NCBI RefSeq assembly: GCF_037392515.1
Contig: NC_090281.1
Location: forward strand, 53,980,753 to 54,044,752
Source of the DNA: Haliotis asinina
Taxonomy: Eukaryota; Mollusca; Gastropoda; Lepetellida; Haliotidae
Reading direction: 5' to 3'
Length of the DNA stretch: 64,000 nt
Positions within the stretch are counted from its first letter, which is position 1; every line of letters begins with the position of its first letter. Positions 1-64,000 of the stretch are shown here, one piece after another. The notes under the pieces are model-generated. The model made no database searches and was not told the DNA's origin. It worked only from the letters and a program-made list of their open reading frames with translations. The position numbers and the translations under genes are program-made.

Positions 1-399
1 ACAGGTGTTGTGCAGCGGTAACGATTTTCTTTGCTTAGTTTTCCATCAAGTCCAAACTTAGTCAGGAGGTTTGTCAGCGCCACGGTACAGTCACTTAAAC
101 TGAAGAGGCAGATTCTAAAGGCTGTATAAATTTTACCTAGATATATATAGTGTTACAAAAATATTTTTCTTCTGGCCGCACTGTCATCAAGCAAAACGAC
201 GTCGTATGTGGTGTTGGTGCCACTTCCAACTCTTCCTCTCACAAGAGTGTGACACGTTCCTCCGGGAATTGGCATACACCATGCAGCCATCACCATTTTA
301 TTGGGTTATTATCGACAAAAGTGGTAGTTATAGTTAGTAACTAAAAATGCATGAGTCTATGAATGGATTCATCTGGTTTTACTTAAATGGTCGTTGCGT
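1..399. other. No gene recognised
   Basis: A small open frame lies at 150-344, but it resembles no family and has no convincing splice or start context. I see nothing else here. Confidence 0.5.
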
Positions 400-560
400 G
401 AGTGCGTGAGTGAGTAGGTATGATTTTAGCAATATTTATATCACGGCAGGGGGACATCACTAATAGGCTCCACACATTGTTACCATGTGAGAAATCGAAC
501 CCGAGTTTTCGGCGTGAACTCTTTAACCACTAGGCCATTTGACCGACCCTCGTCGTTGAG
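400..560 (-). repeat. tRNA-like SINE (family A)
   Basis: Read on the minus strand it has the tRNA-like head (cctagtggttaaag), the B-box-like ggttcgattt, the body and the tail towards an (actc)n end. It is a diverged full-length copy of SINE family A. Confidence 0.75.
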
Positions 561-659
561 TAAGCCTGGACGATGGGAATATTTTTAGAGAGATGACGAT
601 GGACGGTCGTTGGAAACGGTTTTAGGCTAGCTCACAGGCTAAATACAGGCCCAATACAC

Positions 660-870
660 CGTTTGCAGACTAAACTGTCACAAAAATTATATATACCTAA
701 AAACGCATACCAAAATGAACTGACATGGCCATCGATCTGCGCAATTGGGACACAAGGACAATGTCAACGAAGTCTGACAGACCGTACCTAAATGTTTGGG
801 TGGATGTTCATGATGTCGATCACTGGGTTGTCTGAACGATCATTTACAGCAGCTGTAATATAGCGGAAAT
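660..870. repeat. Fragments of SINE family B
   Basis: The motif catcgatctgcgcaattggg at about 730-750 is the minus orientation of family B. The motif gatgtcgatcactgggttgtc at about 810-832 is the plus orientation. Both are short decayed pieces. Confidence 0.5.
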
Positions 871-1128
871 ACTGTGTTAAGCAACAAAGCAAACCAGAGT
901 GAAGATAGTCCGGTAAGAAGTGCACCGAAACAAAATTTAGAATGGTCTGTAGCCAATAATGCATCAGTATTATCAAATGTTCTCAGATATGTTCTCAGGT
1001 AAAGGATAAGGCGTCAGGTAATATGTGTGTATGGTGTCCGTTACTGGTAGGGTTTTATGTATAGTCGGATACTGCCATTCACTGTCATATCGTATTACTG
1101 AAAATTGTTTGTGATGTGTATTTGGAGG

Positions 1129-1250
1129 AGAGGCGTGAGGAACGAATTGTTTCTGGGGGAGTTGTGCGAGGAACGAATTGTTTCTGGGGGAGTTGTGAGA
1201 GGAACGAATTGTTTCTGGGGGGGTTGTGCGAGGAACGAATTGTTTCTGGC
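1129..1250. repeat. 31-bp tandem repeat, about 4 copies
   Basis: The unit gaggaacgaattgtttctgg followed by gggagttgtgc is repeated four times with few differences. The unit length is not a multiple of three, so each strand shows overlapping open frames in shifted registers. Those frames are by-products, not genes. Confidence 0.85.
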
Positions 1251-1280
1251 TGATACTTGTGCATGGTATGAAGTATCATG

Positions 1281-2435
1281 GTATGTAGTAGTTTTTGAAG
1301 ACGCCAGGGGAAAATGGTGAGTGAAGGAACTCAGTAACGAACGAATCGTTTGAGAACTCGTGATCAACGAATCGGTTTAAAATAGAAGTTTTCGACGTTC
1401 GTTGAGAAATATACCATGGCAGAATAAGTAAAGGATATACGGTTGATGTACGATCAACCTTAAGAAGAATCGTAACATATCATGCTCAGTTTGCCAAATC
1501 GTTAACAAAAATCGCATAACGGAAGAAATAATGGTCATTTAATATACTGTGATTATAACATTTTATAAGATAATGAGAATTTGACACATCTGGTCTTAAC
1601 CTGCTTCATGTGTGTTTGTCATCTTGTTGTGTTAGGGGACTATTGTCTTTCACGACATTAACAGATTGTTCTAACAGTTGAAAAATATTTTGATTGAGCA
1701 AGCAAAACATAAACTGGATCGGATTGAACGTGTAATCAAGAGACATGAAAGCAAAGTTAGCATCGTGATTAGTACCCGGGAATACAAAACTGTACCTCGG
1801 GGATTTTCATAATCTTGGGAATATGCAACAGGGACAGAAAATAGCACGTCGAATAATCCACAAATAACTTCTGAAAGAAAACAGGGCCAAGGTTGGAACC
1901 CCAGGGACCACCTGCTACGACAATTTCAATTGATTCTTCCGTCGAAAGCATACGATTCAACAATTTAAGACTTTTTTTACTTGAAATCTTGTTTCACGTA
2001 GAACGATTCACTGCAATAAAAGATCTCTGAGAAGAAGACTCGTTGTTGTACCATTTGTCACTGTCAAATACAGATCGTCATAAAAAGCACTCCTTAATCT
2101 TCTGTTGATTTGATGCTTGATTACCAAAAATACGCTTTCAGTTCCACTTCTTAAAGTGTGGAATAACAAAAATTGTCATTTACAATATAGCCTTGTTATA
2201 GTGATCTTTACAGTCCAGATGATATATCATATGATTTCTTATCGAAATGTAATTAAACAAACCCAGTGTATCTTCGTGCTCCGTAGATAGATAAGATTTC
2301 TTAGTATGGAGAGTACAAATATACCTTGGGTTCATATATACTACAATCAGTACTGTATTCACATATTACTGGGATTCTATTTCTTTAAGTGGAATTTAGT
2401 ATTGCAAATAAGTACCCCGAAGATTTAGGCTCTTT
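1281..2435. other. No gene recognised
   Basis: AT-rich sequence. The short open frames here lack family resemblance. No clear repeat unit is visible. Confidence 0.5.
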
Positions 2436-2439
2436 GTCT

Positions 2440-2600
2440 AGTCGGTTGGCTGGTTGGTTGACACAATATTCCTGCTGTTTGACGGCGTCCTGTAAATATT
2501 GGAGTCTGGACCAGACAAACCAGGGATCAATACAATACGACAATCCATGATGTCAGGATTTCATAACGCGCCAATCAAATGAATGTGCCAGACCACAGCC
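2440..2600 (-). repeat. SINE family B, diverged
   Basis: Contains gagtctggaccagacaaacc and part of the neighbouring body in the minus orientation. The head is poorly preserved. Confidence 0.5.
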
Positions 2601-2754
2601 TGATCCAAAATCGCCTCCAACGACCACTATTTGCTATGGAAAGGGTGGCTGAATAGCTGGTTTGTAAAACCGTTCGCCTGTCAGTCAGAAGGTTTCCTTT
2701 TTCTTCCCCTCAAGGAGGCCAATTTTGCGACTGTGATAAAGTGTAGCAAGTTTT

Positions 2755-2912
2755 CTATTCTCAGGGTAGCCTTGTGGTTAGAGCGTTCGCTCGTCACATC
2801 GATCTCCAGGGTTCAGTTCCCCATATGAGTGCAATATGTGAAGCGTATTTCTGATGTCCCATGCTGTGAAATATTGCTAAAAGCGGCGTAAAACAAAACT
2901 CCTTCATTCTAC
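2755..2912 (+). repeat. tRNA-like SINE (family A)
   Basis: The head gtggttagagcgttcgctcg, the B-box-like gttcagttcccc, then gaagcgtatttctgatgtcc and the shared tail attgctaaaagcggcgtaaa give a near full-length plus-strand copy. Confidence 0.85.
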
Positions 2913-2949
2913 TCTTCAAAGTCTAGCATTTACAGTACTCCCAATCGAC

Positions 2950-3015
2950 TCTCACAACCCAGATTCTCGTCACGATATGGCTGCAATATTGCCGATGTGA
3001 CGCTAAATATTAACT
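2950..3015 (+). repeat. Isolated SINE tail
   Basis: The stretch tcacgatatggctgcaatat with the following bases matches only the shared 3' tail of the two SINE families. A similar isolated tail lies near 28,790. Confidence 0.45.
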
Positions 3016-4030
3016 AACTTACAACACAGGACATATCTTGACCAAACCTTCGACTTTTATATCATACGACCATGACAATACCAAAGGACGACCAAACAGC
3101 TTTGTAATGCGCCTACAGAATGTGAAATGTCCAAATGCCTTTGTTAAAGGGCCTGCAGTTTAACAAGTACGACAATAAAGCAATCTGTTTTATTAAGATT
3201 TCTATACAATTCAGGGTGCTCTCAAACACAGCTGAGTTCGGACACCGATTGATGCTTGAGTTTGTACCTAATTGTTCATTCTGAGTGGTAACTCATTCAG
3301 CTGACAAACGATCAATGCTAAACATATCAGTAGCAAACCGCCCGTTGGGAATTCCTTGGTTATATGACTAGCTTTCGGATCAAATGTGTGCCTTTCAAAA
3401 TGCTAACTGTCTCAAATAAATGACCAGTCATAGGCTGCCAACCCAATTCAAGACTAAAACAGTTCACAGCAAACGTTTGCATGAAGATAAATGTAACTTC
3501 AAAGGAAAAAAGAAAAAAGATTTTACATATCTCCATAAAAGGCAATTATTAAGATACAAATTGTGAATTGAACCCATATTACGATTGATGAGGCACCTCT
3601 AAAAAGCATCCTCAGAAGACATATGAAGAAGTATATATGTGACAAAACATCCATAATACTGTGAAATCTCAACGTGAAGCATACGAGTTAATGTCATGTG
3701 TTATAAATCACTACCTACTGGCATGAGGCAATCTTAAAAAGGTGAGCGTGTCAACAACCGTTGGAGTCTGTCACAAACACTCGCAAAGGAACGCCATTTA
3801 TTCAAATGAAAAATATCATGACCACAAGATACAAGTCCGAAAAGGCAATACTGGAAATGCCCACGTCTTGCAGACATTTTGACAGGTACCTTATGTGGTC
3901 TTTCCATACATTTACCTTTTCCTCAACATTTAAGTGATTAAGTGAATGACTAAGCTTCGTTTACCGTCGTCAATTCTGCGACTAATGACTACGTTAAATA
4001 CATGAAGTTAGTATAATTCGCATGTTCACT
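3016..4030. other. No gene recognised
   Basis: No open frame with family resemblance, no tandem repeat and no clear mobile element. Confidence 0.5.
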
Positions 4031-4034
4031 CCTT

Positions 4035-4290
4035 TTTTGGACCCGTCAAGGTCCGGGTTGGAATAGACTTTCAGACACCCATACTTGGATGTCGTTAGAG
4101 GCGACCAACGGGATCGGGTGGTGAGACTCGCTGGCTTGGTTGACACATGTCATCGGTTCTCAACTGAGCAGATCGATGCTCATGTTGTTGATCATTGGAT
4201 TGTCCGTAAAGACTCGAATATTTACAGACCGCCGCCATATACCTGGAATGCGGCGTATACTAAACTCACTCGCTCACTCATTCCTTTTTA
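4035..4290 (+). repeat. SINE family B
   Basis: Runs from a 'cccgtcaaggtccgggttgg' head through ggcgaccaacgggatcgggt, ttgacacatgtcatcggttc and gaccgccgccatatacctgg to a (cactcgct)n tail. The two open frames over it are by-products. Confidence 0.85.
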
Positions 4291-5279
4291 AAATAGAGTA
4301 TACAATGGTTTTGAGCGTAATTCGACAATTACACGATATATTTTCGAAACATAACTGCTTATTTTGGCAACTGAGATACTTTCTACCAACTTCTGAGTTT
4401 TTTTATCTTAACACTTTCCACTAATTTATTCCAATACTACTTCTACAAAACATGGGATGTATCGTATATATCAGTCTGGACTAGGTCGGAATGATGGTAC
4501 GATCGGGTTAACTGTACCTAAATTAAAATATTTCGTCTAACGTACTTTAACGTAAAAGATCGAGTTCTAACACGAGAAATGGTAATGGTAAAAACGTCCG
4601 AAATATTGTAGTCTCCAGATCTCGTTGTTCGTGATATGGGATTTTACCAGCGCATGTAGAATTTTAAAAGGCATCTGTTACGGATTCGAACCCTTTATTG
4701 GCGTCGAACGCATTTTAATACAAGAGCAATGCGTAAGCGTCCGCGGTATGAATTTGTTAGATTCTCACGGTATGAAATAAAATAAATAAAAGCAATAATA
4801 ATACCTGGACCAGAGAAGCCAGTGATTGGTCTTGTTATGGTAATAACAAGTAACACGATCCGCAAAATGGCCTCCTCCGTCACAATAAGTCTTAACGTGT
4901 AAGGAACTGGAAACCCTCACGACAGAAGGCTTTTGTGGTTTGTCGTATACTTCAGACAGTTGGTGTGCTATGTTTGAAAACGGTCAAGTAATTGCTCTAA
5001 ACCAAATTCACATGAGGGAGCAGGGGGTATAGTGGTCAAGGCATTCGGGGTATCGGTATCTGTCGGTATAAAGGCTAATATTGCAAGAATAGTTTCATAT
5101 CGAATCCGTTTGTGGTTTCAAGATTTCGCATAAGACGTCGTACAACTGTATGTAAGTGTCTTACTATACCGAATGCGAACGGTGTCCTTTCAGCTCGATC
5201 CCAGTCGTTCGTGCTTTGATAGGACATTTCAACAGATTTTACGAATGCTTTGGAAAGGAAATTCGATGAGTTCAAGGCC

Positions 5280-5950
5280 TTGAGGTGAGATGGGTCACCA
5301 CAGTTATATATCAAGGCCAAGAAATGAGATGGGTTTACACAGTGGTAGATCAAGGCCAAGAAATGAGATGGGTTTACACAGTTGTATATCACGGCCCAGA
5401 AATGAGATGAGTTTACACAGTGGTAGTTCAAGGCCCAGAAGTGAGGTGGATTTACACAGTGGTAGATCAAGGCCCAGAAATGAGATGGGTTTACACAGTG
5501 GGAGAAAAATGCCCGGAAGTGAGATGGGTTTACACAGTCGTATATCAAGGCCCAGAAGTGAGATGGTTTACACACTGGTAGTTCAAGGCCCAGAAATGAG
5601 ATGGGTTTACACAGTGGAAGATCAAGGCCCAGAAATGAGATGTGTTTACACAGTGGTAGTTCAAGGCCCAGAAATGAGATGGGTTTACACAGTGGGAGAA
5701 AAATGCCCGGAAGTGAGATGGGTTTACACAGTGGGAGAAAAATGCCCGGAAGTGAGATGGGTTTACACAGTCGTATATCAAGGCCCAGAAATGAGATGTG
5801 TTTACACAGTTGTGTATCAAGACCCAGAAGTGTGATGGGTTTACACAGTGGTATACCAAGGCCCCGAAGTGAGATGGGTTTACACAGTTGTATATCAAGG
5901 CCCAGAAGTGAGATGGGTTTACACAGTGGTATATCAAGACCTAGAAGCGT
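5280..5950. repeat. 39-bp minisatellite, about 17 copies
   Basis: The unit begins gagatgggtttacacagtgg and continues tagatcaaggccaagaaat, 39 bp in all. About 17 copies vary at a few sites (gtggtagat/gttgtatat/gtgggagaa; aaat/aagt). One copy near 5565 is a base short. Because 39 is divisible by three, both strands stay open over hundreds of bases: plus frames give a 13-residue MGLHS-type period, the minus frames a CVNPSHF-type period. The frame break at the short copy and the lack of any domain argue against coding. An expressed repeat protein is not excluded. Confidence 0.9.
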
Positions 5951-6364
5951 TCAGAAAATGTTTAAGGAGAAGCAATAGATTACATAGGTGGATCCAGAGG
6001 GGATCCTGAAAGTTTACTGAATAACCATTGAAACTCTCGTGGAAACGGATGAAAATGAACTGTGCACCCCTGCCAACTTTTCTCAACCAGCTGTATCCGG
6101 CCCTGGAAAAGGTGGTGAAAGGTAGTTATAATGAACGACATATGTATAGATTCATTGACTTTAAAACTGTTTTCCAGCTATTACCTAACATGACAAAGTC
6201 AACACGGACAAGACAACAGGCCAAACTGCATACACAAGTGATATCATTACCGGTGACCAATAAACCTTTTGGAATTGGCTAAAAGTGGAAGTGGAAAATT
6301 TCATTTATTCTAGACAACCAAAGATTTTCTTCAATACGATTGTCGGAACCATAGGCGCAGTATC
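5951..6364. other. No gene recognised
   Basis: An open frame of 84 codons at 6028-6282 (+) shows no recognisable domain and no splice context I can support. Confidence 0.45.
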
Positions 6365-6640
6365 ACCGAAAGTATTTTGTTTCGTTTCGTTTAGTTTATT
6401 ATTTAACGCCCCAACTCAGCAGTATTAAGTATTAAAGCTCTATGCTAGCGGTCTGTGAATAATCGAGTCTGGACCAATGGTCAACAATATGAGCGTCCAT
6501 CTAAGTAATTAGGATGACATGTGTCAGGCAAGTCAACAAGCCTGACCACCCGTTCCAGTCAGTTGCCCCTTACAAGCATGAGCTGATGAAGACCAAATTT
6601 CACCCGGATGTTCACGGGCTGCACCGGAAGTAAGTGCATA
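6365..6640 (-). repeat. SINE family B
   Basis: Minus orientation: a tttaacgccccaactcagca tail, gcggtctgtgaataatcgag, gatgacatgtgtcaggcaag and gcctgaccacccgttcc are all present in order. Confidence 0.8.
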
Positions 6641-7884
6641 TTAGATCAGCGCTGTCCAGTAATTACCAACTGGCGGTACTACTTCAGGCCGATCACGTCC
6701 AGTCGTAAAAGTCCGAAGATTCACAGCAATGGCTTGCTGGGTTATATGGTCGGGACTATAAATAGACTTGCATCACCTAACTGAAATGTTACAAAGTGTC
6801 ACGTTAAATAACAAGACCGTTCAGAAACTACTGATAACTGAATGATTAGGCCTGTGTTCGTGTGAATCGGGGTTTTCATGGTGTGGTGTAACAGATTTTA
6901 CGAATGCTTCAACAGTCACTGACCATTGCGTCACCACTGAGACAGGAACAAATAAAATTTGCTTTGGTTTAACTTATTACATCGACTTAAGAAGACAAGA
7001 AGACTTGACGATTAAGGAGGGTTTATGGATTTCTATACAACATATCCGGTTGCTATATCAAGGTATCTAATGCCCCACTGATGTTTATTTATTTACGTCT
7101 TGTGTCTAATGAATGTGTAATGATGTCATTTGAATCTCTCATCGAAAAGCCTATTTCACACATTAAAGCCTGTCTGGTGAGATACCGTAATGATGAACAG
7201 TTCAAGCAAACGGAAACAACAAAATTGGGAAACTTTCGTGGAGCATCAGTGATGACACCTGGTGTTAAAATAATGATAAAAATAATGATGGGTATTTAAA
7301 ACCGTTTCTGTATCCGTACATTCAGTGCTCGCTCAAGGCGCTGCAAAGAGCTGATGCCAACACAGGGCTTTTATTCTCGAAGCGTGCGTAGCCCTAAGAA
7401 TGCTTAACTTTCATCCCAACCAATGCGTTAAGAATGGGCTTAAGAAGTTCGTGCTGCTACGTTTCAAGAATAGCCAGCCTCGTGTTGGAGATGTGAGAAA
7501 GCATGACATCTCACACTGCTGGACACATTGTGAATGAAACTGTACATACTGTCCGCTACGGTTGTAAAACAATATTAGCTTGTTATACCCATTTCGACTA
7601 ACGTTTACACCAAGTGATAAGAACCCAAAACAGTTTAATCCTTCAGCTCGCATCACTCATACAAGACAAGAGGAAGATTACAGAAAACCAATGGTATATC
7701 CCTGTGACATCTAAATGATAGTTGAGCATACACTGTGACGGAAATGTAATGAGATATAAAGACTCTGGTATTCACATTAGTGATGGTAAAACCTAAGAAG
7801 GACACCATGACTACTAGTGGCAAGCGTTAGGTGACAGTGGTGATAAAGGCAATGTTTCAGTGGGTTAGACTTGATCATCAGTAA
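6641..7884. other. No gene recognised
   Basis: Only short open frames without resemblance. A 20-base string aacagattttacgaatgctt at about 6891-6910 repeats one at about 5231-5250. Confidence 0.45.
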
Positions 7885-8092
7885 CCCATGCTTGTCGCCG
7901 AAGGCCACTACCATGATGGAGTGGTCAGACTCACTGACTTAGTTGACACATGTCATCTGTTCCCAATTGCGCAGATCGATGTTCATGATGTTGATCACTG
8001 GATTATCGGGTCCAAACTCGATTATTTACAGACCACCGCCAAATAGCTGGAATATTGCCGACAGCGGTGTGAAACTAAACTCACTTACAAAC
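7885..8092 (+). repeat. SINE family B
   Basis: Contains ttgacacatgtcatctgttc, caattgcgcagatcgatgtt, accaccgccaaatagctgg and a tail aaactaaactcacttac in plus orientation. Confidence 0.8.
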
Positions 8093-8154
8093 GACAGATA
8101 ATTATAAAGCTTGCACTCCTAGGCCTTTCCAACCCTCTTTGAACGATTTTGAAC

Positions 8155-8215
8155 CCTATGTCCGTAGGTCGATGTTCGTATTGTTGATCACCGAATTGTC
8201 TGGTCCAATTAATAA
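8155..8215 (+). repeat. SINE family B fragment
   Basis: The body segment around ggtcgatgttcgtattgttg atcac... is present; the rest has been lost. Confidence 0.45.
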
Positions 8216-8317
8216 TACTGTAATAATGTGTGATGTGAAACAAGAAACAAACTGTAATCAGCTCGGTGCATCTGGCTGCGCGTAGTATATGGTGTGTCGA
8301 CTGGGGAATTAACTCAT

Positions 8318-8386
8318 AATAGCCGATTCTTAATATTTATGCATGTGACCTTTGACCGATTCCAAAACGAGGTTATACCCGCAACG
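8318..8386 (+). promoter_or_regulatory. Left terminal inverted repeat of ISL2EU element
   Basis: The repeat shares an almost uninterrupted block of about 55 bp with the right end in inverted orientation. It ends a few bases before the transposase ATG at 8387, so it probably holds the transposase promoter and 5' UTR as well as the transposase binding site. The regulatory role is inferred from position. Confidence 0.7.
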
Positions 8387-10520
8387 ATGGCTGCTGACCA
8401 TTGTTGTGTACCTCTGTGTACATCCGATGCACGAAACGACGGTTCACTGTCATTTCACACGTTTCCAAAGCCCGAAGCTCTTCGAAAGAGGTGGAAAGTT
8501 GCTATTCGACGAGACGAAGGACCCTTCTTTACGGTAGGCTATAATTTTCATTCAGAATTTTCTGAATTAAATCTCGAGTTATTTGAGGCGCCAAATTCAA
8601 ACTGCAATCAATCTATCGGAGCTGCAGCTGTCAAGCAGCGCATACAACAGAAAAATAATATTTATTCCTTAACAACATGTCATGGTGCCTAAACGATAAA
8701 TTAAGTTAATTAACAACACATGGTAACGATTGCTCAGTGTGGTGCTGTAATTGAAAAAGTTCAAAAAGTGGCAGATAGACCGCAAGAACAATGATTATAT
8801 ACTCAAAGAAGCAAGTGTGTTGCGTGCGCGAGGTTACAACTATTTATTGTAACCATTCGGAAAAAAGACTTGCTTCTTTTTATAGCTTTGATAAATTTTT
8901 ATAATGGCAATGGGCTTATTTTAAATTCACTTGTATTTAGATAACAAGGAAGAGTGTTGTATGCTCGAAGCATTTCCGGCCCGAGGACTACAAGTACACA
9001 CCAGTAAGGAGGACCCTCAAGCAAGGATCTGTGCCATCCATATTTCCTTGGAACTTGGAAAATATGAAGTTGAGGAAAGCACCAGCCATCCGTCATCCAC
9101 TTATGCCGAAAAATCCAAATTCATCAGAAAGGTCGGTTTAAAGTTAGAAACATGTTTGTAGATAAGAAAGCATTCTTATTTTAAGCTCTACTTCAGTTCA
9201 AATGCTCTTCAAACCAAAGTCTGTTTTTTGGAGTAGCATTGTTTAATTTTAAAGCATTAAATCTGATTAGTATCTGCAACACCTCATTGATAATCATAAT
9301 CATTGATTCCTTTGAAAGAAACATTAATTGGACGTCTGTGTTTCATGATATTCAGAAATGAGCAAACACATTAACATGCACACACACATTTCTTGATTTC
9401 CACTGTATGTAAAATTCTTTATTTTTCCAGTCCTACAAGCTCCCTGTTAGACTGTGACCCCCATGAAGAAGAGGAGGACAGTTTGTCAGCTCAGACCCAG
9501 ACAGATGTCAGCCTGCCAGATACACAGCTTCTTCTAAAAAGAATTCTGGAACTGGAGAAGGAGAACGATTTGTTAAAACAACAGCTCACCATTGAGAGAT
9601 TTGGATTAGAAAGATTCGCTGGAAATGATGATCTCATCCAGTACTACACATCATTTCGTTCTTATAAATTGTTCAGACAGTTTTTTGAATTTGTAAAGCC
9701 AAGTGCCTCCAATATGTGCAGTATGTATTACGCATGTGCAAATGCCATTTCTCTTGCAGGTAGGCCAAGAAACATGGCCCTTATTGATGAAATGTTCATG
9801 TTTTTTGTACGTCTGAGGCTTGGCTTACCAGAGCAGGATCTTGCTGTTCGTTTTAATTGCCACATTTCGACTGTTAGTCGAAAAATTATCACCTGGTCAA
9901 ATTTTCTGTATTTTGTTCTAGGATCAATTCCTATCTGGCCCTCCAGAGTGACAGTAGACAGATACATGCCTCCTGAGTTTCAGATAACATACCCATCTAC
10001 TAGAGTCATTTTAGACTGTACGGAGCTCAGGATCCAAATTCCCTCAGCTTTGGTGTTAAATTCCATGTTTTATTCCCATTACAAAAGCTCCTGCACTCTG
10101 AAAGGCTTGATTGGCATTGCTCCAAATGGTGCTATTACCTTTGTATCTAATCTATACACAGGTGTCATGTCAGATGTTGAAATAACAAAATTGTCTGGCA
10201 TTCTAGATTTGCTGGAGCCAGGGGACAGTGTTATGACTGACAAAGGTTTTACTATTGCCAGTATACTGAGTGAGAGAGGTGTTGGTCTTAACATTCCTCC
10301 ATTTCTGTATTCCTCTGGGCAGTTCACACCTAGTGAAGTAGAGGAGACCCAGTCCATTGCATCACTTAGGATTCATGTGGAAAGATTGATCAGAAGAGTT
10401 AAAGAGAATCACCTGTTTGATTCTACAATATCTCTTGCAGAGCTGGGCAGCATCAATCAGCTGTGGACTGTAGCTTGCATTACTTCAAGTTTTCAAGGAC
10501 CATTGATAAAAAAGAAATGA
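8387..10520 (+). CDS. THAP-domain DDE transposase of ISL2EU element
   Basis: Three exons with good splice sites: 8387-8533, 8941-9131 and 9431-10520. They join in frame to 475 aa and end in TGA overlapped by an AATAAA. Residues 1-90 form a THAP zinc finger: two cysteines near 7 and 11 (CCVPLC), a WKVAI core, C-x2-H as CSKHF in exon 2, and a later PSIF. A short coiled coil follows at about 144-166 (ILELEKENDLLKQQ). The catalytic domain is DDE_Tnp_4/HARBI1-like, with acidic residues at about D308 (LDCTE), D383 (TDKGF) and E430 (HVERLIRRVK). All are present. It would cut and rejoin its own element's ends in the nucleus. Family knowledge gives the function; the residues are seen. A domesticated host THAP protein is the alternative, but the flanking inverted repeats argue for an element gene. 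Confidence 0.9.
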
Positions 10521-11811
10521 ATAAAAACTGATTGAGTGTTCATGTTCATTAATAGAAATGTGCAATTTATTTTTATGAGATAAAAAAATATACATCATAT
10601 TTACATTAATGCTATAAGAGAGTATTTATGTACAGTGTTAGTTTTCATCAGTCTGTAATAGATTCAGTGCACATAATGAAACTATAGTGACAGCGGAAAT
10701 TTGTACTTACAGATGATATGCTGTGGTTTTACATATCTTTTTTCAAACCTTAAAAATATGTCATAATTACATTTCGTTGAATCAGTGCTGCAGTAATATA
10801 AGAAAACTTTTTTGACAAATGGTGAAATATGTAATATTCATAAAATGTAAAATTTCTGAATATACAGATCTATTAAATTTTATAGGCTTATAGGTGTCAG
10901 TATATTGTAATGGAAACAGAAGATGGTAAAAGTAAGGATTGCAATGGATACTCTAAGTGCTGAATATGACATGTATCACAACTATTTGGTAACAAATTAT
11001 TATTCATGAATGCAATAATTTAGTTAAGCTGGGCTCTAGAAAACTTTTCGGTGTGTGTGTGTAATTACCCCTCATGCTGCAAGTGGAAGTGTACTGAGAC
11101 GTTTGAAAGAGTATTGGTATATTTTTGAGTCACCAAGCCGGAGAAATAGTTTGTTATTTATAATATTAAACAACTTTTCATCTTAAACTTCATTAAACTT
11201 CATTTATGTTTGACATAGAAAGGTATTTATGTGCATACATGATACGCTTGAAATCTTATATTATGTCGTATGTCATTGAGTTTTAGGCGTACATTACGCC
11301 TGTACGCTCCTTATCTGTAGCCCTGATTAAGTGATTAATGAATAATACGGAACCCCAATACTAACTGTTGTAGTAATAACCAGTGATCTGACATAATCCA
11401 CAGTACTAAGTGCAACAATTGCAAACCAACATAACTTGCACTTCTGCAAGGCTAGTACATATTACATTTTTGCATATTTCACTTTGAAAATAGACATAAG
11501 GGCTCAAGTAAAACATGCTCCATTAAAACAAATGTAAATCATTCATATTTGGTACTGGGGACTGAATAATGAACTGAATTCATGAAAGGCTATGGTTCAA
11601 TTCGCCGAATATGCGAATGTATCATAACAGCTTCAGTACAAATGCACAAAATTATTTCCTGGAACTGTGATTATCTCCCCTTAGCCCATACCATACTATT
11701 GTAAGGTTTTGTTTCAAAAAGGATAAATTACAATATCAAAATGAAAAGGTAATATGTCTTATGTATATGTGACATGCTTACCTCACAATTAAACAATGAA
11801 AGAGGTTTACC
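10521..11811. other. Spacer between the convergent ISL2EU genes
   Basis: AT-rich, with no open frame of note. An AATAAA on + sits at the transposase stop. A minus-strand AATAAA at 11817-11812, about 120 bp past the YqaJ stop, is a plausible polyadenylation signal for the second gene. Confidence 0.55.
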
Positions 11812-11938
11812 TTTATTGTATTTTTCTGAATGCATTAAACATGATCTAATTTCATCTGTCTTGATGTTGAGAATAATGCTGATTATATAGGTAATTAAAA
11901 TAGACAGAGAAATGACTGGTAACAGAGTGATACAGACC

Positions 11939-13714
11939 CTAAGAGAGAATGTAATCAAAGTAGAATTTATCTGCCTTGTCTTTCACACTTTGCCAACTCT
12001 CAGGACAAAAGTCGATTCTGTCAAGATGGTGTTGCCTTTCAGACCATACAAACAAATCACACCACTTCAAACCAGTCACTGCCAGCTGCATCTGGATCTG
12101 ATGATAGTAGTTTGATGTTATCTTAAGAGCAAGCTGGCCATTGTCTTTCCGGCTGAGGTAGGGCAGATCATGGAGGTCCTTGTTCCGCAGGTCTGGACAC
12201 TTCACCTCCAGTAGGCCAAAAGGAGGGTTGGACCTGGGGTCTAGCACCTTTCGGTCTGGAGAAGCAGCCATCCATGCTGCTCTGGGACTTATCACAATCC
12301 CACAGGGATATATATTCACATTGCCCTCCTTTACCTGAAACATCAACACACTATTTTTAAATACCACTATACGTGTACACCTCATTATTATGTATGTTGA
12401 TATTAGCCTCCTTATCTGAAATATTAACATACAATTTGAAGTACATGTACACATGCACATTACTTTAGTTGATCCATTAACACATATGAGTTAATCAGTT
12501 GGAAATGTTTACCTTCCCATATGTCTCTACTGCTACAGGTTCATTAGCAACACCCTCTCTCATTGCCTCTGTGAGGACGGTCCTTGAAGAAGATCTCAGC
12601 CTCTCTGCAAACTTCTCAGGTTCTGAAATATTACACACATTGGGGATTTGGGTCAAAACTTTTCTGTTAATGAAACTAAAGACAGAAAACCTGATGTAAG
12701 TAAGGTTTTTCTGTGTTTACCTTTCCTACGCTTTGAAATTTCTCCAACTTTGGAAGCTGTGACCCTGTGATGTCTGAGACGCACCCACTTCTTGTCCTGT
12801 GCCTGTAGTCTGGTGGCTCTCTCTATCTCCACAGCATCCTCCTGACTGACACTGAGGGAGTCTAGCAGGGTTGTCTGGCTGGCTGTCAGCACATTGCTGT
12901 AGTTGTTGTCCCCAATCTGCCCAACACTAAGGGGTAAGTCAGGATAAAATCCATCTACAATGTTTATCAGACAATTCCCAGATAACTTCTGTTGATGGCT
13001 GATGGTACTGCCCTTAAGAAACAGTCCAAAATTGGTTCTTACAAGAGGTGGTTCAGGCTCATCAGTCTGTGGAACTGTTGTTAATAATGACAAATCAGGA
13101 TAATTTAACTTGAGAGATGACAAAAACGGTTCCAACGGTGCAAGGGCAGACCTAATGGGGTTGTAGAGGGTTGATTTCACAGGCCGGTCCTCTCCATCAT
13201 TCTTGTAACCAGACACCTTTATCTCTGGTACAGACATACCGGCAATTTTATCCAGCCGAGGGATGTGCCATGTCTGTGGCATGGAGGTCTTGGCAACATC
13301 CCGTGGGATGGACTTCAATCCTCGCTGCTTATAGTGGGCCATCAGGTATAAAACACCTGTGGAAGAAAAAACATATTTTCAAACAATAGGAATGACAGAA
13401 TCAGATCCTGAGTTAAAAATACCCAGACATATATTAATATTATACATAGAACACGAAAGGAAACAGGAGGACCTGATTTCCGTGGAAAATTGCCATCCCT
13501 GATAGAAATAGGCTCATGACATACCTGTCACATGACCACAGCACTGGCTCTGACCTATAGCACAGTTGCAGCTGGCACTGACCACTCTGACCACTGGACT
13601 GATCTCTAAGGTGACCTGCATTTAATAGTACATGTACTTTTATGAAATGAATCAACTAGGCTATCACAATTAATAAGCACAAGTGAGACATTTAACAAAA
13701 TATGCATTCTCTCA

Positions 13715-13783
<69 letters not shown>

Positions 13784-14415
13784 TTTCCAGACAATATCAT
13801 GTACCCAACTTACAGTTACTTTATGTGGCGATTCATTTTTCTTCATGGAACGGTAACAGCCAGCTGTTATTACACAAGATGTGTCATCACATGATGCTGC
13901 AAGAAAACGATTACAAGTGAAAAAGGATACAAGACAAGAAAATAGAAATTACTTGGAATAATTTTATATGAATTTAACGTAATATGATCTGACAATTACG
14001 ACCTTGATTATTGACATGCTTGAATGTAGGTCACAGTAACATGTAAACATTGTAAATGTCATTAATCTAACTAAAAGAAGTCCCAAAAGAGCTTCTGCGT
14101 TGCACATCATAATAATTAACGCGTGTTCCGTATTTATACGATAACATGTTATGTGAAAATAAAAACATCTTCAGTCATAAATCGGCAATGACATAATGAC
14201 ATTGACAGCCAGTGCGATAGTTACCATTTACAGATGGAAATTGATGAATGAAACTTACTTCGCAAATTGAAAATGAAACCTTCACTGTAATATTTGAAGC
14301 CTTTGTTCAGTTGGGAAGTACCGGCACTTCTGCTGTTCATCTGAATATAAGTCTCCACGAAGGAAAAAGTGAGAGACGGTACAGCTGTCAGATCGCTTCC
14401 AGATTTCGTCGCCAT
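11939..14415 (-). CDS. SWIM-finger YqaJ-type nuclease of ISL2EU element
   Basis: Six minus-strand exons join in phase: 14259-14415, 13814-13896, 13525-13615, 12721-13356, 12513-12622 and 11939-12334. They give 490 aa. Exons 2-3 encode a SWIM-type zinc finger: a CYRSMKKNE strand, then CNC and a following CGH. A linker follows, then the YqaJ-like PD-(D/E)xK nuclease: VTASKVGEI helix, EPVAVETYG, SPDRK aspartate, LLEVKCP (E-x-K) and the QIQMQLAVTG helix. All nuclease signature residues are visible. YqaJ is related to phage lambda-type exonucleases. In ISL2EU elements this protein is the standard second gene; its precise step in transposition is not established as far as I know. A (CA)n microsatellite at 13717-13781 lies in the intron between exons 2 and 3. 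Confidence 0.9.
13717..13781. repeat. (CA)n microsatellite
   Basis: A pure CA run of about 65 bp within an intron of the YqaJ gene. The two long open frames across it are artefacts of the repeat. Confidence 0.97.
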
Positions 14416-14498
14416 CACGATTCGCAGATTTCGCGGGTATAACCTCGTTTTGATATCGGTCAAAGGTCACATGCATAAAAATTAAGAATGGTCTATTG
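14416..14498 (-). promoter_or_regulatory. Right terminal inverted repeat of ISL2EU element
   Basis: Inverted match to 8318-8386. It lies directly upstream of the YqaJ ATG (14415) on the minus strand and so probably carries that gene's promoter. The promoter role is an inference. Confidence 0.7.
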
Positions 14499-14566
14499 TA
14501 CATACTGTGGGTTGACGAAGTCGAAGAATAGGTTGACAAAGACTTCTTTCGTTGGTTACACAAGAC

Positions 14567-14709
14567 ATGGCAAACAAGTATACATGAATGAGGTGAGCGG
14601 ACTTCCAGCTGAAGCCCATGACGTTTCCTACGAGTGGTATAATCCTGCACGTGGTCGTTCCTACATCTACTACAGTCGGAATAAAATTAAAAGGACTCCA
14701 ATTTTTTAA
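14567..14709 (+). CDS. Possible terminal exon, unknown protein
   Basis: Just outside the transposon, a plus frame ends with residues rich in aromatic and charged positions (SYEWYNPARGRSYIYY) before TAA at 14709. It reads like genuine protein. A pyrimidine-rich stretch before 'acacaag' at about 14566 could be its acceptor. I do not recognise the family, and no partner exon is evident to the left. If the exon is real, the ISL2EU insertion may sit in the preceding intron. The overlapping minus frame is less protein-like. Confidence 0.3.
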
Positions 14710-14719
14710 CATTGATGTG

Positions 14720-15216
14720 AACATATGTATACAGTTTTTGCTAACCATGGACAGGCAAAGACTCAACAATGGACAGATTGAGAAACAATAGCACTTCCTC
14801 GTGCAGCTGATGTGATGACAGACACAGCCAAGGGGGAATTGACCAATAAAGGCCATGAATGTCATATACAGTAATTGATGGAAGTGGAACAGGGTGGCTG
14901 ACATGACAAATTTGTACACCGACGTGGTGATAGATTACGAATGCAGATTAAATAATAAGAAATTAGTCTGATATGGCTTGGCTATATAGTTTCCTTTTTC
15001 ATTCAGAAATGTTTATATGATTGCTGAATTAGAACTACAAGGCATTCTTGAGCTGGTTGCAGGTCATTACATAACAATTGCAAATTTCAAGCATCTGCAT
15101 TCAGCTTCATTAACCAGACATTAACCAGGTGATGATAATGAACACAATGTGCTGTCAGGCATTATCACTGTGCGCCCGTGTATATCCACCTTTAGTAAGG
15201 CTAAATAATAGCAAAA
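14720..15216. other. No gene recognised
   Basis: AT-rich sequence with no feature I can name. Confidence 0.5.
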
Positions 15217-15390
15217 ATGGGACCATGGGGTGGCCCAGTGGTTAAAGCATTCGCTTTGTTACAGTGTTCGCAGAAGACCCGGGTTTGATCCCCTACATGG
15301 GTACACTGTGTGAAGCCCATTTCTGGTGTCCCAGGCGTGAACTTGCTGGATTATTGCTAAAAGCGGCATAAGACTGCATTCACTTATTAA
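15217..15390 (+). repeat. tRNA-like SINE (family A), near full length
   Basis: Head ggtggcccagtggttaaagc, B-box-like gggtttgatcccc, body gaagcccatttctggtgtcc and tail attgctaaaagcggcataag are all present. Confidence 0.9.
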
Positions 15391-16630
15391 TAACAAAAAT
15401 ACTGGGTCTGAATTTCAATTAATTTATTAAGTCTCTATTGCCTAAACAATTGACATAAATTAGTGGTTTGGGTACACACATTTCAAGAATATTGTCTTAT
15501 CATCACAGCTCAGCAAACACATAAAACAGTGTAAGTCTTTTCATATTCTCATATTCTTGTATCCCAGTTCAAAGCAACCAAAAATACAAAATCAAAACTA
15601 TTCTCTGGGAACATGTAAGAATGAAACAAAAAGATTGCTCATATGCAGTCTGTTTAAAAAGATCCAGATTTGCCTCCTGATGAAACAAAGCTGCTGTAGA
15701 GCAAGGAGAGACAAAAACCAAAGAAAAGCAGAACATAATACAGTGAAAACTCTGAAGAAGAGCCAAACTAGTGACAATAACTGTCAATGTGTTTTGTAAT
15801 AGCACAGAGAATATAGATGTTTATAATATAGATGTTTGAAAGAAAGTGATAATTATTTGGAATATACATAAAAATCACTACCAGATGTAGCAATGACAAA
15901 AAACAAAACAAAGGAAAATGGTACAGTTACAATGTAAAGTGTTGTAATATAATTGAGTTTTATCAGGTCATGGCTTATGTGAGCATCTTCTTCACCAAAA
16001 AGGCTTTAACAAAAATTATAATTCTTTTATTAAAAGATGGAAATAGCATGTATATTTTCATAACATGTATTATTATTGAAACTGAATATGTACAATTTAT
16101 TAAAATACTGAATAAGAAACAAGTCATCTTAACTTTATCCAATCCATTAGTGTATCAAAAAAACAATATTTGTTTTTGTAAATATTGAAAATATCTTATT
16201 TGTCTAATGCTGTTCCTATCACAGTTGATCAGTTCACCATAACATGATCATATGACAAAGAGTTAAGGCTGTCTTTTTGCCATATAGAAGTGTGTTTACC
16301 AACAGCATGATGTGGTTTGGAAAATAGAGTATTTCTATGAAAACATCTTCAAGAGTTTTATTATTGGAGGCAGGATCTTGCCCAAATTGCAGCATGGTAC
16401 CTCTATAGCTAGCAATTATAGTCCCAGCACTGTTCCACTGCCATAAAATGCAGAAATAGACCAGTTTGTCCTCTATGTCGTGTCATGCATTATGTCCTGT
16501 ATATTATATGATGGGCATTTATGACTTCAGAGCAAATACATGACGCACCATTGATTAATAGTGCTCTCCTTAAATATGGATTTATTCTGTATTAGTGAGG
16601 TTAAATGTAGTTTAACATTTCACACATTTG
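15391..16630. other. No gene recognised
   Basis: Strongly AT-rich. Open frames at 15557-15799 and 15970-16188 have low-complexity, untranslated-looking composition. Confidence 0.5.
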
Positions 16631-16639
16631 ACAACAGAG

Positions 16640-16910
16640 ATGCGTGTGTATGTGTGGCGCTGCTAGTACACAGCCCAGACTTAGACTGGTTTTATAGTGC
16701 TATCTCACTGAGATACCATGCCACAGTTAAGCATGAAGACCCTACTCAGACACATTACACTGACCCCGAGCTGACCGGTCCTTGTTAAACCCATTAATGC
16801 CAGGCCATATTTCAATGTGCTTTGGTATGACGTAGATGAGGATCAAACCTGTGACCTCTCAAGGTGGATGCTCTAAGCACTACACCTCAGAGGTGGTCTG
16901 TTCTGTATTA
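16640..16910 (-). repeat. tRNA-derived SINE, third family
   Basis: On the minus strand it opens with a tRNA-like A box (gtgtagtgcttagagcatcc), then a B box (ggtttgatcc) and catctacgtcataccaaag. It ends with tctcagtgagatagcactat. It resembles widespread molluscan tRNA-derived SINEs and differs from families A and B in body and tail. Confidence 0.6.
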
Positions 16911-18380
16911 GAGAACATATAATGTCATTGGCATCAATTCTTGATAGGCTCAGTTATTATATATGAAAATTTATATTTTACTGTAATAATGAAGTTTTAT
17001 TATAGATCCTCATGTCAAGTTAGAATAATGCTTTCTTGTAACATATTTTTGTTACACTCAAACTTCTAAAATGGCCAGAAAAATTACATCGAAATGATTC
17101 TGTCAGTTTTGAAATGTTTGACATGAACGCCTGATCCTGCCAGTGAAATGCCTAAAACTCTGGAACCAAAAGATTCCCTTACTCACCTGATTTTAGATGT
17201 GGAATTTTAAACATTTACATTATTAAATGGTGAAGAGAGAATGCATGAATGGACACAAAAAGTTAACCAACATTAAAAATATTTCATAGCAGAATATGAA
17301 ATCACATGCAAATAGAAACCATATTATATACATCTTCCAGGTGGGATAGACAAAAAAATATGTTTTCAGTATTGCTGCCACGGTGGAAATGTTTGAAATC
17401 AAACCAGGTTTTGGTGGGCTTTTCATAAAAGGTTTCAACATGTAGACCTTAAAATTTTAAAGACAGTGTCATTATTGTGAATTACTGACAGATGGATGCC
17501 CTTAATTGTCATTCAACACAAATGCTCTATTCACTTGACCTTCATTTCAGGTTAGCAAACAGAAAGCTGAGAATATTATACGTACAGTTTACCTTTAAAG
17601 TCCTGTATGGGACTGACAACAAGAGAACCAAACATGATGGGCAATTCCTGAATCAAAGTTTACTTTACTCTGATATATGGCATGACAAATTACCATAGTC
17701 CTCTTTAACTTCTCTGAGAGGTACATGACAACATTAAGTAAACATGACGGCAATCTTAGTCTTTACGACTGTTGTGATACACAAATTCCATCACCATTTT
17801 TCACATAATTTGGTGACAAGGCACAATCCTGAGCATGTTTAACAGCAAATGGATAATTAAGAGTACACATGTAATGTCATAACACAGGAAACCTTTTAAA
17901 AGATGCAACGAACAGGAAATTTCTAACTGCATTTCCATTTTCAACTCAACATTGCTTTTCAACAAAATGTAAATTCACACTGATCATGTTGACAACATCA
18001 TCTAGTCTACTCAAAAGAAAAGACAGACATCTCAATCGTGACATTAGTCATAGCAAAATGAAAGAATCAAGTGATCCTAAACTACTTTTGAGTAATATAT
18101 ATTAGCATGTATAGTACAAATTTAAGTATGAAAATATAAAGTAAAAACAGAATACAAAACAAAACTTCAATTTCCAATTATGCATTATTATGATTTGTTT
18201 TGTTAAAGTTCTTATTTCAAGCCAACACCAAAAAACATTTTATATCACAATACCTCATGGTACACAAATCTGTTCAACAAGAATTACAGCAATACTAGAT
18301 GCAACATCAACCAGGGTGATGAGGAAAATCTTGTGAAAGAGTATGTCATGGCATGACATTAAGCATGGTAAAAAGAAGGA
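16911..18380. other. No gene recognised
   Basis: AT-rich, only short non-descript open frames. Confidence 0.5.
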
Positions 18381-18398
18381 AGCAAGTAATCAAAAGAG

Positions 18399-18828
18399 TG
18401 AAGCAGATGGCTTTTTGGCAACTTTTTAATCACTCGGTATGAATTAACCACAAGTTTTTTACAAGCATTTTCCATCCTGGAAGCGAGGTAGGGGGCGAAC
18501 CATCCGATTTAGTATGTACCACAACGCTCGCTTTGCACACACAAACAACCCATTTAGCACAAACTACGGGGTCAGTTGGAAATCTGTGCATATTGACCCC
18601 AAAGAGTAACACAACAATTCGGCATGTCTTTGTTGACGGCGAAAAATCAGCAAAATGGCGACCTTCTTCCACATTTTCTGTACAACTAGCTGAAAATCGT
18701 TCCTATGACATCACTGCAGGGCTCTGGTGACAGAGTTAGATAATGCGTCTGTGGTTTCGTTGGCGGGTGAGAGTGAAGCAGATGACTTTTTGGCAACTTG
18801 TAATCGCTCAGTATGAATTCACCACATT
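18399..18828. repeat. Direct repeats flanking a GC-richer block
   Basis: A ~55-bp segment containing gtgaagcagatggctttttg gcaac recurs at 18399-18455 and 18774-18828 in the same orientation with a few changes. The 320 bp between them are clearly GC-richer than the surroundings. This could be a small unnamed element or a partial duplication. Confidence 0.55.
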
Positions 18829-18860
18829 TTTTAAAGAATGAGTTTGGTGTTCCGCTTAAT

Positions 18861-19500
18861 ACTAACCACAAGTCTTTCATATGTAATGGTTAAAAGAGTA
18901 CAAAGTTGAGTGAATTCGTTCTCTAGCTACTATACAAAACATACAAAACACATCCTCAACATCCCCAGCAGCTTTACACACAAAATGAAACAATTACATC
19001 TTCATGGAAGAGTGAATTCAAATATACACACAATGCTGAAACATGGACAAGTTACTGAGGTGAAGTCAACAAACAACAATTTCTTTGCTAGGGCGATGAT
19101 GATGTAACAGTCAAACACTAAGGTTGTTTAAACAACAGCACTCTCATTATGACAATTGTGGGCACAAACAGCACTAAAATATAAATATGACTAAAAAAAC
19201 ATTCCAAAACTGCAATAAGAACAAAATGAAAAATGCAAGACATTTTGTAAACATCTGATAAAAACTATTGCATTTGTAAACCAGTAAAGCACAAAGTCAC
19301 TGAAACTGAGATGAAATCTCCCAGCTGTGGATGACAACTGTCAAAGGTTTCATCCTGGTAAACAACAAGTTATCAAAATTGGGCACAACCTTTTAACATC
19401 AGTCACAGGGAGGATGGGGTCAGAGTGTAAATGTGAATGGTGCATATGCTTTCAGAATCTTTTTGAAGAGTAATATGGCATTAACAGATGCAACAAGACC
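18861..19500. other. No gene recognised
   Basis: AT-rich. The short open frame at 18910-19107 has no resemblance. Confidence 0.5.
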
Positions 19501-19504
19501 TCTA

Positions 19505-19765
19505 AACTGGGTTGGTTGCTTGGTTGGTTTGTTATTTAATGCCACACACAGCAATACTCAAGCTATATGGTGATTGTCTTTAAATAATCAAGTTTGGACC
19601 AGACGATCCAGTGATCTTGATCTAAAATGCAAGTGGAATACGTTGATAGTCAATCAAGTCAGCAAGTTTGACCACCCAATCCCTTTAGTTGCCTTTTAAG
19701 ACAAGCATTGGTTCCTGAAGACCAATTCTAACCTGGATCTTCACATGTCTCAAACTGGTGCTGAG
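19505..19765 (-). repeat. SINE family B, diverged
   Basis: Minus orientation: tatttaatgccacacacagc, caagtttggaccagacgatc, gtcagcaagtttgaccaccc and gcattggttcctgaagacc are in the expected order. Confidence 0.75.
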
Positions 19766-19946
19766 GAAAGGATCAGTTACTGTCACTTCCTGATAACATT
19801 TTGACAACATGTTCTGAACATTGTTCAGAAAATGCTGGTATTTAATATGCATAGACTAGGTCAAATGAACATCAAATAAGGTCTCAGAGCCATAATATTC
19901 TAAACCTATGCACATTGTGTCTGAGCACAACAGAAAAATACAATTA

Positions 19947-20112
19947 GGAGATAAACATACTGCATTTGAAAATCAGAGGTATATAATGAAATTATAATAG
20001 CTCTAAATGTCAGTTAAAACTGAACATATAACGTGAGGTTTTAAATGAAAATTTAGAGCAATTATAATTTTGTTATGTACCTCTGATTTTCAAACACAAT
20101 ACGTTTATCTCC
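19947..20112. mobile_element. Hairpin MITE (about 62-bp inverted repeats)
   Basis: The left arm starts ggagataaacatactgcatt and runs through gaaaatcagaggtatata to agctctaaat. The right arm is its reverse complement with a few mismatches. A loop of about 45 bp separates them. Total 166 bp, no coding capacity. It is a non-autonomous element whose superfamily I cannot assign. Confidence 0.8.
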
Positions 20113-20540
20113 ATTCTACCATAACCATGATATTAAGATTTAAAAAATACATACTGTCTTGGGAAATCAGACGTATGTAACATGATTATATACCACAGAA
20201 TGACTCTGATTAACTAATCACAACCCAGTATTTACTGAAGTTATGTTAGAATGAAGAATTTGAACAAATCTTCAGTGGTACTCAAACCGTTCTCAATAAT
20301 ACATAAAAAATCAATCAGGACATCTAATTCATGATAAATGATGGTAAATAAACAATGAACCACATATTGCTCTTGGGAAAATAACACAGAATCCTGGTTT
20401 AACATGAGAAGTAAATCCTTCCAAAGTATGAATCCTAATGACCATAATTATCCCTTCTGCCATTGTACTCCTCGCTAAACATCCAAGATTTTAAGATTGT
20501 AACAGAACGGCAGGAACACAATTTCCATCTGTTCAGAATC
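20113..20540. other. No gene recognised
   Basis: AT-rich sequence. A short stretch near 20,155-20,180 (gggaaatcagacgtatgtaa) resembles part of the MITE arm. Confidence 0.4.
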
Positions 20541-20790
20541 GGTGAGGAGTTTAGTTTCACACTGCTCTAAGCAATATTTCAGTTATATGAGGACTGTCTG
20601 TAAACTATCATGTCTGGACCAGACAATCCATTGATTAACAGCATAAGCATCAATCTATGAAATTGGGATACAATGACATGTGTCAACCAATTCAGAAACC
20701 CTGACCACCCAATCCTGATCACCTCTTACGACAAGTATGGGTTACTGAACATCAAATATTCTATCCAAATCTTCACAAGTGTTCAGCATT
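20540..20790 (-). repeat. SINE family B
   Basis: Minus orientation: gtttagtttcacactgctct, catgtctggaccagacaatc, ggatacaatgacatgtgtca and accacccaatcctgatcacc. Confidence 0.8.
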
Positions 20791-20947
20791 AGTCATGGAA
20801 AGATGTCTCTAAGTTGAAATGGGTCAGCTAGCAAATCATGGCACATGTGCCACATGTAAATGTAATATAACTGTGATATGGTCACATCTCCAAGATGTAG
20901 CCTGCTGCCTTCATTACATTCAGTCATACCATCTGAAGTCAAACTAT

Positions 20948-23900
20948 CTATGTCCGGTCTCCCAGGAGTTCAGACTTTGCATTTGCCAGCTCCTCCAGTT
21001 TTCTTTCAAAGGAGTTCTTCTCCCTCTTGTCCTGAAAACAAGATTCAGAAACTTTCATTACCACAGCCACTCAACACATTAATGTTAAACAATGTGTGCA
21101 ATGAGGGCAAATATCAGAGGCTCAATCTGAAACCATGTTACAGACATACTTGTCACTCTGCCTTAAAGGAGAATTCTAACAATTTTTTTCCATTGGGTAA
21201 AAACATCAAAAGTCACTTTCTGTGATTAACACTGCGCAAAAACTTGAGCAAAATGCAACACTTAAAAAACGCACTAGAAAAAGACCAGATAAAACCTTTT
21301 CAGCTCCAGCTCAATTACTTGCTGAATCATAGGGGTAATTCTCATATGTAGGGTTAGGGTGGAGACAATTTTTCATTGAAATGTTTTGAATTTGAAGATT
21401 AACAGGCATGTTAACATTCAGTGTACTCTCTACTTTATTTATTTCATACTCACAGACTTTGAAAGCTTTTTCTTTTGTCCCAGTTCTTGGAGCTGCTTCA
21501 AACATTGTGCCATCTCAGCCTCTATCTCCTGAAGTTTCAGAGTGTAGATCTCATGGCCACGTTGGAAAGATGGTCTTGGGAACGGCTCTCTGCCTTCAAC
21601 CACAGACTCTTCCCCATTGGATGGGTTGTCAATGGTGATATCATAGGCCTTTGGACCAGACCAACTGAAACCAAGAACAAAGTAGACCCTCTTCTGCCAC
21701 ATGCTCCTTTTCATTGTTGGCAGTGATGTCTGGATTGTGATGTGGAATTTGTTTCCACCAGGAAGCTGGAGTTGAACCTGAACTTCCTGTCCACCCACGA
21801 GCAAAGTGCCTTCCAGGCGCTGGAATCTCCGTTTTGCTTTGTCAGACTGCCAGTATTCATTGTCACGCATTCTTGCCCCTTTACTCAGGAGTTCCTTCTG
21901 ATATACAACTTCTGACAATCCAACACCTTTTCCAAGGAAGAAAAGTGTGGTATCTTTCCTCTTGGAGAACTGTTCCAAATCACGATGTTTAGGATAATTT
22001 GTAAAAAATGCTTCCTTCCATCGGTACAAAGCTTCTTTTATTCTGACTTCAGAGCAGAGATTGAATCCCTTTGCTCTCCTGCTGTCTGTAGGGAGGTGAA
22101 AGAGAACCAGGTACAGGAATGTCTCTAAATATGGTCGGTATTCTGGCTGCTTGGCATTGTACAACCTGTTGCTCCATTCTAAAATATTTGAATATGGAAT
22201 TGATTCAGTCTTTGAAGAACCAGCAACATGAAGGGCAATAACTGTGTTCAGTATTGTGACCAAATCAAAACCTGTGCAGCTTTCAGAATTGACATTTTCT
22301 TTCATCAGGTCATAAACTGTGACCAGACTTACTTCCCAATCATATTCTTCATACTTCAAACCAAGAGCCCCTTGTAGGGAAGTTACACCCATTCTCCGGG
22401 CACGTCGTCTTCTATATTCACATGCATCTTCAATACTGAGAGATTCTGGTACCTCATCTGAGTCCTCTCCAAAGTGGGTATTTAAATTTTCTTTCAGCAA
22501 AATCAGTGTTTTTCTGTCAAATGACCAGTCGGGCCTGTATTCCTCCCTTGCATCACCTTTCAACTGCACCATCTCATCCTCCAGCTTCCGTATCACTCTA
22601 AAAGCTGATTCACCCAGTGATTTCATCATCCCTTCTTCATCCCTATCCAAAAATGAGAAGGAGTCAGGCTTGTAAGATTGATCAACAAGAAACTTGTGAA
22701 GATCTTCTCCACCCGTGAAGCTCTCAAAGTGACAAAATGTATTCAGTAGGCAGAAGATGACCCTCAGTTCTCCAAGGTAGCCACCATGATTTGTCATCAA
22801 ACTTTTCTCAGTTTCACTAAGACTTTGCTCTTTTCTAAAAATTTCCATGGCCTTTTTAGCAATTTCAATGATCTCACCAGCATCTTCATTTCTGATTTTC
22901 ATTCCTTTCTTGGCCCTGTCATAGTGATCCAACAACTGTTGTTTATACACCTGTCCATACGTATCCCACAAGAATGAGTTCTTAGGACGACTTTTTGTTG
23001 CAATTCTGGCATACTTCTCAGCTTCAGACCAGTTGCTTGTGTGGATGTAGAATCGTGCTATCTGCTGAGCTATCATTGGGTCTTCAGTCTTCCTGAAAAC
23101 TTCAATGCAAATTTCAGCTGCTTTGTCAGCTCCTTCAGATTTGTCGATATCCAAAATAAGTTGTGAAAACTTGGCAAGTCTTCCACCTTTCTGCATGACC
23201 CTTTTTTTCACAAGATTCTTGATGATATTCAGTAGTTTGTAAGTGCTAGCATTTTCACAGTCAAATATTGATGAGGAAAGAAGCTCAAGCATGATTTCAC
23301 TGGTCTGAAGGTTATTTTGCCTCAGAATGTAGTCAAGGATTTCCTTTGCTAGCAGATTACTGGTGATCCGAATAGTCTTTATATGCGTTCCATGGACACC
23401 TCTTTGTGATGATTCATTCACCAACACACGCAATGATGTGCTCATAGTTGTTTCCCATCCTTTTCCCCTTGACCCGCTTTTCTCTAATATTCCAAACTGC
23501 ACTATCCTTTTATGCTTTGATTGCATTCCAATGATCGGGTCAAAAGCAGAAATGGGAATTGTTTGAAAATCGCCATCATATGCATTGATCAAGGAGAGGA
23601 ATCTTAGAAGTGTTGATTCTTTGGTGTCATCAATTTCCCTCATGAATTCTTTGACAGTTCTCTTGATGTAGGCAGGGTCAAAGTTCGTCTTCAGGATGTT
23701 GAACGAAATCAGGAGTTTGGGATCAACCTTTTTATCTTCATGGAATTTCTTTTCCAAAGAGTCATATTTCTTCTGAAACCATTCCATTTCCCATTTCTGA
23801 AGTTCATGCTTCAGGACAACCTTGTGTCCCTCATGAGACCTTGTCAGGTTCACACCTCTTCTACACCAGAGGACAACACAGAATACTTTAAAGTATTCTT

Positions 23901-26900
23901 CATATCTAGACGCCAGTTTCGCCTTCTCCTCCAGTTCAAGAAGTAACTGCTGAACCCTATCTTCCTCTTCATTGTCTATTAGAACCAATGGTGGTTTCCT
24001 TGTTGTTGGCTCATCATGATTTCTCAACATGGCAATCTGATTTGAAGTATCATCGGTAATCTTCCTGATTACACAACATCTGTACTTTTCCTTCAGTTCC
24101 CAGAGAACTTGTTTTGATGTTGTTGTCCCACCAGCACCTGGCTGATGCATCAGCGTGACTATATTAACCCGAAAATCCTCATCGCGGTTAGGGGTTTCAA
24201 GAGCATTTTCAACCTCCCTGATGAGTTCTTTGTGTTGATGTCTCTTTAAGACATGATTATCTCTAAACCAGAAATTCATCCACTGTACTTGTCCTCCTCT
24301 GAAGAATTTCACTTCAAGACTCCTCCGTAATCTTTCTCTGGACTGTTTGTCTGTCAGTTCTTCATTTCCTTCACATTCTTTGCTGCTGAGTATTTCCAGG
24401 TCATTCATCTCAGTAATGTTCCTTTCTTTTAAAACACAGAAGGCTCCAGAGGAAGTTGGCAGCTCACAAGTTCCTGCCTGTTTTGGATTGATAATGTTTG
24501 TGAATGTTGTATTGACATGTCTCCATGGCATCCCAAGAACACATCTGTTCTCAAGAGACTTCTTTGATACGACATGACGCCTTGTCAGTTCCTCCATCCA
24601 CAAATCGGCTATCTCCATAGATTCTGCAATAACCATCCATTGATCCTTAAACTTCAGAATAACTTCATCAGCTGCCTCCAGCAGAACTTCATAGTTCTTC
24701 GAGAAAAGAAGGATCAACAGCATGCCCCTTCCAAGTGGAATTCCTGAATGAAAGAACCTCAAAGCCTCTTTGAAACCTTCAAATCTCTTCTGTTTCCAAT
24801 CATATGGTTGCATTTCCTCTTTTGAAAGTCTACTGTAACCATTGCAAAAAATCCATGATTTTTCTGTTGACAGCTTAAGAGATTCTAGAACTTTATCTGA
24901 GTATTCCTCTGCATTTTTGTCAAAGTTATCAGTTGTATGGACTTCATAAACTTGCTTTTTTTCATTGACAGAATAGATCCCATTGGAATCACTGGTTGGA
25001 TCAAAATCAAAGATCGCCTTGGAATCAAAATACTGGATGAAAGAGAGGTTTTCTTCAATATAGCCAAGATCCATTGACGTATCTAGTGGACTTATCAGTA
25101 AAACTGGATACATTTCATCTTCTATTGTTTCACTGCCACCTGTAAACAGATTTAGAATCTTCTTTCTCAGATCTGGTGGAATATAGGAAGCTGATGACTG
25201 GATCTCCTGCTGAAGTCTCAGTTCTGTTATGCTCTTCTTTTTCTTCATGAAATCATAAATCTCTTTTTCAGAGAGTGATTTTACAGTTCCATCAGCTAAT
25301 CTGTACAACTGTTCTCTCTTGATTTTGTGTCCTGCTACAACCTTTCCCCGAACAAAGAAGGCTTCCTCCATGACAACCTTCCCAGTAGGAACAACATCAA
25401 CCTCCAACACCCAAAGAGGTCTGTCTTGTGACACAGGATTAGACACTTCAATAAACTTTGCTGAGCGAACTGCCTGAAATGCAATTTCCTGTTGATCTTC
25501 ATAAAATGCCTCTCCAATCAGTTGCCTGATGGTGTCTTCACACTTTTCTCTGTCAAGATGAATTCCAACAACTTGTCCCTGACAAGGCTCAGTAGGCAAT
25601 GGAATGATGCCAACATAAAGTGTCCCATTGGTTCGGTCATTCATGCAAGCAGATGCAAATATCACTGCCTCTTTGGCAATCCTTCTGTACACATTCTTCT
25701 CACCATTGTCAAGTTGCAGGAACTTCTTCACAGGGTTGATCATGTTCTCTCTGGAGTAGCCAGATATTTCCATTAATCTTCCCCTAGTGTATCGATCTGT
25801 CGGAGATACAGCTGAGTCAAACCGTCTGAAGTGCTCTTTGTAAACAGGTGCAGCAATGGATCCTACTGACATGTTACCCATTTGAGGTAGACTCGGAGCT
25901 GCATCAACTCTCATTTCTCCTTGATCCTTCTCATTATCTGATACTGATTGTCGTATAACCTTCAGCTTTGGAAGTTCAGTCGTTTGTTCTTTTATCTCCT
26001 TAATTTTTAACATTAGTTTACGTCTCTTCCCAAAGGAGAGTTCCTTACTGGAGAATTCCTGTTTGAAATCTTCTTCTTTCATTGTCAAAAACACAACTCC
26101 ATCAATCTCTAAGTCTCTGAATTTTGCTACAAAATCTTCATCAAGATCAAGGCTCCTAAAACTTGGTTTCAGATAGGTTATCAGTTCATCAACTGTCAGT
26201 GACTCTATATCCTTGAGGTGACTTGGAGGGTCTGAAATGAAACCAAATAACATTTAGTACCTGAAAACAATGCTGAAGAGAGCGAGTTGGAGTCTGAGTT
26301 GGTCCTCATAATTAATTCACACATGGCATAGCCATGTAACTGAATGTGTACACCTTTTTTAACAGAATTGGTCATAACACAGCATGTCAGAGTAATATGA
26401 TAAAAATGATGCAGTTTTAGAAAATTACTTTAATAGTGAAGTTCACAAAGCAGAGGACACTCTTCTCCGTGAATAACACCACATTATGTAGACTTATATA
26501 AAAATGCTTTTCTCAAATCAAACTCTTGCCCCAGGAACACTCATCAAAACTGACAACTGACCCCTAAGAAATTACACTTTATGAGCTGAGAAGTTTATGA
26601 TGTTAATTTGTCATGGTTTTACCATTACTGCTACCTGGTGATTGTACTCCAGCACCATAGTCTTCACCACTACCTAGGCTAGCAGCTGCAGGAACTGTAG
26701 TAGCTGGCACCTCAGGTGATGAAGGTACCTCAGGAACTATTGGCTTATCTTCTTTTGTGCCAAGGTTAGAAAATGTTGGACTACCTGATTCAAGGAAATG
26801 AATGGACTAGAAGTCTCCCCCAGAAGTTAACTACAAGAAGACCTCATCAAACTCAAATGACACAACCTCAAGTAGTGTTTTCAACATGTGTCTAATGTGT

Positions 26901-28219
26901 TCAGCTATTAATTTTAACATTTCGGGATGTGAGCTTCATAAATACCTCAGATAACACCTTTCTTGAAATAGTGTCTCCTTGATTTTGGCACTATAAAAGA
27001 AGCAGATCCAGCTCTATGTACCATGTGTGAATCCCATTTCTGAAGTCTCCCACCATGATACTGCTAGAATGTTGCTGAAAGTGCAGCAAAACCATACTTA
27101 CTCAATCAGGACATACAAAGCAGTACAAACAACAAATATGTAAAATTTCCAACAAATCTATTAGATTGATAAGGATACACTTTTTTCTTCTTGCCTGGTG
27201 TAAAGATAACCCCAGAGAAGACCTCGATAACAAAGTTTTTCAGTTTCTCATCCTTCCAGTCAAAGTTGATGCCTCTCCCTCTGAGTACGTGAACAGCACT
27301 CCTCACTTCGGGCAAGGTGCAGCTTTTGCCTGCCTCATCAACAAAATTCTTCAGCAGGATCTCTCTCACCTGGCTGTTGATGTCATAGCTGGGCTCATCT
27401 TTAACAAAGATGTACAAATATGGTTTAGTTTGCAGTATTGAAATGGGCAATACAAGTGACTGATGGTTGTCAGCAATTTTATCAAGGGATGATAGTCAAC
27501 TTGGCTACAGAAGTCCAGCTTCAGCCTTGCCAAACTGAATGATGGATCGCTTGTAACGCCTCCACTAGTTATTGCAAATAATGTCCCTTCTATGTAAATT
27601 AGTCAGAAATAACATATCACAACATATTGGGGTGCACATCTATAAAGACATTTCACAGACAAGACACGATTGTAGGGATAGGAACAGGTAAAAGCTGAGC
27701 CCCATGTGCATATTGAAAACAGGTGTCATTGGTGATGACACAAGAACAAGCAGAAGTTTCATTGGTTCAGTGGATTTGCATTTCATATTGGGTAGACTAG
27801 TGGTTAAAGCGATTGCTGGTCACGCCAAAGAACCCGGGTTTGATTCCCCACATGGGCACAAAAAGCTCATTTCTGGAGTAGCATGCCCTGATACTCTCTC
27901 TCTCAGCCTTACCTGTAACATCACTAGCATCCAGCTGCGTCTCCCGCAGTCGATCATAAATGTCTTTCTGATGCTTCTTAAGAACACCAAGAAACCACTT
28001 ATAGGCTTGGGCACTTTCTGGTTTGTGCTTCAAGATACGCAGCAGTCTCTCATTCTTGTCAACATCCACTGGCTCATATCTCACCCTCTGTTCATCTTCT
28101 TCTGTCAGTACAATCTCTGGACATGACCGGAGGTCATCAAGGAGGTAGACAGCAGTCAGCACCTTCCTCAGATAATCCCAGTTCTTTTGGATCTTCGCCC
28201 AGTCTTTTCTGTCCATCAT
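20948..28219 (-). CDS. SAMD9: CARD-containing SAMD9/SAMD9L-like protein
   Basis: Five minus-strand exons join in phase: 27913-28219, 27117-27398, 26635-26784, 21454-26231 and 20948-21031. They give 1866 aa. Residues ~8-92 look like a CARD (helical, LTEEDEQRVRYEP then RLLRILKHKP). Residues 104-185 look winged-helix-like. A short Pro/Thr linker follows, then SAM (~253-329), an AlbA_2/Schlafen-type domain (~405-560), a STAND-like NTPase with P-loop QPGAGGTTTS (~942-952) and acidic VLIDNEEE (~990), TPR-like repeats (~1285-1360), an OB-like beta domain (~1720-1775) and a coiled-coil end. Vertebrate SAMD9/9L (about 1,580 aa) have this order from SAM on but no CARD. The family is a cytosolic antiviral effector that blocks translation. 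A stop at 21439 is in frame, but 'gtgagt' at 21453 and the exon at 20948 argue for splicing. The 27117 donor is the weakest junction. Confidence 0.85.
27000..27105 (+). repeat. SINE family A, 3' half, in an intron
   Basis: Contains gtgaatcccatttctgaagt and a tail ending gcaaaaccatacttactcaa. It sits opposite to the SAMD9-like gene, just past its weakest splice donor (27,117). Confidence 0.65.
27790..27895 (+). repeat. SINE family A, 5' half, beside the CARD exon
   Basis: The head tagactagtggttaaagcga and B-box-like gggtttgattccccacatgg lie in the intron immediately after the CARD exon (donor at 27,912), antisense to the gene. Confidence 0.75.
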
Positions 28220-28369
28220 GTTTGTTCACTATAGACAGAATATGTCATATAGTGTGAGTTTGAAACAATTGTTACCTTGAATAAGTCAAGTGGACTTGCT
28301 ACATACAAGTATAGCAAGCCCATTTTTGAAATTCAAAATTAGACTTAATAATGACGAGTCATAGTATTC

Positions 28370-28440
28370 TAATGGTCTGGATTGATATTCACAAAATCAA
28401 TCACTGGATTGTCAGATCTAATCTAGTTATTTTATATAGA
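28370..28440 (+). repeat. SINE family B fragment
   Basis: A short stretch around aatcactggattgtcagatc matches the middle of family B. Confidence 0.45.
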
Positions 28441-29370
28441 GATGAAGGTGCCAGATTCACTGTTCCAGCCAATTTAACACTTACCAGGTTTTTAAGTGTA
28501 GTATCTTTGTAGTTTTTAATTCCAGATAAACGTGGCTACAATCACCTGGGTCTGAAGTGATCATGGAAATCCAACTACAAGGTCCATGCAGATAGCCAAG
28601 GTACTATAAGGCCCGTGCTCTCCAGTATGGTGATCTACCTCAGAATCAGTTGTAAGCAATATATAACCTGTTTTCTAAGTTGTATTGTAATGTAAAATAT
28701 TTTAGAATCAATTACTAGTTTTGAATTTATTTATGTGATCACCTAGTTAGTTTACTGTCGTTCGTTGCCAAAGTTTTATAATTTGCCTGTATTAGTCATG
28801 ATATGGTTGAAATATTGCCAGTGTGACTTAAAATCTGACCTCACTATCTCAACCACCCACTCTTCACTGGCACTTTCACATATTAATAGTATGTACACAG
28901 TATATACAGTGCCTCATGGTTTAACAGTCATATACAATTTTGAAGAAATGGGTTTTTAAGATGCAGACGATGATACAATGTTCATTAGATCAGTTAAGGA
29001 GGAACCTGTGTTCTTAGAGAGGGATAGACTACCTGACTAAGGAGTTAGCGTAAAACCCACCACTAAAGTTGCATTTTGCGATGTCAAGGTACTAGTAAAC
29101 AAAGTATATCTTGGTTTTGCGTAAATGGTTTTAGCTTTGTGCTTGAAACCAGTGTCACTGTAGGATGCTTTACAATGTCATATGTGTCAAAATGTGACAG
29201 GTAGATCTTGATCAGGAGATAACAAATTGCTTTTACAGCATTTTCAGGAACAGAGTACTTCAGTATTGAACATGAAAGCACCATCATCGAAACAAAACAC
29301 AGCACAGTTAGAAGCAATACCAAACACCCAGAACATCAAATTACCAGACACAGCAAAACTGCTCACCCAG
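28441..29370. other. No gene recognised; one isolated SINE tail
   Basis: Nothing coding is supported. At about 28,790-28,850 a plus-strand SINE-like tail (catgatatggttgaaatatt) is present. Confidence 0.45.
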
Positions 29371-29382
29371 AATGCTGCATCA

Positions 29383-29740
29383 TGAGACACATCATCACCC
29401 ACCCACTAAACACCATAACCAGACACATCACCACCCACCCACTACACACCATAACAAGACACATCATCACCCACCCACTAAATACATAACCAGACACATC
29501 ATCACCCATCCACTAAACACCATAACAAGACACATCACTACCCACTCACTAAACACCATAACAAGACACGTCACCACCCACCCACAACACACCGTAACAA
29601 GACAAATCACCCTCCACCCACTAAACACCATAACAAGACACATCACCACCAACCCACAACACACCATAACAAGACACATCACCACCCACCCACCAAACAT
29701 CATAACAAGACACATCACCACAATGCACAACACACCATAA
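29383..29740. repeat. 35-36-bp tandem repeat, about 10 copies
   Basis: The unit runs accataacaagacacatcac then cacccacccactaaac, with scattered substitutions. It gives His/Thr-rich (+) and Val/Met-rich (-) open frames that are repeat artefacts. Confidence 0.9.
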
Positions 29741-29899
29741 TGAGTCCATACAGCAAAAGTACTTTTAGTTCTGCAAAGAGCCAGATGAAAACTTAAAACT
29801 GATTAAATCTTCTTGAAGTGGTAATAAAGTTATGTACCGATTTGATAATATGATGATTTATAGGTCCGGGCAATTTGAAGTTACCATACAGAGTATCAT

Positions 29900-30575
29900 T
29901 TCTTATCCACGTGGTCAACGTATGTGTAGGTGCATACTCATCTCATACACCACACAAGTGTCGTATTGGCTTGACCTGGGTCGTAATGATTTGACCGGAG
30001 ATTCTACCTATTTGATTGGATAACCGATGACCTCTCAGTTACATCACGTTGTAGCAGAACTATATTTCCATTCATAACAAACATGTGAATTCAGTCATTC
30101 TCCAACATACATGCGCTGTGGGTATGTAAACATTGCAAAACTTGCAGTGTCACTGTTTCGCTGTCAGTCGGACTGAGACATTATATCTGTTGAAAAACAT
30201 AAAAGCAATGTTTCCACCAGTGAAGCAACTGCAAACCAAGAAATGGGTTGCTACGGAGTAGTTTACTGTTTGGGGCTGTTCAAGGCAATGACAACTAAAA
30301 TGCATTGTGACGTTGGTTACCAAGGGAGTAGACCTTGTGACATCATTACAATGTGACATCATGCTAAAAGTGTTCTCATACCATACACAATTCTTCTGCA
30401 ACCTCTTTATGAAACTGGTTTCAGTTAGAAACCATGAAAATAAGCTATGTTGTCAATTTAATACATCTTAGACTTGGGTAATAAATAAAATATGATAAAA
30501 TAAGATCACATTGTATACGAAACTCGTGACTTTCCCTTGGTGTCTGACCTTGCTTTCGCTCTGTCAGATACCATG
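29900..30575 (+). repeat. Dispersed repeat R1, copy 1
   Basis: Shares with 41955-42585, in the same orientation, the strings ggataaccgatgacc, cataaaagcaatgtttccac and gaagcaactgcaaaccaaga. They also share gtatacgaaa-tcgtgac further on. Identity is patchy, as expected for old copies of one element. No coding frame is conserved between the copies, and I cannot name the family. Confidence 0.75.
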
Positions 30576-32270
30576 GCAAGGACACTCGTTTCGTTTCATT
30601 CTCTATCTTTGTTAACTCATTAAGCCTGAGAGCCGCTTCACTGCTAAACACCTGGAACCCCGTGCTGATTGCCCGGCCGGCTGTGACGAGACTAATTAGG
30701 GCTAATCACGCCTGATATCCCTGGCTGGTTTCTTAGATTACAGGAAACTGTCTCGTCATACGAGCAAGTCCTGATTGTTTAATTGTTTAATTGCGTTGTA
30801 AAGGTATATGTTGACAGAAAGCAGGAGTGAATACATGTCATATATGTAACGTTTTACGTAATTTTATTACATTTTCTCTTGTTGACTTTTGGTGGCGTGT
30901 GTATTTTCTTAACACGTTTGTATTCTTCGTATGTAAGACATACTTAAACAAATTGTCCCTCTCATGTCATTGTGTGAGGTTAAATTGTTCAAAACATCTA
31001 TGTCAATGGCAGTAAAGAAGAATTTACGCACATGCCTAATAATCTTCTATGAAAGAAGCGTTTTCGCTGACACGTTGCTAGTGTATACTGAATATTTTAA
31101 GGTAAGTACTAATAAGCTAGTCTGTGACTTACATGGAGCAGATTCACAGTTTGTCACTTTGGTTCATCAAGATTTAACACAGAAAATATACGTTATCACA
31201 CGAACATACATGTATGTATATTGTATAATGCTATTCCTTGCACATACATAAGACAAAGGGTCATGGGATGGGCGTCATCAAAGTTCCCGAATAGGACGTT
31301 TTGTATCTCAGCTGTTCAATACAGTGGCTGATTTCTTATCTGTGACCAATTGTATCAGGAGATACCTGTCACAGAGGAAATAACAGGTGATGGGGCATGG
31401 GCTAAATTTCTGAAGAGCACGTTCGGTCACTAGACAGCTTGGTTACAGATTGACTATTGGTTTGATCGTTGACCAATCGATATGCTGGATTTCGGTTTTA
31501 TCAACTCTAGCTATCATGAAAAAGTTTGTGTATCGTGAACATAAATAATCGTGAGGATGCCTGAAATGTACATGTAGGACTAACAAGCACTTTTCTTTAG
31601 AGCGCTCAAATTGCTACAATCAGATTATTTTTACCCCAGATAACCCAAACCAACCATTGAGTAGAGAGAGTATTTATTTGCATATACATTTTGCGCACAC
31701 TACTTGTACATCAAACATAATGGCTTGCTGAACGTTTCAATATAATCTGCACATTGTTACGAATAAATATCACAATTCAAGTACATGTATTATAGAATTA
31801 AAATAAGTTACACTATACTGACTTATTGTGATGTATACACTTGCACTTGAATCTCCCCAAATATTTATGAAGATGGGCATACTTATATTTCTTTTGAAAG
31901 CAAACGAATTTCAGAAGATTGACAATGGACTCCACAAAATGAATGAATGAATGATTTAATTTAGAATAAGGTTTTGCAACCTTGTCACCGTTAATTCAAT
32001 CAATGTGCAAACAGAGTATCTTAGTATTCCCTCCCAATGACGAGTAACAAACACTTACCTCCTGTTACAACATCTCTTAATCCCCTTTCTTGCAGACGTG
32101 TTCATTTACCTGTATAAGCCCCCGACATTGCAAGCAATTGTTATCAAAACACATTAATAGTTCTTCTGATTACCACAGAAAGTAACCTCTCTCGTAAGAA
32201 AAGCTAATTTTTTATCATTACTGCTAAAGTGAATGAAATAATAGGTACAATACGAATTTAAAATTTAAAA
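30576..32270. other. No gene recognised
   Basis: A long AT-rich stretch. The frame at 30964-31251 (95 codons) has no recognisable domain. Confidence 0.5.
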
Positions 32271-32425
32271 CCCCCAATATGCGACTCTCGCTGAATGGGA
32301 GGTGCTTTTTATCACCCCCAATATGCGGCTCTTGCTGAATAAGAGGTGCATTTTATAACCCCAAATACGCGACTCTCGCTGTGAGAAGCTAATTAATTTG
32401 ACCTGCATATGCGTCTCTCGGCCTT
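32270..32425. repeat. About 50-bp tandem repeat, 3-4 copies
   Basis: The core cccccaatatgcgactctcg ctgaat...gaggtgc appears three times, with a partial fourth (catatgcgtctctcgg). The copies are diverged. Confidence 0.75.
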
Positions 32426-33848
32426 AATGAGTTAACTTATACTCATATTTGAAATAAAATAAATTGTGTCTTATAGCATCATAGTTGGGACAAATAAAAA
32501 AAATAATGAAAGGTGTCCTCGAAAGCAGCACCCCAACAACACGATGGGTTATCTTATTCTAATCGGAATCTGCAGTTGAATATTTCACAGAACCTGTTTC
32601 CTATGTTGATGTCAAACCGCAATAAACTCAAAATATTGCGATATGGTGGAATCAAGTCTTTAAGCAAAGAATTCCAAAGTTCCATAGTGCTGGACAAAAA
32701 TGATTTTTCTTGATAATTGGTAACTCCTTCAACATTTTATCATTTGTTAAACTTTATCAATTACAGAATTCATCTGTGCAGTCCAGTTTGCATCTTTTTG
32801 AAACCAGAGCCCAAAATGTTTGTGCTCGGAATGATAATTATTTTTGCATAAACAATCTTGAACTCACTAATTGAGCATTTCCTGAAATTCGTATCAAGAT
32901 CAATACCAAATCAATGTATATCACCTTGATACAAATGTCGCTAATGTCATTAACTGATCATTTCATCAAATCAACCAAAAGGATTCAAATAATACCATAT
33001 CAGTGTACATGTGTCTCACTTTAATACAAACTTCACGAATCTCACTAACTGAGCATTTTGTTGAAACTAACTATAGTTCACCTGGACAAAGTGTTAACAA
33101 AACACCAACCATAGTCAGCCAAATTCCACTGTGTGAGAGACCGCATTTGACAGAATCTGGCTAAGTGAGAGGAAAGCGTTGCAGGTACAGTAATGTGTAG
33201 TTAAGCTTGGACAAAGAATGTCCCACGGGACCTAGTTCACTCAGCTGTGAATGGGTACCCGGAGTCATTAGGATGCCTCATTGCTGCTGCACTACACAAT
33301 ATGAAGGCATTACAAAAATTCAAATAGGGACCAGACTGTTCAGTGATTAAGATCATAAGCATTGACCTATTCATTTGGAACACAACAATTAAACAATTAC
33401 CGACACTACATCAGCCCTGGTATCTTAATCCTATCACTCAAAGATTGACAATTGGACATATTATCAACAGGAAAAAATATTAACAATCACTAACAGGAAA
33501 ATTGTGTCATCGATAATATCATACATAAACTATTGTGATGAAAAATTGTTTTGATTTACTCACAGAATACCCTGTTAGGTCATCATTCTTATGAGCTGTT
33601 TCTAAATAATGTTCATGACACTGTTTAGTTTGTAGTCCATTCAAAAAGGTATGTCACTATTTCACCAGTTATATGAAATAAGGTTTTCATCTTGATTACT
33701 GACCACTTAGATACAAAAGGTATGCATTTATGCAGCTTTCAAAATACCTGCCTGCCCGGAGGCCTGGGATGGGATATTTTCAACATGGACTGCCACATTC
33801 TCAGATCAACTGCCCAACAGTTGGGTTAAAAATGTGTATATGGGGTCC
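32426..33848. other. No gene recognised
   Basis: AT-rich. A weak minus-strand family B SINE remnant may lie at about 33,300-33,400 (gggaccagactgttcagtga). Confidence 0.45.
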
Positions 33849-34590
33849 CAGTCAAAATGGCCACACGTCAAAATGGCCGCAAATCGTCCAAGTCAAAATG
33901 GCCACAAAAAAGTCAAAATGGCCATACACTATTTTATTATTTTTTATACTTATTTGTGAAAAAAGACATAAGAAGTTATATCAGGCAAAACTTGATGTTC
34001 ACTACACATGTATTATTAAATCATTTTCAACAAATGACAAATATATATATCTATGTTCTTCAAGTACAAACAACTTTTTACTGTTTATTTTTACATGTCA
34101 TCCATGAGACCATTCTAATTCTAGTGAATCAACAAATATATATGTGCATGTTCTATATCCATGTACAGCAGTTACCAATGATTTTGTCAGTGACTACTTC
34201 TAGTCAAATAAGCTTGATTACTCCAATGGTCCAGTCTAAGCTCTATGGGGCTGAGCTTTCCTTCCTTGTAGAAGCCCCAGACTGGGTTATCCTCTAGACT
34301 CCATCAGTAGAGGTTTCCCCTTCTGTGAGCCAGTCTTGAGAAGGGTGAACTGCTCATTAACCTCAGTCTCAAAATATCAATTAGGAAAGTACCTCAATGA
34401 TAAACACCAAGTTTTGTTGTGTGATATAACTTCTTTTGTCATTTTTACACTTTGATATCAAATAATACAAATGTCATGAGCATTAAAAATAATAAAAGAA
34501 TGTATGGCCACTTTGACTTTTCTGTGTGACCATTTTGACTTTTCTGTGGGGCCATTTTGACTAGGGGTTATGGCCATTTTGACTTTTATG
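33849..34590. mobile_element. Foldback-like element with repetitive inverted ends
   Basis: The left arm (33849-33945) holds four copies of gtcaaaatggcc; the right arm (34487-34588) holds four copies of its reverse complement. The inner edges match most closely (aagtcaaaatggccatacac on the left versus an inverted near-copy on the right, then ttttattat). The ~540-bp centre is AT-rich and has no credible coding frame. Tandem subrepeats within terminal inverted repeats are typical of Foldback-type DNA elements. It is a non-autonomous copy. Confidence 0.75.
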
Positions 34591-36170
34591 TCTAAGTCAA
34601 CTACAACATAAGGAATAACAGCAGTGGAAGAACAACTTCAAGTGGGAGAATCTGTGTAGGTTCAGTAGTCACTTGGAGGATACAAGTGATAATGGTGTTA
34701 TGTAACTCGTTCTCACTGTAAGAAAAACGTTGTTCGTCCCTATATTAAAAGATATAGCCTTTTATTACTGGTCCATCTTTTGTGTGCCGCTCAAAGAAGT
34801 CTACTATAACATGCTGGCCTTAATTATCAGCCTTCATGATAAGGATGGATCAATGTCTCTGGGGATGAAAAATATAGTTTTTCACTAGAACAGGTAACTG
34901 CGGATTTTCCCAGAATTGTAAGCAACATTTGTTCATATTTATTTATAAACTCGTATTCCAGCCTTGTGCCAAGACGTCCAGTTATATGCTGGGCGAGAGA
35001 AACATGAATACCTTTACCAGATTCTAACTGATTTTGCATGTGATATGGGATGTATCTGTATTTTATATAATGGGTAAATACTCTGTCTAGACATCAGTCT
35101 CGATTTTAATGAAGCATTTCGATAAATAGCTCCTGATCCGGAAGTTGGGTTTGTTCTCACTATCTCAGATTCCGATATATGTCAAAATTAACATGTATAC
35201 TTACATATACGTTGAAATTATTCATTCCGCGCTGATACAACACGTAACATCAGCATTTTGTCATCGATAAACGCTATCTTCGCTCTGCTGCTGATCACCA
35301 TTTGTTGAAGAGAATTCCGCAACAGCGCCCCGGTTCCAACGCGTCGTCATCAGAAGAAACGGGTGTATTTTTAGCCTTCTTGTACTTTCCAACTTTCGAA
35401 TTCATTTCCAAAACAGTTGTTTCCCTTGTCATCGTTATCAGAGAGTGCGTAAAACTGGTGGCTGTGGTTTCACTGCACGAATGCATGGACACCAACATGA
35501 GAAAAAGTAAAAATATGGTACGCCAAGTGCTCTTCTAATGTTTTGCCTCTTACCTGAGTTTAGTTCCACACTCAGGTGAACAGTATAAACAGAAGATACT
35601 TCTAGGATAACATCTTTTTATTCCATTTGATTTCACTTAATTAATTGTTTGTTTTTTACGGCACCACTCACGCCAGCAAGTCTGACAAATTTATAGAGCC
35701 TAATATTAAAAGAATTTAAGTCAGTCACTATGGTTACGGGAATACAGTTTATAGAGGATATTATATGGGTGCCCATGTCACACTATTCTTACTACGCGAG
35801 TGCCTGTTGTATATACATATATATATACAACAAGTGCCTAAATGTTGGTATTTCCCGAGCGAGATATACGATGGATATACTGAGTGTCGTAAACATAGTA
35901 TGATATGGACACGAATATAATATTCTGTTTATTACCGAAGTCGTCAAATTTAGGAAAATAAACCCAAATCTTAATTCTTTCAAACACGGGCCGGTTGCCC
36001 GCCGTCGACGTACGTAGAACGCAACGTCACAGAAAAAACGCGACGTCATAACATTGTTCATGACGTCACGTCACCATTTGCCCTAGGGCGTCGCATGAAA
36101 AATATGAACCCCGATATGTTTCTCCTTTGTTTCCTTTGGTTAACTTGTTTGTTAGATTGACTGATTGCTT
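34591..36170. other. No gene recognised
   Basis: Short open frames around 35.3-35.5 kb on both strands show no resemblance. A short palindromic tatatacatatatatataca stretch lies near 35,810. Confidence 0.45.
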
Positions 36171-36174
36171 GATT

Positions 36175-36260
36175 TTTGTATTGTTAACGCTTGTTTGAAT
36201 GTTTGATGTTTAACACCGCACTCAGCAGTGACCCAGCTTTGTGTCGTACTCGTTCCAGAA
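36175..36260 (-). repeat. SINE family B fragment
   Basis: The tail tgtttaacaccgcactcagc in minus orientation, truncated after about 85 bp. Confidence 0.5.
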
Positions 36261-36274
36261 TCTATGCCTAAATG

Positions 36275-36322
36275 CAGGGCGGTGGGGTAGCTCAGTGGTG
36301 AACCCCCCTGGATGCTAGGTAC

Positions 36323-36354
<32 letters not shown>

Positions 36355-36726
36355 TTTATTTTTGGTTTCTTTTCCAGTTTTCTGTGCCTTTGTATTCAGG
36401 TTTCAGGGTTGGAAAAGAACGTTGTGCCAGAATAATACGCTCGCGTGGTGCGTACGGCTATATATAATTACACAGCAATGTAGAGAATTAGAATTTCTAT
36501 CAGTTGCTATAAATTCAAGTACAAATGCTTTTAAAAATAGACAGTGCTAAAAATTGTCCAAAACCTTTTTATGCGTTTAAAACAGTAATGTTACCCGCTT
36601 ATTATCGTCACGCCAAACCCCCAGGTTCGATTCTCCACATTGGTACACTGTGTGACGCCCATTTCTGGCGTCCCTCGCACTGATATTGCTGGAATATTGC
36701 TAAAAGCCATACTTACTCACTCACAA
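36275..36726 (+). repeat. SINE family A split by about 300 bp
   Basis: The head ggtggggtagctcagtggtg lies at 36279-36300. The rest resumes at about 36,606 with cgtcacgcc and continues through ggttcgattctccacattgg to the tail (attgctggaatattgctaaa). The intervening 300 bp begin with a (GTTTT)n tract and have no coding sense. This looks like an insertion into the SINE. Confidence 0.7.
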
Positions 36727-37014
36727 CAGCTGAATGTGTAGTTGTGTCTTTAAAGTCATATTCAATATTTCAATGCTAGTAATAGGATCCATTGTCAAAT
36801 CGACGTCATATATAAACCAATCCTCCAGGCGGACACCAAAGGAAATCTGTCATGTGACGATTCGTCACGTTTGGCATATATACTAGATATTAAATATGTT
36901 TTTCATCTGTTTCATTTTGTACAAGTCGACTCACATAGACTATGGGATAGAATAGTTCCTTGCTTTTGATAAAATATCAAAACAGTGACGGTGTATGTCC
37001 ATTTATTGTATTGT

Positions 37015-37180
37015 GATAATGTTACATGATCTCTATTGATCTCTATTGATGTTTGTAAATAAGCGAGTATAGATAATCATGTGATCAATATCATGAGCAT
37101 CGATCTATGCAACGGGGATACAATGACATGTGTCAATCAGGTCGACAAGTCTAACCCCCGATTCCGTTAGTCGCCTCTGA
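37015..37180 (-). repeat. SINE family B
   Basis: Minus orientation with gagcatcgatctatgcaacg and gatacaatgacatgtgtcaa. Confidence 0.7.
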
Positions 37181-37324
37181 CGACAATTTCCAAAGTGGTT
37201 TCTCTGCTTTAGTAAATGAATAAGAATTATCATGCCCCTCACTGTAGCCGCTATAGTAGCATGTGTATTTATGCAAAGTAATGGAGCTAGTGTTGTTGTT
37301 GTTGTTCTTTTTCTGAGCGCATGC

Positions 37325-37640
37325 TTATTGTAAGATACGACTAAAGGGATCGGGTGGTCAGATTCATTAACACATGTCATCGTATATCAGTTGTGTGGCT
37401 CATGCTGTTGATCACTGGATTGTCTTGCCCATACTCGTTTATTTATAAACAGACGCCGTATGGCTGGATAAATCTGTAAAATCGAGTCTGAACTAGACAA
37501 TCCACTGACCAACAGCATGGACATCGATCTAGGCGAATGGAATACGATGACATGTGTCAACCAAGACAGGGCCACCGGTCCCGTTAGTCGCCTCTTACCA
37601 CAAGCATGACCTATTCTGACACGGATCTTAATGGGTCATA
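37325..37640. repeat. Two family B SINEs tail to tail
   Basis: A plus copy (37325-37470: gggatcgggtggtcagattc ... cagacgccgtatggctgg) abuts a minus copy (37470-37640: aaaatcgagtctgaactaga ... gtcccgttagtcgcctctta). Together they form a large imperfect palindrome. Confidence 0.75.
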
Positions 37641-37684
37641 TTCTCAAATGTGATGAATAATGTCACGAAAGTCAATGCCCACAT

Positions 37685-37790
37685 GGATGAGTGGGTGAGT
37701 GCGTGCGTCCGTGTACCTTTACACCCCTTTCAGCAATGTTTCAGCAACATCATGGCGTGGGACACCACAAATTGTCTTCACACGTGCGCA
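37685..37790 (-). repeat. SINE family A, 3' part
   Basis: Minus orientation: gtgggtgagtgcg tail, then gcaatgtttcagcaacatca and gggacaccacaaattgtctt. Confidence 0.65.
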
Positions 37791-37914
37791 TTTGAGTAAT
37801 CAGTTTGGAACTCTGGAAAAAAATGAAAAAGACAGAAATGGAAAGTCAGCCATTCTTTGTTCCTCATGCGGGAACCTCAAATGACTGGAGGACAGTGATA
37901 ACCCTTGATTCACA

Positions 37915-37990
37915 TTGTTTGTTGTTTAACGCCGCACTCGACAATGTTCCATCTACTTGACGACTGATTAGTCGATTGCGTTGCAGACAA
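37915..37990 (-). repeat. SINE family B tail fragment
   Basis: Contains gtttgttgtttaacgccgca ctc and then diverges. Confidence 0.5.
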
Positions 37991-38235
37991 GTCGAGAAAG
38001 CCCAGGTAATCAAGGGTCATTGACATGACTTACACATCCCTTGAAAAAGTAAGCATATTATAATGATCAATAAATACTTTTAAAAAACCCCAAAACATAA
38101 CATATTTTTAAAACTCATTTTTAACCCAGGTTCTCAAACTGTGGCTTCATAGTATTTAGAGACACAGTACTACCATATATACTTGCTGGACAGGATTCAG
38201 CTTGAAATCGAACATTATGACCTCTAATACATGTC

Positions 38236-49299
<11,064 letters not shown>

Positions 49300-49300
<1 letters not shown>

Positions 49301-49800
49301 GGTCATAGAGTGAGTAAGTATGCTGTACGCCGCTTTTAGCAATATATCCACTATATACCGTTTGGGGGACACCAGATATGGTCTTCCCACATTACAGCCA
49401 TGTGGGGAATCGAACCAGGTTCTTCAGTATAACGAACGAACACTTTAACCACTCGACTTTACCACTACCCCTTAAGATTGAGTCAATATGGATTTACGCA
49501 GCTTTTCCAGTATCCCAGTCATGCCACAGCAGGGAACACTAGAAATGGATTTCACGCCCTGTATCCATGTGCGGAGGCAAAAATATCTGTAACCCGTATC
49601 TTTGTCTTGGCGAACAACACGACTTCCTAACATCATCAAGAGTAACTGACTGAGTGATCGTTGGTTTTGGCCAGTGTCAGCACCATTTTAGACATACCAT
49701 GATGGGGCACATCAGAGATGGGCTTCACATGTGGCATCCATTTGGGCAGTCGAACACAGGGCACGCGAACGCCATAATCACTACGTTACGCTACCACACT
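49300..49800 (-). repeat. Cluster of three family A SINEs
   Basis: Three minus-strand copies follow one another. 49300-49465 is the best (gccgcttttagcaatatatc ... ggggaatcgaaccagg). 49480-49565 is a decayed 3' part. 49645-49800 reads catgatggggcacatcagag and ggcagtcgaacacagggc. Confidence 0.7.
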
Positions 49801-50190
49801 CAGTGGTATATCTCCAGTCACTGTACTATTGTTTCTTTGGCTTATGGACTATTGTTGCGTTGTCGCGTGGTCGCGTTGTCGCTCTCTGACACAAATAAGC
49901 AAAACTATTGCTGGGAGCAGCGACGAAGGCTTCTCAGCTTTAATGAATCTAGCCATTTGTATCTCTCACTTGGTTGCTGAAAGTAGTAATGGTCTCATTT
50001 AATACAGATCATATAACTACTGATCAGATGTCTTGAACTGGAAGTACCGGTAGTTCTGTTTGTTATTAGAAACTCATTTCTTACACATAAAAATAACACT
50101 TTGGAAACATTAATCTCAAAGCAGATGAAACGTCTGTTTAATCACCCAGAAACACGGACATTTTGATGTCCCTAACTGACTAAGGTGCAA
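49801..50190. other. No gene recognised
   Basis: Nothing supported beyond the end of the SINE cluster. Confidence 0.45.
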
Positions 50191-50194
50191 GGCT

Positions 50195-50405
50195 CACTGT
50201 GATTCACATGTGTTTGTGACAGCAACTGTATTGGTGAAATACCCAGGCCACTCAACATGCGCATCAAAGAACATATGACATCCTCGGAGCTGACACCAAA
50301 TCGGCCATTTCAGAACACATCACCAAATTTTCAGGACACAACATCAACTGGGACACTGTCAAAACACTCACAAACAATGAACAGGATTAATCCTTGTGCT
50401 GATAG
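50195..50405 (+). pseudogene. Penelope-like retroelement fragment (GIY-YIG endonuclease end)
   Basis: Short translated stretches (RPLNMRIKEH; SAISEH; GHNINWDTVKTLTN) match the C-terminal GIY-YIG endonuclease of Penelope-like elements. Only this end remains. The reading frame is broken, and the piece is a fossil with no reverse transcriptase nearby. Confidence 0.65.
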
Positions 50406-51540
50406 GGATCAGGACTATTACATCCTAGCAACGTACAACCACAATCCACAAATAATTATCCACAAAACTCATTCTAGCTTCTCGTCGACCTGTCGTCAGC
50501 TCAGATATCTCATCACTGGTTTCCAGCTAAATACCATTCACTAGTTTGGCTTCTGCTTATTTAACTTACATTCACTAGTTGTCATGATGACTCACTCATC
50601 TCATTAATGTTATCTAAGCTCATTATAATGTTATCCTAGCTCATCATGTGACTTTCTTTGATGCTTTGTTTCCCACCTTTGTTATTGTTTTTTCATTATC
50701 ATATGTGCGTGTGTGTTGTATTAAAAACAGTTGTAGCCCATCATTGGTGTAAGAATCTATACCAAAATCATAGCATGACTATAATTAAGTTGATCACCCA
50801 TAAAGTTGTGTCATCCATGAACCAGCAATTTCTAGAATGCAGTCCATTGAAATGCGTCTGGTGTGACGCTTAAGATATTTTCTGGATGGTTAATCATGTT
50901 AAACATTCCATTTCGTGTGAAGAGAAAATTGCTGTGAAAATTATATAGAATGGGTTATTGAAAATCTGTGGTGACACTATCATGTGTGTGAACAAAAAAA
51001 GAATAACATATATTTTGATTGTCAGTAGTACATTGTTAATGGAGGTAATTCTGTTTGCCCATCTGACATCGACAGCTGTTGCCGGAAGAAGCTGTGGAAT
51101 GAAACAGCCTAGAGGAATGATGTCGGCAAGTCGTCCAGTTGCGAATGTTACCCCTGTCACTCCAGTGGGGAACGAGACTCGACATATGACAGCTTTGTGT
51201 GTCTCGATGGTATCCAGTTAGAATTTTATGTTGTCTGTATATGCCTAAAACCCAAAAATCTTATATCTAGTGTTGCCTTTTTTAACAAGCTAACTTATGG
51301 TGATTGTTTCAAACCTCGTTTGTGATGCGACACTAGGATTGGTGTCTTTAAAAACCTTCACAAGGTAGCAAACAACATCTTTAGCTTTATTGCTAAGTTT
51401 ATACCGCCAGATTGTGCGCTTGGATGTAAAATAATGGCCGATGACAATGTACTTCTTGTTTACTAATGTTAACGTGACTACAGAATTCTATATAATTCAA
51501 TGAAGAGGATAGGCCGTGGGAACACCAAACTTAATGTACA
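50406..51540. other. No gene recognised
   Basis: The open frames at 50658-50873 and 50958-51221 have no recognisable domain. They may be decayed flanks of the neighbouring elements. Confidence 0.4.
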
Positions 51541-51544
51541 GTAT

Positions 51545-52195
51545 CTTGCTGCAGACTGCGCGGTCACCCTTTGAGTGACAACTGGTTTTACGGTTTCCTG
51601 AGACGATGTCCTGACTTGAAATTGGCGAAACCTAAAACATTCCCAATGTTGCGAGCTCAATATGCATCTAAAGCAGTCCTTCCGGCATACATCAGAGAGC
51701 TGGCCACCCTTATGACACTTCATGGTTTACATGACAAGCCTGAAAGTGTCTTTAACTTGGATGAAACAGGTGTGACAACTGAACACGCATCCCCCAAGAT
51801 CATATGTGATGTCACTTGTCAACCACAGCCTGTAACGTCACCAAGGTCCTCTACAGTAACCATCATTGGAGGAGGTGATGCTGTAGGAAGTTACTATTGA
51901 TGAGTTACTAAAAGGTGCTCCATCAGGTTTCTCTGGTTCCATGTCAGTTAATGGCTGGTCCAACACAAATATATTACAGGACTACCTGATCAAACACTTC
52001 ATTAAATGTGCTGGTATTTCGGCAGGTCCGTCAGGACTCAAGATTCTTGTTCTCTTTGACGGCCATAGAACACAGGTTTCTTTGACGCATGTGGAATGGG
52101 CGAAAATGCATAACATCATTTTATTCGTGCTGCCATATCACACAAGCCACATCACACAACCACTGGATGTTGCAGTATTTGGATCGTTTAAATAA
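51545..52195 (+). pseudogene. pogo/Tigger-type DDE_1 transposase fragment
   Basis: Two overlapping frames (51571-51900 and 51880-52195) together cover the catalytic part of a CENP-B-related DDE_1 transposase. Landmarks are SDNWFYGFLRRCPDL, NLDETGV (first acidic residue), LFDGHRTQVS (second) and HTSHITQPLDVAVFG (third). A frame change near 51,890 separates the halves. The N-terminal DNA-binding region and the C-terminus are missing. No flanking inverted repeats were found. It is a dead copy. Confidence 0.8.
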
Positions 52196-52289
52196 GTGTA
52201 CATCAGAAAATGTCAGCTCATTCTTCAGCAGAATCCAGGAATGCAGATCACTATATATATATATGTATATGTGTGTATATACGAGGGGA

Positions 52290-52900
52290 TGTCAATAAGT
52301 TGTGAGCCTTGAGCATTTTTCATACCCAGGTGTCACAGCCTATGGTACGACATTGAACCTTGGGGTGTAGCGGATGTGATATATAACTTTTGGTATCCTA
52401 CTCGCAGAAGTTATTGAACAGCTCACATTGACAGAAAGAGACAGTCTTCTGGGATAGCAAAGGCGTCATCCACATAGATTACTTACCAAAAGGAAGAACA
52501 ATGAATGGGGAATATTACGTTAACTTGTTGAGGCAAGTGCGACAGTCAATCAAGGAGAAGCGTCGGGGCAAGATCAGACGTGGTATTCTTCAACATCAAG
52601 ACAAAGCTCCAGTATACACCTCTCGCGTTGCAGCCGCTGCTGTCCAGGAATGCGGGTACGAAATCTTGCCGCACCCCTCCTAGTCTCCAGACCTGGCACC
52701 AAGTGATTACCATCTGTTCCCAAATCTCAAGAAACACCTGCGTGGTCGTAGATTTCAGGATGATTATGAGCTTATTGCTGCTACTGAGGTTTGGTTTGAG
52801 GAAAATGGCGCCTTCTACAGAGATGGCATCAGCACCTGGCAGAAAAGATGGAACAGGTGTCTTGACTCACAAGGGGACTATGTTGAAAAATAAATGTGGT
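52290..52900 (+). mobile_element. Internally deleted mariner element
   Basis: The left end looks like a mariner terminus (acgaggggatgtcaataagt). Codons for FWDSKGVIHIDYLPKGRTMN begin about 160 bp later, so most of the N-terminal two thirds of the transposase is gone. The remaining C-terminal part holds LQHQDKAPVYTS (second catalytic D), one in-frame stop just before SPDLAPSDYHLF (third D), and a normal-looking end at about 52,890. The right terminal repeat is absent; a GT microsatellite follows instead. Confidence 0.8.
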
Positions 52901-52915
52901 TCATACCAATATTTA

Positions 52916-52948
52916 TGTGTGTGTGTGTGTGTATATATATGTGTATGT

Positions 52949-52987
<39 letters not shown>
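52916..52987. repeat. (GT)n microsatellite
   Basis: Interrupted GT/TA tracts abut the truncated right end of the mariner element. A smaller (TA)n/(TG)n tract at about 52,253-52,282 abuts its left end. Confidence 0.95.
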
Positions 52988-52988
<1 letters not shown>

Positions 52989-53339
52989 TCTGCATAACAT
53001 AAGTTCTTCAAGACAGCGTTGATACTGTTCCGTATGCAGATTTCCCATTGCCAATCCTAATCCAATCCTATTCGTTTCTGCACATTTCAGTTATTTTTTC
53101 ATATTACAAACCGACCAACCGACCCAACAAGATCTCAGTGACTCCACGAAGCATCAGAATCGGTTTAATCTGCATCACTTACTCTATCCACAGATGGGAG
53201 CAGCCTATTGATTAACAGGTACGATTTCAGCGCACCTTGACCAGCTTACTGACCAAACACTTGTACGAACAAGCAGTGCTAACTGTCAGAACAGGTCGAT
53301 CTCAAAGCAGCTGCATGTGATCACCTCTTTGCCTTACAA

Positions 53340-53550
53340 TTAGACATTGCATTGACCGGGATAGCATAGTCAGGCTCGCTGATGTGGTTGACACATGTCA
53401 TTGGTTACCAACTGCGCAGATCGATGCTCATGATGTTGATCACTGGATTGTCTGGTCCAGACTCGATTATTTACAGACCGCCGCCGCATAGCTTGAATAC
53501 TGCTGAGTGCGGTGCAAAACTAAACTCACTAAATCACTCACTCTTGCCTT
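53340..53550 (+). repeat. SINE family B
   Basis: Plus orientation: gacatatgtcat-like head, caactgcgcagatcgatgct, gaccgccgccgcatagcttg and tail taaactcactaaatcactca. Confidence 0.85.
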
Positions 53551-54084
53551 GATGTTTAGATAAGCGGGAATATTCAACGAAACAGTATGCATGTAGACTT
53601 TATTTTTTTATTGCATCATGCACACACGCAAGCAGGATAATTAGCTTTTATCTAGCGTGTATATTGGTAAATGGATGGACAAGTCTCTCTTATCCAGCTT
53701 GATCCTGACTGATGCACGAAGGGATACCACTCTTGTGAGACCATTAGCGTACGTTTATCGGCCAGGCCTTTTGGGGGCGGTGAAAATGTGTAGCCTGTCT
53801 TTCCGCAGCAATTTGCTTCTACCGGCAAACCTTAACTGTGCGCCTCGAGCTACACTATTGGACGGTTTCAGTATGAGATGAATGGACTTTGCCAGCAACT
53901 ACAAGCATTTCTTTCAGCATTCCATGGAAACAAACGCTCCCTGTCGAGAAATCGGATCCTCTAGATTTCAACAGTTGACATTACCTTACATATCTGTCAA
54001 ACATAACTGTCCGGCACTGCATGCATGTAGACTGGCACGTCTCTTTCTGAGATAAACATTTGTGGAATAGCGAAGGATGGGGAG
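53551..54084. other. No gene recognised
   Basis: The open frame at 53657-53881 (+) has no resemblance I can name. Confidence 0.45.
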
Positions 54085-54500
54085 TATCGGAAGACGTCGA
54101 CATTTGTTTATGTTCGCTGAGCCCGAAGGGCGAGGGGAACATAAACAAACATCTAAGGTACCTCAACTCTTGGTCACCGAGAGACCAGTGAACAACGTAT
54201 TTATCTTACCGAACACCTTTATGTTCATTTTGAACTGATTGAAGCATGGGTGTCGGATCGCACACTTCAGCCAGCCTGTGTGAATCAAACGATTCGAATC
54301 TTGCATCTTGCTTTTTCACCCGCGCGTATTGTCTTAGTAAAGCCGCTGCGATGCTCTTCTTAATATTCACAAGGACTACATTTGAACGTTTAGTCAAAAA
54401 TTATTTGTTGAAATGCAAGGCAAATCTGTTCGTAGCCCTCGCGAGATATTCCGGACGACACAAGGAAAACAAATTTAAAGTTATCTCCTTTCCATCGATG
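54085..54500 (+). repeat. Dispersed repeat R2, copy 1
   Basis: Same-orientation match to 60865-61290. Shared strings include agccagcctgtgtgaatcaa, acgattcg-atcttgcatctt and ggactacatttgaacgtt. It begins with an imperfect hairpin (tgtttatgttcgctgagccc against its inverted copy gaacataaacaaaca). No conserved coding frame and no named family. Confidence 0.8.
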
Positions 54501-54824
54501 TGCATTCGCAAAACATAGGTAATTCAATGTTATTCGAGACAAAGAATTACTAGCACGACGTCCCTCGTCTGTAAGAAGGGTACACTGAAAATTACAGAAG
54601 AGCGCTCATAAAACAACATGTTTGTATGAGGTTAGATAAAATACTTTGTAGTGATGCGTCCATACGTACCAGGAACCGGTAACCCTGTGTTTCAACAGCA
54701 CAGCTTCATACCTTCTTGTAAGCTTTCCCATAATTCAAGACTTTTCATTTGGGTAACCAGGTGTTATACACTTGAAATTCTGTTACTGACGGGAAACCCA
54801 TCTCACTTTCGTTTTCCCCTTAGC

Positions 54825-54900
54825 CTCGGGGCGGTGGGTAGCCCAGTGGGTTTGCTCACCAAAGACCTGAGTTTGATTCTTCACATGGGTGGGAATTAAT
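54825..54900 (+). repeat. SINE family A, 5' half
   Basis: Head ggcggtgggtagcccagtgg and B-box-like gagtttgattcttcacatgg, then truncated. Confidence 0.7.
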
Positions 54901-55029
54901 GTTTTATGTCTCCTTCCATGATGTAACTGATCCGTGACGAACACGCTTCTTGTGTTGGAGGCACAGATTCGGAGAAGTCAAATCAATATTTTCCCCTTAA
55001 TGCCGAACATATTGGAGAGTAACAAGATA

Positions 55030-55125
55030 TACCGCGTGTGAACAGCCTTGAGTATGACTGGACCGGGGATCGAACCACCTTTCTTTACCCGGCAACTGAG
55101 ACAAGACCAATGGTTATACCCAAAC
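55030..55125 (-). repeat. tRNA-like SINE fragment
   Basis: On the minus strand it reads gtcttgtctcagttgccggg and then ggttcgatccccggtcc, a B-box-like sequence. It belongs to neither family A nor B. Confidence 0.4.
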
Positions 55126-55604
55126 AGATAAAAGGTGTTCTGCCGTTGTCCTAACACGTTGTCAGCCTTTGGGTTTACAAATATTAACAAGGAACATATT
55201 CACACTTCAAAGAAACAATTTATTCGCTTTAAGAAAAAAATGCTGTTTGAGTATAAAAACAAAACAACAACAAAAACTCGCGAAAGGTTATGTTCGTTTC
55301 TTTGCTGGAATCAGTCTCCTTCTATAAAGGGGGCTGATGGCCAGACACCAGACCAAATAGCGTTGGTGCCTTCAACGGTGTTTTTAGCAACCACGGATAA
55401 AATATTCTCTTGGATAATTTCCAGTCCCCAGAGATTACGTCATCGAACCCTGATCAACATAAACAGACTGATCCATTTTTTTTCCAATGCAAATAGTTGT
55501 TAGCAACGTTCGAGACATCTCACATCATATAAAATGTGGCACCATGTCGGAGATGTGTCAAGGACATTCAATATGTCCCCCTTGTTGTAAATACACTCCT
55601 CAAA

Positions 55605-55687
<83 letters not shown>

Positions 55688-56080
55688 ATTTTTAAAAATG
55701 TGTATATACGCATAAGTCGTTTAGAAGAATGTATTTCGTTAGCTTAACATCAATCATTTCACGAGAAAAAGATAAAATGTTAAAAAGATGCAATTTCACA
55801 CGTCTGTTGACAAAGTGTTCGCCAACAACAGCAGCTTTTATTCTTTTTGTTTTCTCTCAGAGTCAACAAGATAGCGGCAACACTAGTAGTTTTTATGGTC
55901 ACCATTGGCAGCTGTTATTGTTTGGCACCTGTTTGGTTCTCTCGTAACAGAATTTTTAAATTAATGTTAGGTTATTTCTATTATTTCTGTTGGGACGTTG
56001 TATAATGTCTATTTATATTGTTATAACTTAACTTAACCTGATGCGTTTTCTACGATTTGTAATGAACCCATGAAGATCCC
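55126..56080. other. No gene; contains an (AAAT)n tract
   Basis: A long (AAAT)n microsatellite runs from about 55,600 to 55,690. The open frames at 55135-55503 and 55729-55947 have no resemblance. Confidence 0.6.
55600..55690. repeat. (AAAT)n microsatellite
   Basis: About 22 uninterrupted tetranucleotide units. Confidence 0.97.
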
Positions 56081-56084
56081 CGTT

Positions 56085-56190
56085 ACAATAATTGTTCTTC
56101 GTCCTGGTTGACATGCAATCCTATCCCATTTGCGTGGGTCATGCTTCATGCTGCAGATCACTGGATGGTCTGTTCCAGACATAGTGGGAA
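56085..56190 (+). repeat. SINE family B fragment
   Basis: Decayed plus copy with gcagatcactggatggtctg ttccagac. Confidence 0.5.
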
Positions 56191-56307
56191 TAGTGTCGGC
56201 GGCAAACAATAAACGAATGGAAAAACTTGTGTAGGGACGTCATGGCATGTCTATCCTCATGATAGCTGTATACTGTAATGCCTTTGATAGAAACTGCATT
56301 CATTTGT

Positions 56308-59300
56308 CTACCAATTGCTGATTCTGTTACGAGCTTTTCTTCCTCTACATTTGTCCAAGAGGAAGATGATGATGAACAGCAGGAGTTCCGCTATTTCTGC
56401 CACTGTCAGGATGCTGGCTCCGAGACACAGTCCCATCTGACCCCCTACAGTGGCTGCAACAGCATCACCATCGCATCAACATGTACGTCGTGACAGAAAT
56501 AAACTCTGACTTAACTCTTAAAAACGCATTACAAGCTATGTGGTTGTCATATGGTGCAGTATTGGTAATGTTAGTGCTAAGGGACGCAACTCTGTACACT
56601 GAATTCAGACGCTCCGGGTAAAATTGTATCCCCTCCCTGGGTAAATGATACAGGGGAGCTTCACCAATTGGATAATACCAGGTTGTAAAATAATACTTAC
56701 AAAACAGAGAGGCCACGGTATATTGAGGTTGTTGTGTGATTGATGTCACCATCATCTGATCGTAAAACACTTTCAGCTGCAGGAAGTTGCTTCTGAATAA
56801 CAGATGAATATTGACACATCTTTAGCACATTTGCTTGGATTACTACCGCTGACATTTTGAAAACCCATGAACATGACGGTGAAAGACAAAGGATCGCCAT
56901 CTAGGTTAGCCTTGGATTCAAACCATTCACCAGCGACGTTGTCAGCAAGGTGTGGGGCCCATTCTCCCCAGATATGGCGTCAATATAGCAACAGTGTCGA
57001 TCTTTTTCAAGCGTAACTGCCACAGTGTTTATTCGGTGTTCCAAGTGCCAAACATTTATGAAGGAGTTTCCCATTTTCATCAACAATACCAAACCATAAA
57101 CCACTATGTTTATAGCAAATAACATCGACACTGAAGCTTTTCGGAAGCATTGAACAGGATAATTTGAGGTGAAATTCATTCAGATTGAAACATACGGTTT
57201 GAAAGGAAGATATAGTGTGAGTATTTTAACGAAGAAACTCTTTTCACATCGATGATACATGTGCCAGAAGCATAGTCGACAGAACTATATTCCAACCATA
57301 ACGTGAGTATTTCTTTATGAATTACTATTAAATAGCAATGACACCAGGTGTTTGCAAAAAGGGCCCTCAAACACCAACCCCACCCACCCCTGCCCCCTTC
57401 CATCGGCGGAATTCAACATAAACTTCACTGAAGGCCAAAAATAACCATGATCTTTTAAGACACTAAATTCTTACTCCAAACTCGCCCTGTCCTTTGCCCT
57501 TGTGGCCTTCATAGTCGAAGATCCCCATTTGTCTGCAGGGAAGGAACTGGAGGACACCTGGGCCGTGTACCTGTCGAACACGCACTCGCTGACACATCTA
57601 CACTCCTTCACGAAGGTACCATTCTTGGACAACGATCCTCGTGAAAGAAAAAGTGCATTAAGCAATGTTTACACGATTAGGATATTTCCAAAATATACTA
57701 AACTTGACTAGCCCGTACTTGTGTTTTCAGCAAAAGGTATGGCTAAAGACTGAATTACCCAACCCGGAGACCTTGGCCTTCACTGTGATATTTTAAAATA
57801 CAGACGTGATTAGCTCTTGACTATGGTTTCCCCACCAGTTATTGGGGGGTTGACTGACAACACCTAAGTCTCAACAAGATATATGTTCTCTTTTTTCAAA
57901 TATTCACACCTGATTAGTTGATCGATGTATTCTCGTTAAACGAAAACGTATTTTGTTTCATTCCAGTTTGTCATTTCATGTTTTTGTAAACCAGAAGTGT
58001 GTCTTCCAAAAACCTTGTAAAGTCATTTACAGCAGAGCGAGGCAGAGAGGGTCTTCAAGCAACCCCTGATCGGCAGGTTTTGTGACGTAAACAGCACTTT
58101 CAATCAACGCTGTGGAGATGACAGACTGGGGACTACTGGTTGTTCAGCATTTAATCCCAAGGTAGTGCATCCTCAATTAATATAGAGTAATATCCAACGC
58201 TATCATCTAAATAACCTGTACCAAACACGTGTGTCGTTGTAATGCAGCAATGTTTGAAGCTGATTTAGAAAGGTTTCTAGAAAAATTTGCAACTGTGGGT
58301 ATTATTTATTCTAATGTCTTGTAACAACGAAAGAGTAGACCGAGACTCATGCTTTTAGGAGAGACTCCGGTGATAGTCCATCGTCAGTAAACTGATTTCT
58401 TCTGAGGCTCGGAAATTATTAGTCAGACGTGTGTCTTGTCTTCTTCTAATTTATTTGCCTCACTTACTTGGTATTCCAGTAGATGTCTTGCTCTAAAAAT
58501 TGAACTTAATTGTTACGAATCACAATGCCACATTGCACGACCAGGGATTCCTGTCGTTGGATTTGTATATATTTTTGTGTGAGCCTTTGCTTTACGGCTC
58601 TGCACAACTGAAATACATAAGGACTATGGACGCTGATATGCTCTCTTGTTGAGGGTTGGTTGATAGGCTGGATGGTTGGTTGTTAAACACCGCAGTCAGC
58701 AATATTCCAGCAATATGACGGCAGTCACGACCGGACTATCCATTGATCATAATCGTAAGCGTCGTTCAACCAAAGCAGAATGAGTCTGACCTGCCGAACC
58801 CGTTAGTCGCCTCTTACGACCAGCATGGGATACTGCAGACCAATGCAAATCTTCAAGGATATCTTAGATAAAAGCCCGATATACTCACTGACAGCAGGGT
58901 TGTAACAACTGTCCAGTTTTACAAGAGAACACAGAAGACCATCCACTATAATGGAAATGAAACAAGTGATCAAAATACAAAAAATCTGATCGAGTATGTT
59001 TCGATAACAGGTTTGTCGTGGGAGCGTGACATGAGTAAGTGTACTCACATGTGACTCGCACACCTGACGGTTGATGACTCGATTGTGGAAGCACGATTAT
59101 GTACCTTTAAACTAAACGTAAGCGTCAACATGCCAACTTCCTTCATATGTGTACAGGGTTACTAGTCATCTTTCAAATTGGTTCTGGTACCGCTCTCCTA
59201 GGACCGCAGTATGCCATTGAAAAAGAACCGCGCCTCCTTTGAACACGTGGTGTAAATGTCTCCCAAATCTGCCCAACACCTACCTGGCACGTACGGTCCG

Positions 59301-62300
59301 ACGCACCCACACTGTTTAAATGCTTTCAAGTAAACACACTCCATGAAGCAATGGCTGTAGGTGTAGAGGGAGTAGATTCTCAGAGGATTCACAAAGTCAG
59401 GACTGTTTGTGTCCAGACAATCAGTGTCATCAAATGCCATGTAGGGGCGGGGCTGGTAACGAAACTAGAAACAAATCAAAGTCAATGATGTATTCGAAAT
59501 GTTTTGAAATTGTGGAGCCAAATGCATGCATGTCAACAGTCCACGATAGTAAGATGGCGGACATTGTGGTGGATATGACCAGCAAATATACAACGATTCA
59601 AAATAAGAACGCGATGATAATTGGATATTAGGGCACCAATTTTGATAATTGATTGTATAGATGTATAGACACTAAAAGTGGAGATAAAGTTTACAATTAT
59701 CAAGGTTAAATGCTTCAAAAACACATTATATCCACCTCCCTTACAGAAAATGTGTTCACAGGGTTGTTTGAAACGGGAGGATTTGTTTTACTGTACCATA
59801 TCATAAGACTTGCATGGACATGGACACATTGTTGGTGCAGAAACATCCCCAGAGGAACAGCTATATATCCTGAACCGGAACTGACTAAGCAGGCATGACT
59901 ATGAATACGTGTGTACATTGTTATATCTTTATAGGAAGAGGATGGAATTATTAAGTTCACAACATTCTACGGGGCATAGACCCGTGAAGGTCCCGGGGTA
60001 GAACAGGCCTACAACAACCCATGCTTGCCTTAAAAGGCGACTCAGCTTGTGGTAAGAGGCGACTAACGGGATCGGGTGGTCAGGCTCACTGACTTGGTTG
60101 ACACATGTCATCGGTTCCCAATTGAGCAGATCGATGCTCATGTTGTTGATCACTGGATTGTCTGGTCCAGACTCGATTATTTACAGTCCGCCGCCATATA
60201 GCTGGAATATTGCTGAGTGCGGCGTAAAACTTAACTCACTCACTCACTCACTCTACGGGGCATAACTAGGTAACGTCTATGATGCACATTTTCTACTATT
60301 TAGAACGTGTCACAAAGTAATTAGAACATACACTAAACGTTCAAAGAAACGTTACCCTCTTACCTTAATGAATTACTGAAGAGTTCTCAAACATATATTG
60401 GGAGGCATTAGTCCAACGAAAGGCTGAACAACGCAACCTTGTTCAAATCATGTAATTCTTAGAAGTATTCATATTAAGCATTAAACTCTCCTGTTTTCGA
60501 CCATGACGAAATATAGCAGTAACAGTGATTTAGATGGCCAAAGGAAATTTGAAATATGAATTCTGCTTTCAGACAAAAATAAACCATTAGAAGTCACCTT
60601 TTTGTATCTGTTGAAATGAGAAACAGTTATTGTAGAGGGTGGACATTCGTTAAAAGAAACATTCCTATGATTTAAGTCTTTCATATCATCTTCTGCTGGT
60701 TTGTTTAAGTGAAAACAAGTAAAATGTGTCTTTCATATTGTGTTCTGGAACATCTAAAATTACCTTTGTTAATATTTCTGTTCCCAAAGTAACATTTTTC
60801 CATTTCCTTTTATACTATAAGTCGTTCACTGGTCACAAAGGGACAATGATTTCAGGTACCCTCGATGTTCGTTTATGTTCTCCGAGCCCATCAGGGAACG
60901 TAAACAAACGTCGACGGTACCTTCGGGCTCAGGGAACATAAACACCGAGGGTACTTCAACCCATGGTCACCGGGGGACAAGTGAACAGCGTACTTATCGT
61001 ACCGAAGACCTCCATGTCAATTTTGAAATGTTTGAAGCATGAATAGCGGATCGTACAGCCAGCCTGTGTGAATCAAACGATTCGCATCTTGCATCTTGCT
61101 GTTTTTCCCAGTAAGTACTGTCTTAGTAAAATCGCCGCGATATGGTCCCCCTTCTTAATATTCACATGGACTACATTTGAACGTTTTGTCAAAATTATTT
61201 ATTGGAATGCGAGTCAACTGTTTTCGTAGCCATTGCTAGATGTGGCGGACGACACAAGAAAAACAGATTTAGAGTTGAAAATTGAATTGAACAGAAGAGC
61301 GCCAGACAGCGATTTTTACGTGTGAGGTAAGATAAATAGCAATATCAGTCCATATCGCCAAAACGTAGCAATATTCAGGCAGTAATAGCATCCATTTTAA
61401 AGAGAGACTAGAATGCATGCATTGATATATAGTATTCCCAGAAATTATTGAGAATCATGTTGCGTCATGTAACTCATTACGTTTATTAACTTCTGGCGTT
61501 TTACTTACATAAACATGTTAAAACATCATCCTTTTACAGTCTCAGTCTTGTTTTAGTACTTTGTTAGACCTCCTCGCTCAGCAATGCATGCCTGAATACG
61601 CCTAGGCACACTACCCATCAAAGTTTGTAGGTAATCATGTGACAGGGTATCCCAATATTGGACCACCTCGGCCTTCATATCTTCAATATTTCTCAGTCCC
61701 TTTTAGTTTATTCTGTCCTTCATGACTCCCCACACATTCTCAATTGGGTTTAGGTCTGGGCTGTAACTGGGCCAGTCTAAAACTTGAACATTTTCGCCCG
61801 ACAACCACTGTTATGTGTAGCGCGCAGTGTGTTTTGGGTCATTATCATGCTGGAAAATCCAATCATCTTCATACATTGTTTGTGCTGTCGGAAGAAGGTG
61901 ACCATTTAGAATGTCAACGTATCTTTCTTTTGTCAAGTTTCCCGTGAAAACACACAATGGCGTCACTCCGCGAGCCGATATGCCACCCCACATGTGAAAC
62001 TTCGGGCTATGTTTTGGTCGCTGGTAGATAGGTTTGACAGTATCTTTGGTCCAAATTTTCACACAATTAGGGAAAAGCCAAACAGAACTTTCATCCGAAA
62101 AGAAAACATTATCCCAATCTTGATTTTCATGAGCCCGACACCAGTTTAAACGTTTTTCCTTTTGTGCATCTTTCATCAACGGCGAGGGAATTCCACGTTT
62201 TTTCACCCAATTAAGTCTCTGTAATTCCTGCCTAACTGTTTCATTGCATACCTGAGGACTTCCTCTGCTAATCATTTCATTTCTGATGTTCTCAACACTT

Positions 62301-63612
62301 TTCAATTTGCCCCTACTCACAATCTGCCCAAGTCTTCGGCGATCCACAACACTGAATTTCCTAGGCCGACCTGCTCCTGCTTTGTGCTCTATCCCGGTTC
62401 CTGTTTGAATATTCTTCAAAGTTCTGTAAACTGTAGACAGAGGAATACCATGTCTACACGCTAGCACTTTAGCATCAGCCTCACCCCTTTCAAAATCATC
62501 TAGAATGAGCTTTCTTTTCTCTCTTGCTGTAAATTCTGCCATGTCAACACAGGAAGCCGTCTGCTCAGACAAGGGAGATAACTCTTGACGTAATGAGCTG
62601 CCTTCTAAGCCTTCAAGAGTTGTCTCCCATATTTAGTATGCTTAGTGCATAGTGAAAGCCCTTTTTCCAATCTTAGCATCATTAGAAAAAAAACAAAGAT
62701 TTTCTCAATAATTTCTGGGAACACTGTACGTGCACCGGTACGAGAAATAAGCGATGAGAAGAGCTGAGGAGAGAGAAAGAGCCATTGGAACATACAATGC
62801 TGTTGACATAACGGTTATGAAACCGCCCTGAAAGTTGTACGAATTTTGAGCACGAACGGTCGTGCGACATGGTCGCGGCAGATTTCTCAAAGGTCACGCC
62901 TTCTAACCTGTCGTGAAGTGGGAGTTCGGGGGCTTGCGTATTGTCCCGAATTGTTCGTTCGATAGTATGCCACTGCTTGACAATACGTACCATTTTCGGT
63001 CAAGCATAGCATGCCAAGCGCGTAACTTATACGTACACAGGAAGTGAACAGTGCTCAGACCGGGTATCGCGCTTTCATGCCTACCATCTTAGTTACATGC
63101 ATTTCCATAACGAATTGTGCGGCAGTGCAGAGGCAAGCTTCGTGCAAGTGTCAGGGTGACATAAGACTTATTGAGCGCTTCAGACTGATTGGGGGTCACC
63201 GTAGACAGACAAAGAAGTGGACGTCAATGCATCACAGCGACAGCTGAAGACAGCAGGTACCTCACTCATTCCTTTGGCGTTTATTTATTAGCGTATTTTC
63301 GAAAATTCCCAACATACACATTTGTCATCCTTGAAGGTCCGAGTTAGAATAAGTCGTCAGCAAGTCGAGTGGTCAGGCTCACTGACCTGGTTGACACATA
63401 TCTTCCCAGTTGCAAAGGTTGTTGCAAATGCTGTTTATCATTGGATTAGCACGTAGTCTCGAATATTTACAAATTTCCTGAGTGTAGCGTTAAAAACCAG
63501 CAAACACACCCACCTCAGTTTTTTGTATGGCAACATGTGTTGAGAACCCGGGTGAAGCCGTCAAGACAGTAGAACTAGCGTCTGGGTGGACATCTGGATG
63601 ATGGAGAAATAC
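56308..63612 (-). CDS. DEG/ENaC-family sodium channel, 3' part
   Basis: Minus-strand exons: 63514-63612, 59284 (or further)-59464, 57475-57637, 56701-56792 and 56308-56453. In order they encode a finger/palm strand (VFLHHPDVHP ... AIQKTE), the cysteine-rich loop (DCLDTN; YSHCFMECVYLKAFKQCGCVGPY), CRCVSECVFDRY, the NFLQLKVFYDQ palm strand, and TM2 with GGQMGLCLGASIL, containing the G-A-S selectivity filter. TM1 and the N-terminus lie beyond the right edge. The family forms trimeric, usually amiloride-sensitive Na+ channels, including ASIC, FMRFamide-gated and pickpocket types; I cannot pick the subtype. The second exon may end at 59284 (CAG|gtaggt, phase fits) or read on to about 59,210. The longer form adds a C..C pair expected in the family. 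Confidence 0.85.
58031..58163 (+). CDS. Possible plus-strand exon inside an ENaC intron
   Basis: Between 'catttacag' and 'aag|gtagtg' an open frame reads like secreted protein: RFCDVNSTFNQRCGDD, then TTGCSAF, with cysteines and an N-glycosylation site. I do not recognise the family, and no flanking plus-strand exon was found. Chance is quite possible. Confidence 0.2.
58650..58835 (-). repeat. SINE family B, intronic
   Basis: Minus orientation: gttaaacaccgcagtcagca, tgacggcagtcacgaccgga and acccgttagtcgcctcttac. Confidence 0.8.
59965..60255 (+). repeat. SINE family B, best full-length copy
   Basis: Plus orientation from cggggcatagacccgtgaag and aacccatgcttgccttaaaa through ggcgactaacgggatcgggt, ttgacacatgtcatcggttc and gaccgccgccatatagctgg... 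to the (actc)n tail. About 290 bp. It is useful as the family reference. Confidence 0.92.
60865..61290 (+). repeat. Dispersed repeat R2, copy 2, intronic
   Basis: Second copy of the repeat at 54085-54500, about 6.8 kb away in the same orientation. It lies in the largest visible ENaC intron. Its 5' part holds stacked inverted copies of gaacataaac, giving a hairpin-prone start. Confidence 0.8.
61430..62726 (-). mobile_element. Tc1-like transposon, 1.3 kb
   Basis: Terminal inverted repeats of at least 23 bp match at both ends (left tagtattcccagaaattatt, right the inverse of cagtgttcccagaaattatt). TA dinucleotides flank at 61428-61429 and 62727-62728. It carries one Tc1-type transposase gene. 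It lies in an intron of the ENaC-like gene, in the same transcriptional sense. Confidence 0.93.
61553..62542 (-). pseudogene. Tc1-type transposase with two stops
   Basis: One continuous frame of 330 codons from the ATG at 62542 (MAEFTAREKRK) to TAA at 61553. The N-terminal part has paired helix-turn-helix units joined by the GRPRK AT-hook-like motif. The catalytic part shows a DD34E triad: FFSDESS, FQHDNDP and, 34 residues on, SPDLNPIEN. Two in-frame TAA codons interrupt it, after ARYT and after KDRIN. Otherwise the frame is unshifted, so the copy is recently inactivated. It would have cut and pasted the element at TA sites. Confidence 0.9.
62729..63325. other. Intron sequence, no gene recognised
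   Basis: The open frames at 62682-62993 (-) and 63044-63247 (+) lack any domain. No exon of the channel gene is evident here. Confidence 0.45.
63330..63505 (+). repeat. SINE family B, diverged, intronic
   Basis: Plus orientation: gagtggtcaggctcactgac, ctggttgacacatatc and cctgagtgtagcgttaaaaa. It ends just before the ENaC exon at 63514. Confidence 0.7.
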
Positions 63613-64000
63613 CTGCGAACATAGACACAACAATTCATTCTCTCTTTTTTACCCTGTGCGATCCATTATGCTTTGAGAATACCAACATAAACATCATGGA
63701 CATACATACTCAAGATCTAACTACTCCAAAGTTGATGGAAGGGGAGCTTTACTTTCACCCAATACAACTACACTGTACAAACAGAACGGCCTGAAAGTTT
63801 AGCAAGTAGTCTTGGTAACTATCAGTGGAGACTGAACAATCTGACAGTTGTGATTTATTGATTTTGCTTAGGATTTTGTGTTTGTACATCAATCTAGCTT
63901 ATGGTTGAGCACGTCCCGTTCAACCAGAAGCGTCCTCCCTAAATAAATGTCGAAGTCTTCACAGAGTTGAATGACAATTCATGAAGCCGTGCTCAAACGT
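63613..64000. other. Right edge, intron of the channel gene
   Basis: No further exon can be recognised. The channel's first exons should lie to the right of the window. Confidence 0.45.

Follow-up and report, generated by a model that had tools for sequence, protein, structure and literature searches.

A gene of the abalone Haliotis asinina joins a CARD to a SAMD9-type protein whose tRNase site appears eroded, which suggests that its product works by partner recruitment rather than by tRNA cutting. We use 'window' for the whole 64,000-nt stretch of DNA analysed. Positions 28219–20948 hold a real five-exon gene on the minus strand, with an ATG at 28219, a stop at 20948 and a frame open throughout. 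The product has 1848 aa, or 1844 aa with an alternative exon 2/3 junction. The exons and regions are as follows.

27913–28219, minus strand: exon 1, ATG start and CARD; ends in phase 1
27179–27398, minus strand: exon 2, conserved module with three predicted helices; end at 27179, or at 27195 with a GC donor
26623–26780, minus strand: exon 3, Pro/Thr/Ser linker, beginning at 26780 or 26784 depending on the junction
21454–26231, minus strand: exon 4, SAM domain and SAMD9 core
25975–26208, minus strand: SAM domain, the first ∼80 residues of exon 4 (SAM_2 and a four-paralog profile)
25240–25749, minus strand: AlbA_2 (tRNase-SA) region with a degenerate site (PDB SAMD9 alignment)
24430–25167, minus strand: SIR2-like region, approximate bounds (inside the PDB SAMD9 alignment)
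23530–24312, minus strand: P-loop NTPase region, approximate bounds (PDB SAMD9 alignment; signature near 24147–24121)
22810–23187, minus strand: TPR-type region, first part (PDB SAMD9 alignment up to residue 1140)
21631–21966, minus strand: putative OB-fold region (weak PDB SAMD9 stretch)
20948–21031, minus strand: exon 5, charged C-terminal tail and stop; phase-matched join

The first-pass annotation had proposed splice joins with matching phases; these hold in frame, the exon 2/3 junction being less certain than the others. Among 52 in-frame donor/acceptor pairings in the stretch tested for that junction, there are two serious candidates, 27178/26780 (GT-AG) and 27194/26784 (GC-AG). We favour 27178/26780 because the GTATCCTT motif that it leaves at the end of exon 2 recurs in a paralog (C6, see below), as read by eye. 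Codon scores trained on exon 4 and applied to the other exons were positive in the stated frame (exon 1, +27 bits; exon 2, +5.1; exon 3, +4.3; exon 5, +14.7); with this score and in-frame joins on both sides, exon 3 stands as the Pro/Thr linker exon first described. Outside the gene, 3 of 194 other open 66-codon windows beat the exon 2 score; exon 2 itself scores higher in a different frame (+8.5), but that frame contains six stops. A codon scan of the minus strand from exon 1 to an exon at 38236 gave one short above-threshold segment (27 codons, 34290–34370), and tblastn found no second SAMD9-like copy within the 64-kb window.

Exon 4 residues 161–1140 align to human SAMD9 in PDB with E 5.2e-89; a second, weak stretch (residues 1422–1533, i-Evalue 0.034) covers the OB region. 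The earlier reading of this 4.8-kb exon as SAM, AlbA_2, P-loop NTPase, TPR and OB is therefore retained from SAM and AlbA_2 to the first TPR part, with weak evidence for OB; taken alone, however, the AlbA_2 and NTPase regions fall below Pfam cut-offs (AlbA_2, 14.3 bits against 25.3; nSTAND_NTPase5, at best 19 bits against 34). In the accessible text of Mekhedov et al. 2017, the SAMD9 family is marked by a GG[T/S] P-loop without the Walker A lysine and with an upstream histidine (PMC5445408). The window gene carries the signature HQPGAGGTT, with the histidine and without the lysine, and this signature is intact in all six distinct SAMD9-type genes of the genome. Judged by the order of its core regions and by the lysine-less P-loop, the product is a member of the SAMD9 family.

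We searched the 1.14-Gb assembly holding the window with the core protein and found SAMD9-type sequences in at least seven places (seven matches among the best nine candidates scored). A search with one of the paralogs, C2b, as query added no loci (six matches among the best seven candidates scored). On the same contig the window gene has a twin that shows no difference over 20948–28219. The other relatives are the following.

C6:53694274: C6 paralog, 46% identity to the window core; CARD and exon 2-type module upstream
C3:86310513: C3 paralog, 36% identity to the window core; CARD upstream
C2:98083025: C2b paralog, 28% identity to the window core; SAM, no detected CARD
C9 and C16: two remote SAMD9-like matches, no detected CARD

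Bacterial genomes and viral contigs gave no relatives; these collections are not intended for animals and are silent on spread among them.

Exon 1 encodes a CARD, as the first-pass annotation had supposed: the death-fold check gave a Pfam CARD score of 40.1 bits against a cut-off of 23.9 (match at about 28201–27944), the nearest PDB sequences being Apaf-1 CARDs at only E 0.14–0.2. The C6 and C3 paralogs also have CARDs above the Pfam cut-off (32.4 and 53.5 bits, respectively); in each, a SAM-type segment and a SAMD9 core follow the CARD on the same strand. In all three genes the CARD exon ends, and the SAM exon starts, in phase 1 (sites in C6 and C3 read by eye). A CARD profile built from seven training sequences, the window CARD among them and those of C6 and C3 left out, recovered C6 at 1e-18 and C3 at 2e-17; within 20 kb round each of C2b, C9 and C16 it detected nothing significant (best E 2.7). 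In an unrooted tree of six genes (1145 ungapped columns) the window gene groups with C6 (0.999) and C3 joins them (0.995), while C2b and the C9/C16 pair fall apart from this group. The CARD was seen solely in the window/C6/C3 group; being confined to one clade, it counts as one evolutionary case and not as repeated independent events. Since the order CARD, SAM, core is shared by diverged genes, the layout is no chimera of our reading of the window: the join is real, and two diverged paralogs within this genome have it too.

SAM_2 scored 19.8 bits on the trimmed segment of the window gene, just missing the cut-off of 20.5, and 13.5 bits over exon 4 as a whole; the C3 paralog passes the cut-off (24.8 bits). 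C2b has one SAM segment at 19.4 bits; a possible second one, recognised chiefly by eye, lies upstream of it (SAM_3, 12.1 bits). C6 had no SAM_2 match and scored 15.3 bits with a different SAM-type family (cut-off 27). A profile of four paralog segments matched PDB SAM structures, the best being BicC1 (9.9e-6); the 13 PDB rows at E ≤0.5 are SAM-domain proteins. The single-sequence model of the segment (mean pLDDT 63) gave weak Foldseek rows only, with a LEAFY oligomerisation domain first and the Ste50 SAM third (E 1.1), and we do not count it as principal evidence. The SAM domain is N-terminal to AlbA_2, as in vertebrate SAMD9/SAMD9L.

Exon 2, open in frame, encodes a module with a 30% identical counterpart in C6 (E 4.9e-6). 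A genome-wide search recovered the module at the window gene, at its twin and at C6; a single additional row had E 5.46. At C3 it was looked for upstream of the core and none was detectable. The exon had been labelled winged-helix-like, a label that finds no support: there was no accepted Pfam or NCBIfam match, no credible match among PDB sequences and no Foldseek match at E ≤0.001 for a single-sequence model, which has three helices and no strand at low confidence (mean pLDDT 56). The best PDB rows, RecA fusion constructs at E 1.3e-4, were rejected, as the similarity is made of several pieces of 2–3 bits each. A DEK_C-like fold is one candidate.

According to the accessible parts of two papers, vertebrate SAMD9 cuts tRNA-Phe via an AlbA_2-type domain, with E184, E196, E218 and D241 as catalytic residues and K198, K214 and R221 binding nucleic acid (PMC12331169; PMC13245274). 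We numbered human SAMD9 from PDB 7ksp, with its start taken as residue 156, the construct start given in PMC13245274; all seven letters then agree. In the order 184, 196, 198, 214, 218, 221, 241 the residues are EEKKERD in human SAMD9, EEKKERD in C2b, QHITEKD in C3, DYARVAS in C6 and GKLREIP in the window gene. Thus, C2b keeps seven of seven; C3 keeps two, both catalytic acids (E218 and D241); the window gene keeps one (E218) and C6 none. At the other aligned positions of the domain, identity to human is 36–38% for C2b, 35.5% for C3, 33.9% for C6 and 32.8% for the window gene. Since the rest of the domain is 33–38% identical in all four, the contrast at the site is not due to overall divergence.

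The hypergeometric probability of the C2b count is 0.001–0.002, while the probabilities of keeping so few sites are 0.53 for C3, 0.06 for C6 and 0.29 for the window gene. As aligned, the site residues of the latter three genes are no better conserved than other positions of the domain, which shows loss of special constraint and not excess change. In two of the three modes of one alignment set a gap shifts E184 of C2b, giving six of seven; position 184 is E in the third mode, in both modes of another set and in the direct phmmer alignment. C9 and C16 were left out of the count; three alignments disagree at the site in C9, and inspection of C16 by eye revealed no AlbA_2 stretch. By this residue count the window gene lacks the vertebrate-type tRNase-SA site, and we infer nuclease loss in the window gene, C6 and C3.

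We regard it as somewhat probable that the window gene encodes a CARD-coupled, STAND-like protein of the SAMD9 family in which the tRNase is probably inactive or strongly altered and the CARD serves as the effector arm. By analogy, the protein probably follows the STAND-like order of sensor, assembling P-loop and acting N terminus. The C-terminal TPR/OB half would sense a viral or stress signal, restraining the P-loop module and then freeing it; the freed module would assemble, driven, we infer, by nucleotide. The clustered CARDs, aided by SAM–SAM contacts, would then recruit CARD partners, either a CARD-caspase or an adaptor. A candidate partner is a CARD-caspase of the same genome at C3:17286874–17289103, where a CARD (C3:17286874) lies next to a caspase domain (C3:17288441) on the same strand. 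The CARD would thus replace the anticodon nuclease as the acting part, which in vertebrate SAMD9 is the tRNase; output through the CARD is more likely because the tRNase residues are largely replaced. The earlier proposal of a SAMD9 antiviral effector wired to CARD signalling keeps its CARD join, but the part so joined is probably not the usual effector.

On the antiviral setting, in the accessible text of two studies, an Aplysia SAMD9 transcript is grouped by co-expression with antiviral genes of interferon type (PMC8195618), and resilient abalone had more of a SAMD9 transcript in one population but not in others (PMC5405107). The kind of SAMD9, CARD-bearing or otherwise, is unspecified in these texts, which support such a setting of the window gene only indirectly; its antiviral role would accordingly be a presumed one.

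A still-active RNA nuclease, with a rebuilt site or a different substrate and a CARD that merely aids assembly or localisation, is an unlikely reading. The AlbA_2 domain is kept, at the identity to human given above for positions outside the sites, E218 is in place, K214 is replaced by R, and rabbit SAMD9 works despite one charge reversal at a key site (PMC12331169, accessible part). Yet the window gene has G, K and P in place of E184, E196 and D241, and L and I in place of K198 and R221, and its relative C6 retains none of the seven residues. Less likely still, the product could be an effector-less regulator that co-assembles via SAM or NTPase with the nuclease-competent C2b to restrain or tune it: the window gene has lost the tRNase site but kept its assembly parts, and the apparently intact paralog is present in the same genome. 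However, the window core is just 28% identical to C2b, and the CARD, above the Pfam cut-off in three diverged genes, would be left without a task. That the CARD exon belongs to another transcript is highly improbable: the five-exon join was read from genomic sequence alone and its exon 2/3 junction is uncertain, but at C6 and C3, too, a CARD precedes SAM and core on one strand with compatible phases, and the exon 2 module was found in the genome only beside CARD-SAMD9 genes, bar the one row at E 5.46.

Returning to the CARD as effector arm, a wider reading is plausible, though we hold it tentatively: one SAMD9 lineage gained a CARD, kept SAM and the NTPase switch and lost the anticodon-nuclease site, so that two outputs coexist. 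If true, one and the same sensor design would cut tRNA directly in C2b and recruit through the CARD in the window gene, C6 and C3. A genome that has the two kinds of SAMD9 side by side lends itself to a direct test of the exchange of effector arms.

The first-pass annotation knew of no description of such a layout. A CARD on SAMD9 as such, however, has been known since 2017: in the text available, Mekhedov et al. 2017 describe SAMD9 members from fish and invertebrates that carry CARD, Death and Pyrin domains (PMC5445408). Not in that text are the pairing of a CARD with SAM and the exon 2 module. The same source, as far as its accessible text goes, calls SAM vertebrate-limited, with DEATH-fold domains replacing SAM except in fish proteins with SAM and Pyrin; a SAMD9-type invertebrate protein that carries both SAM and CARD contradicts this published limit, although a figure of that paper might show a protein with CARD plus SAM (PMC5445408). 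In open-licence PubMed Central text, we found neither CARD with SAM in an invertebrate SAMD9, nor the exon 2 module, nor loss of the tRNase site in the CARD clade.

Compared with vertebrate SAMD9/SAMD9L, the window gene has the same order of SAM, AlbA_2, SIR2-like region, lysine-less P-loop NTPase, TPR and OB; it differs in the CARD and exon 2 module before SAM and in the replacement of six of the seven tRNase residues. With the non-vertebrate SAMD9 proteins of Mekhedov et al. 2017 it shares a CARD on a SAMD9 core; here, however, SAM stands beside the CARD, and in that work, to the extent of its accessible text, the residues are unscored, the tRNase being then still undiscovered (PMC5445408). 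According to the part available of a 2025 review, every eukaryotic STAND protein whose working was described earlier than that of SAMD9 recruits adaptors, and SAMD9 carries its own nuclease, like bacterial Avs proteins (PMC13245274). The proposed working of the window protein, with a CARD, a nucleotide-binding module and a repeat sensor, would be that of Apaf-1 and CARD-bearing NLRs; unlike them, it lacks the Walker A lysine and has AlbA_2, SIR2-like and OB regions, which place it outside their family.

A near-identical copy of the window is located on the same contig at a distance of 3.33 Mb. The two stretches match at 99.64% over 49,551 alignment columns in 14495-64000 and at 98.68% over 8,349 alignment columns in 1-8320; in their alignment the window gene and its counterpart show 0 differences. 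Either it arose by recent segmental duplication, or the assembly has retained a second haplotype here. Between the two aligned segments lies an element that is missing from the copy:

8321-14494 of the window: DNA transposon of ~6.2 kb
9375-10520, plus strand: ORF of its DDE_Tnp_4 transposase
11939-12490, minus strand: ORF of its YqaJ exonuclease

The transposon, which we take to be ISL2EU-like, was recognized by its inverted ends (~40 bases each), a target-site duplication (AT) and the ORFs. Either it is younger than the split of window and copy, or it represents an insertion polymorphism.

Positions 5253-5950 of the window consist of repeated units. Frames of 183 and 291 codons are open on both strands there, and the near-identical copy aligns with this stretch in many shifted registers; we read the stretch as a probable tandem array rather than a gene.

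CARD segments abound in the H. asinina genome: of 235 candidates, 150 were scored as matches, and many of these lie in tandem clusters on contigs C8, C10 and C13. The SAMD9-like genes of the same genome include:

C9:38476490-38481295: remote SAMD9-like gene (L023)
C16:18130003-18134292: remote SAMD9-like gene (L025)
C2:98081927-98087821, minus strand: SAMD9 paralog C2b (L021 4927-10000 with L022)

L023 and L025 are 38.7% identical over the alignment; both have the P-loop signature, and their N-terminal parts are unlike those of the other members. The CARD profile gave no significant match in the 20-kb stretch round either gene, nor in that round the C2b locus. C2b is encoded in a single open frame of 1965 codons and has a SAM domain. 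Its tRNase site is apparently complete in the alignment with human SAMD9 (7/7 residues), and, judged by sequence, C2b is a candidate invertebrate anticodon nuclease.
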